In this document: positions 1 through 58,311 of the stretch, one piece after another
Position numbering within the stretch: the first letter of the stretch is position 1
Layout of the letters: each line of letters begins with the position of its first letter
Assembly (NCBI RefSeq): GCF_900009145.1
Contig: NZ_LN889812.1
Span: 310,258-368,568 of the forward strand
Source: Planktothrix tepida PCC 9214
Lineage (GTDB): Bacteria > Cyanobacteriota > Cyanobacteriia > Cyanobacteriales > Microcoleaceae
Direction of reading: 5' to 3'
DNA length: 58,311 bases
Notes under the pieces: model-generated
The model's database searches: none
What the model saw: only the letters and a program-made list of their open reading frames with translations
Told to the model about the DNA's origin: nothing
Program-made: the position numbers and the translations under genes

Positions 1-207
1 CTTTGTCATGAATTAACGAATACATCCCGAAACCCGGTTTCTTCAAGTCAGAAATTTCATTAACCAAACATTAGAAGTTATTTGGCTTGGTCAAATCCAC
101 TCGAAAACGACATCGAGAAATTGATGCTCTTACACAGCAGGTTTGGGGCGATCGCTCCTTAAGTTGACGCCAATGGGGCGCGCCTCGCCCCTACAATGAC
201 TTGAAAT
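1..207. other. Left-edge intergenic region with palindromes
   Basis: No gene is supported here. The stretch holds one AGAAACCCGGTTTC-type palindrome near 29-41, one HIP1 octamer GCGATCGC at 148-155, and a small GC-rich hairpin near 175-191 (GGGGCG/CGCCCC). Related hairpins recur near 48235. The 3' end of the acyltransferase gene on the minus strand follows at 208. Confidence 0.6.
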
Positions 208-1557
208 TTAATACTCAATCATCTGCTCTAAAGCGTTTTGTAAATCTTGGGTTAAATTCGCAACTGCTTGACGGCGATTCGTTTGATAATCTGACCATTT
301 TTGACTGACAGAAATCGGTTCCCCAACGGTTAATTTAGCTCTTTTTTTCCCTAAGTTAGGAGGTTTAATCGAAGTATTCCCCTTTAACTGATTGATCATT
401 CTCCAAACAATTAAAGTTGTTTCTGCAAACCGATCAAACGTGGGATTTTCTCGAATATAACGACCCGTTACCGCCACAAAACTTTCCACTAATCTCATAT
501 TCCACATTCTCAAACTCGCTTCAATTGCCACCCGATCCGCTAATCCCAATTCTACGACCGACCAGTTATCATTTCCTTTAAGATTATATCGATAAATACA
601 ATCCCATCCTGCTTGTTCTAAACGACGACAACGACTATTTAAATCCCCCGTTGGTTTCAGATTAAAATATTCTTCAGCAACAGTTAACGCAATATCTAAT
701 AATCGTTTTAAACGTTCTGAAAAATCAAGGGTTTCATCTTGAGGAATGCTGCGATGATAAAATTGGCGATAAAAATTTTCCATCGTATCTAATAGATAAT
801 TTCCTAATCGCATTAAACGACCATAGAGAGACTGAGTTGTTAATTCTTCAGTTTTTTGAGGTAAGTTACAATCTTTTTCTAATTGAGAAATTAATCTTTC
901 TAAATCTTGCCAATTATCTTGAATATAAAAATATTGAATTCCAATGGGAACTAAATAAACCTCTTCAGTTCGTTCTGCTTTTTCTAAATCTTCTACACAC
1001 CAAAATCCTAATTGAGCAATTCCGGGTTCTAAAGGACTAATACTTTGATTATGCCCATTGGTTGCCCCTTCTGGTGCAGCAGCTAAGGGAAATTGACCTG
1101 TTAGAAATAAATCCCTCGCCGAACGTAATCCTAATCGATCAACTTTTCCCCTTAAAATTGACGTTCCTCCTAATTTTGGAAATAACCAAGTAACAAATTG
1201 TCCCGCCCATAAGGGAATACCCCGATCATACATAAAATGAGCATGAATTGGATCAGATAAAGCAATTCCCTGTTGTTTTGCAGTTTCAGGAACAAATCGC
1301 CATAATAATTGACTCATACAAAACGGATCATCTGTATTGGGATGACGAAATGCTAATAAAAATCGAATTTTTCCGCTTTGGAACTGTTGATAAAGATTCA
1401 CTAAGCGTTCAACTTTTTCTCCTTTAATCTCTACTAACGGTGTTTTCCATTTAATCCAAAAGGGAATTCCCCACTGGCAAATTTTTAGCACAAACGGATT
1501 AAAATTAGGAGGAATAAAATCCAGGGTGGGTTGTATATTAGTAATCAGATTAACCAT
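208..1557 (-). CDS. PlsC-like glycerol-phosphate/phospholipid acyltransferase family protein
   Basis: This 449-residue protein most likely transfers acyl chains to a glycerol-phosphate-like acceptor at the membrane, as PlsC-family enzymes do. The HX4D signature is visible as HPNTDD at residues 72-77 in a hydrophobic context. The second acyltransferase block appears as PEGATNG near 162-168, in place of the usual EGTR. About 250 C-terminal residues extend past the catalytic region, which is longer than a canonical PlsC and typical of a cyanobacterial-specific subfamily. The gene stands alone, with about 380 bp before the divergent DUF4241 gene. The acceptor substrate cannot be inferred. Confidence 0.75.
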   Translation of the reverse strand: MVNLITNIQPTLDFIPPNFNPFVLKICQWGIPFWIKWKTPLVEIKGEKVERLVNLYQQFQSGKIRFLLAFRHPNTDDPFCMSQLLWRFVPETAKQQGIALSDPIHAHFMYDRGIPLWAGQFVTWLFPKLGGTSILRGKVDRLGLRSARDLFLTGQFPLAAAPEGATNGHNQSISPLEPGIAQLGFWCVEDLEKAERTEEVYLVPIGIQYFYIQDNWQDLERLISQLEKDCNLPQKTEELTTQSLYGRLMRLGNYLLDTMENFYRQFYHRSIPQDETLDFSERLKRLLDIALTVAEEYFNLKPTGDLNSRCRRLEQAGWDCIYRYNLKGNDNWSVVELGLADRVAIEASLRMWNMRLVESFVAVTGRYIRENPTFDRFAETTLIVWRMINQLKGNTSIKPPNLGKKRAKLTVGEPISVSQKWSDYQTNRRQAVANLTQDLQNALEQMIEY

Positions 1558-1940
1558 AAATTAAGGTTGAGAAAATTTAATAAGTATTAACGCTTATTTA
1601 ACCCAGCCAATTGCCAGCAAGGGGATGAGAAAATAAAAAGTTAATCATCCAGTAATTTCTATGTTCCTGCACTGATGATCGTTTGCTGTTCAGCATAACA
1701 TTCAGTCAGAGAGTTTTTGTTGTTTTCCTTATTGTTTGCCTAAATGCTTCTCCTGTTTACAACACCTGACTCTGCATTAGGTAAAACACATCATCATAGA
1801 ACTCTTGAATATTTCTGTCAATGTCTAAAATTTACCCATAATTCGTTACAATGACAACCGAACTTTACACCTAAAAACGGTTTCCTTTAAAAGTAAAAGG
1901 ACAAATTATCAAATTTTCTCTTAGAAGGCAGGTAGAAAGG
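1558..1940. other. Divergent intergenic region
   Basis: This 383-bp AT-rich spacer separates the acyltransferase (minus) from the DUF4241 gene (plus). A TACAAT hexamer near 1848-1853 could be the -10 of the plus-strand gene, but I see no good -35. AGGCAGGT, then AGAAAGG, precede the ATG at 1941. No RNA gene or repeat was recognised. Confidence 0.5.
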
Positions 1941-2585
1941 ATGAACCCCACCGACTTGACCCAAGCATTTCCAACTGGTTATTGTTTCCCAACCCCCCTT
2001 GATCACTATACAGATCAAGTCACCTATTCTGTTCAGACCATCGGTGAATTAGTTGTAACCACTGGAAAAATTGCCCTTTGTGATCCTTTAGTTCCGCTTA
2101 ATCCTCATCTGTGTTTGACTCAACCCCTGCCCGTAGGTCGTTATCCGGTTAAACTCAGTATTGCCACATTCCATGACCGAAAAGAGCAAAGAGTTGCCTG
2201 TGCAATGTTAGTCCTTCAAGAGCAACCTGCGGTAACATGGGAATTAGCAGTTTCTTTTCAGGGAGTGCCAGAATCGGGTTATCCTGTGGATTCAGGAACC
2301 AGATGTTTTATGGATGGCGAAGTGGTTCAACGGTTATCTTCCCTGTCACAAACTGAGTTTGAAACCTATTATCATCACTTAGATCAAACCTTAGATCAAA
2401 CCTATCTGGATACTTGGGATTGGGCCAATTTCTGCTTAGAAGAATCAACCGGATTGAATATTATTGCCTTTCATTCCGGTTGGGGAGAAGGGTATTATTC
2501 CTCCTATTGGGGTTATGATCAACAAGGTAATCCAGTTTGTTTAGTCACCGATTTTAAACTGTTTGAGTTGCGAGAGGATCAATAA
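1941..2585 (+). CDS. DUF4241 domain-containing protein
   Basis: The 214-residue product matches my memory of the DUF4241 family: an early segment about a 'G.L..tsGkI...DPL' block, a central VACAMLVL strand, GYPVDSGTRCFMD, and a C-terminal GWGEGYYSSYWGYD block. The family is of unknown function, is often annotated simply as DUF4241, and is presumably cytosolic since no signal peptide is seen. Its last 32 bp overlap the 3' end of the convergent redoxin gene, so the two mRNAs would be complementary at their ends. The start at 1941 is the first ATG and follows a purine-rich stretch. Confidence 0.75.
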   Translation: MNPTDLTQAFPTGYCFPTPLDHYTDQVTYSVQTIGELVVTTGKIALCDPLVPLNPHLCLTQPLPVGRYPVKLSIATFHDRKEQRVACAMLVLQEQPAVTWELAVSFQGVPESGYPVDSGTRCFMDGEVVQRLSSLSQTEFETYYHHLDQTLDQTYLDTWDWANFCLEESTGLNIIAFHSGWGEGYYSSYWGYDQQGNPVCLVTDFKLFELREDQ

Positions 2586-3111
2586 CTTGCAGTAAGGTTT
2601 TAATACTGGCATTGTGATCCAAAAAAGAAAACAAATGTTTATATTTCAGAATGCCTTTTTGATCTAAAACAAATTGAGCAGGTAAGGGTGCACCTAGAGC
2701 TTGTCCTACTTGATACAATCCAAAAATGCCACAGCTTGGATCACTTAGCAATGGCATTTTTAATCCTAGATCTTTGACGACAATTTTGCTTTGACGTTCA
2801 TCGGTACTCGTAATCATTAACACTTCCACTCCCCGTTGAACAAATTCTTCATAGTGTTCGTTCAGGGCTTTAATATGGGGATAACAAAACGGGCAATATT
2901 GTTTTTCTGTAAAAATGCGGGTAAAAGCCAAAATCACAGGGCGATCCCCTCGAAATTGAGACAACCGGATTAATTGACCATTGGTAATATCCGGTAATGC
3001 AAAATCTGGCGTTTTCATCCCCAACTGTAAATTACTGGTGGCGGGGATCGGAAAAAAGTTATTCCAAAATCGGCGATTAATTAAACCCGTAAAATCGTTA
3101 GAAGTCAGCAT
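2554..3111 (-). CDS. Peroxiredoxin-like redoxin (AhpC/TSA family) with CPFC motif
   Basis: A thioredoxin-fold protein of 185 residues. It shows the redoxin start 'G.k.PDFaLPDitnGq.irLsqfrGdrPVIL' and a CxxC centre, CPFC, at residues 73-76 at the end of the first core strand-helix. It probably reduces peroxides or disulfides; the paired cysteines suggest bacterioferritin-comigratory-protein-like or thiol-disulfide chemistry. It runs in the same direction as the 2-Cys peroxiredoxin gene 200 bp upstream, but repeats separate them. Its 3' end overlaps the convergent DUF4241 gene by 32 bp. Confidence 0.8.
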   Translation of the reverse strand: MLTSNDFTGLINRRFWNNFFPIPATSNLQLGMKTPDFALPDITNGQLIRLSQFRGDRPVILAFTRIFTEKQYCPFCYPHIKALNEHYEEFVQRGVEVLMITSTDERQSKIVVKDLGLKMPLLSDPSCGIFGLYQVGQALGAPLPAQFVLDQKGILKYKHLFSFLDHNASIKTLLQVIDPLATQTV

Positions 3112-3160
3112 AAGAGTTTGTTGTTGATTACTCTTCCCAGTTTAAAACAATCTTATATAG

Positions 3161-3177
3161 CAGGGAACAGGGAACAG
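3161..3177. repeat. Short GGGAACA heptamer repeat
   Basis: Two direct copies of the heptamer GGGAACA lie between the redoxin and peroxiredoxin genes. The same heptamer forms longer arrays at 36641, 37577, 38580 and 52796, so this is one locus of a dispersed simple repeat. Confidence 0.7.
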
Positions 3178-3312
3178 ATAGGTTCATAGGAGTGTACGGT
3201 TATCAGTCTATGTCCTAACACCCCAGGTGCCACTACTATAAAATGTAAACCCGCCTTCACACAATTGTTAAGACGGGTTGTGAATAGTTTTTTGTCGGGA
3301 ATAATCTTAGAC

Positions 3313-3906
<594 letters not shown>

Positions 3907-4002
3907 GAATAATACTCCTTAAACTGATGATGGTAAAGTTTCCTTCAAGAAAATTAGGATAGCGTTAATCCCAATTTTTTGATTGTTTTACAATTTATTA
4001 CA

Positions 4003-4008
4003 ATTATA
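4003..4008 (-). promoter_or_regulatory. Candidate -10 of the 2-Cys peroxiredoxin gene
   Basis: On the minus strand this reads TATAAT, about 95 bp before the peroxiredoxin start. The hexamer 17 bp further upstream (AACTGT) is a poor -35. The surrounding A/T-rich, partly inverted-repeat sequence could host a Fur/PerR-type regulator, but the match is too weak to call. Confidence 0.35.
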
Positions 4009-4113
4009 TCATACTCGAAATGAGTACAGTTAGACAAGATTTATCAAAAAAGTCAGCCATCATCTGACTGACTCAATGCCTTACAGCAGAGGCTTATACC
4101 ATTTCGTTTACAT

Positions 4114-4185
4114 GGCTCAGGCGGGATTTGAACCTGCGACCTTGGGCTTATGAGTCCCCTGCTCTAACCACTGAGCTACTGAGCC
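4114..4185 (-). tRNA. tRNA-Met (CAT), elongator type
   Basis: The minus strand folds into a complete 72-nt cloverleaf. It has the acceptor arm GGCTCAG/CTGAGCC, a D arm with the AGCTCAGTGG loop, an anticodon loop CTCATAA with anticodon CAT, and a T arm GCAGGTTCAAATCCCGC. CCA is not encoded. The first pair is G1-C72, which argues against the initiator tRNA and for an elongator. An Ile2 (lysidine) tRNA is the remaining alternative. Confidence 0.93.
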
Positions 4186-4232
4186 TTGATTGATTCACGA
4201 TTTATTAATATCGCACAACTTGTTCCCAAATG

Positions 4233-4267
4233 TAAACCCCCTGTTTAAATTTTTTTTAGGGGGTTTA
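4233..4267 (-). terminator. Hairpin after the M23 peptidase gene
   Basis: A perfect 10-bp stem, TAAACCCCCT/AGGGGGTTTA, has an A/T-rich 15-nt loop. It lies between the end of the LysM/M23 peptidase gene and the tRNA, both on the minus strand. It is well placed to end peptidase transcription, but no long U-tract follows on that strand. Confidence 0.5.
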
Positions 4268-4322
4268 AGGAATCAGAGATTGGGCATCGGTCAACTCTCA
4301 ATGGTCAACCCTTAACCCCTAG

Positions 4323-6560
4323 CTAATAATTCTGAGACACCATTGAACTGTCGGGAGGCAAGAAGGCAATTGGGTTAACAGCACCTTCACCCTTGGGATG
4401 GATTTCAAAGTGCAGGTGCGGCCCTGTACTGCGACCTGTAGTTCCCATCTCTGAAATTTGCTCCCCTTGAGCTACTTTTTGGCCTTCGTTGACCAGGACA
4501 CGATCATTGTGGGCGTAAACGGTTAAACTGCCGTCGGGATGTTCAATTTCGACTAAATTGCCATAGCCACCATCATTCCATCCTGCGTAGGTCACAACCC
4601 CAGGAGCCGCCGCAAAAATCGGAGTTCCGATAGGGCCAGCAATATCAATTCCCTTGTGCATCCGTCCCCAGCGCCAACCATAGGGAGAAGACAGAATCCC
4701 AGCAGCCGGCCAAATATAGCCATTGAAGCGCATGGAACCATTAGGCAAGTAAGCATCTGGCCCAGGCAGGGGTGGTAACTGCGGAGAAACCATCTGACCC
4801 AAGGTAGGGTTATTTAACGGATCGTAGGCTTTAGCCCCAATGGGAGCCGTAGCGACCACCGAACGTCTGGACTCCGGTTGCAGTTGAGTCGATGGAGTTC
4901 TATTTGCATTCCGAGACACTTGCGCCAACTGTTGAGCAGATAAGTTCTGTTCAACTTGAGTGGCTTTTTGCTGCTGGGAATACCCTTGAGGATTGAACTC
5001 TGGATTAATTCGTTTTTGCCGATGTGCAGAAGTCGTCGTCACCGAGGTCAAGGTTTTCACCGTTGACTCTTCACCTGACTCTAAGGATATATTCATCACC
5101 TGATAGCCACTCTGGGCTTTATATTCCTCTCGCAGGCGTTCTACTTCAGATCTCAGGCGATCTGAATACAACTTATTAACGGCTTCTGATTTACGGACAG
5201 AAACCTGTTGAACGGCCATCTGTTGAGACAGGGAAGATTTTTCTACTTCAACAGGAATGGAAACCGCTTCAGCCGCAACGGGAGTAGGAGATTCAACCCC
5301 ATTGACCACACGGGAAGCTAATTGGTTTAACGATAGTTGATTTAAAGTGCTGTGGGTCGGAATTGAACTCAAGGTGGCAACCGCTTCCTTCGGAAAATCG
5401 GTGACTGAAGAACCCTTGCTATTGAGTTCTGAGGGAATGACGGCTGGAAGTACGGCTTGAGGTAATCTCCCGCCTAAAGCACTTAAGTCTGTGGTTGAAG
5501 AAAGCTGTTGTGAAGAGGGGGAAGCCTCTAAACGAATTTGAGAATCTGGCCCAGAATTCGTTACTGGAGAAGACGGACTGCTAGAAAAACTACTCGCCAG
5601 TTGCTTAGGAATTTTTAGACTTTGATGAACACTAAGAACATTAGGATCTGTTAGTTGATTTGCCTTGATCAGGGCATCTACAGAAACATTGTGCAGTGTA
5701 GCAATCCGATCTAAGGTGTCACCCGAACCCACCTGATAAACTTCTGCAACAGTTGGGTTACTCGCATCGGTCGGAATCACAAACGCTCCAGCGCTCTCTT
5801 GGGAGAGTGTATCTAAGGAATTACCCTGAGCCGTATGGTTTGGCTGCAATTCCTGAGTCGCTTCAGTGGGCGTTTCTGAAATCTGCACCGATGGATCTAA
5901 AGAGTTCTGAGTTGCTGAGGTTTCAACTTCATGGGAGGGACGAATCTGCCCAATGGATGGGGTGCGAGATTCGTTCAGCGTAACCGATTGAGGCAACGAT
6001 TCCGAGGAAACACTAGGTTGAGACTCTGGTGTAGAAACCGCTTCTACATCGGTTCGATCCGATGTTTCTAGCCCGACATCAGGAGATTGACTGCTCCTGT
6101 TGACAACGTTCTCGCCTGCATTGAGACGGGAAACTGTTCGTAACAGGGACGGCTGCCAGTCCGATTGAGATGCTTGTTCCCCAGAGCCCGTATTGACTTG
6201 ATTGGGAGACGCATCGGTCATCGCGGAGGATGACTGCAAGGCTGGATTCGGATCAGGATTGGATAACTCTGCCGCCACGGCATAATCATTGGCTTGATTG
6301 CTGAGAATCCCAGAAGCAATGGCTAAACCCAAAAATGCGACAGAGGTACGAACCTTATAACTGCCAGAGTGTGAGACCTGTTGTTTGGTCTGCCCTGTTG
6401 CACTCTGATCTAAATCTAAACCGGAATCTAAATCTAAATTAGGCATGGCAACAGGTTGATCATGATTTGGAACTGTTCCTTTCAAAGAACGACCTCCTAT
6501 GGAGAAGCGCTGAACTGTCCTCGAACCGCTCAAGAACGTAATATCAGTAGATCTAATCAC
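4323..6560 (-). CDS. LysM and M23 domain peptidoglycan endopeptidase (NlpD/EnvC-like)
   Basis: A 745-residue envelope protein that should bind peptidoglycan and cut its peptide cross-bridges, or activate an amidase. A hydrophobic anchor lies near residues 71-88. One LysM domain spans about 274-318 (YQVGSGDTLDRIATLHNVS). A long Ser/Thr/Gln-rich linker follows, then a C-terminal M23 domain with zinc ligands H635 and D639 (HKGID), H684 and the HLH pair H715/H717. All ligands are kept, so it is probably catalytic. The long open frame begins with GTG; the ATG about 39 codons further in is an alternative start. Confidence 0.88.
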   Translation of the reverse strand: MIRSTDITFLSGSRTVQRFSIGGRSLKGTVPNHDQPVAMPNLDLDSGLDLDQSATGQTKQQVSHSGSYKVRTSVAFLGLAIASGILSNQANDYAVAAELSNPDPNPALQSSSAMTDASPNQVNTGSGEQASQSDWQPSLLRTVSRLNAGENVVNRSSQSPDVGLETSDRTDVEAVSTPESQPSVSSESLPQSVTLNESRTPSIGQIRPSHEVETSATQNSLDPSVQISETPTEATQELQPNHTAQGNSLDTLSQESAGAFVIPTDASNPTVAEVYQVGSGDTLDRIATLHNVSVDALIKANQLTDPNVLSVHQSLKIPKQLASSFSSSPSSPVTNSGPDSQIRLEASPSSQQLSSTTDLSALGGRLPQAVLPAVIPSELNSKGSSVTDFPKEAVATLSSIPTHSTLNQLSLNQLASRVVNGVESPTPVAAEAVSIPVEVEKSSLSQQMAVQQVSVRKSEAVNKLYSDRLRSEVERLREEYKAQSGYQVMNISLESGEESTVKTLTSVTTTSAHRQKRINPEFNPQGYSQQQKATQVEQNLSAQQLAQVSRNANRTPSTQLQPESRRSVVATAPIGAKAYDPLNNPTLGQMVSPQLPPLPGPDAYLPNGSMRFNGYIWPAAGILSSPYGWRWGRMHKGIDIAGPIGTPIFAAAPGVVTYAGWNDGGYGNLVEIEHPDGSLTVYAHNDRVLVNEGQKVAQGEQISEMGTTGRSTGPHLHFEIHPKGEGAVNPIAFLPPDSSMVSQNY

Positions 6561-7020
6561 ATTAATGATTGATTGAAATCACTGACAATAATCCTGATTA
6601 CGTCAGATTACCTTGCTTTTTCAATTTCGGCAAGAAAAGCGAAAGTTCCATAGAAAGGCAAACCCTGAAAACTAACGTTCTTAAAAACAATAACCCTTGA
6701 GGGTCGAGGAACTTTAAAGATTAAGTGAACTCTGTTACAAGAGTCCAGATGAGAATCTACACCAGTTTCTACCAGAAATACAATAGGAATGGAATCCCTT
6801 GAATTTATGGAGATTAGCTTGCCAGATAGTTCGCAAATCAACGGTGAAGAAGCTAAGATTGAAGTCAATTAAGGGTTTGGGCTTTTTTGACCCGGGTCAA
6901 AAAACACCCGTTTAGATGAATAAAATCTATCACTGTTGGGGGTCAATTGAATCCGGGTATTTATAAAAAAAAGTTATCACAGAAATTTTTCCTAAAACCG
7001 GGGGTTTTGATTCACCGATT
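6561..7020. other. Intergenic region with a 22-nt perfect palindrome
   Basis: This 460-bp spacer between the peptidase and trmL has no convincing gene. Its clearest feature is a perfect palindrome at 6883-6904, T6-GACCCGGGTC-A6, which would act as a bidirectional intrinsic terminator because a T-run flanks the stem on either strand. It sits at the end of trmL transcription (minus). Confidence 0.55.
6883..6904. terminator. Bidirectional terminator-like palindrome
   Basis: A perfect self-complementary element, six T, GACCCGGGTC, six A. Transcribed in either direction it gives a GC-rich stem followed by U residues. It follows the trmL stop (minus strand) by about 115 bp. Confidence 0.55.
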
Positions 7021-7482
7021 TTAGGCAAAGTAACCCAATTGTCTGCGGGCTTCGAATAAACTAATGGCAACACTCACGGAGAGATTCAAGCTCCGAACTC
7101 CGGGCTGGGCCATTGGAATATAGACGGTGGCGGTGCAAGCGTCCAACACATCGGAGGGCAGCCCTGTGGTTTCACTTCCAAACAGTAGCCAGTCTGAATC
7201 TTGAAACTGAAACTGGGCATAGTTGGAAGCACCTCTGGTACTAAATCCCAGCAAACGTCCACTCTGTTGTTGATGATAGGTCTCAAAGGTGAAGAAATCG
7301 GGATGATAGGTTAAGGAAACATAGGGCCAATAATCTAAACCCGCTCGCTTGAGGTAGCGATCGCTAATTTCAAATCCTAATGGCCCGACTAAATGCAATT
7401 GGGTACAGGTGGCTGCACAGGTACGAGCGATATTCCCGGTATTGGGTGGGATTTGTGGCTGAACTAAGACAACGTGAGGCAT
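7021..7482 (-). CDS. trmL: tRNA (cytidine(34)-2'-O)-methyltransferase TrmL
   Basis: A 153-residue SPOUT methyltransferase that methylates the wobble ribose of tRNA-Leu isoacceptors. Family features are HVVLVQPQIPPNTGNIARTC at the start, LFGSETTGLP in the middle and the C-terminal knot signature IPMAQPGVRSLNLSVSVAI. The length and compact single-domain form fit TrmL rather than the longer TrmH or RlmB. It follows gshA on the same strand after 135 bp containing a GGGGGTG/CACCCCC hairpin. Confidence 0.9.
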   Translation of the reverse strand: MPHVVLVQPQIPPNTGNIARTCAATCTQLHLVGPLGFEISDRYLKRAGLDYWPYVSLTYHPDFFTFETYHQQQSGRLLGFSTRGASNYAQFQFQDSDWLLFGSETTGLPSDVLDACTATVYIPMAQPGVRSLNLSVSVAISLFEARRQLGYFA

Positions 7483-7511
7483 GAGGTAATCAAACCAGAA
7501 AACAAGGACTT

Positions 7512-7530
7512 TAGGGGGTGCTCACCCCCC
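7512..7530. other. GC-rich hairpin between gshA and trmL
   Basis: GGGGGTG and CACCCCC are separated by two bases. The stem could end or process the gshA transcript, but no U-tract follows on the minus strand, so I do not call it a terminator. Confidence 0.4.
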
Positions 7531-7617
7531 GGCATTGAGAACAAATCTATAGTTTTTCTTTATGTTTTGTAAAGAAATTTATCGATAAGATATTCTCATC
7601 AAAAAATGGGCCATTTT

Positions 7618-8769
7618 TCACGCTACTAACGGTTGACAAATCTGATCTTCAAATTCTTGCTCTTGCTGTTCCATGTTTTGAATGGCGTGCTGAACAATAG
7701 CGCGAGTTTCCCAACCTTGTTGGGACAAATTCACCCATTGTTGGGCTGTAGAGCCTTCTCGCAGTAATTTTTTCACCGGAGACAAAAAACAGCTAAACCC
7801 ATGTTTTTTGGCAATTGGCCAAACTTCTTGATACAGTTGTTCAATCCAATCTCTAGCGATGATTAAACGTCCGTCTTGCCAATGTCGCAATTGGGCATCT
7901 AAGCTATGGTGAGCGGCTTGGATTTCATTTTCATCGCTCAGGGCAACTAAATCTTCAGCACGACGAGTTGCCGGAAGTTCACTGTGTTGGAGTGGATCTA
8001 GGTCAGGGTTCTCTAACAGTTGCCAAAGGCGTGCTTCTAATAAAGCTGTGACCGCTAACAAGGCAATGGGGTTAACCATCAAATCACAAATTCTCAGTTC
8101 CAGACGATTTAAGTTATAGGGACGGCGATCGCCATTGGGCCGTACCGATGACCACAGGTGACGAACATTCTGCATGGTTCCTTTTTGAAGTTGTTCTTCT
8201 GTCCAGTCAATAAAATGGCGATGGCTTTCAAATAAGGGGACATAGGCTGGGGTTTTGGGAAACAGATGCCAACGGGTGGAATGATACCCCGTGACTTCAC
8301 CGCCTAAGAAGGGAGAAGAGGCACTCATCGCTAAATAAAGGGGGGCTTCAACCCGCACTAAGCGAATGGCTTGCATTAACTGTTCGGGGTCAGCGATGCC
8401 AACATTAATATGAATACTGGCGGTGACGACATCGGTACCGTAGGTTTGTTCAATATAAGTATGATAGGGATTTTGCGGATCAGACCGATAAAAATGCTTT
8501 GTGTCTCCCAAGGATAATGTACTTCCCGGTAACAGGGTATAGTCTCCCAACTGTTGTAAATAATTTCGCAGTATCCGTCGAGGTCGAATCAAGGCACACA
8601 ACAAACGATCATAATTACACAGGGGGGCGGTGGTATATTCGACGTTTCGGCTATCAGGTTCTCGAACAAATCCGTCTAAATCCGCAACAATTTTATCGGA
8701 CAGCCCCACAATATCGCCCTGGGGAGTTCCCGTATACATTTCAACTTCAAAACCTTTGGATAAGAGCAT
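7618..8769 (-). CDS. gshA: Glutamate-cysteine ligase, cyanobacterial type
   Basis: A 383-residue enzyme for the first step of glutathione synthesis, ATP-dependent joining of glutamate and cysteine. The sequence matches the cyanobacterial GshA family from its first residues (LLSKGFEVEMYTGTP), through EPDSRNVEYTTAP and LLPGSTLSLGDT, to the THTYIE-like and SIHINVG blocks of the ATP-grasp-like glutamine-synthetase fold. The length is normal for this group, and no glutathione synthetase (gshB) is adjacent. Glutathione made here could serve the redox proteins near 3 kb, but that link is an inference. Confidence 0.92.
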   Translation of the reverse strand: MLLSKGFEVEMYTGTPQGDIVGLSDKIVADLDGFVREPDSRNVEYTTAPLCNYDRLLCALIRPRRILRNYLQQLGDYTLLPGSTLSLGDTKHFYRSDPQNPYHTYIEQTYGTDVVTASIHINVGIADPEQLMQAIRLVRVEAPLYLAMSASSPFLGGEVTGYHSTRWHLFPKTPAYVPLFESHRHFIDWTEEQLQKGTMQNVRHLWSSVRPNGDRRPYNLNRLELRICDLMVNPIALLAVTALLEARLWQLLENPDLDPLQHSELPATRRAEDLVALSDENEIQAAHHSLDAQLRHWQDGRLIIARDWIEQLYQEVWPIAKKHGFSCFLSPVKKLLREGSTAQQWVNLSQQGWETRAIVQHAIQNMEQQEQEFEDQICQPLVA

Positions 8770-8891
8770 AGTTCAGTTCCTGGGCGGAGTGTAAAGAGCT
8801 AATCAATAGAACAGCAATCAGTTAATTAAACTTCCTTTAGTTTGAACCTTAAATTTAGGGTTTGTGGCTGTTACAAAACAAGAGCCATTTT

Positions 8892-9719
8892 TTATCCTAA
8901 CATGGATTCTGAACCCCAGGGAAAAATGCTGTCGGGTTCGTTAGAATTAAAAATATAATCATAATCAAACTCAAACGCTCGACTATGACGAGTCAAAGAA
9001 AATCCACAAGCAATGACTTGGCTAGTTGTAAAGGTTGCTATGACTAATTCAATTAAGGTTCTGGGTTTAATTTCGGGTTTCTGAACATAGAAATCTCGTT
9101 TAGCAAAAAAGACCCGTTCGTCTTTAGGAACAATAATGCCATTAACTCGATGGGCGTGTTGAATCGGCTTGAGATAATTTTTGATAAAATAGTCCTGATT
9201 AGTTTGTAATCGAGAAAGTCGTTCCTGTTGTAGCCAACTCATTTGAAACATGAGTTTAATGAGTTCAAATCCGAGAATATAATTAAACACATTATCTTTA
9301 TCTTTCGGACTTAATGCCAACTTTAAAGCCGACTCTAAATATTGGCCGGGTTGACAACGAGCATCTTGGGCAGAATGAATATAAAATTGCCGAATATAAC
9401 CGCGTAAAACCGATTCATTTAAGGCGGCTTTAATCCGAAAACAACTGAGATATTGTTTGATTCGTTGCAGCGTATCAATATCTTCTAACATCTTCGCCAT
9501 TAAGCCGTCGGCGGTATATTCATCTAAAAATTCCGCTTGTTTTTCTGGGGAAGAAGCACATAAAATATAACATAAAGAAAGGACATAACGCCGTTGATTC
9601 CAGGGCAAACTTTCAGCCCACTTTTGCACCTCAATGGGCAATTTATCAAATAAAATATTATGGCTCATCAGGCGTGCAAAATCGCTCTGTTGTTCGTCGC
9701 TGTATTCAAGATTCATCAT
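8892..9719 (-). CDS. Conserved cyanobacterial protein of unknown function
   Basis: The 275-residue product has no motif I can name. It is rich in charged and aromatic residues, probably mostly helical, with no signal peptide or membrane segment. It contains a WAESLPWNQRRYVLSLCYIL block near residues 34-53 and a C-terminal half with basic and aromatic strands. Similar proteins have sometimes carried a cobyrinic-acid-synthase label, but I see no glutamine-amidotransferase or P-loop motif to support that. Two in-frame ATGs (MM) open the frame; the exact start is unimportant. Confidence 0.7.
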   Translation of the reverse strand: MMNLEYSDEQQSDFARLMSHNILFDKLPIEVQKWAESLPWNQRRYVLSLCYILCASSPEKQAEFLDEYTADGLMAKMLEDIDTLQRIKQYLSCFRIKAALNESVLRGYIRQFYIHSAQDARCQPGQYLESALKLALSPKDKDNVFNYILGFELIKLMFQMSWLQQERLSRLQTNQDYFIKNYLKPIQHAHRVNGIIVPKDERVFFAKRDFYVQKPEIKPRTLIELVIATFTTSQVIACGFSLTRHSRAFEFDYDYIFNSNEPDSIFPWGSESMLG

Positions 9720-9984
9720 CTGATTTCATTCCCCATCAAGCTGATTTACCGTGATCCACTCTTGCTTCTTCCCCTGGGTTTAGATTTCCCTCTAAACCTC
9801 AAACACTTTACCCAAAGATTCCCGTTGATTTCTAATGACAATCTGGACTCTAGTAAGTCAGCCCTAAAATACTGGATGAATTGTCTTTAATTCTAAGGGA
9901 TCTGAGCCATATTTGTTACCGTTTGGCTGAATTGTGTCTTGATAGTTTCCCGTTTCGCAGAGCCCATTGAGCCTTTTTTACTAA

Positions 9985-10000
9985 TGTGACATTAATCACA
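9985..10000. promoter_or_regulatory. CRP-type (SyCRP1-like) operator
   Basis: TGTGACATTAATCACA fits the TGTGA-N6-TCACA consensus exactly in both half-sites. SyCRP1 of Synechocystis binds this class of site in response to cAMP. It lies 266 bp upstream of the unknown minus-strand gene and about 130 bp before a possible plus-strand promoter, so its target is unclear. Confidence 0.55.
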
Positions 10001-10088
10001 ATCAAAAGTGGATTTCGATCACGCTAAACTTTGACCAGATTTACCCAAGTGTCTGATTCATTTTCCTGACCCTTCTAGGTTTACTGCA

Positions 10089-10117
10089 TTGTGGAAAATA
10101 CAGTCACAGATTATCCT
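10089..10117 (+). promoter_or_regulatory. Candidate promoter for the 19-codon ORF
   Basis: TTGTGG and TATCCT are spaced by 17 bp. Transcription would start near 10124, giving a leader of about 40 nt to the ATG at 10164. Each hexamer deviates from consensus at two positions. Confidence 0.35.
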
Positions 10118-10163
10118 ACTTCTTAATTATGACACCTTGATGATATTCAGGAGGAATGGATAA

Positions 10164-10223
10164 ATGAATCAGTTAGGCGGTTTGATTAACGTATTCTTTG
10201 AGGTTATTCATGATTTTGATTGA
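10164..10223 (+). CDS. Possible 19-residue microprotein
   Basis: The reading frame encodes MNQLGGLINVFFEVIHDFD. Support comes from an unusually strong AGGAGGA ribosome binding site nine bases before the ATG, a promoter-like pair 47 bp upstream and a hairpin (10239-10263) just after the stop. The peptide is hydrophobic in the middle and acidic at its end. No homologue is known to me. It could also be a chance ORF in a small RNA. Confidence 0.35.
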   Translation: MNQLGGLINVFFEVIHDFD

Positions 10224-10238
10224 TTTTAATAAAATATT

Positions 10239-10263
10239 GGTGCGTGCGCTTTGCTTACGCACC
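10239..10263. repeat. Dispersed GGTGCGT/ACGCACC hairpin
   Basis: An inverted repeat with 7-bp arms and an 11-nt spacer. Related copies lie at 13482-13506 and 31156-31180. It may act as a terminator for the short ORF before it or for the KGK gene that converges on it from the right. Confidence 0.6.
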
Positions 10264-10269
10264 CTACAA

Positions 10270-10758
10270 TTAAAGAGCGTTGATTTGGTTTAATTTGGCT
10301 CTAATTTCATCTAAATTTTCATTGGAATTAGCATTTTTCTGTTCTTGTGTTTCGTTAGATATTATTTCATCAGGAGCAAATTCTAATTCAATATTAACTA
10401 TCTTCTTTCGAGTATTTAAATCATCTCTTTTATAATCTGCATTAACTTGAAATCTGATTTTACCTGAAATCCAATACCTAGACTCTAACTTAAGTAACTG
10501 GCAGTCTATTCCATCAAGAGGAAATACTAATCTAAATTCTTCTAAGTTCAGTTCTATTGATTTATCTGTTATTTTTAAGTTACGGCATAAGAAATCAACT
10601 ACAGCAAAGTTAGTATTTGCAATAACGTTATTGTAAGCGAAAAGTTTACTTTTCATATTCTCATCCACTAACTCTTTCAACCTGGATACTGTAAATGTAT
10701 CCTTCCCCAACATGACAATATCGTCATCCTGTTCCAACTTAACAAACAATTCACTCAT
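10270..10758 (-). CDS. KGK domain-containing protein (paralogue 2)
   Basis: A 162-residue protein of the cyanobacteria-restricted KGK family, whose function is unknown. The hallmark is DDIVMLGKDTFTVSRLKELV near residues 12-31. It shares the block F-PL-G, L-L-S--WISG-I--Q-N with the paralogue upstream (11010-11462), with a divergent central part and a different tail. Both are on the minus strand, 251 bp apart, and look like an old tandem duplication. No signal peptide or membrane segment is present. Confidence 0.75.
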   Translation of the reverse strand: MSELFVKLEQDDDIVMLGKDTFTVSRLKELVDENMKSKLFAYNNVIANTNFAVVDFLCRNLKITDKSIELNLEEFRLVFPLDGIDCQLLKLESRYWISGKIRFQVNADYKRDDLNTRKKIVNIELEFAPDEIISNETQEQKNANSNENLDEIRAKLNQINAL

Positions 10759-11009
10759 CGGTTTAACGCCTCAACTCAGTTAGGATGGGTGTGTGTTGCT
10801 GATACACCTATATTTTGAATTATCTCACAAAATTAGCTTAAATTTTAAGTGAAGTTTAATTGATTAAAAATTTTATTTCTACAAAATTCAAATTATATGG
10901 GATTGAGGCGATTATTGGTTATTGAAGACCCTGATGGTTAGAGAGAATTGAATTTGATTCAAGCCGTAGATGAAATTTTTGGGAATTCGAGAATTAAGAG
11001 TATCCCCAA

Positions 11010-11462
11010 TTAGGATTGATGGACTAAATGACAAGAAGAAAGTTTGTGATTAGAATTAGGTTCTTCCTGAAAATCGCTAGGATAATGAAAGAGATTCATT
11101 AATCGAGGTTCATCCGCAGCAAACTGAATCTCGACGGAAAAATTTTGATTCAAAGTTTCGGGATCTGAGTTTAAATTGGCTTGAATTCTGACTTGACCTG
11201 AAATCCAATCTTTAGAACCCAATGGCAATAAATAACCACTCATTCCTTCCAAAGGAAACATTAACAAGACATTCCGCATATCAAAGCAAAAAGCATCATG
11301 CTTGGCTGGAGAAAATGTCAAATTAAAAAAGTCTCCGTAATTCATAATATGCTCTTCAAACTGAATCGCAATTAATTCTTTTAATCGTGAAATTGTGAAG
11401 GTATCTTTCCCTAGCTTAACAATATACTCATCTTCAGTTAAGCTAAAAAACTCATGATTCAT
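11010..11462 (-). CDS. KGK domain-containing protein (paralogue 1)
   Basis: A 150-residue KGK-family protein with EYIVKLGKDTFTISRLKELI near its N-terminus and the shared FPLEG and DWISGQVRIQAN blocks. I choose the ATG at 11462 over an upstream in-frame ATG because AAGGAAG lies about 7 bases before it and because homology to the downstream paralogue begins there. The C-terminal 30 residues (His, Ser, Asn-rich) differ from the paralogue. The function is unknown. Confidence 0.75.
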   Translation of the reverse strand: MNHEFFSLTEDEYIVKLGKDTFTISRLKELIAIQFEEHIMNYGDFFNLTFSPAKHDAFCFDMRNVLLMFPLEGMSGYLLPLGSKDWISGQVRIQANLNSDPETLNQNFSVEIQFAADEPRLMNLFHYPSDFQEEPNSNHKLSSCHLVHQS

Positions 11463-11649
11463 GGTAGGCTTCCTTATGGCTATTTTTCTTGGCTGCACCC
11501 TAATACCCTAACTTAGCTGCTTTTTTTTTATCAAGTTTTATTGCATCAGGCAATAAAAATTAAACTTGATCAAAACAGGGAGAAAATAAGGGTAGTATCA
11601 TACTCCCTAAACGGATAAAATAAGTTGAGAACGAATTCAAACAACACTC

Positions 11650-13446
11650 ATGAAACAGATTCTAGGATTAACAGCCATGATCAGTTTGGCTTTGTCATCT
11701 TCAATATCGGCAGAACAACCTTTATATGTTGCTTATCCACCCGATGATCACAAAACAACATCTGACCGTATTTTTTTAATTGGAACGGCTGCACAGGAAG
11801 GAGAAGTGTCAATTAATGGTCAAGTTATTCCCCGAAGTCCTGCTGGTCACTTTGCACCCACTGTTCGATTGCAGCTTGGGGAAAACACCTTCATTCTACG
11901 CTATAAAAATCAAAAAATCAAACTCAATATTACTCGAATTTCAACGGAAGCTACTCCCTTAGAAACAGTAAGCTTTTTAAAGGATTCATTGACTCCCTCT
12001 GAGAATATCGCTATACTTCCAGGGGAGCTTGTTTGTTTTAGTGCGATCGCTCCGCAAAAGGCAACGGTTTCTGTTAAATTAGCGGGACAAACAATTCCGT
12101 TATCCTCACAATCTCAAAGCTTAGAATTACCCGATAACAAAGCCGTTTTAACCGGACAGAATCAACCTATCAAAGCCAATACTGTAAAATATCAAGGCTG
12201 TGGTGTCATTGCAAACAATTTAAGCTTTTCAGCAGATAAAAAAATATTAGATTTAGGCAAACCTGAGTATCAATTAACCCTGAATAATCAGACCCTTACT
12301 CAAAATGCAACCGGGCAAATTTCTATTCTTTCTCCCACTCAATTTGAAATTGCTGAAGTGATTGCGGAGGAAGGAACTGCACGCACCGGGCCTAGTACCG
12401 ATAATTCTCGTTTAACCCCCTTGCCTAAAGGAACTCGTGCTCGAATTATAGGACGACAAGGGGAGTTTTTACGGCTTGATTATGGGGGGTGGATTAAAGC
12501 GAATGAAACCCGAATTACCACCGAACCAATACCACCAAATTCTCTAATTAGAAGTGCAAGTTCTCGCCAAGTTGGAGACTGGTTAGAAGTGTCATTTCCC
12601 CTCCAAACACCTGTTCCAATAACGGTTAAACAAGAAGATCAAAGTTTTACTTTAACCCTCTATAATACAACGGCTCAAACGGATACAATTCGTTTTAATG
12701 ATAATGCTTTAATTTCCCGTATGGATTGGCAACCTGTGTTATCTCCTTTGGGAGAAAAAGCACAAGATGCGGTGCAATATACCTTTCATTTTAAAACAAA
12801 ACAACAATGGGGTTATAAATTGCGTTATGATGGTACAACCTTAGTTTTATCTTTCAAAAATCCCCCGCAATTACAATCAAATTTACCTTTATCGGGGTTA
12901 AATATTTTAATTGATCCAGGTCATGGGAGTCAAAATGATTTAGGGGCAAAAGGGCCAACGGGTTATCCTGAAAAAGATGTTACTTTAGTGGTTTCTAAAC
13001 TATTAGAAGCAGAACTGATTAAACGCGGTGCTTCGGTGTTTATGACCCGCCAAGGGGATGAGGATTTGTATCCCCAAGACCGAGTAAAAATGATCAATAA
13101 ACAAGAACCCGATTTATCAATTTCTATTCATTATAATGCTTTGCCCGATAATGGAGATGCCATTAAAACAAAAGGAGTGAGCACCTTTTGGTATAACCCC
13201 CAAGCTCATAGTTTAGCGGTGTTTTTACATCACTATTTAGTGAAGACATTAAACCGTCCTTCCTATGGGGTCTTTTGGAATAATTTAGCCTTAACTCGTC
13301 CCACGGTCGCGCCATCGGTTTTACTGGAATTAGGATTTATGATTAATCCAGAAGAATTTGAATGGATTGTTAATCCTCAAGAACAACAAAAATTAGCTAT
13401 AACTTTAGCAGATGGGATAGTAGAATGGGTAAAATTAACCCAATAA
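11650..13446 (+). CDS. Secreted N-acetylmuramoyl-L-alanine amidase (AmiC/Amidase_3)
   Basis: A 598-residue periplasmic amidase that cleaves the bond between muramic acid and the stem peptide. A signal peptide covers about residues 1-21 (cut after SISA). Ig-like and beta-rich segments follow, with an SH3b-like region near 233-287 (AEVIAEEGTARTGPS...GGWIKANE). The Amidase_3 domain occupies about 416-595, with zinc ligands H425 (DPGHG), E441 (YPEKD) and H494 (SIHYNA), and catalytic E560 (LLELGF). All key residues are present. It may work with the LysM/M23 protein at 4.3-6.6 kb in septal peptidoglycan splitting; that pairing is an inference. Confidence 0.9.
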   Translation: MKQILGLTAMISLALSSSISAEQPLYVAYPPDDHKTTSDRIFLIGTAAQEGEVSINGQVIPRSPAGHFAPTVRLQLGENTFILRYKNQKIKLNITRISTEATPLETVSFLKDSLTPSENIAILPGELVCFSAIAPQKATVSVKLAGQTIPLSSQSQSLELPDNKAVLTGQNQPIKANTVKYQGCGVIANNLSFSADKKILDLGKPEYQLTLNNQTLTQNATGQISILSPTQFEIAEVIAEEGTARTGPSTDNSRLTPLPKGTRARIIGRQGEFLRLDYGGWIKANETRITTEPIPPNSLIRSASSRQVGDWLEVSFPLQTPVPITVKQEDQSFTLTLYNTTAQTDTIRFNDNALISRMDWQPVLSPLGEKAQDAVQYTFHFKTKQQWGYKLRYDGTTLVLSFKNPPQLQSNLPLSGLNILIDPGHGSQNDLGAKGPTGYPEKDVTLVVSKLLEAELIKRGASVFMTRQGDEDLYPQDRVKMINKQEPDLSISIHYNALPDNGDAIKTKGVSTFWYNPQAHSLAVFLHHYLVKTLNRPSYGVFWNNLALTRPTVAPSVLLELGFMINPEEFEWIVNPQEQQKLAITLADGIVEWVKLTQ

Positions 13447-13481
13447 TTAAGATAGGTTTTAAGTGTTACAATAACCAGTAG

Positions 13482-13506
13482 GGTGCGTAAGCATCGTGTA
13501 CGCACC
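13482..13506. repeat. Dispersed GGTGCGT/ACGCACC hairpin
   Basis: The second copy of the GGTGCGT/ACGCACC inverted repeat lies 36 bp after the amidase stop and may terminate its transcript. Confidence 0.6.
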
Positions 13507-13551
13507 TCCTGAGATTTTAAAACTTATATTAAATCGGAAAAAATTTTTAAT

Positions 13552-15123
13552 ATGCAGTTTGTATTTGATCCTCCCATTGCCAGAAAAATCAATAAAATGA
13601 AAGAGCGGGTTCGGTGGCAAGATCCGTTAATTATGAATCAAGGTATTGATCAAACCTCTTTAGTCATTGACGATGGAAAAAATCAGGATACTGAATTTTC
13701 CTTTTTAGTAATTGGAGATAGTGGAACAGGGTATAAACCGAATCCCAGTCCTCAACGAAAAGTTGCAGAATTGTTATTAGAAAACCAGGAGAATTGCCGT
13801 TTTATTATTCATACGGGAGATGTTGTTTATTTAGTCGGTTCGAGTGAATATTACCCGGATAATTTTATTCATCCCTATCGAGAATTTTTAGTTGGAGGGG
13901 AAACTCCTCAAAAGATTCCTTATGATCGAATGGTATTTAATTTGCCTTTTTTACCCGTTTTAGGTAATCATGATTATTATGATTTACCTTGGGTTTATAG
14001 TTTATTAGCTCAGTTGATTTGGTTGCCTCGTCATCTTCTCTTTTCTCAATTTGATTTTGATATTGGTTGGCATGGTTCGTTTCAAGGAAAAGCTTATGCT
14101 CAAGCGTTTTTAGATTATTTAGCAACGATTAATCCTTTACAACTTCAACACCATTTAGACCAACATTATACCGCTAAAACCAATACAGGTCGATGTCTGC
14201 GCTATCAACCCGGACTGTTTACTCGTTTACCGAATCGTTACTATACCTTTCGTTATGGTGAAATTGATTTTTTTGCCTTAGATTCTAATACCTTTAATGC
14301 TCCTGAACCCTTACCGAATACGCTTCAGGGGGAAGATTTGCGATCGCAATTGCAGCAACGATCTAATACAATTGAACTGGAAAAACAACAATTCATGAAA
14401 GAATTAGATATCCTTCAAGGTCAGCCGGGAAAAAGCGATGAAATTGTTCATGATTATTTAGAAAAAATAGAACAATTAGAAGAACAAAAAATGGATATTC
14501 AGAAACAACTGAATGCTCCTCAAGATATTACCATTGATTTTGAACAACTGAACTGGTTAAAACAACGTTTAATTGAATCTTGGCATACTTCAGAAGTGCG
14601 AGGACGAGTGCTGTATTTCCATCATCCTCCTTATGTTACAGAAGCCACAAAATGGAATCAAGCTCAAACTATTGCTGTGCGAAATAACTTGCGTTATGTT
14701 TTAAATGAAGTGTCTAATACCCTTGGCAACCTGATAGAAAATCGCCCGATTGTAGATTTAGTTTTGAATGGTCATGCTCATTGTTTAGAACATTTATATA
14801 CAGGAAATACAGGCTTTGCAGATTCCTATATTCATTGGTTAATTTGTGGGGGAAGTGGCTATAGTTTACGCCGACAACGCCCCGAAGGGAATCAACTAAT
14901 GGAGTTTTTTGAAACCGAAACCGGAGTAAAATCGCGCTCAATTGCGGAATCGTTATTATTTGTAGGTCGTACAGGTCAGGGTCGAGAAAAACGTCGCCCC
15001 TATTCGGGTTTACGCATTGATGTTTTAGGGGGAAAATCACCGAAATTTAGGGTCAAACCCTTAATTACAGAACGATTTAAAAGTCGATGGAAGACCCAAG
15101 AACAGAACGCTTTTATACTTTAA
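13552..15123 (+). CDS. Calcineurin-like metallophosphoesterase with a coiled-coil insert
   Basis: A 523-residue binuclear metallophosphoesterase. The motifs occur in order: GDSG (D56), HTGD (D90), GNHD (N139-D141), then FHHPP near 363 and NGHAH near 418. The substrate is unknown. The spacing between the third and fourth motifs is long: about 60 residues near 275-335 are Glu/Gln/Lys-rich and read as a coiled coil (ELEKQQFMKEL, EKIEQLEEQKMDIQKQL), which is unusual inside this fold. No signal peptide is seen. The gene converges on the sensor kinase gene with only 12 bp between stops. Confidence 0.85.
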   Translation: MQFVFDPPIARKINKMKERVRWQDPLIMNQGIDQTSLVIDDGKNQDTEFSFLVIGDSGTGYKPNPSPQRKVAELLLENQENCRFIIHTGDVVYLVGSSEYYPDNFIHPYREFLVGGETPQKIPYDRMVFNLPFLPVLGNHDYYDLPWVYSLLAQLIWLPRHLLFSQFDFDIGWHGSFQGKAYAQAFLDYLATINPLQLQHHLDQHYTAKTNTGRCLRYQPGLFTRLPNRYYTFRYGEIDFFALDSNTFNAPEPLPNTLQGEDLRSQLQQRSNTIELEKQQFMKELDILQGQPGKSDEIVHDYLEKIEQLEEQKMDIQKQLNAPQDITIDFEQLNWLKQRLIESWHTSEVRGRVLYFHHPPYVTEATKWNQAQTIAVRNNLRYVLNEVSNTLGNLIENRPIVDLVLNGHAHCLEHLYTGNTGFADSYIHWLICGGSGYSLRRQRPEGNQLMEFFETETGVKSRSIAESLLFVGRTGQGREKRRPYSGLRIDVLGGKSPKFRVKPLITERFKSRWKTQEQNAFIL

Positions 15124-15135
15124 CTGGGAAACGTT

Positions 15136-18100
15136 TTATCTCCCTTGATGAACCGGAATCTCCACGATAAATTCTGTTCCTTGTTCTGGTAAGGCTTGAC
15201 ATTCAATCATCCCTTTATGTTTTTCCACAACAATTTGATAACTAATGGATAATCCTAAACCCGTTCCTTTCCCCACAGGTTTGGTTGTAAAAAACGGATC
15301 AAAAATATGTTTTCTGATGTGTTCAGGGATGCCATGACCATTATCCTGAATTGCAATTCTGACCCGTTCTAGGGGATGTTCTTTGGTACTCGAAAGCCAC
15401 TCAGTTTGAATTTGGATCATTAAATATTGGGTTTCTGAACATTCCTTACTCAGTGATTCTAATTCATCAATGGCATTACTAATAATATTCATAAAAACTT
15501 GATTGAGTTGAGCCGCATAGCATTCCACTTTAGGTAATTTCCCGTATTTTTTAATAATTTCAATCGGAGGACGCTCCGGTTTGGATTTTAAGCGATGTTG
15601 AAGAATTAACAGGGTGCTATCAATACCTTCATGAATATCAACGGGTTTAACCTCAGATTCATCTAAGCGGGAGAAGTTTCTTAAGGATAATACTAATTGA
15701 CGAATCCGGTCGGCTCCAACTTTCATTGAAGATAATATTTTCGGTAAATCTTCCCGAATAAAATCAAATTCAATTTCCTCAATTTTTTCTTCTATTTCGG
15801 GTTCAGCATTTAGGGATTTTTCTTGATATAATTGAACTAAATCTAATAAATCTCTCGTGTAGTCCGTGACATAACTCAAGTTTCCATAAATAAAGTTAAC
15901 AGGGTTATTAATTTCATGAGCAACTCCAGCCACTAACTGTCCCAAACTTGACATCTTTTCACTTTGAACTAATTGAGTTTGGGTTTGTCGTAAATCTTGC
16001 GCGAGTTCTTCTGCTCTTTTTTGGGTTTGAGCATAAAGTTCAGCTTGTAATAAAGCAATTCCAAATTGAGTGCCAATTTGAGCTAATAATTTAATTTCTT
16101 CATCTTGCCAATGACGGGGATAGGAATTTTGATAAACAGCGAGTAAACCCCAGAGAAATTGTCCTTGCAAAATCGGAACAATAATATAGGATCTCGCCTG
16201 TAATTGTTCCAATAATCTCACATGGCATTCTTGATGTCCGGCGGTGTAAATATCATCAACGGCATAGGTTTTATTATCTCGATAACGTCCTCCTAAAGTT
16301 TCTTGTAAATAGGTGTCTTGAATCATGGGAACGGTATCAAATAAAGAATTCCATCCCTCAATCACAGATTCTGCTACAAAATAACCTGACCAATCGGAAT
16401 TAAACCGATAAACCACCACTCGATCTACATTTAAAAAGGTTCGGACTTCGGCAGCAGTGGTATTAAAAATAGTGGCAATATCTAAGGAGTTTCTAATTTT
16501 TTCAACAACTTGATATAATAATTTTTGCTGTTCTGCTGCTTTTTCTCGTTCCGTTAACTGCACCAGTTTTTTAGCTTGTTCTTGAACTTGTTCAATATAA
16601 TCAATTTGTTGTAAAGCAACTTCTAAATTTTGAGCAATTTGACTCACAAATTCTATTTCTTCTGATTGCCAATGGCGAGGGCTGTTACACTGATGGATGC
16701 AGAGTAAACCCCATAATTTTTCAGCTTTTAATAGAGGAACGACTAAATTAGCTCGAATTTTAAATTCTGCCAAAATCTGAAAATGGCAGTCTTGTAAATT
16801 GGCTTGATTAATATCAGAAATGGCGTTGATTTTTCCTTGCTGATACAGATGATAAAATCGTTCAGAAAAACAATGATCATTGACTTTTTTCTCTAAAGCT
16901 GAATCAAATTCAGCTACCACCGCTTCTGAGATAAATTCCCCTTCTCCATATCCTGAATTAGGGTTAAAATAGAAAATACCAACCCGATCTGCATTTAAAA
17001 GTTGTCGAACTTCTGTGACTGTGGCTTGAAAAATCTGATCTAAATTTAACGTGTTCCGAATTCGAGAAATCACCCGTGTTAAGGTTTTTCGTTGGTCTAA
17101 TTGTCGAGAGGTTGCTTGCCATAATTCTCGTTGCTGAATCGCGGTTTCTAAATGTTTAGCAATTTCTTGGATAAATTCAATTTCATTAGGTTGCCAATCT
17201 CGGCGTTGGTGGCAATCTTGCACCCATAAAAATCCCCACAACTGTTGGGTTGTATATAAAGGAACCCCTAAGTTGGCTCTGATTTGGTAATCAATACTCC
17301 ATTGTAACAGTAATTGATTAAATCCTCCATAATAAATATCTGGAATGATAATCGCTTGCTGCGATGGATGGTTAAGATTAAACCCTAATAATTCCTCAGT
17401 GGTAATCTCAAAATTCAACAAAGATGGAAACGCAGTTAAAACGGTTTCTGCAATATATTTCCCTTTAATTTCTTCTGCTTGGGGATACCATTGTAGAATG
17501 GCAACCCGATCTACATTCAGATCGTTTTGAAGTTCGCGGGTAGCAGTTTGTAAAAGGGTTTCTAATTCCAGGCATTGATTAATGCGTTCAATGATTGTGG
17601 ATAAAGATTGATAGCGTTGATATTTTAATTGGGCTTGAATTAAGGGAGGATTTGATAGTTCTTGAAGTTGCCGTAAATGGCTAATATCTCGACACACTCC
17701 AATCACACCTGTCACTGTTCCATCGGGATCTTTAATCGGGGTATATAAACTATTATAAACTTTCCCGCCCGTGGGTAAAGAAATTTCGTGATTCACCCGT
17801 AAGTTTTCACCCGTTTTTAAGACATACTGTACAGATTGATCAAGTTCTCTGGCTTGCTGATTAAAAAAGTCTTGATTTCTTTTTCCTACAATGTCAGATG
17901 GATGAATCCCTAACGCGATCGCTCCCGCTAGATTAATCTGAACATAACGTAAATTCAGATCATATTCAATAAAAATATCTTCACTGTTATTGGCAAGATC
18001 TTCTAAGTCTACCCAACCCGTCAAACCCGCTATTTCTAGTTCAGACGGTAACAGTTTCAGATTTAAAATTTCCTGTAATTGAGCAAATGCAACGTCATTT

Positions 18101-18147
18101 CGACAGCATTCTCGTAACTGCTCCCATTGATGCTGATTTACGATCAT
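15136..18147 (-). CDS. Multi-GAF sensor histidine kinase with cyanobacteriochrome-type GAF domains
   Basis: A 1003-residue soluble histidine kinase. The order is a PAS domain (about 50-160), three GAF domains (about 185-340, 355-515, 545-705), a HisKA dimerisation helix with H744 (GVAHEINNPVNF), and an HATPase with N887/N891, DNGHGI (935-940) and GTGLGLS. GAF2 carries DHCF (C426) and a canonical CH pair (C454-H455), 28 residues apart as in DXCF cyanobacteriochromes. GAF3 carries DWSG (585-588), D611 and C641-H642, as in red/green types. GAF1 has no cysteine there. It is probably a light sensor. There is no receiver domain, and the partner regulator is not in the window. Confidence 0.88.
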   Translation of the reverse strand: MIVNQHQWEQLRECCRNDVAFAQLQEILNLKLLPSELEIAGLTGWVDLEDLANNSEDIFIEYDLNLRYVQINLAGAIALGIHPSDIVGKRNQDFFNQQARELDQSVQYVLKTGENLRVNHEISLPTGGKVYNSLYTPIKDPDGTVTGVIGVCRDISHLRQLQELSNPPLIQAQLKYQRYQSLSTIIERINQCLELETLLQTATRELQNDLNVDRVAILQWYPQAEEIKGKYIAETVLTAFPSLLNFEITTEELLGFNLNHPSQQAIIIPDIYYGGFNQLLLQWSIDYQIRANLGVPLYTTQQLWGFLWVQDCHQRRDWQPNEIEFIQEIAKHLETAIQQRELWQATSRQLDQRKTLTRVISRIRNTLNLDQIFQATVTEVRQLLNADRVGIFYFNPNSGYGEGEFISEAVVAEFDSALEKKVNDHCFSERFYHLYQQGKINAISDINQANLQDCHFQILAEFKIRANLVVPLLKAEKLWGLLCIHQCNSPRHWQSEEIEFVSQIAQNLEVALQQIDYIEQVQEQAKKLVQLTEREKAAEQQKLLYQVVEKIRNSLDIATIFNTTAAEVRTFLNVDRVVVYRFNSDWSGYFVAESVIEGWNSLFDTVPMIQDTYLQETLGGRYRDNKTYAVDDIYTAGHQECHVRLLEQLQARSYIIVPILQGQFLWGLLAVYQNSYPRHWQDEEIKLLAQIGTQFGIALLQAELYAQTQKRAEELAQDLRQTQTQLVQSEKMSSLGQLVAGVAHEINNPVNFIYGNLSYVTDYTRDLLDLVQLYQEKSLNAEPEIEEKIEEIEFDFIREDLPKILSSMKVGADRIRQLVLSLRNFSRLDESEVKPVDIHEGIDSTLLILQHRLKSKPERPPIEIIKKYGKLPKVECYAAQLNQVFMNIISNAIDELESLSKECSETQYLMIQIQTEWLSSTKEHPLERVRIAIQDNGHGIPEHIRKHIFDPFFTTKPVGKGTGLGLSISYQIVVEKHKGMIECQALPEQGTEFIVEIPVHQGR

Positions 18148-18351
18148 ACACTCGCGCCTAAAATGATGTTAAGTTATCCTAAAAAATTGAAGTTCTCCGA
18201 AATTTAACCAACCTGAGATGGGCTCACATTGATGATATTCAAGAAAGTTGATCCCTGCTTTTCTAATACAAAAATTTAGTTTTAAATCATTGATTTGACC
18301 TCCGTATATGAGTTAAAAAATGCTTATCCTAGCGGATCTCAATTGGGTAAT

Positions 18352-21156
18352 TTAGGAATTGAGGGTAACATCCGAAAGAGATTGCCGCAAGGGAATTTCA
18401 ATTTTAAATTCGGTTCCCAGCCCCCAGTGAGAAAGACATTTTAGCGATCCTTTATGTTTTTCAACAATAATTTGATAACTAATTGATAATCCTAACCCTG
18501 TTCCTTGGCCCACAGGTTTTGTGGTAAAAAACGGATCAAAGATATGGGGAAGTAATGCGTTAGGAATCCCTGTACCATTGTCAATGATCGAGATCACAAT
18601 TTTCGGTAAAGCTGTAATTTCATCCCTCAAAGCGGTACGAATCTCTAAGCAGGGTTGTGTCTGTTCAGAGGTGGAAAAAGTCTGATTCGATCCTTGTGTT
18701 TTAAATGCTAACGCATCAATGGCATTACTGAGAATATTCATAAACACTTGATTTAAGAGACTGGCATAACATTCCACCGGAGGAAGGTTGCCATAGTGTC
18801 GCTTAACTTGAATTTCGGGAGCGTCGGAATTAATGTTGAGACGATGTTGTAACAGCAATAATGTACTTTCAATTCCTTCATGGAGATCAACAAATTTTAA
18901 ATCCGCTTGATCGAGTCGGGCAAAATTGCGAAGGGATAACACTAATTGACGAATGCGGTCGGCTCCACTTTGCATAGATTCCAAAATTTTAGGCAGATCT
19001 TTAGCAATAAAATCTAACTCGATGGTACTAATATAGTTAACAATTTCTGAGGTCGGATAGGGATAATAGCGTTGATAAAGTTGAATTAGATTTAATAAAT
19101 TCTGGGTATATTCACTGGCATATAGCAAATTACCAAAGATAAAATTAATTGGATTATTGATTTCATGAGCCATCCCCGCAACTAATCGCCCCAAACTGAG
19201 CATTTTTTCCGTTTGAATTAGTTGACTTTGAGTTTTTTGGAGTTCATTGAGGGTATGAGTCAGTTGTTCAGCTTTAGCTTGTTCATTTTGGGCGGCTCTG
19301 CGACTTTGTTCATACAATTCAGCTTGAGCAATGGCGATCGCAGCTTGATCCGCTAATTGTTTTAAAATATCCAATTCCTCAGTTTCCCAATTGCGAGGAT
19401 GGGTACATTCATGGGCAATTAATAATCCCCAGATCTTCAATTCTTGGTTAATGGGAACAATTAAATTAGCCCGCACCCCCAAACTTTCTAAAAATTCCTG
19501 ATGACACAGTGCTAAATTTTCATTATAAACATCACAAATTGCTCTCATTCGTCCTTGTCGATAAAGCATCACCATGTCTTCAGGAAAACAATCCTCCGGT
19601 GTTTGCATCCCGACAATGGAACGAATGGAGTCTCGCCGATCTTCAAATACGACTTCTCCAGCTTGTTGATTGATCAGCTGATAAATAACGACCCGATCCG
19701 TATCTAATAACGCTCTAACTTCTCGGACTAAACACGACAATGTAGTTTTTAAATCTAACGTTCGACGAATTTGATCCGTAATTCGTTCTAAAGTTTTAGC
19801 AAAATCTAAAGCTCGTTTAAGTTGATTGGTTCGTTCATCAATTTGCTCCTCTAAATTCAGGTTTAAACACTGAACTTCTTGATATAATCGATATTGTTGA
19901 ATTGCCATTGCAAATTGATGAATTAATGCTTTGGCTAAGGTTAATTCTGCTTCTGTCCAAGGTTGGGCTTGACCTTGTTTAGATTCTCGCCAAATTTCAA
20001 AGGACTGTCGAGGCATCATTTGTTTGACACTAGGGTCAAATTCTCCCGCCCAAAGGGTTTCGGTATCAATTTCGTCCCGAAAAATTGTCAAAACCCCTAA
20101 TAATTGTTGACGATATTGAATCGGTAAAACTAATATTCCTCGAATCGGTGTTGATTGAAAATTGCGGAGCAAGACTCGCCATTGAGGTTCTTTATAAACA
20201 TCCGTAATTACCCAAGGAGATAAGGCTGGATTCGGGGTGGGGTTAGCTTGAGAGGAGGCTCCATAACCATTGATTAACCAATGTTGCCACAACGGATGTT
20301 CTTCTAAAATCCCTGAAGGAATTCCAGCAGGAGGATGGGGCTGTTTCCCCCAGGTAAAGACTTCCGGGGAATGGGGCGCATTGGGTTGAATATAAAGCCG
20401 TCCTCCCACTCCTTGCAACGCTTTCACCGTTGCTTCTAAGGCTGCTAACAGTTCAATGGTGGGGCGTTCATGGAGGAGAGACACAACAGTGTTAATCGTG
20501 GCTTCCTGTTGGGCTTGTTGTTGCGTCTCACTGAGTAAATTTGCCTGAGCAATAGCAATCGCCAGTTGATCGACTAATAATTGGACAAGGTGGATATCGG
20601 ATTCAGAAATAGGTTGAGGTTCGGCGTGATGGGAAACTAATAATCCCCAAAGCTTAGGTTTCTCAGAACTAACCGGATTGAGGGGATGGAGTAAAATCGG
20701 AACCACCAGAGAAGCCTCTACCCCCATAGCGGTTAAATAAGCTTGATGACAGGGATCAAGGGTGCGATAATCAATCCCCGATGAGGTTCCAGTCTCTTCT
20801 AAATGGTGACTGATACCAATAGTTCCCCCTGCAACATTCACAATGGTGCGTTGACGGAGGGAACAATACATTTCACGAGTATAAGCAGGAATATCATCGG
20901 CGGGAAAATGTAATCCCAATAAGGACGGGAGGCGATCTCCAAACCGAGATTCTGCTACCACCTCCCCACTGCCATCGGGACTAAATTCATAAATCATAAT
21001 CCGATCCGTTCCTAGAAATGAACGGATTTCGGCAACGGTGGCTGTTAAAATACCGGGTAAGTCTAGGGATTGTCGAATCCGGTTCGTAATCCGATGCAGT
21101 AAAACCTGTTGATCTAATTGAGATTGAAGTTGTTGTGTATTTTCCAGCCCATTCAT
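18352..21156 (-). CDS. Multi-GAF sensor histidine kinase, phytochrome-like GAF and dual-Cys GAF
   Basis: A 934-residue histidine kinase in the same orientation as the kinase downstream, 204 bp apart. GAF1 (about 20-205) resembles a phytochrome GAF: FPADDIPAYTREMY near 84-97 and DPCHQAYLTAMGVEASL with C136-H137. GAF2 (about 215-425) is divergent, with a long insert and no cysteine-histidine pair. GAF3 (about 455-615) has EDCF (C523) and C551-H552, again 28 residues apart. HisKA has H664 (GMAHEINNPINF), and the HATPase ends in GTGLGLS. Its kinase core is closely related to that of the neighbouring kinase, which suggests duplication. Bilin binding is inferred from motifs. Confidence 0.86.
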   Translation of the reverse strand: MNGLENTQQLQSQLDQQVLLHRITNRIRQSLDLPGILTATVAEIRSFLGTDRIMIYEFSPDGSGEVVAESRFGDRLPSLLGLHFPADDIPAYTREMYCSLRQRTIVNVAGGTIGISHHLEETGTSSGIDYRTLDPCHQAYLTAMGVEASLVVPILLHPLNPVSSEKPKLWGLLVSHHAEPQPISESDIHLVQLLVDQLAIAIAQANLLSETQQQAQQEATINTVVSLLHERPTIELLAALEATVKALQGVGGRLYIQPNAPHSPEVFTWGKQPHPPAGIPSGILEEHPLWQHWLINGYGASSQANPTPNPALSPWVITDVYKEPQWRVLLRNFQSTPIRGILVLPIQYRQQLLGVLTIFRDEIDTETLWAGEFDPSVKQMMPRQSFEIWRESKQGQAQPWTEAELTLAKALIHQFAMAIQQYRLYQEVQCLNLNLEEQIDERTNQLKRALDFAKTLERITDQIRRTLDLKTTLSCLVREVRALLDTDRVVIYQLINQQAGEVVFEDRRDSIRSIVGMQTPEDCFPEDMVMLYRQGRMRAICDVYNENLALCHQEFLESLGVRANLIVPINQELKIWGLLIAHECTHPRNWETEELDILKQLADQAAIAIAQAELYEQSRRAAQNEQAKAEQLTHTLNELQKTQSQLIQTEKMLSLGRLVAGMAHEINNPINFIFGNLLYASEYTQNLLNLIQLYQRYYPYPTSEIVNYISTIELDFIAKDLPKILESMQSGADRIRQLVLSLRNFARLDQADLKFVDLHEGIESTLLLLQHRLNINSDAPEIQVKRHYGNLPPVECYASLLNQVFMNILSNAIDALAFKTQGSNQTFSTSEQTQPCLEIRTALRDEITALPKIVISIIDNGTGIPNALLPHIFDPFFTTKPVGQGTGLGLSISYQIIVEKHKGSLKCLSHWGLGTEFKIEIPLRQSLSDVTLNS

Positions 21157-21512
21157 AATCTTGTCCTATAGCAAGCTTTTTTAAGCTTCACTGAGATAAT
21201 GAAAAAAACAGCACTCAAGTATCTTGAGTGTTCACAGCGAAACAGACTATTTAAATTTTTCCCCTAACCTTGATCTCAAATTATCTTTCTTGGGGTAGGA
21301 TGATGCGTCCTTGAAAACAGTTCTATTTTATACCGAATCAACGGTTTTTTGTTGGCTAGGAAACAGGGAATAGGGAATTATGAATTACGAATTACGAATT
21401 ATGAATAGGGACTATAACGTGGCGTACTGACCAATACGGCTGGATATAAAAATCGGGTTCCTGGTGATCAGAAACCCGGTTTTCTCAGGAATTGGCAGTT
21501 GTTTTGATGGCT
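21157..21512. other. Intergenic region with short direct repeats
   Basis: A 356-bp spacer with no gene. Direct repeats of the type GAATTACGAATTATGAAT occur near 21375-21402, preceded by a GGGAATA/GGGAATT variant of the dispersed heptamer. A GAAACCCGGTTTTC palindrome lies near 21471-21484, close to the 3' end of the reductase gene. Confidence 0.55.
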
Positions 21513-22620
21513 TTAGAATGGCATTAATTGTTTAATGGCTTTATTAGCAATATCTCCATACCGCAGTTGACCACAGAAAATTTTACTCATCACTTTCGTG
21601 GCGGCGGGCATTTTCACCCCAGCTTTATAAGCTACTTTTGGGAACCGATAAAATGCACCCGCTAAACGTCCAGCCCAAACCATATCGGAACCCCATTCTT
21701 CCTTCATCGTTTGGGTATAGCGTTCTAAGGCATTACCCAGACCCCCTAAGGCTTGATCAATCGCTTCTGCGGCTTTAACTCCACTGAGAATAGAAGGACG
21801 AATTCCCTCCGCCGATAATGGGTCAACTAAACTGGCGGCTTCCCCTGCAATTAGGGCATTTTGGGTATGAAGGGTTTTATCTCCATCCCAGAGACACAGG
21901 GGATGCTGATAAATTGTAGAATTCCCTAAACCTGCTTTAGCTGAATAATTTAGTAAGTCCTTGCTGAGATCTTTAGGTTCTCCCCCGATAAAGGTGGCAA
22001 TACTTAGGGAATAACCATCAGCTTTCGGGAACCCCCAAATACTGCCATTTTTCACCAGGCCAAACTCAAAACTCGGTAGCAACGATTGATCCGTTGAAAC
22101 TTCCATAAATTGGCTTTGACGCAGTTTAGACTGTTTCAAGCCTAACCATTTTGCCATGGAACCTTTCGCCCCATCAGCCCCAATTAAATATCGCGCCGTT
22201 AAGGGTTCAGTGGCGGTGTTCACTTGCCAATGATCGCTTTTAAATTGAATCCCTGTGACTTCCGTATTATCCTGTAGTTGCGCCCCCTGACCTTTAGCTT
22301 GATCCACTAAAAACTGATCGAAAACGTCTCGCCGCACCATCCACATCGGAGTGGGAATTTCTGATTCCACCGCATCATCTAATTGCCAGGTATAGCGAAT
22401 TCGCTCAACGGTTGTGGAAATAGCCGGACTAAAATCAAAATCAAACCATTGGGCGATGGCGGGAGAAACACCCCCACCACAAGGTTTTAAGCGAGGAAAG
22501 GCAGATCGTTCCAAAATTAACACGGAACGTCCCCGTTTTGCTAAATGATAGGCTGCTGCTCCCCCTGCTGGGCCAGCACCAACAATAATACAGTCAAACA
22601 TCGTTGTCATGGGTATTTTA
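21513..22620 (-). CDS. Geranylgeranyl-reductase-family FAD-dependent oxidoreductase
   Basis: A flavoprotein of about 369 residues related to geranylgeranyl reductase (ChlP), which saturates isoprenoid double bonds. The FAD-binding Rossmann start is IIVGAGPAGGAAAYHLAKRG. It is followed by FPRLKPCGGGVSP, typical of this family, a central GADGAKG and a second FAD motif near ALIAGEAASLVDPLSAEGIRPS. I place the start at the ATG at 22620. The in-frame extension to 22682 runs through low-complexity GTTGACAGTTAACG repeat and looks non-coding. It may be a paralogue of chlP rather than chlP itself. It follows frr on the same strand. Confidence 0.8.
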
Positions 22621-22702
22621 GGGATTATGTTGTCGGTTGAACGTTGACAGTTAACGGTTAAGTCAGACCTGTCAACACTCAACTATCAACTGTCAACGGC
22701 GA

Positions 22703-23251
22703 TTAAACAGTCGTGATGTCCTTTTCTTTGGCTGCTAAGGCTTCGTCGATTTTAGCAATGTATTTGTCTGTGAGTTTCTGGACGGAATCTTGTAAATCAG
22801 CCGCTTCGTCTTTAGAGAGTTCGCTACTTTTTTCTTGTTTCCGTACAGAGTCAATGGCATCCCGACGAATATTTCTCACCGCGACTTTCCCTTCTTCAGC
22901 TAATTTAGCCACTTGTTTGACTAATTCTTTCCGTCGTTCAGTGGTTAAGGAGGGGATATTCAGACGAATAATAGAACCATCGTTATTGGGTGTTAACCCA
23001 ATATCAGAGACTAAAATCGCTTTTTCAACGATATTAAGCATATTGCGTTCAAAAGGCTGAATCGCAATGGTGGTGGCATCGGGGGTGCTAATATTTGCCA
23101 CGGCTTTTAAAGGCATGGGACTGCCATAATATTCCACTGTAATTCGATCCAATAAACTGGTATTGGCTCGGCCAGTCCGAATCGTATTAAAGGAGCGCTG
23201 AGTTGCTTCCAGCGCTTTGATCATGTGATCTTCAACTTCAGGTAACTTCAC
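22703..23251 (-). CDS. frr: Ribosome recycling factor
   Basis: A 182-residue translation factor that, with EF-G, releases ribosomes from mRNA after termination. The sequence shows the family N-terminus '[27 protein letters not shown]', the YYGSPMPL loop, the [29 protein letters not shown] block and the C-terminal [21 protein letters not shown] helix. Length is normal. Its start overlaps the end of pyrH by 14 bp, the standard pyrH-frr translational coupling. Confidence 0.97.
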
Positions 23252-23966
23252 ACAAACCTCCTACTAAGGTTCCAACAGGTTCACCACTCACCGCACGGCT
23301 AATATTTCCCCGGACAGTCAGGTCAAATACAATAATAGGGATATTATTTTCTTTGCACAGCGCAATGGCTGTACTGTCCATTACCCGTAAATCATGGGTG
23401 AGAACGTAGCCATAGGTCAAGGTTTGATAACGTTTTGCGTCTGGGTTCTTTTTGGGATCACTATCATAAATACCATCTACCTTGGTGGCTTTAAAAATCA
23501 CTTCGGCATCAATTTCCGCCGCTCGTAATGCTGCGGTTGTATCCGTTGTGAAAAAAGGATTCCCTGAACCCGCCCCAAAAATAACCACCCGATTGAGTTC
23601 TAGGTGGCGTATGGCTTTGCGTCTGATATAGGGTTCTGCAATTTCCTGCATGGCGATCGCCGTTTGTACCCGGGTCGGAACTCCAATTTGTTCTAAAGCA
23701 TCTTGCAAGGTAATGGAATTCATTACTGTTGCAATCATCCCGACATAATCGGCGGTTGCGCGATCCATTCCCCCAGCGGCGGCTTTCACCCCTCTAAAAA
23801 TGTTACCGCCTCCGACTACAATGGCGACTTGTACGCCCATATTGACAACTTCGGCGACTTCTTGGGCAATGTCTTGAACGACGGCTGGATCAATACCATA
23901 GCCCAAATCTCCCATTAAGGCTTCGCCACTTAATTTTAGTAAAATGCGTTTGTACGCTGTTCCCAT
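23238..23966 (-). CDS. pyrH: UMP kinase
   Basis: A 242-residue bacterial UMP kinase, phosphorylating UMP to UDP in pyrimidine nucleotide synthesis. Amino-acid-kinase features are [18 protein letters not shown] at the start, [32 protein letters not shown] and [19 protein letters not shown]. Length is normal. It is first in a minus-strand group with frr and a flavoprotein gene. The overlap with frr supports co-transcription. Confidence 0.97.
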
Positions 23967-24174
23967 TTATACTCCCATAGCCTCTGTAGTAATCAACATC
24001 GCCAATTTTCGTAAACGAAGTGGGTTTATCGTTACTATTAGCCTAGACATTGGCGTTATCATATCAGGATATTTATAGTTCAAGTTGAAGGTTAACTCTT
24101 GTTGGGAGTGCTGACACTCAACAGCCAACAACCAGTAAGACGTGTCCAGGTACGTCTCTACACAGCCGACAACT

Positions 24175-24714
24175 TCAATGTCTCCACTTAATCGAACATC
24201 CGATAGAATCTGTATGTTCTGGAGTAATAGGTTGGTTATTCAGGAGTTGGGCGATCGCATTTTTTAAATAAGGGGTTGTCACGGCTTCAGCCGATGTCGG
24301 ATTATCATCAATTAATCCCCGATAGCGAATAATTCCTTGATGATCTAATAAAAAAATTTCTGGGGTATGAGAGGCTCCAAAACAGTGAGCAACCTCTTGA
24401 GTGATATCTCGAATATACGGAAAATTTAGCTTTTGTTCTTCCGCAAAAATTTTCATATTTTCAAAACTATCATCAGGATATTGACTGGAATCATTCGCAT
24501 TAATACCCACTAAAATTACCCCTTGTTCCTGATATTCTTGTTGCAACTGTTTCAGACGGTTTAAATAAAAACGAACATAAGGGCAATGGTTACACATAAA
24601 TATAACAACAACGGCTCGATATTCTTCTAAATAACGAGCTAAATGATGCACTTCATCATCAACTCCTGGTAATTCAAAATCTGGAGCGTAGCTATGAATT
24701 AAAGTACCCTGCAT
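24175..24714 (-). CDS. Thioredoxin-fold redoxin (AhpC/TSA-like) with CNHCPY motif
   Basis: A redoxin of about 179 residues with a thioredoxin fold. After the APDFELPGVDDEVHHL opening comes VVIFMCNHCPYVRFYLNRL, with a CxxC centre (CNHC). This is a cyanobacterial redoxin type often annotated as thioredoxin-family protein. A second block, FPYIRDITQEVAHCFGASHTPEIFLLD, holds the cis-proline loop (HTPE). I start at the ATG at 24714 because AAGGTGAG lies upstream and homology to redoxins begins there; a longer frame reaches 24780. The substrate is unknown. Confidence 0.8.
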   Translation of the reverse strand: MQGTLIHSYAPDFELPGVDDEVHHLARYLEEYRAVVVIFMCNHCPYVRFYLNRLKQLQQEYQEQGVILVGINANDSSQYPDDSFENMKIFAEEQKLNFPYIRDITQEVAHCFGASHTPEIFLLDHQGIIRYRGLIDDNPTSAEAVTTPYLKNAIAQLLNNQPITPEHTDSIGCSIKWRH

Positions 24715-24895
24715 AGTTAGTCTTCTCACCTTCTTAAAACAGTGCAATTGTATTGAGTAGATGTAATCTTTCTGGCTCAAAGGTTTAACCGATGATCTAG
24801 CTGCACCCTTTCTTATTCTAAACCTGATCGGATGTGAGTCGATTAGATTTTTACTGGGAGGAAAAAGGAATATCCCATCCCTCCCTTGTCCCTGG

Positions 24896-25816
24896 TTATT
24901 GCTTAATCCATCCCTTTGATAGGGCTTGATACCCGATTAATTTATAGGTTAATTTAGCAACGGTAAATTCAGAAACAACGGAATCAACCACCGGAGCTAA
25001 TTCCATAACATCACAGCCAATCACATCTTTAGACTCAAATAATCGCCTCAAAAAGGTGAGGGTAGAATACCAATTTAATCCACCTGGTTCGGGGGTTCCT
25101 ACCCCAGGAATTAAACTCGGATCAATCCCATCAACATCAATGGTTAAAAACACTTTTTCTGTAGGAATACTAGCGATCGCTTGTTCAATCCAATCTAGAT
25201 TAAACGCCATTTCTCTAGCTCGAAAAACCGTTAAATTTTTCTCTTTAATTAAATCAGCTTCCTCTTGACAAATGGCTCGAATTCCCACTTGAACAGTGGG
25301 TAATCCCATATTAACAATCCGACGCATTACACAAGCATGACTATGAATTGTGTCTTCATATTCATGTCTTAAATCGCCATGAGCATCAATTTGAACCACC
25401 GTAAACGGTTCTTGATATCCTTGACGATATCCCTGTACAACCCCGGCGGTAATACTATGTTCTCCACCAATGGAAATCACAAATTTTTGGTCTTCAATTA
25501 AAGACTTCAGAGTTTGTTGAGTCACACTCAACATTTCTTCGGCGGAAACACTCTTACCATTGCGAGTATCTGCAATCGGAGTATGGGTAAAAATTCCCGC
25601 ATCAAAACAGACTTCTCGATCAAGTTCTTCATCATAACATTCTAATTGATGAGAAGCTTCTAATAAACTAGCAGGGCCATTTTCACATCCCTTGCGATAG
25701 CTGGTTGTGGCTTCATAGGGAATAGGTAAAATTACGACTTTAGCCGTTTCGTAGTCAGGGACAATTTCAGAACCTAGAAAGTCTACAACAGCAGTCGAAG
25801 GGAAAGTTGATCTCAT
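24896..25816 (-). CDS. speB: Agmatinase/ureohydrolase family protein (SpeB-like)
   Basis: A ureohydrolase of about 306 residues, probably hydrolysing agmatine to putrescine and urea in polyamine synthesis. The Mn ligands are visible in SIGGEHSIT, IDAHGDLR and TIDVDGIDPSLIPGVGTPEPGG. The length fits agmatinase. In cyanobacteria several members once called agmatinase act on other guanidino compounds, including guanidine itself, so the substrate is not proven. The ATG at 25816 is preferred to an upstream TTG. Confidence 0.8.
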   Translation of the reverse strand: MRSTFPSTAVVDFLGSEIVPDYETAKVVILPIPYEATTSYRKGCENGPASLLEASHQLECYDEELDREVCFDAGIFTHTPIADTRNGKSVSAEEMLSVTQQTLKSLIEDQKFVISIGGEHSITAGVVQGYRQGYQEPFTVVQIDAHGDLRHEYEDTIHSHACVMRRIVNMGLPTVQVGIRAICQEEADLIKEKNLTVFRAREMAFNLDWIEQAIASIPTEKVFLTIDVDGIDPSLIPGVGTPEPGGLNWYSTLTFLRRLFESKDVIGCDVMELAPVVDSVVSEFTVAKLTYKLIGYQALSKGWIKQ

Positions 25817-26078
25817 CTTCAATTTAGTCCGAAGCAATTTCAGTGGGCTAGTGCACGAAAGCAGAGGATTTTACAATCAGCAGTCATCCCTGATCGAGAA
25901 CTCTTAACGATTAACTGATCAGGAATCAATTATTTTTGCTACGCTGCACTAAGGGATTAACACCTCTTAATTTTGACACAAAACGGGGACGATCGTTAAC
26001 CGTGCAATTACGGAATACATGAGTTTTGGCTAGAATTTTACAGACTATTTACTTTTTACTGCTTCTACCTTAAGAGTT

Positions 26079-26954
26079 ATGTTGATTGCTTCATCTGTTT
26101 CGCAAACTTGGATTTGGAAAGGCTTCCCCATTTGTTATGTGAGGGAGGGTAATAATGGCCCTGCGGTGATTCTAGTGCATGGGTTTGGTGCATCTTGGGG
26201 ACATTGGCGAAAAAATATCCCTGACTTAGCAAAACATTGTCGCGTCTTTGCATTAGATTTAATTGGCTTTGGAGGGTCAGCTAAACCCAAACCGACGGAA
26301 GAAATCAGTTATACTTTTGAAACTTGGGGACAACAAATCGCTGATTTTTGTCGAGAAGTTGTTCAAGAACCTGCTTTTTTAGTCGGAAATTCAATAGGTT
26401 GTATTGCGGTGATGCAGACCGCCATTGATCACCCTGATATTGTTCAAGAAGTTGCTTTATTAAACTGTTCTTTAAGATTATTACACGATCGCAAACGGGA
26501 TAAACTTCCTTGGTATCGTAATTATGGGGCGAGTGTTGCCCAAGGGTTATTAAAATATTCTTGGTTTAATCAATTCTTTTTTAAACAATTAGCAACGCCT
26601 CAAACTGTTAAAAAAGTATTATTACAAGCTTATCAACGGGATGAAGCCGTTACGGATGAATTAGTCGAAATGTTATTAAAACCTGCCCAAGATCAAGGTG
26701 CAGTAGATGTTTTTGCTGCCTTTACTCGCTATTCTCAGGGGCCATTACCAGAAGATTTATTCCCTAAATTACCCTGTAAAGCAATAATATTATGGGGAAC
26801 GGATGATCCTTGGGAACCGATAGAATTGGGAGAAGAATTTAAACAGTATTCAACAGTTAAACAGTTTATTCGATTAGAAGGAGTCGGTCATTGTCCCCAG
26901 GATGAAGCCCCCGAATTAGTTAATCCTATTTTATTAGATTGGATGCTGTCTTAA
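26079..26954 (+). CDS. Alpha/beta-fold hydrolase
   Basis: A 291-residue alpha/beta hydrolase with the oxyanion motif HGFGASWGHW (34-43), the nucleophile S105 in GNSIGC, an acid in WGTDDPWEP near 245, and H in GVGHCPQDEAPE near 271. The catalytic triad looks complete. It resembles cyanobacterial and plastid hydrolases related to pheophytinase and epoxide hydrolase, but the substrate cannot be told. The last codons lie next to the promoter of the restriction-like module, with which it is probably not co-regulated. Confidence 0.8.
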   Translation: MLIASSVSQTWIWKGFPICYVREGNNGPAVILVHGFGASWGHWRKNIPDLAKHCRVFALDLIGFGGSAKPKPTEEISYTFETWGQQIADFCREVVQEPAFLVGNSIGCIAVMQTAIDHPDIVQEVALLNCSLRLLHDRKRDKLPWYRNYGASVAQGLLKYSWFNQFFFKQLATPQTVKKVLLQAYQRDEAVTDELVEMLLKPAQDQGAVDVFAAFTRYSQGPLPEDLFPKLPCKAIILWGTDDPWEPIELGEEFKQYSTVKQFIRLEGVGHCPQDEAPELVNPILLDWMLS

Positions 26955-26977
26955 AATTAGCGATCGCTCTCATGCGA

Positions 26978-26983
26978 TATAAT
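26978..26983 (+). promoter_or_regulatory. Candidate -10 of the restriction-like module
   Basis: A perfect TATAAT lies just past the hydrolase stop, with no good -35 17 bp upstream. A transcript from about 26990 would have a leader near 48 nt to the ATG at 27038. This argues against the longer in-frame starts at 26939 and 26972. Confidence 0.4.
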
Positions 26984-27037
26984 AAACTAAATCGACCCAG
27001 CATAAAACTAACCTCCACCAGTAAATTTTGCTCCAGT

Positions 27038-28180
27038 ATGACCGACACTATTAAACCACCCATCCAAAAAATTCTGTTTGGCTGTCCAGGGACAGGGAAA
27101 AGCTACAAAATTCGCGAAATTGCTGAAAACCAGCTAAACATAACCTTTGATTCAGATACTAAAATTCTTAAAAATACGGTCAAAACGGTATTCCATCCTG
27201 AATATACCTATGGTGACTTCATGGGTAAACTGTTACCTCTGACTCAGGGAACTAACGTAATGTATAAGTTTTACCCTGGACATTTTTTAAAAGTCTTGGG
27301 AATGGCTTACCGAGGGTTAATAGAGGGAAATAATGAACATTACTTATTAGTGATTGATGAACTCAACCGAGGGAATGCGGCTGCTATTTTTGGAACAGTT
27401 TTTCAACTTTTAGATCGAGAAAGTGATCATTGGTCTAGTTATGAGGTTGATGTTTCTGAAATGGAGTTAGTAGGATTATTAAATTCAATGGGATATAAAA
27501 TCAATGTCCTAAGCGATGGTTCAATTAAAATTCATGAGAATAGAACAACGGAGAATCTATTTGATACATTTTGTAAAGAACTAGAAATTGATTTAAAAAA
27601 TAAAAGTAACAATAACGGCTTAAGAGTTTTAGAGCTTCTCAAGCAAAACAAAATTAGTATTCCTCAAAATTTATCTATTATAGCAACAATTAATACTTCT
27701 GATGAATCAATTTATTATCTTGATACTGCATTTAAACGCCGTTGGTCTTATGAACAAATTTCAATCGAAAGTAGTAAAAAAATGTTTGAATTAAAATACA
27801 AGGAAATTTTGAACGAAGTAAAATTAGTTATACCAAATGGGCAAAAATCCACAATAGAGCTAGAATGGATTCCCATTTTAGAAGGCATTAATGAAATTAT
27901 CAAAGATAATTATAAGACTATTAAAAGGATTGAAGATAAACAAATCGGCTTTTGGTTTATTAAACCTGATGACAGTGGAAAAATACATTTAAAAGAAATT
28001 CAGAGTAAACTAATGTTCTATCTTTGGGATAGTGTTTTTGCTAGAGATAAAAGACCCCTAGAAGAATTTATTTCAAAAGCTGTTCAAACAGATGTTAAAT
28101 TAATTACTTATGATGATTTTGTTAAGTATACAAAAAATATCTTTGAATATCTAGATGAACAAAAACCGATTCCTTTTTAA
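27038..28180 (+). CDS. McrB-like AAA+ GTPase subunit of a restriction system
   Basis: A motor protein of about 380 residues of the McrB AAA+ branch, expected to hydrolyse GTP and drive a partner nuclease along DNA. The Walker A is GCPGTGKS at 15-22. Next come VFHPEYTYGDFMGKLLP (the McrB FHPsYsYeDF block), the Walker B VIDELNRGNAAAIFG, and sensor/arginine-finger region TINTSDESIYYLDTAFKRRW. An insert of about 85 residues splits the AAA core after LLDRESDHW. It begins almost at Walker A, so the N-terminal DNA-recognition domain of E. coli McrB is missing. The nuclease gene follows after 21 bp. Confidence 0.82.
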   Translation: MTDTIKPPIQKILFGCPGTGKSYKIREIAENQLNITFDSDTKILKNTVKTVFHPEYTYGDFMGKLLPLTQGTNVMYKFYPGHFLKVLGMAYRGLIEGNNEHYLLVIDELNRGNAAAIFGTVFQLLDRESDHWSSYEVDVSEMELVGLLNSMGYKINVLSDGSIKIHENRTTENLFDTFCKELEIDLKNKSNNNGLRVLELLKQNKISIPQNLSIIATINTSDESIYYLDTAFKRRWSYEQISIESSKKMFELKYKEILNEVKLVIPNGQKSTIELEWIPILEGINEIIKDNYKTIKRIEDKQIGFWFIKPDDSGKIHLKEIQSKLMFYLWDSVFARDKRPLEEFISKAVQTDVKLITYDDFVKYTKNIFEYLDEQKPIPF

Positions 28181-28201
28181 ATTTTATTAAAATAAGCAAA
28201 A

Positions 28202-30115
28202 ATGATTAACTTTAATAATCTTGAACTGGTTGTTAATGAAAAATATTCTTTTGTTGGACTAGAACGGCGTAACTCCCAAATTCGTTTTTGTCTACCGAAA
28301 GGATTTCCTAATAAACCAAAAGAACTTCAAACCTTTGACTTTAATACAAAGCGTGACTTATTTTTTATGCTTTACAAAGTCTTTGACAAATTTAAGAATA
28401 TTTGTATAGAAAAAGGGTATTTAGAAGAAAATAATAAAATGACTACACGTGACCGAGATGGTATGGTAAAAATTCATAAAGGTGCAGATATTACCGAAGA
28501 TGACGAGTTAGATGAAAATATTTTTTATTCTAAACTCGATATGATTAGTGGAATATTGAACGCCCATGATGAACCCAAGATTTTAAGTTTAGTTTATCGA
28601 CTGGGTAGGTCAGACAGTTTTGATCATAGTCAAATTCACAAATTTTTACATCGTGCTGTTTTTTTACGGAATGGTGCTGCTTATATTGACTCGATGGACT
28701 TACCCCGTCAACAGGTTCGCTTTCAGTCAACAGATATTGTGGCGATGTACTGTTATATTTTATGGGAAATCAAACAACAACTTCAGCAGGAAGTTGGCGT
28801 AGAAATTAAAGCTCTAGCAGAACAGTTTAAACAACACTATATCGGTGGAAATTATGGTTTATTTGAAGAAGAATATTATAGCCAAGTGATCGATAGTTTA
28901 AAAGATGCGTTAGAGTTAATTGATCACAATACCCCCTTTAAAGATATTGACTATTGGCAATTTTATGATGCAATAGAGTTATTCCTATATGGAGAACTTC
29001 GTCAAACGGATGAGGGTGAGATCTGGGGAATTAAAAACTTTCATAGTGTTTGGGAGTCGATGTGTTTAACTTATATAGTAAAAGAAAATCTTAATTATCT
29101 GCTGCATTTAGATAGTCATTTTATCTCTAATTATTGGCTTAAATTGTTCAATAGTTATTCAAAAATAGTTCCTTTATCTAATGATTTATTTAAAATCAAT
29201 GGTTTTCCGCTTGTTCCTGATGCAGTAGTTTTTTCATCCATTTTGAATAATATAGAAGAAAGACGCTATGAAATTTATCCAAATCTAGGTTGGAATGATT
29301 ATAATTATTACACCGAATTTATATTAAATCAAGATCAAGTATTGAAAATTGCTCATGCTCACCAGGATATAGACGAACATACATTTGATTTAATGAATAA
29401 TTATGATACAAAATACATGGATAAAAACCATCAAAAATACAACGCCATATCAAAAGAAAAATTAATAATTAATAAACCTTTGCCTATTGAATTTAGCTCA
29501 TTTTGGCTAATTAATCCTCCAAAATTAAATATTGAAGAAGTGTATAAAATGTATTGTTTTAATCATTTGTTTTATATATACCTCAATATTTATATGCTTA
29601 AAAACTTTGATTTATGGGAAACAGTAAACAATCAAAAATTTGAACCTGAGATCCAAAATGAAAAGGAGTTTAAAGATGGATGGTATTTTCGTCTTAAAGA
29701 TATTATTAAAACTTCACTATTAAGGGTAGGAACACAAGAAATGACTGAGCAAGAAGTTAATGAGCAATTAAATCAATTTCTTCAATCTCTTCAAAAAATT
29801 TTCTCTATAAATGATAATTATATTGATATTATTGATATAAAATATTATGAGATTGATTATCTATTAGATTCAAAAAATAATATAGAAGATATAAAAGATA
29901 GAAGTGTTAGAAAGCAGTTTGTTTATGAATATCTGATGCAAAAGAAACTTGAAAAGTTTCCCAAATTAAAAATTCGTAGTAGTTTTTGGCTACCAGGATA
30001 TAATCAAAAATCTATGATTGAGGATGGACAGAAGTTTATGGATGGATATATTCACCTTAAAACCGTTGATTTTGTAAAGTTAGCTGAAAGTTATGTATCT
30101 GATAATTTTGGATAA
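28202..30115 (+). CDS. McrC/LlaJI-like PD-(D/E)XK nuclease subunit
   Basis: A 637-residue protein paired with the McrB-like motor. A candidate PD-(D/E)XK core is VPD (P339-D340) and DIK (D545-I-K547), then RKQFVYEYLMQ near 570-580, matching the Y-Q helix of McrC nucleases. The block IWGIKNFHSVWESMC near 274-288 recalls the LlaJI endonuclease family. About 200 residues separate the two catalytic motifs, longer than usual, and the first 300 residues may bind DNA. Composition is more AT-rich than its surroundings, a sign of transfer. No methyltransferase gene is nearby. Confidence 0.72.
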   Translation: MINFNNLELVVNEKYSFVGLERRNSQIRFCLPKGFPNKPKELQTFDFNTKRDLFFMLYKVFDKFKNICIEKGYLEENNKMTTRDRDGMVKIHKGADITEDDELDENIFYSKLDMISGILNAHDEPKILSLVYRLGRSDSFDHSQIHKFLHRAVFLRNGAAYIDSMDLPRQQVRFQSTDIVAMYCYILWEIKQQLQQEVGVEIKALAEQFKQHYIGGNYGLFEEEYYSQVIDSLKDALELIDHNTPFKDIDYWQFYDAIELFLYGELRQTDEGEIWGIKNFHSVWESMCLTYIVKENLNYLLHLDSHFISNYWLKLFNSYSKIVPLSNDLFKINGFPLVPDAVVFSSILNNIEERRYEIYPNLGWNDYNYYTEFILNQDQVLKIAHAHQDIDEHTFDLMNNYDTKYMDKNHQKYNAISKEKLIINKPLPIEFSSFWLINPPKLNIEEVYKMYCFNHLFYIYLNIYMLKNFDLWETVNNQKFEPEIQNEKEFKDGWYFRLKDIIKTSLLRVGTQEMTEQEVNEQLNQFLQSLQKIFSINDNYIDIIDIKYYEIDYLLDSKNNIEDIKDRSVRKQFVYEYLMQKKLEKFPKLKIRSSFWLPGYNQKSMIEDGQKFMDGYIHLKTVDFVKLAESYVSDNFG

Positions 30116-30136
30116 AAGGCTTTTAACACTCCTAAA

Positions 30137-30291
30137 AGTAGTAAGCCCTTCAGGGCTTTCTTCCCTAGACTTAGCAGCAAAACCTAACACCAATAACAAT
30201 AAATTTAATTTATTAGTGTTAGGTTTAGGGGATTAAGCCCTGAAGGGCTTACTACGAAGTCGGGGAATTAAGCCCTTCAGGGCTTACTACG
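30137..30291. repeat. Palindromic MITE-like element after the restriction module
   Basis: Three copies of a 22-bp unit with core AAGCCCTTCAGGGCTT and end motif CGTAGTA/TACTACG lie at 30137-30158, 30235-30256 and 30270-30291. The first two are inverted relative to each other and enclose a 45-nt hairpin with arms at 30181-30195 and 30211-30225. The whole could form a cruciform or long stem. It follows the nuclease stop by 22 bp and may also end its transcript. Confidence 0.65.
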
Positions 30292-30294
30292 AGG

Positions 30295-30498
30295 TTATTC
30301 TTGATTCATTTGAGCATCTTTGACGGCGGCAAAAAATAGAAACACACCTAATGGAATACTCAAGGCTAAAATAACACTGGTGGTTAAACTTCCCAGTTGG
30401 GGAACTCCCGAAGAAAGTTCAAAAACTGAACCCACAGCCGCGATCGCAGCGACACAAGACCCTAATAACAAAACCATGCTTTTTGGAGTGCCAACCAT
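30295..30498 (-). CDS. Small two-helix membrane protein
   Basis: A 67-residue protein with two hydrophobic segments, about 8-27 and 39-59 (SVILALSIPLGVFLFFAAV), and a short charged tail. I do not recognise the family. It starts 16 bp after the def stop on the same strand, so it is probably co-transcribed with def. A chance ORF is unlikely given the clear membrane pattern and tight spacing. Confidence 0.6.
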   Translation of the reverse strand: MVGTPKSMVLLLGSCVAAIAAVGSVFELSSGVPQLGSLTTSVILALSIPLGVFLFFAAVKDAQMNQE

Positions 30499-30514
30499 GT
30501 CGAATTATCCTATA

Positions 30515-31078
30515 TTATTTAACGGGTTTAACAGCTTTGGGTGAGAATTTATGTTTGGCTAACTCTTCATTTAATGCCAATTGATTCTCAACTCGATCAA
30601 CAAATAAAACCCCATTCAAATGATCCATTTCATGTTGAATAGCACGACATAATAATTCCGTCGCCCGCAGGGTTCGAGGTCTGCCATTTTCATCTTTAAA
30701 TGATACTTCCACCACGTCCGGGCGAGTCACATCCATATACACCCCCGGAATACTTAAACATCCTTCTTGAAAGGGTGAAATCTCTGTACTGCTTTTAATA
30801 ATTGTGGGATTAATTAACACTAAAGGCGGGTTAGCAGCATTATCCGGTTCGCAGTCAATCACAATCACCTGTTTATTAACGGCGACTTGAGGGGCGGCTA
30901 AACCAATACCATCCGCACTATACATGGTTTGTAACATTTCCCGCACGAGTTTGCGAATCTCATCATCAACGCGGGACACTCGTTTTGCAGGCGTTCTCAA
31001 GGCGCGATCGCCTAAATAATGGATTTCAAAGGGCGGTTTTTCTAATTTTTTCTTTTCAACTAAAACTTGTGATGTCAT
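30515..31078 (-). CDS. def: Peptide deformylase
   Basis: A 187-residue metalloenzyme that removes the formyl group from nascent proteins. All three family motifs are present: GIGLAAPQ, EGCLSIPG and QHEMDHLNG, with the metal-binding Cys and two His. Length is usual. A small membrane protein gene follows closely. The upstream region is shared with the divergent aroF leader, where the GGTGCGT hairpin copy (31156-31180) and the aroF promoter lie. Confidence 0.96.
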   Translation of the reverse strand: MTSQVLVEKKKLEKPPFEIHYLGDRALRTPAKRVSRVDDEIRKLVREMLQTMYSADGIGLAAPQVAVNKQVIVIDCEPDNAANPPLVLINPTIIKSSTEISPFQEGCLSIPGVYMDVTRPDVVEVSFKDENGRPRTLRATELLCRAIQHEMDHLNGVLFVDRVENQLALNEELAKHKFSPKAVKPVK

Positions 31079-31155
31079 GGAAGGGTTACTCTTAGCTTTT
31101 GAAACAATATGGTTCTTCTTTTATCTTAATGGATTTTAACAATTAAAAGGGGGTT

Positions 31156-31180
31156 GGTGCGTGCGCTGCGCTTACACACC
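31156..31180. repeat. Dispersed GGTGCGT hairpin, third copy
   Basis: A degenerate copy (right arm ACACACC) of the GGTGCGT/ACGCACC inverted repeat found at 10239 and 13482. It lies between def and the aroF promoter. Confidence 0.55.
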
Positions 31181-31193
31181 CTACAGCGATCGC

Positions 31194-31222
31194 TTGACAT
31201 TGAGCGATCACTGTGCTAGGGT
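31194..31222 (+). promoter_or_regulatory. Strong sigma-70-type promoter of the aroF leader
   Basis: TTGACA at 31194-31199 and TAGGGT at 31217-31222 are spaced by exactly 17 bp. TG precedes the -10 by one base (TGC-TAGGGT), giving an extended -10. Transcription should begin near 31229, about 30 nt before the first leader ATG and 350 nt before aroF. I see no comparable promoter between the leaders and aroF. Confidence 0.75.
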
Positions 31223-31258
31223 CGTAGAAACGAACATATAAGTTTGATCAAAACACCC

Positions 31259-31318
31259 ATGCCAATTCGGAATTGCTATTACTTTTATTTTTGGTGTAGC
31301 ACGGTTCACAGAGAGTGA
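31259..31318 (+). CDS. Leader peptide 1 of aroF (aromatic attenuator)
   Basis: A 19-codon ORF encodes MPIRNCYYFYFWCSTVHRE. Residues 7-12 are six aromatic amino acids in a row (two Phe, three Tyr, one Trp). It starts 30 nt after the predicted transcription start, and its last codons (ACG GTT CAC) form one strand of the antiterminator described next. No strong ribosome binding site is seen, as is common in cyanobacteria. The product is presumably non-functional as a protein; ribosome stalling on the codons when charged aromatic tRNAs are scarce is the expected role. Confidence 0.8.
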   Translation: MPIRNCYYFYFWCSTVHRE

Positions 31319-31376
31319 ATCCATTGGTGTATGGAAACTCCCTAGTGAACCGCAGAAACAAAGGCTGCGGTTTTTT
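31302..31376 (+). promoter_or_regulatory. Attenuator 1: competing antiterminator and terminator
   Basis: CGGTTCAC (31302-31309), inside the last codons of leader 1, pairs perfectly with GTGAACCG (31345-31352). This encloses further stems GAGT/ACTC and TCCAT/ATGGA, about 19 bp in all. The fold uses up the first five bases of the terminator arm AACCGCAG (31348-31355). A ribosome at the TGA (31316-31318) would cover the first strand and let the terminator form. Stalling upstream on the aromatic codons would leave it free and allow read-through. Confidence 0.75.
31348..31376 (+). terminator. Intrinsic terminator of attenuator 1
   Basis: An 8-bp stem AACCGCAG/CTGCGGTT with a 9-nt loop, followed by a run of six T ending at 31376. 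It would release an RNA of about 150 nt. It lies between leader peptide 1 and leader peptide 2. Confidence 0.75.
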
Positions 31377-31412
31377 AATGGTCAACCTTCTCGGCTTTAC
31401 AGCAAAACAGCA

Positions 31413-31478
31413 ATGACAAACTTTATCCAATCTTGGTTTTATAGCTTTTATTTTTGGCCCCGAACAGGTTCTGGGTAA
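31413..31478 (+). CDS. Leader peptide 2 of aroF (aromatic attenuator)
   Basis: A 21-codon ORF begins MTNFIQS, continues WFYSFYFW (residues 8-15) and ends PRTGSG. Eight of its 21 residues are aromatic: four Phe, two Tyr, two Trp. It lies 36 nt after terminator 1. The codon run for FYFW (TTTTATTTTTGG) is identical in both leaders, pointing to duplication. Its last three codons before TAA (31476-31478) coincide with the antiterminator strand 31466-31475. The design repeats that of leader 1 in every element. Confidence 0.82.
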   Translation: MTNFIQSWFYSFYFWPRTGSG

Positions 31479-31538
31479 AGTTTGCTGCTGTTTTCACAAA
31501 CGCCAAGCCCGGAACCTCAAACAGGTTTCGGGCTTTTT
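31466..31538 (+). promoter_or_regulatory. Attenuator 2: competing antiterminator and terminator
   Basis: AGGTTCTGGG (31466-31475) can pair over all 10 bases (one G-U) with CCCGGAACCT (31508-31517). That second segment is also the 5' arm of the terminator that pairs with AGGTTTCGGG (31523-31532). The two hairpins exclude each other. A small GTTTG/CAAAC stem (31480-31501) sits in the antiterminator loop. The leader 2 stop codon directly adjoins the first strand, so a ribosome finishing the leader would block the antiterminator. Confidence 0.8.
31505..31538 (+). terminator. Intrinsic terminator of attenuator 2
   Basis: A 13-bp stem, AAGCCCGGAACCT/AGGTTTCGGGCTT with one G-U pair, has a CAAAC loop and a T-run at 31534-31538. 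It lies 41 bp before the aroF start and would stop transcription ahead of the gene. Confidence 0.88.
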
Positions 31539-31578
31539 AAATGCTTACCGTTTCTATGAACACAAAAGGAGAATTCCC

Positions 31579-32433
31579 ATGTTAGACGCTAAACTCGTTT
31601 CTAAAACCCATCCTGAACATCAAACCGTTATTAATATTTCCGATACCGTGACTGTCGGAGGTCAAGACTTATTAATTATTGGTGGCCCCTGTGCGGTGGA
31701 AAGTTTAGAACAAATGGAACAAGTCGCCCGCCATCTCGCCCATACTTCAGTACAAATGTTGCGAGGCGGGGTCTTCAAACCGAGAACCTCTCCCTACTCC
31801 TTCCAAGGTCTAGCTTTGGAAGGACTTCATATTTTAAAGGGTATTAGTCAACGCCATCATATTCCTGTTGTGACCGAGGTAATGTCTATTGAACAAATTG
31901 AATCTGTTGTAACTTATGCAGATATGCTGCAAATTGGAAGCCGCAATATGCAGAATTTTGAATTATTAAAAGCTTTGGGAAAAGCGGGTAAACCTGTTCT
32001 ATTAAAACGAGGTTTAGCAGCAACTATAGAAGAATTTGTGATGGCGGCTGAATATATTTTAAGTCATGGCAACCCTAACGTTATTTTATGTGAACGGGGT
32101 ATTCGCAGTTTCGATAATTTCACCCGCAATGTGTTAGATTTAGGGGCTGTTGTTGGTTTAAAACAGTTAACCCATTTACCTGTTATTGTTGATCCATCCC
32201 ATGCGGTCGGAAAACGAGAATTAGTTGAACCTTTAGCAAAAGCCGCTATTGCTTGTGGGGCGGATGGACTGATTATTGAATGTCATCCTGAACCGGAAAA
32301 ATCCGTTTCTGATGCTAGACAAGCCTTATCTTTAGAAGATATGGCGGAGTTGGTTAATCATTTACGTCCCGTTGCGGTAGCTGTCGGACGAGAGATTCTT
32401 CAGGTTGAATCTCCAGCACTGGCATTCGTTTAA
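31579..32433 (+). CDS. aroF: 3-deoxy-7-phosphoheptulonate (DAHP) synthase, type I-beta
   Basis: This 284-residue enzyme condenses phosphoenolpyruvate and erythrose 4-phosphate, the entry step of the shikimate pathway to Phe, Tyr and Trp. Motifs are IGGPCAVES (metal ligand C38), RGGVFKPRTSPYSFQG (62-77), LLKRG, VDPSHAVGKRE and IIECHPEPEKSVSD. The length is that of a bare I-beta catalytic barrel: no N-terminal ACT/ferredoxin-like or chorismate-mutase domain is present, so the usual allosteric module is lacking. AAGGAG lies 7 bases before the ATG. The two attenuators upstream offer transcriptional control instead. Confidence 0.95.
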   Translation: MLDAKLVSKTHPEHQTVINISDTVTVGGQDLLIIGGPCAVESLEQMEQVARHLAHTSVQMLRGGVFKPRTSPYSFQGLALEGLHILKGISQRHHIPVVTEVMSIEQIESVVTYADMLQIGSRNMQNFELLKALGKAGKPVLLKRGLAATIEEFVMAAEYILSHGNPNVILCERGIRSFDNFTRNVLDLGAVVGLKQLTHLPVIVDPSHAVGKRELVEPLAKAAIACGADGLIIECHPEPEKSVSDARQALSLEDMAELVNHLRPVAVAVGREILQVESPALAFV

Positions 32434-32438
32434 TTGCT

Positions 32439-32466
32439 GTAGAGATGTGCCATGGCGCGTCTCTAG
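32439..32466. repeat. Dispersed GTAGAGACG/CGTCTCTAC palindrome (variant)
   Basis: A variant copy of a 28-30 nt palindrome centred on GCCATGGC, just after the aroF stop. Better copies lie at 33163-33192 and 52730-52757. It could form a stable stem at the end of the aroF mRNA. Confidence 0.65.
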
Positions 32467-32508
32467 CAGTAATAATAAATAGCAGAATTGTATATAAATA
32501 CCTGAACC

Positions 32509-32706
32509 ATGACTATTGAAATCAAAGTTCCTTCGATGGTGTGTCAAGCCTGCGCCAATACTATTACCAAAGCCATTAAATCTTTGGATGCTGAGGCTGA
32601 TGTGCAAATTAATTTAGACACGAAAACGGTCAATATTAAGGGTAAACCTTCGGAAACCGCCGTTAAAGAAGCGGTCGTATCCGTTGGTCATACCGTAGAG
32701 TCTTAA
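32509..32706 (+). CDS. Heavy-metal-associated (HMA) domain protein, CopZ/Atx1-like
   Basis: A 65-residue ferredoxin-like-fold metallochaperone. The metal site is MVCQAC (C12 and C15), here with Q-A between the cysteines. The rest follows the HMA pattern: VQINLDTKTVNIKG, then a second helix AVKEAVVSVGHTVES. It probably delivers Cu(I) to a P-type ATPase for plastocyanin and cytochrome oxidase. It lies 75 bp after aroF but is probably independent because a palindrome separates them. Confidence 0.85.
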   Translation: MTIEIKVPSMVCQACANTITKAIKSLDAEADVQINLDTKTVNIKGKPSETAVKEAVVSVGHTVES

Positions 32707-32810
32707 CCGTTGACAGTTGACTGGAAACGGGCGAGGGTAAAGGTCAGGTGCGATTATGATAGTACCCACGAAAAATTAACAGTCATCAGTCATCAGTCAA
32801 CCGTTAATAG

Positions 32811-32999
32811 TCAACTGTCAATTGTTTTCTGAACCGTGACAACAGCTTCAACTTTAGCTTTTTGTTGTTCAGAATCAATACTGGTAATTGCCCATCGTAT
32901 GGGTTCACCGCGTTTTTGTAATTCTGCTTCAATAGCTTGATTTAACTCGACTGGAGATTCCTGTAAATCAATTTCAGCTGTAATAAAATGAGTTGTCAT
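32811..32999 (-). CDS. Small conserved hypothetical protein
   Basis: A 62-residue acidic protein (MTTHFITAEIDLQESPVELNQ...) with an alternating strand-helix-strand pattern, ending VEAVVTVQKTIDS. I do not recognise the family beyond an impression that short cyanobacterial homologues exist. Its 3' end lies within a TCAACTGTCAATTG low-complexity repeat. The gene is convergent with the HMA gene. Confidence 0.55.
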   Translation of the reverse strand: MTTHFITAEIDLQESPVELNQAIEAELQKRGEPIRWAITSIDSEQQKAKVEAVVTVQKTIDS

Positions 33000-33162
33000 G
33001 GTTTTGTTTAATCCTCAATATTGTCTCTTCAAAAACTCAACAAATCAGAGGCAGTAGACGGTCAACTGATGAGTGATAACGGGTACAGCAACACCTGAAC
33101 ACCGCAATATCCTCGCTACAGCTAATATGAAATCTTGAAATATTTGCTACGCATCCGTATCG

Positions 33163-33192
33163 TGTAGAGACGTGCCATGGCGCGTCTCTACA
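33163..33192. repeat. Dispersed GTAGAGACG/CGTCTCTAC palindrome
   Basis: A 30-nt palindrome, self-complementary over its whole length except for one T-G pair, centred on GCCATGGC. It lies between the small hypothetical gene and the ferredoxin gene. The copy after typA at 52730 is nearly identical. Confidence 0.75.
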
Positions 33193-33272
33193 GGGAATTT
33201 AGGGATCATCTGTAGTATAAATTTGAGGATTTCATATAACAAGCAACAGTTAACCATCCACCGTCATTTTAA

Positions 33273-33593
33273 TTAAGAACCTTGACCAAATTGGCGATCA
33301 TAGACTTCTTCTTCTTTTCCAGGAACCAGTTTTAGATTAGAACGGGGATAGGCGATACAAAGCAGGACATAACCTTCTGCTTGTAGGTCAGGACTTAATC
33401 CCATACCCTGACTTTGCTCGACTTCACCTTCGATAATTTGGGCAGCACAGGTAGTACAAACTCCTGCATTGCAAGAATTGGGTAATGTGATCCCGGCATC
33501 CAATGCGACTTTGAGGATTTGTTTATCCTCTGGAACTTCGACGGTTTGGACGTTCCCTTGGTAATGAAATTCAACTGTATAGGTTTTAGACAT
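33273..33593 (-). CDS. Plant-type [2Fe-2S] ferredoxin
   Basis: A 106-residue soluble ferredoxin that carries electrons from photosystem I or NADPH to acceptor enzymes. The cluster ligands C41, C46, C49 (SCNAGVCTTC) and C79 (LLCIAYP) are all present. It differs from the main PetF in its Ala-Gly-Val-Cys-Thr-Thr loop and an extended C-terminus (KEEEVYDRQFGQGS), which suggests one of the minor ferredoxins. It is monocistronic, with 600 bp of spacer upstream. Confidence 0.92.
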   Translation of the reverse strand: MSKTYTVEFHYQGNVQTVEVPEDKQILKVALDAGITLPNSCNAGVCTTCAAQIIEGEVEQSQGMGLSPDLQAEGYVLLCIAYPRSNLKLVPGKEEEVYDRQFGQGS

Positions 33594-34228
33594 CGTGTTC
33601 TTTTTAAACCCTGAACCATTGTATCGCTGAGTGCCACCGATTCCAGTAATGACCTTCCCTGAAAGTTGAGGGTTACGTCAAGTTACTGAGACAGTTTGCA
33701 TAAACTCTTGTCATCTATCTTAAGATGAATATTTGGCAAAATGATGAACGCAGTTGGAGGAGATTCAAGTTTACAGTTGAGTTTTTTAATCGGGTGTCTA
33801 AGAGTTGAAAGCATTGTGCTATTGTTAATTCACTCCGATCAAGAGTAAAAAGAGAACCCTTGAGCAAAAAGCGAATTTGATCAAAAGAGTGCATTCTACA
33901 GGGTCTTTGTGTTATTGCTATAACTAGAGATCAACTTTCACAATACAGTTATGGGGATTTGCTTCATTTTCCGCGCGTCTCGTAAATTGCCTGATCGAGT
34001 ATTTTGTAGTCTTATTGGCGGATTTTGTAGTGATTTTAGCCTTTCTGATCATCGGATGTGGATAGATTATGGGGAAATGTTAGAGTTAAGATGGTTTATC
34101 GCCTCACCCTCTTGTGCCAATTTTTGTAACTAATTAATCAAAAATCTAGCCGATTTCACACGCTAAGTTTGTAGAAACTAGCAGGGAATACGGAACTTTG
34201 ATAGGATAGGACGTCTGTGTTCAAAACA
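33594..34228. other. Divergent intergenic region, about 630 bp
   Basis: The spacer between the ferredoxin and the ABC exporter contains only short ORFs without coding character. I see no RNA gene, clear promoter pair or repeat. It is long enough to contain an unannotated small RNA. Confidence 0.4.
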
Positions 34229-36202
34229 ATGAAAAATATGAATCAACTTGATCCTTTACTTTGGCATCGATTTTTAAAGATTGCTCAACCCTTCTTTTAT
34301 CCTTTAGAAGCAGGAAGCGGGAAAGTTTTTTTGAGTTTATTGTTTTTATTATTAATCTTTTTGTTTGCTGCTGTTTTTGTTTTAGTGAGTGGAGTTTCGA
34401 TTGTAAGTCAGTATATTTTTCCTGATTTCTTTAATAGTATTGCTCCCGGTTTATATAAATCTGTTGCTAGTATTATTTACTCTCCCTCTATTATTATTGT
34501 CCTTTTAATGCTTTTAGTTCCGATGGGGGCGTTTTTCCTGTATCGAAATCAAATAAAAACTCGTTGGCAACCTTGGGCATTTTTAAGCGTTCTCTTATTG
34601 TTATCCCTATCTGTGAGTGGATTAAATGTCATTATTAGCTATGTGGGTAACTTTTTTACAACGGCTTTAGCTGAAAAAAGTCAGGATGAATTTTGGCGAT
34701 TTCTTTATGTTTATGCGGGTGTTTTTGTTGTGGGAACCCCCATCGTTGTCTTGTATGGATATACCCGCGATCGCTTAGGAAACTATTGGCGAAAGTGGTT
34801 AACGGATGAATTTTTAGATCGGTATTTAAGTCAACGCGCCTTTTATCAAATCGAATCCGACGGAAAGATTGATAACCCGGATCAACGGATAACCGAAGAT
34901 ATTAAATCTTTTACGATTACCAGTTTAAGATTTTTACTGATTATCCTAGGTTCAATTATTGATGTGATTTCTTTTACGGGAATTCTCTTTTCTATTTCCA
35001 AATCTCTTTCGGTTTTTCTGTTGATTTATGCTTTCATTGGGACTTTAATTACGGTTGTAATTGGACGGCGTTTAATTCCCCTAAACTTTAATCAATTAAG
35101 ACGAGAAGCCGATTTTCGTTATGGATTAGTTCATGTCCGCGATAATGCAGAATCTATTGCTTTTTATCAAGGGGAAGACCAAGAACTTAACCAAGTTAAA
35201 CAACGGTTTTTTAAAGCCTTTGAAAACTTTAATTTATTAGTGGGTTGGCAACGAAATGTTAATTATTTTACTAAGAGCTATGAATATGCAGTCATTATTT
35301 TACCGTCGTTAATTTTGGCTCCTATTTATTTCGCGGGAACGATTAAATACGGGGATATTACTCAAGCTAATTTTGCTTTTGCTCAAGTTCTAGGTGCTTT
35401 TTCTATTGTCGTCAGTGAGATTGAAATTCTGAGTGCGTTTGCGGCGGGAATTAATCGTTTAGCAACGTTTTCTGAATTTTTAAAATATCCAAAAACGGTT
35501 CATCAAGGAGATAGACAGATTGATTTAACGATTGATTCTCCCCTGGCTTTAGAACACATTACCCTGAATACTCCTAATTATCAAAAAATATTAGTTAAAG
35601 ACTTATCTCTGACTCTCGCTTCGGGCGAAGGATTAGTGATTATGGGTCAAAGTGGAGTCGGAAAAAGTTCTCTATTACGGGCAATTGCTGGGTTATGGAC
35701 ATCAGGAACAGGCCGATTAGTTCGTCCTGAATTATCGTCGATGTTATTTTTACCCCAACGTCCCTATATGATTTTAGGAACATTACGGCAACAATTACTT
35801 TATCCCAATATTAATCGAGAGGTCAATGAAACCGAATTACGTCAAGTCTTGAAATTAGTCAATTTAGAAGATCTGCCAGAACGAGTCAATGGATTTGATG
35901 CTGAATTAGATTGGGCAAATATTCTGTCTTTAGGGGAACAACAACGGTTAGCTTTTGCCCGATTATTAATCAGTAAACCTCGCTACGCCATTTTAGATGA
36001 AGCGACGAGTGCCTTAGATTTAAAAAATGAAGAACTCCTTTACAAGAAATTGGATGAAACCGAAACAACCTATATTAGTGTTGGGCATCGGATGAGTTTA
36101 TTACGCTACCATCAGTACGTTTTAGAACTCATGGGCGATCAAAAATGGCGCTTAGTTTCAACGAAGGATTATCAAGCTGAAATGAGTTTATTGACTCAAT
36201 GA
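34229..36202 (+). CDS. ABC transporter, fused permease/ATPase, SbmA/BacA-like
   Basis: A half-transporter of about 657 residues with an N-terminal membrane domain of about six helices (starting near residue 34) and a C-terminal ATPase. The ATPase shows Walker A GQSGVGKSS, signature LSLGEQQRLAFARLL and Walker B YAILDEATSALD. The permease has the form of the ABC_membrane_2/SbmA-BacA/ABCD class (GNYWRKWLTDEFLDRYL, READFRYGLVHVRDNAESIAFYQGE), which moves peptides, cobalamin or acyl-CoA-like substrates. It should work as a homodimer. The ATG at 34229 is preferred to an upstream GTG. Confidence 0.85.
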   Translation: MKNMNQLDPLLWHRFLKIAQPFFYPLEAGSGKVFLSLLFLLLIFLFAAVFVLVSGVSIVSQYIFPDFFNSIAPGLYKSVASIIYSPSIIIVLLMLLVPMGAFFLYRNQIKTRWQPWAFLSVLLLLSLSVSGLNVIISYVGNFFTTALAEKSQDEFWRFLYVYAGVFVVGTPIVVLYGYTRDRLGNYWRKWLTDEFLDRYLSQRAFYQIESDGKIDNPDQRITEDIKSFTITSLRFLLIILGSIIDVISFTGILFSISKSLSVFLLIYAFIGTLITVVIGRRLIPLNFNQLRREADFRYGLVHVRDNAESIAFYQGEDQELNQVKQRFFKAFENFNLLVGWQRNVNYFTKSYEYAVIILPSLILAPIYFAGTIKYGDITQANFAFAQVLGAFSIVVSEIEILSAFAAGINRLATFSEFLKYPKTVHQGDRQIDLTIDSPLALEHITLNTPNYQKILVKDLSLTLASGEGLVIMGQSGVGKSSLLRAIAGLWTSGTGRLVRPELSSMLFLPQRPYMILGTLRQQLLYPNINREVNETELRQVLKLVNLEDLPERVNGFDAELDWANILSLGEQQRLAFARLLISKPRYAILDEATSALDLKNEELLYKKLDETETTYISVGHRMSLLRYHQYVLELMGDQKWRLVSTKDYQAEMSLLTQ

Positions 36203-36241
36203 AAGGGTTTTTAGGGGGCAGGTACAGGCTTGGGGATAGCT

Positions 36242-36595
36242 TTAAATAGGTTCATAAAACCGACAGGTATTACAAGGGCCAGAGGGATTCACAGCACAAC
36301 GCATGAGTTCTGAATGGGCATTAAACTGACAACTGGCATCCCCAATCACCCAATGTCCATCAATTAACGTTTTATCTTCAGGTCGTTCTACCGATTGTAC
36401 ATATAAGGAAATTTTATGTAGTCGGTAGCGACCGGATTTGAGTTGATAGCGATGGCGACGCTCTAAAACTGTATAAGTTTGCCCATTCCAGTTGAGATAA
36501 TGACCGGGTTGTGGTGTCCAATCTAAACAAACACTTCCCAGGGTTTGACGGGGATGGGTCAAAATCACCTCCGTTGGTAATGAATTTAGATCCAT
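36242..36595 (-). CDS. DUF6464 family protein
   Basis: A 117-residue cyanobacterial protein with the block PGHYLNWNGQTYTVLERRHRYQLKSGRYRLHKISLYV, which I recall as DUF6464. The C-terminal part has four cysteines (DASCQF, RCAVNPSGPCNTCRFYE), possibly a metal site. The function is unknown. The gene converges on the ABC exporter with 39 bp between. Confidence 0.7.
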   Translation of the reverse strand: MDLNSLPTEVILTHPRQTLGSVCLDWTPQPGHYLNWNGQTYTVLERRHRYQLKSGRYRLHKISLYVQSVERPEDKTLIDGHWVIGDASCQFNAHSELMRCAVNPSGPCNTCRFYEPI

Positions 36596-36640
36596 AATGG
36601 TTTCAGTTCATTCAACACGTTGTGAGATTGTAGCTTAAAA

Positions 36641-36696
36641 GGGAACAGGGAACAGGGAACAGGGAACAGGGAACAGGGAACAGGGAACAGGGAACA
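36641..36696. repeat. Tandem GGGAACA array, eight copies
   Basis: Eight perfect head-to-tail copies of the heptamer GGGAACA lie between the DUF6464 and purN genes. It is the longest of five loci of this repeat in the window (3161, 36641, 37577, 38580, 52796) and probably varies in length by slippage. Confidence 0.95.
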
Positions 36697-36777
36697 GACA
36701 GAAAAAAGGTGTTACCCGTTTTCCAGGTGTGATATTCCAGGTTGTACCCCAATCGGAAATGAAATTTATCCCTGAGC

Positions 36778-37440
36778 TTATTTTTGATTATGCCACTGAG
36801 TAACTAGGGAAATAGCCCCAATCAAAATTTTATGCTCTTGAACTTGAATTCGGGCGTGTAAGGTTTCCGGGGTATCATCGGGTAAAATTGGAACCGCCGC
36901 TTGCATTAAAATTGGGCCACTATCGACCTCTAATTCGACTAAATGAACGCTACATCCTGTAATTTTAACTTGGGCTTCTAAGGCTTGTTCTACCCCTCGA
37001 ATTCCGGGAAAACTGGGCAATAAACTGGGATGTAAATTAATAATCTTTTGAGGGAACGCATCGACTAAAACTTGAGTTACGATTCGCATCCATCCAGCAA
37101 AAACAATCCAATCGACATCATGTTCTTTCAATGTTTTAACAATATCTCGATCTAAATCTTCCCGTTTTTTATAGTGACGATGATTTAAAAGAATGGTTTT
37201 GACTCCAAAGCGTTGTGCCCGTTCTATAACTTTAGCATCGGGGTTATTATAAATTAAAACTTGAATTTGAGCATTGAGTTGTTGATCTTGAATAGCTTGA
37301 GCAATTGCCTCAAAGTTGGTTCCGCTTCCAGAGGCTAAAACACCAATTTTTAAAGGATTACCTTCCACAAATAAAGGAGAAGGAATAGGAGGAGAAATTA
37401 AACAGGAGGTTGAATCAATTCCCGTTAGCGTCGCATTCAT
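36778..37440 (-). CDS. purN: Phosphoribosylglycinamide formyltransferase
   Basis: This 220-residue enzyme transfers a formyl group from 10-formyl-THF to GAR in purine synthesis. It shows IGVLASGSGTNFEAI at the start of the catalytic domain (after about 30 extra residues), the catalytic INLHPSLLPSFPG and the late VDSGPILMQAAVP. The N-terminal extension (Ser/Pro-rich) is common in cyanobacterial PurN. Dispersed heptamer arrays flank it on both sides. Confidence 0.93.
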   Translation of the reverse strand: MNATLTGIDSTSCLISPPIPSPLFVEGNPLKIGVLASGSGTNFEAIAQAIQDQQLNAQIQVLIYNNPDAKVIERAQRFGVKTILLNHRHYKKREDLDRDIVKTLKEHDVDWIVFAGWMRIVTQVLVDAFPQKIINLHPSLLPSFPGIRGVEQALEAQVKITGCSVHLVELEVDSGPILMQAAVPILPDDTPETLHARIQVQEHKILIGAISLVTQWHNQK

Positions 37441-37576
37441 TCAGAGTTTCACCCATTTATATAGTAACTTCAATACAGTTTAAAGGCTCAATAGCTTCTT
37501 GTAAAATATAGCAGTTATGGAAACATAGTTAGAACATGGACTGATATTGAAACAAAGGATGGTGAAAATTTTTTCC

Positions 37577-37602
37577 CCCTGTTCCCTGTTCCCTGTTCCC
37601 TG
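37577..37602. repeat. Tandem GGGAACA heptamers (reverse orientation)
   Basis: Between three and four copies of CCCTGTT, the complement of AACAGGG, lie upstream of the ABC permease gene. Confidence 0.9.
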
Positions 37603-37641
37603 CTATATTTTGAGAAAACTTTATCAAAATTGATTCAGGTT

Positions 37642-38529
37642 ATGGCTTCTTCACCTATTTCTCAGAAACAGCTTCTGGATCAAGATGCGGTCATGGCTTG
37701 GATTTTTCTGGCTCCAGCTTTGCTGCTCATGGGGATCTTTATTGTATGGCCTATTGGGTATTTATTTTACCTGAGTTTTACCCAAGGGAGTTTTACACGG
37801 TCTGGGGTTTATGGAGTGGGACTGAACAATTATGTGCGTTTATTTCTGAGTCCTGATTTTTGGCAAGTGCTGTTTAATACAACTTATTTTACCGTCGCAA
37901 CAGTAATTCCCAGTTTGATAATTCCTGTAGGATTAGCGGTACTTTTAAATCGAACTTTTGCTTTACGAGATATTCTCAGAACAGCTTATTTTATCCCCTC
38001 CATTACTTCCTTAGTCGCCGTTGGTTTAGGATGGCGTTGGTTATTTCAATTTAATGGCCCCGTCAATGGATTATTATCCCACATTGGACTTGATCCGATT
38101 CCTTGGTTAAGTAGTACAATCTGGGCAATGCCTGTGTTAATTTTACTCAGTATTTGGAAACAATTAGGGTTTAATTTAGTAGTATTTTTAGCGGGGTTAC
38201 AAGCAATTCCTCAAACTCGATATGAAGCAGCCGAATTAGATGGGGCAAATCCTTGGCAACAATTTTGGTATATAACCTTACCCGGTTTACAACCCACTAT
38301 TGTTTTTGCAACGGTAACAACGGCAATTTTTACCTTAAGAAGTTTTGAGCAAGTTTATGTTATTACTGGAGGCGGCCCATTAAATTCGACGAATGTTTTA
38401 GTCTATTATATTTATGATCAAGCCTTTGCTCAATTTGATTTTGGTTATGCAGCCGCAGCGGCAACCATTTTATTAGCGATCGCTTTAATTCTAGTTTATA
38501 TTCAATTGAAATTATTTGGAGAAGATTAA
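37642..38529 (+). CDS. Sugar-type ABC transporter permease (MalF/UgpA-like)
   Basis: A membrane protein of about 295 residues with six predicted helices. The EAA loop EAAELDGANPWQQFWYITLPGLQP touches the ATPase subunit. The family imports oligosaccharides, glucosylglycerol or glycerol phosphate with a binding protein, a second permease and an ATPase. None of these partners lies in the window, so this subunit is an orphan here. The ATG at 37642 is preferred to an upstream TTG. Confidence 0.85.
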   Translation: MASSPISQKQLLDQDAVMAWIFLAPALLLMGIFIVWPIGYLFYLSFTQGSFTRSGVYGVGLNNYVRLFLSPDFWQVLFNTTYFTVATVIPSLIIPVGLAVLLNRTFALRDILRTAYFIPSITSLVAVGLGWRWLFQFNGPVNGLLSHIGLDPIPWLSSTIWAMPVLILLSIWKQLGFNLVVFLAGLQAIPQTRYEAAELDGANPWQQFWYITLPGLQPTIVFATVTTAIFTLRSFEQVYVITGGGPLNSTNVLVYYIYDQAFAQFDFGYAAAAATILLAIALILVYIQLKLFGED

Positions 38530-38579
38530 TCTAAATTAATCTATAGCAACCCAAGCAATTGTTAGAACATAAACTATCT

Positions 38580-38607
38580 GTTCCCTGTTCCCTGTTCCCT
38601 GTTCCCT
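38580..38607. repeat. Tandem GGGAACA heptamers (reverse orientation)
   Basis: Four copies of TTCCCTG occur in the short gap between the convergent permease and flavoprotein genes. Confidence 0.9.
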
Positions 38608-38610
38608 AAT

Positions 38611-40080
38611 CTACAAACAATTCGCGCATAAAATCCCCGATGCTGCTACGGCGGGAACTCCAATACCGGGTTGGGTACTATCTCCCACTAAATATAAGCC
38701 TTGAATGGGGGTAAATGGCCCTGGAAATTTCCCTTGACCTGCAACAATAGCAGGGCCATAAGTGCCTTGATAACGTCGTAAATAGCGAGCATGGGTTAAA
38801 GGAGTTCCAATTAATTCTAAGGTTGTTCGTTGGCGCACATCGGGGATAATTTTTTCTACAGCACGATATAAATGTTCGGCTTTTTCTTGTTTATTTTGAG
38901 CATAAAAGCCATCTTTTTTCCACCCAAAAAAGGGTTCTAAAGTATAGGCATGAATGAGATGATGACCGGGTGGAGCTAAATTTTTATCCCAAACAGAAGG
39001 AATCGAAATCATACAAGTATTGCCAGGAACGGTAATATCAAGGTTGCTATTATGAACAACAACATGATGCCCCGTCAGTTCCTCTAATCCTTCAGATTTA
39101 AGTCCTAAATGCAGGTGCATAAAACTATCCACTGCCGGAGTATTTAAGGCGGTTTTGCGATAATCTGGAGGTAAATCCGAAGAGTTTAATAAATGGGTAT
39201 AGGTATCCCAAATTGTGGCGTTAGAGATGACAGTTGGAGCCTGAAATTCTTCTCCCTTTCGAGTTTTAACCCCATAGACTTTTCCCCCGTTAACTAAAAT
39301 TTTTTCAACGTGAGTTCCTAACTGAATCTTTCCCCCAAATCGAGTTAATCCTCGCACCAGAGCTTGAACAATAGCTTGACTACCTCCAATTGGATATTCA
39401 ATTGTAGAATAATTTCGTTCGCCGATCATAAAAGCAACTTCTGGAGTCATCGTTCCTTCTGCTTTTAATCCTGATAATAAAAAACATTCTAAATCAATTA
39501 ATCGTCGTACCCAAGGATCATGAACCGTTTGCTCAACGATTTCACCCACTGAACTTGAAATATCACCTAAGACAGGCAGTAATTTTAATAAAGAAAAGCC
39601 ATAATTTGTAATTAATTTAGGAATGACTTTCCAATCAGCGCGTAACTCAATGGCGGGAATTTCTTTTAAACCTTGATAAACTTTCAGTAACCGATGTTCA
39701 AATTGGGCAAATTCCAGCGCTCCTTCGGGTGTAAATTGAGCAATAGCCTTTCGATAACGTTCCCTATTCCCATAAACAGCCAAAGACCCTTCAGGAAAAT
39801 GATAATGTCCTAGAGGGTCATAGACTACCGTTGTCAGGGACTCCCCCAAACGAGTTAAAACTTGCTGTAAAGGATTTAGACCCTGGGAATTACTCAGTCC
39901 ACAATAAAACGAGGGCCCTGAATCAAAATGGAAGCCCTGACGAGAAAAACCCTGTGCTGCTCCTCCCGGCAAGGTATGACTTTCTAAAATCATGACCTGT
40001 TTACCAGAGTGAGCCAAAAGTGCACCTGCTACTAAGCCACCGATACCACTGCCAATGACAATTACATCAAAATTTTGCAT
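38611..40080 (-). CDS. CrtISO/phytoene-desaturase-like FAD oxidoreductase
   Basis: A 489-residue flavoprotein of the carotenoid isomerase/desaturase superfamily. The dinucleotide site is VIVIGSGIGGLVAGALLAHSGKQVMILE, followed by PGGAAQGFSRQGFHFDSGPSFY, characteristic of CrtISO-like proteins. The C-terminus has the second FAD motif GLYLVGDSTQPGIGVPAVAASG. It could isomerise or desaturate carotenes, or be one of the uncharacterised CrtISO-like paralogues in cyanobacteria. No other carotenoid gene is nearby. Confidence 0.82.
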   Translation of the reverse strand: MQNFDVIVIGSGIGGLVAGALLAHSGKQVMILESHTLPGGAAQGFSRQGFHFDSGPSFYCGLSNSQGLNPLQQVLTRLGESLTTVVYDPLGHYHFPEGSLAVYGNRERYRKAIAQFTPEGALEFAQFEHRLLKVYQGLKEIPAIELRADWKVIPKLITNYGFSLLKLLPVLGDISSSVGEIVEQTVHDPWVRRLIDLECFLLSGLKAEGTMTPEVAFMIGERNYSTIEYPIGGSQAIVQALVRGLTRFGGKIQLGTHVEKILVNGGKVYGVKTRKGEEFQAPTVISNATIWDTYTHLLNSSDLPPDYRKTALNTPAVDSFMHLHLGLKSEGLEELTGHHVVVHNSNLDITVPGNTCMISIPSVWDKNLAPPGHHLIHAYTLEPFFGWKKDGFYAQNKQEKAEHLYRAVEKIIPDVRQRTTLELIGTPLTHARYLRRYQGTYGPAIVAGQGKFPGPFTPIQGLYLVGDSTQPGIGVPAVAASGILCANCL

Positions 40081-40542
40081 CCGTATTGATCAGGTTGTGG
40101 AGGTTAAGCAATAAGATTTTACCGCTATTTTAATAAAAAATAGCGTAAAATATACTAGGCTACTCCGCATTAAAATTATATTCTAGGATGAGGAAGGGAA
40201 AATGGGGAATGAAAAATAGAAATTTGTGTTTGTACAATTGAGATGTGTTTTAGCGGATCATCAGGGATGCCTGCATTTCTTCTGAATAGTCCTTTAACGG
40301 GATGTAAACTTAAGCAGATTCGGAGTGTATTCAAGCCCTTAAAGGTTTTGAAAATAGAAAAGAGGAGTCATAATCCCTCAAAAAAATCTAATCAATTTGG
40401 GTAAAACTGATCCTCTAAATAACTGATTATGAGCGATAAGTTTCTATTTTCTCCTCAGTACCACCTATTATTAACAAAACCCTAGTACCGGATACGCTTA
40501 AGTCACTTCATAAATTGTTGACTTTCTGTATTGGAGACTAAA
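40081..40542. other. Divergent intergenic region
   Basis: About 460 bp between two divergent genes. AT-rich with short direct words; I see no gene, no clear promoter pair and no dispersed repeat. GGAG 8 bases before the ATG at 40543 supports the start of the following gene. Confidence 0.45.
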
Positions 40543-42165
40543 ATGCCAACCCCGTCCCGTCTAAATGAAGTTGCTCAAAGTTTAGAAGCTGATCCGAATT
40601 CAACGCGGATTAAGAAAGTTCTGTTATGTGCTTATAATGGCAAATGGGAAAATGATGCTCAAATTTTAAATGCAATTAATTTAACTCATATACTCCAAAA
40701 TATTTATCAAAAATATCCTCAATTTGAACCCCTTAAAATTAGTCTCAATAATATTTTATCTCGTCTTAATAAAAAGAATGAATATGGTCGTGTTATTCAC
40801 AGCATTGAAGAACAGATAACTCAACTTTACCTTCCCTCTCTTTCGGAAGAAAATTCCGAAGTTAATCAACCGTCAATTACAGCATCAGAAACCGTAAAAA
40901 TTAGTCCTGAAGAGTTAAATTCTCTGTCTTCTGTCTATTTAAGTCAAGTAACTTCGCCGGATGCCAGAAACAATATATCGGATTTATTTGATGTGCGATT
41001 TAAAATTATGCAGCATACTAATCCCTTACGGGCAAAATTGGTGATTTTTTCGAGTTTAGAAAGAGAGTTTAATTATCGAGATGAAGATTGGTCACAACTT
41101 AAAAATCAAAGTTTAGATAATTTACTGCGCCAACTCTTACAAACTTTTCCTAATTTAGAACGGCTTAAATCTCATCTTTATAAGATGGCGGAATATTTAG
41201 AAGATGTGGATGAAAATATACAAGTTGTCACGGTCATTTTAGAAGCTTTAAATCCTTATTATGAACCTAAACAAAAATCTTATGCAGAAATTGCCGAATC
41301 TTCCCCGCCTTCGATTTTACAGCAACATTTTTTAACGAGTCAGGCTATTGATATTAACGAAAGTGAAACCCTGCATTTATTAAATCCTAATCCCCAAGAC
41401 TTTGAATTTGCCTTAGACAAGGGAGAGACTGTTCAGGCTCCCTCGTCCATCAATGAGAGTAGTCTTTCTGATTTCACCTTAGCAACATCCATTAGTAATA
41501 TTGAGATTTCAGAACCTGATGTAAAAGACAACAGTGATATTATTCAAAAAAGGCTAAAATTGGAGTTAAACGTTGAGGAAAAAATTGATCATAGTGTAGC
41601 TGATTCTTTAGTACCATTAACAACAATTTTAAAGCATTTGGAGTTATCTCTTAACCAAGAATTAAAAAATCAGACCCCTGAAGTTCAATTAGAAATCAAA
41701 TATAAATCTTTAAGAAAGTTTATTCATCTGCTTCACGATAGAATTGCAGATTTAGGGATGGTCGTTAATCAATCGGAAGTCGAAGATCAACAACGATTAT
41801 TGTTGAATAAGACCCTGATGATGGATGGAGGTGAAGACCCAGAGAACCTGCAACACCGACTGACTCAACCCCAATTGCTGGAACTCGCCAGACAGGGCCA
41901 CGCAAAAGCGATCGCAACAGTAATCAGTCAATTCCTGAAACCGAAGGGGATTAACACTCTCGCTAAGTCAAAAGACGCTTGCTTGCACATTATACTAGAG
42001 TCAGATCAAGTGCCAAATCAAGCGACTATGAGTCAATTTGTTCATCAAAAACTTCTGGATTTGAAAATCATATCAATTCAGAAGATCAAAGTTTATGCTC
42101 GAACTCCTGGCAATAAGTCAATGGCTTGGGTGCAAGAATTTACCTATACGGGGACTCATAATTGA
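40543..42165 (+). CDS. Large cyanobacterial protein of unknown function
   Basis: A 540-residue protein without signal peptide or membrane segment. The N-terminal half is helical, with repeated short helices (residues 1-90 and 160-230). The middle (about 230-340) is Ser/Glu-rich and probably disordered. The C-terminal 95 residues look like a compact domain: ARQGHAKAIATVISQFLKPKGINTLAKSKDACLHIILES...KVYARTPGNKSMAWVQEF. This domain resembles a module I have seen in other cyanobacterial proteins, but I cannot name it. GGAG supports the ATG start over an upstream TTG. Confidence 0.7.
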   Translation: MPTPSRLNEVAQSLEADPNSTRIKKVLLCAYNGKWENDAQILNAINLTHILQNIYQKYPQFEPLKISLNNILSRLNKKNEYGRVIHSIEEQITQLYLPSLSEENSEVNQPSITASETVKISPEELNSLSSVYLSQVTSPDARNNISDLFDVRFKIMQHTNPLRAKLVIFSSLEREFNYRDEDWSQLKNQSLDNLLRQLLQTFPNLERLKSHLYKMAEYLEDVDENIQVVTVILEALNPYYEPKQKSYAEIAESSPPSILQQHFLTSQAIDINESETLHLLNPNPQDFEFALDKGETVQAPSSINESSLSDFTLATSISNIEISEPDVKDNSDIIQKRLKLELNVEEKIDHSVADSLVPLTTILKHLELSLNQELKNQTPEVQLEIKYKSLRKFIHLLHDRIADLGMVVNQSEVEDQQRLLLNKTLMMDGGEDPENLQHRLTQPQLLELARQGHAKAIATVISQFLKPKGINTLAKSKDACLHIILESDQVPNQATMSQFVHQKLLDLKIISIQKIKVYARTPGNKSMAWVQEFTYTGTHN

Positions 42166-42588
42166 CACTCTCTGTGCCTAAAGGCGTGGGGATTCTGGGT
42201 TCAACGTAAACCACTTAATCAAAGTACCTTGCAGTGCTTTAATCAGAGGTGGGATTTCTCCCCCGGCGTAAATTCGGATATGCCCTACCCTATTCGCATT
42301 GCTGCGAGTTCTTTTTTAACTTGAAACTAATTTGTTTCAAAAAACTGGCTGTCTAGTACCCACGAATCTTTTACCCACTGCTGGGGGAAACTAGAACTGT
42401 GCAGTAGAACCCGATAGATTCAGTTGTCAAGGTGAGCGCGTTTTGCAGTTAGGCGACTAGGTTTTTAGACAGGTTATTTACCTTTCCTGTTACTGGAAAT
42501 CGTACCACAATCAGATGTTAATAGACAACCCCATATAAAGCCTAACTAGAAGTTAGGGGTTTAAAACCCATTTTTCTGATAATTAATT
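42166..42588. other. Candidate IS200/IS605-type remnant or structured non-coding element
   Basis: This 423-bp gap has no ORF. It begins with an imperfect hairpin around GCCTAAAGGC (ACTCTCTGTGCC...GGCGTGGGG), of the kind seen at the ends of cyanobacterial IS200/IS605 elements. It ends with CCTAACT/AGTTAGG and GGGTTTAAAACCC hairpins (42541-42569) followed by ATTTTT. No transposase reading frame remains. The class is an inference; a structured RNA or a simple terminator region is possible. Confidence 0.35.
42541..42576 (+). terminator. Double hairpin before the pentapeptide gene
   Basis: Adjoining stems CCTAACT-AGA-AGTTAGG and GGGTT-TAA-AACCC are followed by ATTTTT. This could end transcription coming from the left. 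Confidence 0.45.
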
Positions 42589-43584
42589 ATGGATGAGGAA
42601 ACACTACTCGAACAGTATCGAGCGGGACACAAAAACTTTAAAGGAATTAATTTAAGGGGTGCTGAACTTAGTCGTGCAGACTTGATTGGTGCTAACTTAA
42701 GTGGTTCAGATTTGCAAGGAGCAAACTTTGTTTTAGCTTATTTGAATGGAGTTAATTTTTCCCGCGCTAATCTTAGAGGTGTCCGATTTAATGGTGCGAT
42801 TTTAAATAAAGCCAACTTAAGCGGAGCTAACCTCAGCGATGCAGAATTTCATGGAACCATTTTACAAGGGGCAGATTTTAAAAAAGCCAATTTAGCGTTA
42901 GCAACCTTACTGGATGTTAACCTGATTCAAGCCGATTTAAGAGGTGCTAATTTACAAGGAGCCGATTTAAGAGGCGCTTGTTTAAGGGGGGCAAATTTGC
43001 GCTATGAACCGAGAATTTATGAAAGTGTGAATTTACGAGGTGCAGATTTAAGAGGTACAGATTTACAAGGGGTCAACTTAACCGGGGCGGATTTAACCAG
43101 AGCCAATTTAAGTGGGGCTAATTTAACCGAAACGGTCTTACGCGGTGCAATTTTAACCCAAGCTAACTTAAGTCAATCGAACTTACAATCAGCCTTTTTA
43201 ACAGAAGCCGTTCTCACAGAAGCCAACTTAATTGGAGCCAATTTAAGGAAAGTCAAATTTGAACGAGCGATCTTAAATGATGCCCAATTACCAGGGGTTT
43301 CTTTATGTGATGCAATTCTTCCCGATGCTCAACTCAGTAATGCTAATTTAAGCAATGCCGATTTGAGCCGGGCTAATTTAGTTCGTGCCGATTTAACTCG
43401 AACTAACCTAAATTCTGCTAATCTTACCCAAGCGGATTTAACTGATGCTTCTATTGCTCGAACCAACTTAAGAAATGCCAATCTAAGTTATACCTATTTA
43501 ACTCGCGTAGAGTTGAGCAGTTCTAATACGGCTGGGGCTATTTTACATGGAGCTATTATGCCTAATGGTGAAGTTCATGATTAA
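42589..43584 (+). CDS. Pentapeptide-repeat protein
   Basis: A 331-residue protein made almost wholly of A(D/N)LXX pentapeptides, about 50 of them, which form a right-handed quadrilateral beta-helix. A short N-terminal cap (residues 1-18) precedes them. A break near residues 137-147 (RYEPRIYESV) interrupts the solenoid with a loop. No signal peptide, kinase or other domain is attached. Such proteins in cyanobacteria have varied or unknown roles; the fold is secure, the function is not. Confidence 0.92.
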   Translation: MDEETLLEQYRAGHKNFKGINLRGAELSRADLIGANLSGSDLQGANFVLAYLNGVNFSRANLRGVRFNGAILNKANLSGANLSDAEFHGTILQGADFKKANLALATLLDVNLIQADLRGANLQGADLRGACLRGANLRYEPRIYESVNLRGADLRGTDLQGVNLTGADLTRANLSGANLTETVLRGAILTQANLSQSNLQSAFLTEAVLTEANLIGANLRKVKFERAILNDAQLPGVSLCDAILPDAQLSNANLSNADLSRANLVRADLTRTNLNSANLTQADLTDASIARTNLRNANLSYTYLTRVELSSSNTAGAILHGAIMPNGEVHD

Positions 43585-43594
43585 ACGTTAAGGA

Positions 43595-43987
43595 TTAAGA
43601 ATTAATTCCTTTTTTTCCATCTTGTCTGCCTAACTCATAAATTCCCCCACTCAGACAAGCAATAATTCCGACACTAATTGACCAACTTTTATCTAAAGCA
43701 ATTTCAGTCCCCCAATTCAATAACGCTCCTACCATTAAAAAGGGAACAATGCTAAACAAAGACGCATAAAACGCATTTTGTGACTCTCGACCTTTACGGG
43801 TGCGCTCATATTCGGCTTCCGAAGTATATAACATTCGTTCGGCATAATTAAACCAACGATTTAATTGGTGTATCACCCATTCACTCACGGGAGAGAAGCC
43901 CCAATACAACGCTAAAGACCATAGGGTTGCGCCTGCAATCAGGGTAGGGTCAAAATGAAATTCAAAGGGAAAAAGATCAAGTAGCAT
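43595..43987 (-). CDS. Conserved membrane protein of unknown function
   Basis: A 130-residue protein with a hydrophobic segment near 17-31, a charged middle containing RWFNYAERMLYTSEAEYERTRKGRESQNAF, and two further segments near 75-92 and 103-118. I do not recognise the family. It converges on the pentapeptide gene with 10 bp between and diverges from the Pmp3 gene. Confidence 0.6.
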   Translation of the reverse strand: MLLDLFPFEFHFDPTLIAGATLWSLALYWGFSPVSEWVIHQLNRWFNYAERMLYTSEAEYERTRKGRESQNAFYASLFSIVPFLMVGALLNWGTEIALDKSWSISVGIIACLSGGIYELGRQDGKKGINS

Positions 43988-44074
43988 GGGGATAAGGTTT
44001 AAGAGTTTATAGAAGTTTACCTATTCTAAATGAAAAAATTGCTAAAATATCAATAAAAATCATAATCAAGTGAT

Positions 44075-44242
44075 ATGAGCCTTATCCGTTTGATTGCTGC
44101 TATTTTCTTACCCCCCTTGGGCGTGTTTTTAACCGTTGGTTTTGGGGGCGCATTTTGGCTGAACATCCTGCTGACTCTACTTGGATTTATTCCCGGAATC
44201 ATTCATGCTGTTTGGGTGATTGCTAAAAATGATCGTGATTAA
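44075..44242 (+). CDS. Pmp3/YqaE (UPF0057) family membrane protein
   Basis: A 55-residue protein with two membrane helices. It matches the Pmp3/YqaE family: the stretch AAIFLPPLGVFLTVGFG, then FWLNILLTLLGFIPGIIHAVWVI and a charged tail KNDRD. Members are small plasma-membrane proteins linked to salt and cold stress through membrane potential. The ATG at 44075 follows an AT-rich leader without a strong ribosome site. It is divergent from the membrane protein gene to its left. Confidence 0.9.
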   Translation: MSLIRLIAAIFLPPLGVFLTVGFGGAFWLNILLTLLGFIPGIIHAVWVIAKNDRD

Positions 44243-44256
44243 TTCAGATGAGATTC

Positions 44257-44304
44257 CACCCCTCTATTCCTATCCTGATTATTAAAGCATAAGAATAGGG
44301 GGTG
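44257..44304 (+). terminator. Long hairpin between the Pmp3-type gene and ilvE
   Basis: Stem CACCCC-CTATTC-TAT pairs with ATA-GAATAG-GGGGTG (one bulge, one mismatch) around a loop of about 14 nt. It starts 15 bp after the Pmp3 stop. There is no U-tract, so it may be a leader structure of ilvE instead. Confidence 0.45.
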
Positions 44305-44372
44305 TTGGGGTTTCCTAAGACTCGAAAAGCGTTATCCTCTAAAAAACAATAATTCTAACAACTCAAACGACA

Positions 44373-45437
44373 ATGGAAACAGTGAATCACCAACTCAACA
44401 TTCAAAAAACAGAACATTCCCGACTTCCTTCAGAACCCTTACATCATATTCCCTTTGGTCGAATTTTCAGTGATCATATTTTTGTGGCTACTTATGATAA
44501 TGGAACTTGGGAAGATCTAAAAATTATGCCCTATAGTAACTTGACCATGACTCCAGCAATGGCAGTTCTGCACTATGGTCAGGCTGTTTTTGAGGGGATG
44601 AAAGCGTATAAAAGTGCAACGGGAGAAACCTTGATTTTTAGACCCGATGCTAATTTTAGACGAATTAATAAATCGGCTCACCGACTGTGTATGCCCCCCA
44701 TTCCAGAAGAAATTTTTATGGAAGGATTAAAGGAATTAATTCGTTTAGATTCCGCTTGGATTCCTGAATCCGAAGGAAGTTTATATATTCGTCCGTTGTA
44801 TTTTGCGACCGATGAATTTATTGGGTTAAAACCCTCAACTCATTATACTTTAATTATTATGAGTTGTCCAGTGGGAGCTTATTATTCCGAACCTGTTAAA
44901 TTAATCGTTACTGATAAATATATTCGAGCTTGTGAAGGGGGCACAGGGTCGGCAAAATGTGCTGGAAATTATGCAGCGAGTTTATTAGCCGATAAAGAAG
45001 CTAAAGCATTAGGGTATGATAATGTGATTTGGCTGGATGGCATTCACAAAAAATATGTGGAAGAATGCGGCACCATGAATTTAGCTTTTGTGATTGATAA
45101 TGTTGTGGTAACGCCTCAATTAACGGGAACGATTTTAGAAGGAATTACGCGCGATAGTGTGTTAACGTTATTCCGAGATCAAGGAGTTAAAGTTGAAGAA
45201 CGGTTAATTTCCATTCAAGAAGTAGCAGAAGCTTATGACAAAGGGATTTTACAAGAAGCATTCGGAATGGGAACTGCTGCGACAATTGCTCATGTTTCTA
45301 AAATTGGATATCAAGGACGGGATTTAATTTTACCTCCGATTTCTGAACGCAAATATGGTCAATCTATTTTAGAACAATTAGAAGCGATTAAAACTGGAAA
45401 AGTACCCGATCGCTATGGTTGGGTTTGGAAAATTTAA
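44373..45437 (+). CDS. ilvE: Branched-chain amino acid aminotransferase
   Basis: A 354-residue PLP enzyme making Leu, Ile and Val from their keto acids. It has the class IV fold of the longer BCAT type: FGRIFSDHIF, LHYGQAVFEGMKAYK, YIRPLYFATDE, and a lysine-containing GGTGSAKCAGNYAASLLADKEAKALGYDNVIWLDG region that binds PLP. The downstream FGMGTAATIAHVSKI block is typical. No aromatic or branched-chain leader peptide was found upstream, unlike aroF. Confidence 0.92.
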   Translation: METVNHQLNIQKTEHSRLPSEPLHHIPFGRIFSDHIFVATYDNGTWEDLKIMPYSNLTMTPAMAVLHYGQAVFEGMKAYKSATGETLIFRPDANFRRINKSAHRLCMPPIPEEIFMEGLKELIRLDSAWIPESEGSLYIRPLYFATDEFIGLKPSTHYTLIIMSCPVGAYYSEPVKLIVTDKYIRACEGGTGSAKCAGNYAASLLADKEAKALGYDNVIWLDGIHKKYVEECGTMNLAFVIDNVVVTPQLTGTILEGITRDSVLTLFRDQGVKVEERLISIQEVAEAYDKGILQEAFGMGTAATIAHVSKIGYQGRDLILPPISERKYGQSILEQLEAIKTGKVPDRYGWVWKI

Positions 45438-45512
45438 CCGCAAAAGGTGGGTTTTTACCCACCTCAGTTGGGTCTGTAAGAACAGCATAGACAGCATCTC
45501 AATTAATATTAT

Positions 45513-46385
45513 ATGAACTCCAATCCTTTACAACCTCCTAATCCTTTGTTGGAAACCCCCCTAAGTTTAATTACAGGTGCAACCTATCCCTTAAAAGCAT
45601 TGAAGTTATTTTATAACAATCCGCCCTTAAGAGGATATGTGATTTTTCCAGTTATTGTTAATATTATCGTCGGGATTTTCCTCTATTTTGGATTAGTAGT
45701 ACCTGGATTAAATGAAATTGATAAAATCGTGTTAAACTTAGGAACTCAAATTGATGAATGGGTCGCTAATTTACCCCAATGGTTGCACTATTTAGATATT
45801 TTAGCCAGTGTTTTAGGATGGCTATTGCGGGTGGGGTTAGTTACAGGACTCTTATTAATTATTGGGTTTCTGCTATTACAGTTTGGAGGAATTTTAGGCG
45901 CGCCTTGGTATGGTCAACTCTCAGAAAAGGTTGAGGAATTGCAAACGGGAAAACCCGCAGTATTACCTCCCCAAACCCTCACCAGTTCAGTTCAGGATAT
46001 TGGACGAGCAATTTTATATGAATTAAAAAAACTAGGGTTACAAATTTTAATCGGAGTCCCTTTACTTTTATTGAATTTTATCCCCGGTTTTGGAACATTA
46101 TTGTTTACAATAGGAGGTATTACTTTAGCTTCAACCATTGTGTGTTTAGACTTTTTAGATTCTCCAATGGAAAGAAGAAGGTTTCGGTTTAGAGATAAAT
46201 TAAAGATGATTATTCGCACCTTTCCCGCCAGTGGGAGTTTTGCCTTAGTTTGCTTTGGGTTAGTGGTAATTCCGTTTTTAAATTTATTATCAATTCCGGT
46301 TTGTGTGGCGGCGGGAACACTGTTTTTTTGCGATCGCATTTTGTTAAACTATTGTTCTGAACCAGAAAGAACAACTCAAATTTGA
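45513..46385 (+). CDS. EI24 domain-containing membrane protein (CysZ-like)
   Basis: A 290-residue inner-membrane protein with four hydrophobic regions (about 42-65, 98-122, 176-205, 243-270), including IGVPLLLLNFIPGFGTLL and the charged loop SPMERRRFRFRDKL. This matches the EI24/CysZ family, which includes bacterial sulfate permeases. A role in cyanobacteria is not established. The gene is 75 bp after ilvE. Confidence 0.8.
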   Translation: MNSNPLQPPNPLLETPLSLITGATYPLKALKLFYNNPPLRGYVIFPVIVNIIVGIFLYFGLVVPGLNEIDKIVLNLGTQIDEWVANLPQWLHYLDILASVLGWLLRVGLVTGLLLIIGFLLLQFGGILGAPWYGQLSEKVEELQTGKPAVLPPQTLTSSVQDIGRAILYELKKLGLQILIGVPLLLLNFIPGFGTLLFTIGGITLASTIVCLDFLDSPMERRRFRFRDKLKMIIRTFPASGSFALVCFGLVVIPFLNLLSIPVCVAAGTLFFCDRILLNYCSEPERTTQI

Positions 46386-46435
46386 TTAAAAAATATTCGT
46401 TGATATGATAGACTAGAATTAGAGTAGAATAGTTC

Positions 46436-46735
46436 ATGGTTAAAAAAATTATCTGGTCTGATTATATTCAGTATCGAGCTACATTAAGAGGCTTTGATCT
46501 CAGACAAGTTGAAGAAATTTTGAGGTTTTCAGCAGAAAAGTATTATGATAGTTCTACAGGCCGTTTGGTGGTATTGGGTAAACACAATAATGACTTGGTT
46601 CTCATCCCTTATGAAGAAAACTCAGATGCAATCATTCCTGTGACGATTCATGTAACCACCCGGCAACAAGTTCGATTTCGTTTAAAAACTGGGAGATTTG
46701 TAATCTATGAATCCGACAAAAATGACTTATTTTGA
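46436..46735 (+). CDS. Small toxin-like protein (DUF4258/BrnT-like impression)
   Basis: A 99-residue basic protein. The strand-rich core YYDSSTGRLVVLGKHNNDLVLIPYEEN...IPVTIHVTTRQQVRFRLKTGRF resembles small RNase-type toxins paired with DUF2283 antitoxins. The stop overlaps the start region of the following DUF2283 gene by up to 29 bp, the usual sign of a coupled toxin-antitoxin pair. A toxin role is an inference; no catalytic residue is assigned. Confidence 0.65.
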   Translation: MVKKIIWSDYIQYRATLRGFDLRQVEEILRFSAEKYYDSSTGRLVVLGKHNNDLVLIPYEENSDAIIPVTIHVTTRQQVRFRLKTGRFVIYESDKNDLF

Positions 46736-46940
46736 ACAAGAAGATATTCTGCATTTGAAATTCTCCGATGAACCGGAAACGGGAAGTATTGAAATCAGCC
46801 CTAATATGACAGCCGAATTAAATGCAGAGGGAGAATTAATTGGGCTAGAAATTCTGGAAGCCACTGCTTTTATCCGAGATGCTATTTTAGAATCTGCTCA
46901 AGGTAAACTATTAAACTTATCTTCTGCTAAAGTCTCTTAA
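46707..46940 (+). CDS. DUF2283 family antitoxin-like protein
   Basis: A 77-residue acidic protein. The pattern DILHLKFSDEPETGSIEISPNMTAELNAEGELIGLEILEA is the DUF2283 fold (beta-strand hairpins with DxxGxLxGLEIL). It overlaps the upstream gene, and a second in-frame ATG at 46722 is also possible. In many bacteria DUF2283 genes follow small toxin genes such as this one. It probably neutralises the product of 46436-46735. Confidence 0.8.
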   Translation: MNPTKMTYFEQEDILHLKFSDEPETGSIEISPNMTAELNAEGELIGLEILEATAFIRDAILESAQGKLLNLSSAKVS

Positions 46941-46951
46941 CGTTCAATTCC

Positions 46952-48100
46952 ATGACCTCACGTTATTTGTTATATAAAGATTATGAATCCGGTTTAAATA
47001 ATAACTTAATGGGATTAGAAATAGCCGTAGGATTAGCTTATTTAACCCAACGGAAATTAGTCTTTTACGGTTCAGTGGGAGAAGAAAAGAACATCTTACC
47101 CGTGCGGGGAGGATATTTTTTATCGGTTCCTGAAAGTCGGAAACATATTATTAATATTGATAACTTACCAACAATTTTAGATTTAGTTGATCAACTTCCC
47201 ATTCCGATTTTAACTTATTCAGAATTTTTAGCAGAAACCCAAGGTAAAAATCTCAGCCATTATCATAGTGATGTGAGATTAGTTAATGCTATTTTTGTCC
47301 CTAATAATATTACCATTGACCCTAAAGTTTTATCAAACTTTGCTGAAAATCGAATAATTGTACAGGATGTAGAACAGGATATTTTACAATTTAGTGCTTG
47401 TAATTTAGCGTATTATTCCCGATTTTTTTATCTTCCCTCACCTTCCCTCTATTCGTTGATGGAAGCGATTCAATTTAAACCGATTTATCGTAATTTAGCG
47501 GATAAAATTTCTCAAACCCTCGGACAATATAATGGTATTCATATTCGTCTAACAGATTATCGTAACTGTATTCCCCATCGAGAAGAAGATCATCCCTATT
47601 TAGTTTTAAAAACGTTAAAAGAAATTTTTCCTCCTGAAGAAATGCTATTAATTTGTACGGATGAATCTGAAAATATGGATTTTTTTAATCCGATTCTAAA
47701 ATCTTATCAGAATAGCATTTTTATTGATCAGTTTATTATTGAAAATTTTTTACAAGAGTTTAAAGAATTACCCTTTACCGATGAACAAACTCTAGGATTA
47801 ATTTGTAATTTAGTCATGTGGAATTGTCAAAAATTTGCCGGAAGTTTTCGCAGTACCTACACGGGAATTATTCATCGAAATTGGTTAAGAAACCAACTCA
47901 AAAAACAAGTTCATTCCTCAGCATTAACCTTTAAATTTGTAGAAAGTGGTTTATCTCCTGGGGAGGTTCAATTTCATCTCGGTTCCTATCCTGAAATTAA
48001 CCCCGGTTTATTTAGTTGGAATCAAATTCATCTTCCTATTGTTAGTGAAATGAAATCTTGGTGTCGAGAATGGCCGGAATCTGTTTGTTTAATAGTATAG
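46952..48100 (+). CDS. O-fucosyltransferase-like glycosyltransferase
   Basis: A 382-residue cytosolic protein with features of the O-fucosyltransferase superfamily: an opening YLLYKDYESGLNNNLMGLEIAVGLAYLTQRKLVFYGS (donor-site-like NN-L/G pattern), GIHIRLTDYRNC at about 207 and CNLVMWNCQKFAGSFRSTYTGIIHRN near 290-315, which recalls the peptide-O-fucosyltransferase motif. The acceptor is unknown. The gene lies 11 bp after the DUF2283 gene and could be co-transcribed by chance. Confidence 0.55.
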   Translation: MTSRYLLYKDYESGLNNNLMGLEIAVGLAYLTQRKLVFYGSVGEEKNILPVRGGYFLSVPESRKHIINIDNLPTILDLVDQLPIPILTYSEFLAETQGKNLSHYHSDVRLVNAIFVPNNITIDPKVLSNFAENRIIVQDVEQDILQFSACNLAYYSRFFYLPSPSLYSLMEAIQFKPIYRNLADKISQTLGQYNGIHIRLTDYRNCIPHREEDHPYLVLKTLKEIFPPEEMLLICTDESENMDFFNPILKSYQNSIFIDQFIIENFLQEFKELPFTDEQTLGLICNLVMWNCQKFAGSFRSTYTGIIHRNWLRNQLKKQVHSSALTFKFVESGLSPGEVQFHLGSYPEINPGLFSWNQIHLPIVSEMKSWCREWPESVCLIV

Positions 48101-48120
48101 AAGTTTAATTACTGATCAAT

Positions 48121-48195
48121 GTCATACTGAGTGAAACGAAGTATCTCTGTGGGTTTTGAACAATAGTAAAGATTCTTCGCTCCGCTCAGAATGAC
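48121..48195. repeat. MITE-like imperfect inverted repeat
   Basis: Left arm 48121-48141 and right arm 48175-48195 are 21-nt complements with four mismatches (GTCAT-CTGAG-G---CGAAG). They enclose 33 bp that continue the palindrome weakly. The GTCATTCTGAGCG end is common among bacterial repetitive palindromes. Confidence 0.7.
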
Positions 48196-48234
48196 AGAAA
48201 TATTGCATAGAAAAATTAGATCAACAAATTGTAG

Positions 48235-48253
48235 GGGCGAGGTTTTCTCGCCC
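48235..48253. repeat. GGGCGAG/CTCGCCC hairpin
   Basis: A 7-bp perfect stem with a 5-nt loop, preceded by GTAGG. The related sequence near 175-191 suggests a second dispersed repeat type. Confidence 0.5.
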
Positions 48254-48442
48254 TAACACCTGCAATTGATATCAGAGTTATAGCGATCGCATTTTACCTC
48301 AAGATTTCTCCCCAAAATCCCTAAACTATTATTAATTTTCCTAACTCTCTTTTAACCGTTTGTCAGAAATGCAGTAAAATTAATTGTAGGACTCGTATAA
48401 AATTAAACAAAATCCTAATAAAATTCTCAACCCTCTACGATA

Positions 48443-50059
48443 ATGAAATGTTGCATCAACCCCCAATGTCAGAACCCAGACAACCCCGATAATACGGTTT
48501 ATTGTCAAAGCTGCGGTGTCCCCATGCCCGACTTGCTGTACAGACGGTTTCGCATGATCAAATTTTTGGGTAAAGGGGGGTTTGGTCGGACTTATTTAGC
48601 GGAAGATCGGGATAAACTGAATGAGAAATGTGTGGTTAAACAGTTAGTTGTTAATAACCCAGGAACAAAAGTCTTAGAATTATTTGAACGGGAAGCGAAA
48701 CAACTGCAACAACTGGGACATCATCCCCAAATTCCGGCATTATCGGCTTATTTTTCTGAAAATAATCAACTCTATTTAGTTCAGCAATATATTGAAGGGG
48801 AAACTTTAGATAAAATCTTACAAAAACAAGGGGTTTGGACAGAACAGCAAGTTAAGGACTTATTAATCAGTTTGTTACCTGTTCTCGAATTTATTCATCA
48901 GCAAAAGGTGATTCACCGTGACCTCAAACCCGATAATATTATGCGTCGTCGGAATGGGGAATATGTGTTAATTGATTTTGGGGTAGCGAAAGATTTATCC
49001 GCAACTGTGATCCATACTCAAGTCGGAACCCGTGTTGGTTCTGATGGATATGCAAGTCGGGAACAAATGCAAGGGGGAGAAGCCTACCCCGCCAGTGATT
49101 TATATAGTTTAGGGGTGACTTGTTTTTATCTATTGACTAAAATTTCACCTCTGGAATTATGGTCAGATGAAGGTTACAGTTGGACGAAAAATTGGCAACA
49201 ATATTTAAAGCAACCTCTGAGTCCAGAATTAAGGAAAGTTATCGATCAGCTATTACAAAAAGATATTAAAGATCGTTATTCTTCTGCTGATCAGGTGTTA
49301 CAGAATTTACAGATAATACGACCACCACAACCAGCGCCAAAGTTATCAACGCCACCACCGCCACAGTCAACCCCACGACCGACACCCTCACCTCAAGTAT
49401 CCTGGCAAAACCCTATCTGTATTGCCACTCTCACCGGATATTCATCTAGTTTCTGGTCTATACTCTCTTTTGGTATCTGGTCTGTAGCCTTCAGTCCCGA
49501 TGGTCGGACGTTAGCCAGTGGGAGTCATAAAACGATTAAATTGTTGGATGTGCAGAACCAACGGCAAATTGCTACTTTCACCGAACATTCAAATCAGGTT
49601 TACTCTGTAGCCTTCAGTCCCGATGGTCGGACGTTAGCCAGTGGGAGTCAGGACAAGACGATTAAATTGTGGGATGTGCAGAGCCAAAGGCAAATTGCTA
49701 CTCTCACCGGACATTCAAATACTGTCACCTCTGTAGCCTTCAGTCCCGATGGTCGGACGTTAGCCAGTGGGAGTCATAAAACGATTAAATTGTGGGATGT
49801 GCAGAGCCAACGGGAAATTGTTACTCTCACCGGACATTCAGAGTATGTCAGTTCTGTAGCCTTCAGTGCCGATGGTCGGACGTTAGCTAGTGGGAGTATG
49901 GACAACACGATAAAGTTGTGGGATGTGCAGAGTCAACGGCAAATTGCTACTCTCACCGGACATTCAAATTGGGTGTGGTCTGTAGCCTTCAGTGCCGATG
50001 GTCGGACGTTAGCTAGTGGGAGTTGTGACACGACGATTAAATTGTGGGAGGCACGATAG
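48443..50059 (+). CDS. Serine/threonine kinase with zinc-ribbon and WD40 repeats
   Basis: A 538-residue Hanks-type protein kinase. It begins with a four-Cys element (C3/C4, C9, C21, C24; CQSC). The kinase domain covers about 33-290, with GKGGFG (43-48), K66, HRDLKPDN (158-165) and DFG (178-180). A Pro-rich linker (about 293-320) leads to five WD40 repeats. The WD40 units are nearly identical at the DNA level, 120-126 bp each, with a two-for-one residue shortening (GSHKTIK versus GSQDKTIK) in units 1 and 3. Five blades are fewer than the seven of a usual propeller. No membrane segment is visible. Confidence 0.92.
   Translation: MKCCINPQCQNPDNPDNTVYCQSCGVPMPDLLYRRFRMIKFLGKGGFGRTYLAEDRDKLNEKCVVKQLVVNNPGTKVLELFEREAKQLQQLGHHPQIPALSAYFSENNQLYLVQQYIEGETLDKILQKQGVWTEQQVKDLLISLLPVLEFIHQQKVIHRDLKPDNIMRRRNGEYVLIDFGVAKDLSATVIHTQVGTRVGSDGYASREQMQGGEAYPASDLYSLGVTCFYLLTKISPLELWSDEGYSWTKNWQQYLKQPLSPELRKVIDQLLQKDIKDRYSSADQVLQNLQIIRPPQPAPKLSTPPPPQSTPRPTPSPQVSWQNPICIATLTGYSSSFWSILSFGIWSVAFSPDGRTLASGSHKTIKLLDVQNQRQIATFTEHSNQVYSVAFSPDGRTLASGSQDKTIKLWDVQSQRQIATLTGHSNTVTSVAFSPDGRTLASGSHKTIKLWDVQSQREIVTLTGHSEYVSSVAFSADGRTLASGSMDNTIKLWDVQSQRQIATLTGHSNWVWSVAFSADGRTLASGSCDTTIKLWEAR
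49434..50059 (+). repeat. Near-identical WD40-coding tandem repeats
   Basis: Five units of about 120-126 bp share long identical tracts (for example GATGGTCGGACGTTAGCCAG or its near twin). Such similarity implies recent gene conversion or unequal crossing-over, and copy number may vary between strains. Confidence 0.85.
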
Positions 50060-50076
50060 GGTTAGGTTGGAGTAGC

Positions 50077-50159
50077 AGAAACCGGGTTTCTCAAGATATC
50101 TTGATTGGTTGCAATTAATCTTAATTAGAAACCCGGTTTCTTGGGATATTTGCGATCGC
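50077..50159. repeat. AGAAACCCGGTTTCT/GCGATCGC repeat unit
   Basis: One unit of the palindromic repeat: AGAAACCGGGTTTCT (50077-50091), a 35-bp spacer, AGAAACCCGGTTTCT (50127-50141) and GCGATCGC (50152-50159). Tandem units occur at 50558-50757. Confidence 0.85.
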
Positions 50160-50317
50160 ATTCGGGGATTTGATAATATGGGAAAGTGCGATCGCTTGTT
50201 TCTAAATAAACCCGATCTGTTAAAAGATTAACAAACAGATGAATCAAATTAATGTTACTATCTCAAATCCTGTCATTTGGCTAATGTCTGTTTTTCAAAC
50301 CAAAGGAGAATCTAACG

Positions 50318-50536
50318 ATGACATCCCTTGAACTTCGAGAAAAAGGCTATCAAATTCTAGTTGAACACTTAGGTCAAGTTGCTACCCTTCGTTTTCTACA
50401 AGAATTTAATTGGGGGCGAGGTGACTATACAAAAGACAGAGAAACCTTGTTAAAACAGGTGACACGGGAAAGTTTTTGGCAAGATTTGGCAACCCTTCGC
50501 GCAGAAAAAGCAAACGATAATTATAGACCTCGATAA
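50318..50536 (+). CDS. Small conserved cyanobacterial protein
   Basis: A 72-residue helical protein (MTSLELREKGYQILVEHLGQ...LRAEKANDNYRPR) of unknown function. AAGGAG lies about 9 bases before the ATG. It reads like the short antitoxin-type or hypothetical proteins common in filamentous cyanobacteria, often found next to a toxin; no partner gene is adjacent here. Palindromic repeats flank it on both sides. Confidence 0.6.
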   Translation: MTSLELREKGYQILVEHLGQVATLRFLQEFNWGRGDYTKDRETLLKQVTRESFWQDLATLRAEKANDNYRPR

Positions 50537-50557
50537 GTCAACGCTACTGGAGTATTT

Positions 50558-50757
50558 GCGATCGCTTCCAGAAACCGGGTTTCTGTAGAAATCTTAATTT
50601 GTGGCAATTAATCTTAGTGAGAAACCCGGTTTCTAGGGATATTTGCGATCGCCATCAGAAACCCGGTTTCTATAGATATCTTGATTTGTGGTAATTAATC
50701 TCAATGAGAAACCCGGTTTCTAGGGATATTTGCGATCGCTTCCAGAAACCCGGCTTT
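50558..50757. repeat. Tandem 87-bp palindromic repeat
   Basis: GCGATCGC recurs at 50558-50565, 50645-50652 and 50732-50739, exactly 87 bp apart. Between them lie two palindromes (AGAAACCCGGTTTCT type) separated by about 35 bp of conserved spacer. The array lies 150 bp before typA. Confidence 0.9.
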
Positions 50758-50920
50758 TGCGGAAGTCCTGAGCTTGTAGCCGAGAAACATCACTCCTGAG
50801 ATCCTCAATAGGTTTTTCTTCCCGTTAAGCTGTCTAGTGCTCCCGGTTCCCTGCTATAATTATTAAGATATTTGAAATTTTTTCAATTTCTTGCAAAACT
50901 CGGTTACAAGACCCAATCTT

Positions 50921-52711
50921 ATGTCTCTTCCCATTCGCAACGTTGCAATTATTGCCCACGTCGATCACGGCAAAACGACCTTAGTGGACGCACTTCTCAA
51001 GCAATCTGGCATTTTCCGTGAAGGGGAAGAGGTTCCAGATTGTGTCATGGACTCTAATGATATTGAACGGGAACGGGGTATTACCATTCTCTCCAAAAAT
51101 ACCGCAGTTCGCTATAAAGACACCATTATTAATATTATCGATACTCCGGGTCACGCCGACTTTGGGGGCGAAGTAGAACGGGTGTTAGGCATGGTGGACG
51201 GTTGTATTTTAATCGTTGATGCCAACGAAGGGCCCATGCCTCAAACCCGCTTCGTCCTCAAAAAAGCCTTAGAAAAGGGTTTACGGCCTATTGTTGTGAT
51301 TAACAAAATTGACCGTCCTCGCGCCAACCCCCACACCGCCGTTGATAAAGTCTTAGATTTATTCCTCGAACTCGGCGCCGATGATGACCAATGCGAGTTC
51401 CCCTATCTATTTGCGTCCGGTTTAGGGGGGTTTGCCAAACGCAGCCTAGAGGAAGAAAGCTCAGATATGCAGCCGATGTTTGAGTATATCCTCGAATATG
51501 TTCCACCCCCAGTGGGAGATGTGGAAAAATCCCTACAAATGCAAGTCACCACCCTCGATTATTCTGAATATGTCGGGCGCATTGTGATTGGTAAAATTCA
51601 TAATGGCGTGATTAAAGCCGGACAACAAGCTGCCTTAATGAAAGAAGACGGTAGTATTGTTAAGAGCAAAATTACCAAATTAATGGGATTTGAAGGCTTA
51701 AAACGAATTGAACTGCAAGAGGCATCTGCTGGAAATATTGTAGCGGTGGCTGGATTTGCCGATGCTAATATTGGGGAAACGATTACCTGTCCCAATGAAC
51801 CTCTAGCGTTACCCTTAATTAAAGTCGATGAACCGACCTTACAAATGACCTTCTCGGTGAATGACTCACCGTTTGCGGGACAAGAGGGAACTTTCGTGAC
51901 ATCGCGGCAAGTACGCGATCGCTTAATGCGAGAATTAGAAACAAACGTTGCTTTGCGTGTGGACGAAACCGACTCCCCGGATAAATTCTTAGTCTCAGGA
52001 CGGGGAGAACTACACCTCGGTATTTTAATTGAAACTATGCGTCGGGAAGGGTACGAGTTCCAGGTTTCCCAACCCCAGGTGATTTATCGGGAAGTCAACG
52101 GTCAACCCTTTGAACCCTTTGAATATTTGGTCTTAGACGTACCCGAAGAAGGCGTGGGTAGCTGTATTGAACGCTTAGGTCAACGACGGGCGGAAATGCA
52201 GGATATGCACGTTGGCGGTAATGGACGGACTCAGTTAGAGTTTGTTGTTCCCGCACGGGGTTTAATTGGCTTCCGAGGGGAATTTATGCGGATGACTCGT
52301 GGGGAAGGCATTATGAACCACAGTTTCCTCGAATATCGGGCCTTATCGGGAGATATTGAAGCCCGTCGTAACGGGGTCTTGATTTCCTTTGAAGAAGGAG
52401 TCAGTACCTTCTACGCCATGAAAAATGCTGAAGACCGAGGGGTGTTTTTTATTAAGCCCGGTACTAAGGTGTATAAAGGCATGATTGTCGGTGAACACAA
52501 CCGTCCTCAAGACCTAGAACTCAATGTCTGCAAAACCAAACAATTGACAAACCATCGTTCCGCCACCGGAGATGAACTTGTTCAGTTACAAACCCCTGTG
52601 GATATGAGTTTAGAACGAGCCTTAGAATACATTAGCTCTGATGAATTGGTGGAGGTTACACCCGAATCTATTCGTCTACGCAAACTCAGCAAGAAGTTAG
52701 TAAAACGTTAA
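50921..52711 (+). CDS. typA: Translational GTPase TypA/BipA
   Basis: A 596-residue ribosome-associated GTPase needed for ribosome assembly and stress or cold growth. G-domain motifs: G1 [10 protein letters not shown]3 [11 protein letters not shown]4 NKIDRPRA. The EF-G-like domains and the C-terminal TypA domain ([34 protein letters not shown]) follow. Length is standard. The ATG at 50921 is preferred over an upstream TTG. A GTAGAGACG palindrome follows the stop. Confidence 0.97.
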
Positions 52712-52729
52712 ACTTCCCTTCAACACACC

Positions 52730-52757
52730 GTAGAGACGTGCCATGGCGCGTCTCTAC
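52730..52757. repeat. Dispersed GTAGAGACG/CGTCTCTAC palindrome
   Basis: A palindrome centred on GCCATGGC, nearly the same as 33163-33192, 18 bp after the typA stop. It could act as a transcription terminator or mRNA stabiliser. Confidence 0.75.
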
Positions 52758-52795
52758 AGGGGTTTATTGTTTTTCCTAATATTTTTTTCCGTCTT

Positions 52796-52826
52796 TCCCT
52801 GTTCCCTGTTCCCTGTTCCCTGTTCC
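52796..52826. repeat. Tandem GGGAACA heptamers (reverse orientation)
   Basis: Four copies of CCCTGTT occur between typA and the small membrane protein gene. Confidence 0.9.
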
Positions 52827-53008
52827 GCTATATATTTTTTTCTTAAACGTGGTATAATTTTAATAATAAAAATCAATAGTAAATCGTTCATCTCCCCCAA
52901 GCACTAAACAGGAGGGTGATATTTTAGTTGTTTGGAGAAGACGGAAGTAGGGAATTTTCCCGAAGGAACGCACAACACTGTTTTACCTCAAATGAAAGGT
53001 TGGTAGTG

Positions 53009-53215
53009 ATGTTAGTACCTTCTTTGTTATCCCTTGCAATTTCCATTTTTGCAGCTTTACTGAGTGTTAGCACCAACGAAGAAATCGTTCAGGTTATTGC
53101 AAGGGGAATTGCTTTGGTTGGTTTGTTAGCGAGTTTAGTTCTAGCACCTTGGTTGGTGTTGCTAATTTTAGCAGTCCCCCTCATGGGCCTTAAACTAGCT
53201 CAAAATCCCCAATAA
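53009..53215 (+). CDS. Small membrane protein of unknown function
   Basis: A protein of about 68 residues with two hydrophobic helices (MLVPSLLSLAISIFAALLSV and the IALVGLLASLVLAPWLVLLILAVPLMG region). The ATG at 53009 is chosen because the in-frame part before it (from a TTG at 52928) lacks coding character. Family unknown. Roles in photosynthetic membranes are possible but not shown. Confidence 0.55.
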   Translation: MLVPSLLSLAISIFAALLSVSTNEEIVQVIARGIALVGLLASLVLAPWLVLLILAVPLMGLKLAQNPQ

Positions 53216-53333
53216 ACACTCCAAATCCAGGCTATAGGTTTACCTGAGAGAATTGATGGGTATCTTCGTCAATTTCATTAATTGTATTCTACCACACACA
53301 AGTATTTTCAAACTTATGCGTGGTTTTTTGGGT

Positions 53334-54539
53334 TTAGGAATTCGGTAGATGATATTGTTCTACAATTTTTTTAGCAAAATCAGGAACGTGAGCGTCTAAC
53401 TTTTCAGGATGATTCCGTTTGACATACAGATAATTGCGAGTAAAGTGAGAATCAATCGAAAACCGAGCATATTCTAACCCTCTGGGGCCAATTTTATCAA
53501 TCACTACCCCCATTAATTTAGCAGCCCACATCGGTAATGTAACTTCTTTATCATAGGCGGGAATACTTTGTTGCACCGCTTGTTTGCGATTGCCTTGAGC
53601 GATAACAGGTTGAGTATCGAGTTGATCTCGAACTAAATCTAACATGAATTGTCCGGTTTCATTGCGAACTACAATCCATTGCCACCCAAACGTTGCCCCC
53701 ATATATCCTACAACTAAATCCGCCAAAGAATTGACATAATCAAAACAACTCAAACAGGAGGGGGCAAAAATATTCTTTAATTCTTTTGTATTTAACCCGA
53801 AAAATGGAACCGTTTCTACAGAACCATCCTCATGTTTAAAATGAACTCGGAAATCCTGCATAAATTCATAATAAACAACAGTATCTGGGGATTTACTTGT
53901 CGTTTCTAAGAATTTTTGCAATCCCGCACGGGTGACATTATCAACACAAGGCGTTCCCAAGACATAGAGTTTTTCTAATCCTAATTCTTTCTCAACCGCC
54001 CGCAAAGCTTGAATTTGACAGCCCACCCCAATCACTAACAGTTTCTTTAAATTGGACTGTTCGATTTGTTCTAAAATTGATAAATTGGGGGATAAGGTAG
54101 GTTTATTAACTTTAGCAGCTAAAATTTCTTCCGGGGTTCTAGCAATTATAGGTTGGGGTTGAAAACGGTCTTCTTTTGAATTTTGAACACAAACCACCCC
54201 TTCAACTAACCCTCGGTTCAGCATTTCAATGGCAATGGTACTCACAATTCCCGTCCATTGTGCCCCTTCAATGGGTTGTTTTTTCTTAGCTTGCATCATA
54301 TCTTGATGCACTCCAAAATAAACATCATCCCAGTTGTCTAAATTGCGGCGACGTCCGTGAGCTTCTGCTTCTAATTCAGCAATTTGTTGATTTAGAAACG
54401 CACAAGCTTCTTTCACATAATGAATATAATAGGTGTCGCACAGACCGCACTCGCTACAGAGTTCTTTCGCAGGGCGACGACCCCCTGGTTTCATACCTTT
54501 AGCTTTGAGATGTTTGGCTGGTTCTTGTAGTGAAGTCAT
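53334..54539 (-). CDS. bciB: 3,8-divinyl (proto)chlorophyllide 8-vinyl reductase, BciB type
   Basis: A 401-residue FrhB-family flavin and iron-sulfur enzyme. It matches the cyanobacterial ferredoxin-dependent divinyl reductase (BciB) that makes monovinyl chlorophyll. Visible features are CSECGLC near 28-34, NPTLSPNLSILEQIE-like central region, VIGVGCQIQALRAVE, CVDNVTRAGLQKF and CLSCFDYVNSLADLVVGYMGA with paired cysteines for a [4Fe-4S] cluster. The plant 7-hydroxymethyl-chlorophyll reductase is a close relative, so that is the alternative. It is monocistronic. Confidence 0.85.
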   Translation of the reverse strand: MTSLQEPAKHLKAKGMKPGGRRPAKELCSECGLCDTYYIHYVKEACAFLNQQIAELEAEAHGRRRNLDNWDDVYFGVHQDMMQAKKKQPIEGAQWTGIVSTIAIEMLNRGLVEGVVCVQNSKEDRFQPQPIIARTPEEILAAKVNKPTLSPNLSILEQIEQSNLKKLLVIGVGCQIQALRAVEKELGLEKLYVLGTPCVDNVTRAGLQKFLETTSKSPDTVVYYEFMQDFRVHFKHEDGSVETVPFFGLNTKELKNIFAPSCLSCFDYVNSLADLVVGYMGATFGWQWIVVRNETGQFMLDLVRDQLDTQPVIAQGNRKQAVQQSIPAYDKEVTLPMWAAKLMGVVIDKIGPRGLEYARFSIDSHFTRNYLYVKRNHPEKLDAHVPDFAKKIVEQYHLPNS

Positions 54540-54641
54540 TGATAGTTGGGTTTTGTTATTTTCTAGATTGTTCTAGCCCATATTTTACCGCAGGGCGAAC
54601 CAATTTGAAATGCTTTAAAACCTACTCAAAAGTTTCGCGTG

Positions 54642-55154
54642 TTAGACTGTCATGGGGGAAGAAAAAGCTGGTTTAATAAACTCTGCCATATCTTCTATCG
54701 TGATATAACCTTGTTGCGAAGCCAATAACATTAACCCCCCCAGAATTGCTCTTAACCCTGCTAAAACTTGCTGTTTATCCAACTTATAATTATACTGATT
54801 GTACTGATCATTAAACTCCCTTAATTGACAATTAAGCTGCTCACCCTCATGGGTTAAAATAACCGTAATATGGCAACTTTCAACAAAATCTATCCGAATA
54901 TTTTGACCCTGTTCTAATTGACCAATTTTTTCGGGAAAGCGATCTTCAAATAACATACAAATATCAGGGTCAAAAAATACAGTAAACTGGATCTCACCAA
55001 TTTCCCAGATAACTCGTTGATTATGCTCATAACAAAAACGTCGTAACCCTAATTCAAAATCAGATAATTCTCCTAATGGATCTTCTGGAGGTAAGGCGTA
55101 ATTTTCTACATTTTGATCATCAATTTTAAAACTAAAATTCGTTATTTCTTTCAT
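54642..55154 (-). CDS. Candidate immunity protein (unknown family)
   Basis: A 170-residue acidic protein (EDPLGELSDFELGLRRFCYEHNQ...) with alternating strands and a C-terminal helix ending GGLMLLASQQGYITIEDMAEFIKP. I do not recognise the family. The acidic composition, small size and position 27 bp after the toxin-like gene on the same strand suggest a cognate immunity protein. This is inferred from context only. Confidence 0.5.
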   Translation of the reverse strand: MKEITNFSFKIDDQNVENYALPPEDPLGELSDFELGLRRFCYEHNQRVIWEIGEIQFTVFFDPDICMLFEDRFPEKIGQLEQGQNIRIDFVESCHITVILTHEGEQLNCQLREFNDQYNQYNYKLDKQQVLAGLRAILGGLMLLASQQGYITIEDMAEFIKPAFSSPMTV

Positions 55155-55181
55155 GCTAATTTACCTAGCTTTGACTTATTT

Positions 55182-55610
55182 TTATTTAGGCTGAACAACT
55201 GGATAAGCATATTTAATTGTTCCGTCATACTTTCTCCCAATTTCAACATAATAAACGTTTTCAGTAATCCTGCTATCAGAATGATAAACTCTACCAATCG
55301 GACGATTAAACTTAATAATGTACTGCCCATAATATTTAGGGATTAACTTTTCTGCTATTACCCAATCTTGAACATTTAACCATTGTCCTTGATCCTGATT
55401 TGTACTTGTTGATCTTCCTTGTAAGTTACTGGATTTGAGCTTGGAACCATGATGGCGGATAATATGATCGTAAGCTTTACTTGATTTAGCATTATCCCAT
55501 TGAGGCTCTTGACCCTTCCCTCGCCAAATACAACCACTTCCTACCTCAACTGTTGAATCAATAATATCTGCTTCAATAATTTCGATAGTTTCTCCCTCAC
55601 CCGATGCCAC
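55182..55610 (-). CDS. Candidate toxin-domain protein
   Basis: A 142-residue basic protein without a secretion signal. Its C-terminal two-thirds (SKAYDHIIRHHGSKLK...GQWLNVQDWVIAEKLIPKYYGQYIIKFNRPIGRVYHSDS) resemble domains found at the ends of bacterial polymorphic or contact-dependent toxins. HIIRHHG and the RPIGRVY block would be the core. A small acidic protein follows it and an AbrB antitoxin precedes it. Activity is unproven, and a stand-alone cytoplasmic toxin is possible. Confidence 0.5.
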   Translation of the reverse strand: MASGEGETIEIIEADIIDSTVEVGSGCIWRGKGQEPQWDNAKSSKAYDHIIRHHGSKLKSSNLQGRSTSTNQDQGQWLNVQDWVIAEKLIPKYYGQYIIKFNRPIGRVYHSDSRITENVYYVEIGRKYDGTIKYAYPVVQPK

Positions 55611-55651
55611 TCAATCCTCCTGTCTGATATTTTTAATACCGAACTAAAATA

Positions 55652-55903
55652 TTAGTATCCAGTCCAATCATTTGCATTCTTATAAATAGCAGCTTCCATG
55701 TCTTCTAAACTTGCTTTTTTCATCCCAGGACGATGCAAAATCCCCGATAAACTTTCAACCGAAACATTCACAGGAAGAATTTTTACCTGTCCATTTTCAT
55801 CAATGACAAATTCCACTTTACTACCTGTATCGAGTTTCAAGTAGTCTCGAATGACTTTAGGAATTGTGACTTGTCCTTTACTGGTTACGGTTGTACTCGC
55901 CAT
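55652..55903 (-). CDS. AbrB/MazE-type antitoxin
   Basis: A protein of about 83 residues of the AbrB/SpoVT swapped-hairpin family: TTVTSKGQVTIPKVIRDYLKLDTGSKVEFVIDENGQVKILP. This DNA-binding fold is usual in antitoxins that repress their own operon. A PIN-type or MazF partner does not follow; the next gene, after 41 bp, is the toxin-like gene at 55182-55610. The ATG at 55903 is preferred to a TTG two codons upstream. Confidence 0.85.
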   Translation of the reverse strand: MASTTVTSKGQVTIPKVIRDYLKLDTGSKVEFVIDENGQVKILPVNVSVESLSGILHRPGMKKASLEDMEAAIYKNANDWTGY

Positions 55904-56175
55904 GAGCAAGAATTTTTACTAATAGTCCTTACTGTATTGTATTACATTTATGGCTAAAATCGCTGAAGTGGAGATTTTACCATTTTTACAATCATCCTTA
56001 AGCAGAACTCTGGCAATGTATTAATTTAAACACAAAACTAAGTGCAATCAAATCTCAGTATCCTTAAGTTAATACTCTAAAAAAAACCGTAATTTTACTG
56101 ATGTTTTTGACTGTTGAGTTCTATTAAGATTAGAGCAGGTTAATTAAAACCCCTCTTTTACGGAAGATTAAAGTT

Positions 56176-56721
56176 ATGAGTCAGCAACAATCTGAAGACA
56201 ATTTAAAAGAAGCGACAGGTTACGCAGCGACAGGGGCAGCCGTTGGAAGCGGAGTAGCTGCAACCGTTGGCGGGATGGGGTTAGTCGGTGGTTTTGGGGG
56301 TGTAGCGGTCGGTGCAGCACCCGTTGTAGCCGCAGGTGCAGTGGTGGGAACAGCAGCTTATGGTGCGAAAAAAGCCTTAGAAGAAGGAGATGCAACGGCG
56401 TTAGGTGCAATAGCGGTAGGTGCAGTTGGAGGTGCTGGAGTTTCTGCGGTTGTGGGTGGTATGGGTTTAGCGGTGGCGGGAACTGCCGTTGGGATTGGAA
56501 TGGCCCCTGTTGTGGCGGCAGGTGCGGTTGTGGGGTTAGCAGGGTATGGGATTAAAAAGTTAGTCGATAATCATTTACAAAATTCTGAACAAGAACAGTT
56601 AGAAAATGCGATCGCAAATCAACTCAATGAAAATTTAGAAACTGCAAAAAAAGCGAAATTGGAAGCGGAACAAGCAGCACGAGATGAGTTTTGGAAACAA
56701 CGGGATCTAGCCGATAAATAG
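56176..56721 (+). CDS. Glycine-zipper membrane protein
   Basis: A 181-residue protein with an internal duplication. Two hydrophobic Gly/Ala-rich units (about 26-66 and 96-132) share GGMGL...APVVAAGAVVG-A-YG-KK. Each is a glycine-zipper hairpin likely to insert in membranes or oligomerise. A charged helical tail (about 137-181, rich in Gln, Glu and Lys) follows. No signal peptide or known family was recognised. It is in line with a second small Gly-zipper gene downstream. Confidence 0.7.
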   Translation: MSQQQSEDNLKEATGYAATGAAVGSGVAATVGGMGLVGGFGGVAVGAAPVVAAGAVVGTAAYGAKKALEEGDATALGAIAVGAVGGAGVSAVVGGMGLAVAGTAVGIGMAPVVAAGAVVGLAGYGIKKLVDNHLQNSEQEQLENAIANQLNENLETAKKAKLEAEQAARDEFWKQRDLADK

Positions 56722-56788
56722 ATAAGTTACGGAGTGAATAAATTAAAGAAAAATAGCTCAAGATGTCATCTTAGAGGAGTTAAAAATC

Positions 56789-56998
56789 ATGGGTCAGCTA
56801 TTTAATCGAATGGGTCGTTTAATTAGAGCTAATGTCAACTCTTATCTCGACTCTTCAGAAACAGATTCTCGCAATTTTGCAGCAGGTTCAGCCTTTGCTA
56901 CAGGGGGTGCTTTAGCAGGTGCTTCTGTTGGTCAAGTTGGAATTTTAGCAGCCGGAACAGGTTTTAGTGTTGGAACAATTACGTCAAGAATTGGATAA
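56789..56998 (+). CDS. PspA-N-terminus-like glycine-zipper small protein
   Basis: A 69-residue protein. Its start, MGQLFNRMGRLIRANVNSYLDSS, recalls the amphipathic membrane-binding helix of PspA/Vipp1 (MGLFDRxxRVxRANxN). The rest is a Gly/Ala zipper (AAGSAFATGGALAGASVGQVG). GAGGAG precedes the ATG. It lacks the coiled coil of PspA. A role in membrane association is inferred from the helix alone. Confidence 0.6.
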   Translation: MGQLFNRMGRLIRANVNSYLDSSETDSRNFAAGSAFATGGALAGASVGQVGILAAGTGFSVGTITSRIG

Positions 56999-57022
56999 AA
57001 TCTAAATCAAAAACGAGGAGTA

Positions 57023-57109
57023 ATGTCAATTATGGGTTCCCTAGATTATCGAGTAAAATTCCTAAACAGTTTTTTAACTCTTGATGTTTATGATAGGATA
57101 AATTTCTAG
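57023..57109 (+). CDS. Possible 28-residue microprotein
   Basis: A short ORF begins at 57023, directly after GAGGAG, and encodes a peptide opening MSIMGSLDYRVKFLNS. It is the third small frame in a row on this strand after the two Gly-zipper genes. No homologue is known, and a chance ORF is possible. Confidence 0.3.
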   Translation: MSIMGSLDYRVKFLNSFLTLDVYDRINF

Positions 57110-57146
57110 TTCCTTCCACAACCAATAGTCGATAGTCCCCAACTTT

Positions 57147-57761
57147 ATGCAAAATGATATTCTCTTGTTAGAAAAAGTAGCTAAATTTGTGTTAACAGGT
57201 CAAGAACAAAAAATCGACTCTCATATTGTTGCTGAAAGTTTAATTCGATGTGAACATTGGGCTAAAAAAAACAAAGAACACTATAGTTTTGAATCCTTAG
57301 TTGGAACTTGGCGACTGTGTTGGGTAAGTGGAACCCATAAACTCCGTAAAAAAGCCGGAGTTTTTATCGGAAGCGGGTTTTATATTCCTCGATTTTTGAG
57401 TCTACAAATTATCTATTCTCAATATCCCCATCCCCTGTTACCCTTCAATCCACCCTCGGAAATAGATGCAGGAATTATTCAAAATTCTGTTCAGTTGGAT
57501 GGGTTGAATTTAATCCTAACTGGCCCTGCTAAATTTGTAGGGAAAAACAATATTCTAGCTTTTGACTTTACCTGTCTTACGGCTAAATTCTTAGGATTAA
57601 ACCTCTACAATGGAAAAATGCCTGGAACTCCAAGTAATGCTCAACAATTTTATCAAGATTCTATCAAAAAACAAGCTTTTTTTGCCTTTTTTGTAATCAC
57701 CCCTAACTTGATTGCTGCGAGGGGAAGAGGTGGTGGTGTTGCGCTGTGGGCAAAAGTTTGA
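57147..57761 (+). CDS. Fibrillin/plastid-lipid-associated-like protein
   Basis: A 204-residue cytosolic protein. The block SLVGTWRLCWVSGTHKLRKKAG near 50-70 resembles the lipocalin-like opening of fibrillins (PAP family; L.GtWrL.w.S). Later strands (VQLDGLNLILTGPAKF, NILAFDFTCL) continue the beta-rich pattern. In cyanobacteria such proteins associate with thylakoids and lipid bodies. The homology is suggested by pattern only. Translation from the ATG at 57147 lacks a strong ribosome site. Confidence 0.55.
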   Translation: MQNDILLLEKVAKFVLTGQEQKIDSHIVAESLIRCEHWAKKNKEHYSFESLVGTWRLCWVSGTHKLRKKAGVFIGSGFYIPRFLSLQIIYSQYPHPLLPFNPPSEIDAGIIQNSVQLDGLNLILTGPAKFVGKNNILAFDFTCLTAKFLGLNLYNGKMPGTPSNAQQFYQDSIKKQAFFAFFVITPNLIAARGRGGGVALWAKV

Positions 57762-58165
57762 ATCTAATATTATGGCTATGATCATAAACCGACTCAATAA
57801 TAACGAATATCAGGAATTGGTCAAGCTCAGAAGGAGTTTATTGCCAGGTTCGGTTCGTTATCCCGTCGCTGATGACTATATATTATTGTTCTAAATTCTC
57901 GCAGGCAGAACACACTCCCATCAATACTTATCCTGCTGCTATCGGTGCTTAGGGTCTATACGATGCCCTAAGTAACCTTTACAAATGGACACCAAGCTGC
58001 CTTGAAGTTATGAAAGATTCTAGCCCTAAGCCTACGTTCAAGGAATTTTCCCTGGATTTTCGTTATGTCGCCAGTTAAATTTCCAAGCTCTCCAAGATTT
58101 GGAGAAGCCAAAACCATTATCAGACAACGATTTCCCCTATAGCAAAAAAAAGTCAAGGAAAGGGG
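57762..58165. other. Intergenic region, possible decayed coding remnant
   Basis: About 400 bp. A short frame (57772-57894: ATGGCTATGATC...) and a downstream frame interrupted by a stop codon (about 57933-58077: NTYPAAIGA, stop, GLYDALSNLYKWTP) have protein-like composition and suggest a degraded gene. I cannot name the ancestral protein. Confidence 0.3.
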
Positions 58166-58194
58166 TTGACAAACCTGAAGAGATTAGATACATT
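58166..58194 (+). promoter_or_regulatory. Promoter of a gene running off the right edge
   Basis: TTGACA (58166-58171) and TACATT (58189-58194) have a 17-bp spacer. A leader of about 110 nt follows, ending in AGGAGAGGAATCAGTTAT at the window edge. If the next base is G, the last three bases would be an ATG. The downstream gene lies outside the window. Confidence 0.6.
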
Positions 58195-58311
58195 GGTAAA
58201 TGCGCTTGAGAGACGAAAGAACCGAAGGCGCACCGAACCTAGAAAAAATAATACGTTTGAAAGTCGAATTAACGAACTCCTAGTCAAAAAATCAGGAGAG
58301 GAATCAGTTAT

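Follow-up and report, generated by a model that had tools for sequence, protein, structure and literature searches.

The window analysed here, a stretch of 58,311 nucleotides from the cyanobacterium Planktothrix tepida PCC 9214, contains a DAHP synthase gene, aroF, whose upstream neighbor on the opposite strand encodes a peptide deformylase. Between the two genes lie a promoter-like site and two consecutive units, each of which comprises a small open reading frame (ORF) rich in codons for aromatic amino acids, the 5' side of a putative antiterminator (strand 2) within the last leader codons, a strand 3 shared by the antiterminator and a competing hairpin, and a T-run (Table 1). All these elements, including the aromatic runs of the two leaders and the identity of the downstream gene, had been named in an initial annotation of this DNA, and each was recovered at its place. 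Across the 58-kb window, on both strands, the combination of an aromatic small ORF, a hairpin and a T-run occurs in these two units only. Elsewhere in the window, a glutamine riboswitch (RF01739) is predicted above the gathering score at 52883-52974, and positions 26939-30115 encode a weakly McrB-like protein (PRK11331, E 1.5e-11, below the cut-off) and, after it, a 637-aa protein that matches no NCBIfam entry, perhaps an McrBC-like restriction pair.

Table 1. Features of the aroF leader region and the aroF gene in window coordinates.
Feature	Position	Strand	Evidence
Promoter-like site, TTGACA-N17-TAGGGT, with TGC just before the -10	31194..31222	+	sequence; similar sites in relatives
Leader ORF 1, MPIRNCYYFYFWCSTVHRE, aromatic run YYFYFW	31259..31318	+	sequence, relatives, pN/pS
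Unit 1 strand 2 (antiterminator 5' side), within the last leader 1 codons	31302..31316	+	fold, duplex, covariation
Unit 1 strand 3 (antiterminator 3' side and terminator 5' arm)	31337..31355	+	fold, duplex, covariation
Intrinsic terminator 1 with T-run (predicted)	31347..31376	+	fold, unit rule, covariation
Leader ORF 2, MTNFIQSWFYSFYFWPRTGSG, aromatic run WFYSFYFW	31413..31478	+	sequence, relatives, pN/pS
Unit 2 strand 2 (antiterminator 5' side), AGGTTCTGGG, last leader 2 codons	31466..31475	+	duplex, covariation
Unit 2 strand 3 (antiterminator 3' side and terminator 5' arm)	31505..31517	+	fold, duplex, covariation
Intrinsic terminator 2 with T-run (predicted)	31505..31538	+	fold, unit rule, covariation
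aroF, DAHP synthase	31579..32433	+	NCBIfam PRK08673 and TIGR01361 above cut-offs; Pfam DAHP_synth_1

The -35 element TTGACA (31194-31199) is separated by a 17-nt spacer from the -10 element TAGGGT (31217-31222), a placement that makes the predicted transcription start near 31229 reasonable. In unit 1, the core of the antiterminator is formed by GGTTCAC (31303-31309) and GTGAACC (31345-31351), and the terminator pairs the arm GAACCGCAG (31347-31355) with CTGCGG, its 3' part through the T-run, CTGCGGTTTTTT, ending at 31376. In unit 2, strand 2 (31466-31475) pairs with CCCGGAACCT (31508-31517), and the terminator arms are AAGCCCGGAACCT (31505-31517) and AGGTTTCGGGCTTTTT (31523-31538). The predicted terminators fold with -13.4 kcal/mol in unit 1 and -21.2 kcal/mol in unit 2, and in each case none of 200 shuffled sequences was equally stable. 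A simple promoter and terminator scanner reported neither this promoter nor either terminator; the -10 element agrees with the consensus at three of six positions, the loop of the unit 1 terminator measures 9 nt against a scanner limit of 8, and the stem of the unit 2 terminator was probably counted into its T-run. Thus, short ORFs rich in codons for the products of the pathway, predicted intrinsic terminators between leader and aroF that are conserved in relatives, and antiterminators that exclude the terminators through a common strand 3 are all present at this locus.

When 388 genomes of the class were searched at the protein level, 286 yielded a DAHP synthase (E <= 1e-60). The 142 proteins with E < 1e-113, the window protein included, together with two from a separate search of 10 genomes of the genus, constitute a set of 144 orthologues that span 17 families according to the labels of the genome collection. 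Two further loci, probably orthologous but truncated at contig ends (G068:C147 and G270:C107), were left out, and six proteins with 52-57% identity (L155-L160) as well as two paralogue copies with 49-50% identity (L161 and L162) were kept apart. Under a rule that combines an ORF with a terminator, at least one unit was found upstream of all 144 orthologues and two units upstream of 126; the same rule recovered no unit in the 144 antisense sequences and, among 720 dinucleotide shuffles, one unit in three and two units in none. Rescanning of the 18 one-unit cases with covariance models identified both units in 10, which raises the two-unit count to 136 of 144, plus one locus (L037) where unit 1 is cut by the contig end. 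By the same models, unit 1 alone is present in five orthologues (L112, L144, L150, L152 and L153) and unit 2 alone in two (L083 and L146). In a set of named loci (80 kept out of 395 relatives, four of them with too little upstream DNA), 68 of the remaining 76 carry two units, seven carry one and one carries none. Both units are found in Lyngbya aestuarii, Hydrocoleum, Trichodesmium, Microseira wollei, Anabaena subtropica, Nostoc carneum, Scytonema, Richelia sinica, Mastigocoleus and Kamptonema. Most of the sampled genomes of the class have no window-type aroF orthologue, and the attenuator accompanies this type of aroF (about 142 of the 388 class genomes) rather than cyanobacteria at large. 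The units had been described as duplicated in series; the series arrangement stands, whereas an origin by duplication is conjectural, each covariance model matching the other unit only weakly (E 0.003-0.022).

Two loci outside the orthologue set deserve mention. A contig filed under a Candidatus Obscuribacter metagenome-assembled genome (MAG; L242) carries an aroF with 75% identity preceded by both leaders, and this gene is either misbinned or transferred. In a Microcoleus MAG (L167:1-394), the upstream region is rearranged such that the unit 2 terminator and the aromatic run are kept; no start codon of a leader qualified in the scan, and the 394 nt examined show no unit 1.

The conserved blocks in the alignments correspond to the aromatic codons and to strands 2, 3 and 4. 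In much of the set, leader 1 takes the form YFYFW...VH(R/L)E and leader 2 the form WFYGFYFW(P/T)R..SG, each with variations. At the 124 loci of the 144 with exactly two units, which were used for the codon analysis and the folding model, the aromatic core contains Phe and Trp in every leader of both units and Tyr in 120 leaders of unit 1 and 112 of unit 2. The pN/pS ratio at the aromatic positions is 0.23 in leader 1 and 0.18 in leader 2, values that are somewhat biased because the leaders were picked for aromatic density. The aromatic codons thus appear to change mostly synonymously, and on this comparative evidence the leaders look translated. Shine-Dalgarno-like sites precede only seven of the 124 leaders 1 and 12 of the 124 leaders 2. 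A doubled aromatic run, WFYSVYFWFGFYFW, is present in leader 2 of one locus (L034, 172 to 91 nt before aroF), where the sensing codons seem to have been repeated internally.

When helices were sought in the alignments without guidance, the two longest distinct ones in each unit were the proposed antiterminator and the proposed terminator. In unit 1, with pair counts made on non-redundant sets throughout (69 and 73 of 126), 94.1% of the alignment cells of the antiterminator are paired (85.5% in shuffles and at most 53.6% in slid versions of the helix), 71 cells are changed on both sides, and eight of 11 pairs show such double-sided changes; for the terminator, 98.0% of the cells are paired (shuffles, 94.0%), with 27 compensatory cells and changes at six of 10 pairs. 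The unit 2 antiterminator is paired in 90.2% of the cells (shuffles, 86.6%), with 40 compensatory cells and three of nine pairs, and the unit 2 terminator in 89.8% (shuffles, 85.2%), with 60 compensatory cells and five of 11 pairs. For both helices of unit 2, two of the five measures, namely the count of pairs with double changes and the count of pair types, do not exceed the shuffles. Slid versions of all four helices are paired in at most 61% of the cells. Across the 126 loci, strand 2 forms a more stable duplex with the strand 3 from the same genome than with those from other genomes, the respective means being -24.75 vs -20.02 kcal/mol in unit 1 and -19.14 vs -16.85 kcal/mol in unit 2. Inspection by eye shows that in some relatives (for example, L042, L076, L081, L107 and L135) the unit 2 antiterminator is shifted to strands resembling CCGGGTCAGG and CCTGACCCGG, with complementarity kept. 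A protector hairpin between strands 1 and 2 is weakly supported by the alignments, being paired in 73.2% of the cells in unit 2, and a hairpin at the stop codon of unit 1 is conserved (92.5%) without covariation. The initial annotation had named a lack of conserved leader ORFs or hairpins in relatives among the results that would refute its proposal. Most of the 144 orthologues conserve the leaders and both alternative helices, the latter with covariation, and the attribution of a trp/phe type of attenuator logic to this locus is strengthened accordingly.

In the model of ribosome position, run for the 124 loci, the ribosome shadows 13 nt downstream of the A site and the RNA stops short of strand 4. 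With the A site six to three codons before the last aromatic codon, the probability of the antiterminator is about 0.9 in unit 1 and about 0.8 in unit 2. In unit 1, the two final aromatic codons bring it down to 0.62 and then 0.23. For unit 2, the values are 0.68 at the final aromatic codon and 0.25 two codons further on, and the stop codon gives 0.00 in both units. For the window sequence, the values in unit 1 are 0.98-0.99 on the codons for Y, Y, F, Y and F, 0.43 on that for W and 0.00 at the stop; in unit 2, the aromatic codons that were examined give 0.67 and the stop codon 0.00. Hence strand 2 is predicted to be exposed when the ribosome resides on the regulatory codons and covered when it reaches the stop codon. 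Unit 1 is an exception at its final one or two aromatic codons: the model releases the antiterminator there, and a ribosome halted at the final aromatic codon would mostly fail to bring about antitermination. Without a ribosome, the antiterminator probability is 0.89 in unit 1, and in unit 2 it is 0.52 on average and 0.00 in the window sequence. At equilibrium with strand 4 present, a stalled ribosome leaves the base of the terminator with a mean probability of 0.37-0.51 in unit 1 and of 0.56-0.69 in unit 2, compared with 0.90 (unit 1) and 0.95 (unit 2) for a ribosome at the stop codon. Because the base of the terminator persists at equilibrium in the stalled state, the switch would depend on which helix folds first, just as classical attenuators do. 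The equilibrium probability over all terminator pairs proved to be a poor measure, given that the upper pairs can coexist with the antiterminator and that the order of folding is ignored, and was supplemented by the truncated-RNA and base-of-terminator measures.

The best promoter-like site within the 120 nt before ORF 1 has a mean score of 9.13 in 123 relatives, compared with 7.30 in mononucleotide shuffles. Between the units, a candidate promoter is present in 48 of the 123 relatives with a mean score of 6.02, a comparison that is unfair because these stretches are shorter, many of them too short to score. In the genome that contains the window, each covariance model has one strong match, at aroF; the R2 model has three more at E 0.24-0.95, and no second site reaches E < 0.2. 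Among 155 genomes of the class, there are 49 strong unit 2 matches (E <= 1.2e-9), many of which come from loci that also trained the model. By contig and coordinates, 47 of these adjoin an aroF from the protein search, and the other two lie at contig ends, one before a truncated aroF (G118) and one with both leaders visible (G137). Weak class-wide matches to unit 2 fall at E 0.002-0.1, and 94 of the 155 genomes have no match at E <= 0.1. The aromatic-run pattern as such is not enriched in the window genome, since it occurs at 22 places compared with 17 for a reversed control pattern. The two TrpE-type genes of this genome (both TrpE-family matches being below the family cut-off), the prephenate dehydratase gene and the paralogous DAHP synthase gene lack aromatic units; among the places checked, the 22 pattern places included, aroF is the sole carrier. 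Under a looser rule, a WW-ending ORF with a hairpin was encountered inside the second TrpE-family match and was taken as a chance occurrence.

Taken together, the leaders with their coding selection, the mutually exclusive helices with covariation, the geometry of the units and, in the searches made, their location only beside aroF indicate that the leader region is very probably a two-stage ribosome-mediated transcription attenuator. RNA polymerase would start at the single promoter for both units, and in each unit a ribosome would follow the polymerase and translate a leader some 20 codons long and dense in codons for Phe, Tyr and Trp. When charged aromatic tRNA is scarce, the ribosome would stall on the aromatic run and leave strand 2 free to pair with strand 3, so that the terminator is blocked and the polymerase reads through. 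When aromatic amino acids are plentiful, the ribosome would reach the stop codon and cover strand 2; strands 3 and 4 would pair and transcription would stop. Only polymerases that pass both units would transcribe aroF, and two units in series should therefore give a tighter shut-off and a steeper response. The mechanism assumes tight coupling of ribosome and polymerase in cyanobacteria.

Several other readings of the same leader region have to be weighed. The conservation of the peptides beyond the aromatic residues, in VH(R/L)E and the terminal SG, is what would be expected of arrest peptides that, like TnaC, sense a free aromatic amino acid in the exit tunnel rather than codons. The conserved ends are, however, accounted for by RNA strand 2, in which GTTCAC codes for VH and TCCGGGTAA for SG-stop; moreover, the aromatic runs differ in order, length and spacing among relatives (the leaders having been chosen for aromatic density), and arrest at a high amino acid level would presumably expose strand 2 and boost precursor synthesis at a time of abundant product, which is the wrong sign. 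Such a mechanism therefore appears very unlikely. Even less credence can be given to a metabolite riboswitch or a T-box-like tRNA sensor with incidental ORFs. A 5' leader RNA of approximately 350 nt with alternative structures before an amino acid gene would suit either, but coding selection acts on the aromatic codons, and the conserved blocks coincide with these codons and the pairing strands. Rfam 15 includes the trp leader, phe leader and T-box families. A search with its covariance models gave no match in the aroF leader region at the gathering thresholds and, at E <= 5, yielded only two chance-level scores, to a snoRNA and a miRNA.

The seven orthologues that keep a single unit type suggest that one unit can suffice and would be compatible with one unit being active and the other being a fixed terminator or a relic. 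Given the coding and structural selection on both units in most of the 144 orthologues, this appears improbable, if somewhat less so than the preceding two readings. Within the favored two-stage attenuator, a more specific and rather doubtful possibility raised by the folding model is that the units, instead of being redundant, form an ordered two-step gate, which would let pass only transcripts with translated, aromatic-starved leaders. Unit 1 would open if its leader is stalled early or untranslated; in the model, unit 2 is less prone to open when no ribosome is present and so would need a true stall on the aromatic codons. If such a gate exists, a general loss of translation, for example in darkness, would be filtered out, and tight coupling of transcription and translation in cyanobacteria would be demonstrated.

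The AroF protein of the window has no match to the ferredoxin-like domain PF18152. This domain is present in the paralogous DAHP synthase of the same genome (310 residues scanned), which has no attenuator upstream. The absence of PF18152 suggests that AroF may be insensitive to feedback and that control at the RNA level may replace feedback inhibition. In the genus, window-type aroF is found in four of the 10 genomes; the other six, one of which is only 73% complete, have the 50% paralogue alone at the cut-off used. Because only four of the 10 genomes have this gene, aroF and its attenuators look to have been lost or gained within the genus. A DAHP synthase with 52% identity to the window AroF (L160:461-600, genome G029) is preceded by a single aromatic leader ORF, MKNSQFWYSFTFRSATGVRHRSG, and then a very strong predicted terminator (-25.1 kcal/mol), possibly an independent case of attenuation on a different DAHP synthase.

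If the two-stage attenuator is real, classical leader-peptide attenuation would be established in a phylum for which, according to a 2016 paper, there were no reliable data on attenuation (PMC4833913), and its conservation would extend to every examined orthologue of this aroF, across 17 families. It would also imply that ribosome and RNA polymerase are functionally coupled in cyanobacteria; in the window genome, the search for Rho turned up nothing beyond a weak family match that scored far under the cut-off. In these phototrophs, the shikimate pathway would gain transcriptional sensing of all three aromatic amino acids, located at a DAHP synthase without the ferredoxin-like domain, which is of relevance for the engineering of aromatic products in cyanobacteria. 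Two stacked attenuators that respond to one signal would also offer a natural test of why cells stack switches.

The enterobacterial trp, pheA and related attenuators of the Yanofsky type consist of a leader ORF with codons for the end product and of alternative 2:3 and 3:4 helices. The aroF region shares with them the short leader ORF, the competition between 2:3 and 3:4, the intrinsic terminator and the ribosome shadow at the stop codon; it differs in having two units in series, in the predicted sensing of three amino acids together by each unit, in its target, the first enzyme of the common pathway, in its occurrence in cyanobacteria, and in a strand 1:2 hairpin that is not clearly conserved. 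A close parallel to the tandem arrangement is Salmonella mgtCBR, where two leader ORFs and two attenuating regions reside in one leader RNA; there, the leaders are described as sensing ATP and proline and acting additively (PMC3641672), whereas both aroF leaders carry codons for the same amino acids (Phe and Trp at all 124 loci and Tyr at most) and the target is biosynthetic. Two attenuator units are also mentioned for a supraoperon of Streptococcus pneumoniae in a discussion of the Merino website (PMC1173090). With respect to the target gene, uORFC-13-1 of Acholeplasma is similar in that an upstream ORF, with suggested phenylalanine sensing, precedes a terminator of aroF; as described, it is set apart by a single unit, phenylalanine only, and 24 representatives from Acholeplasma and environmental sequences (PMC8632094). 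The Synechocystis actuatons resemble the aroF region in being cyanobacterial and in producing a short RNA that ends early and an mRNA by read-through; neither 'leader peptide' nor 'aroF' occurs in the main text of the respective article (PMC5386190). Among the open-access papers listed, judged by title and opening of the abstract, no report of a cyanobacterial leader-peptide attenuator was found, in agreement with the earlier statement that none was known. Thus, the mechanism is classical, and it is the phylum, the breadth of conservation, the sensing of three amino acids and the two-stage series that appear to be new.
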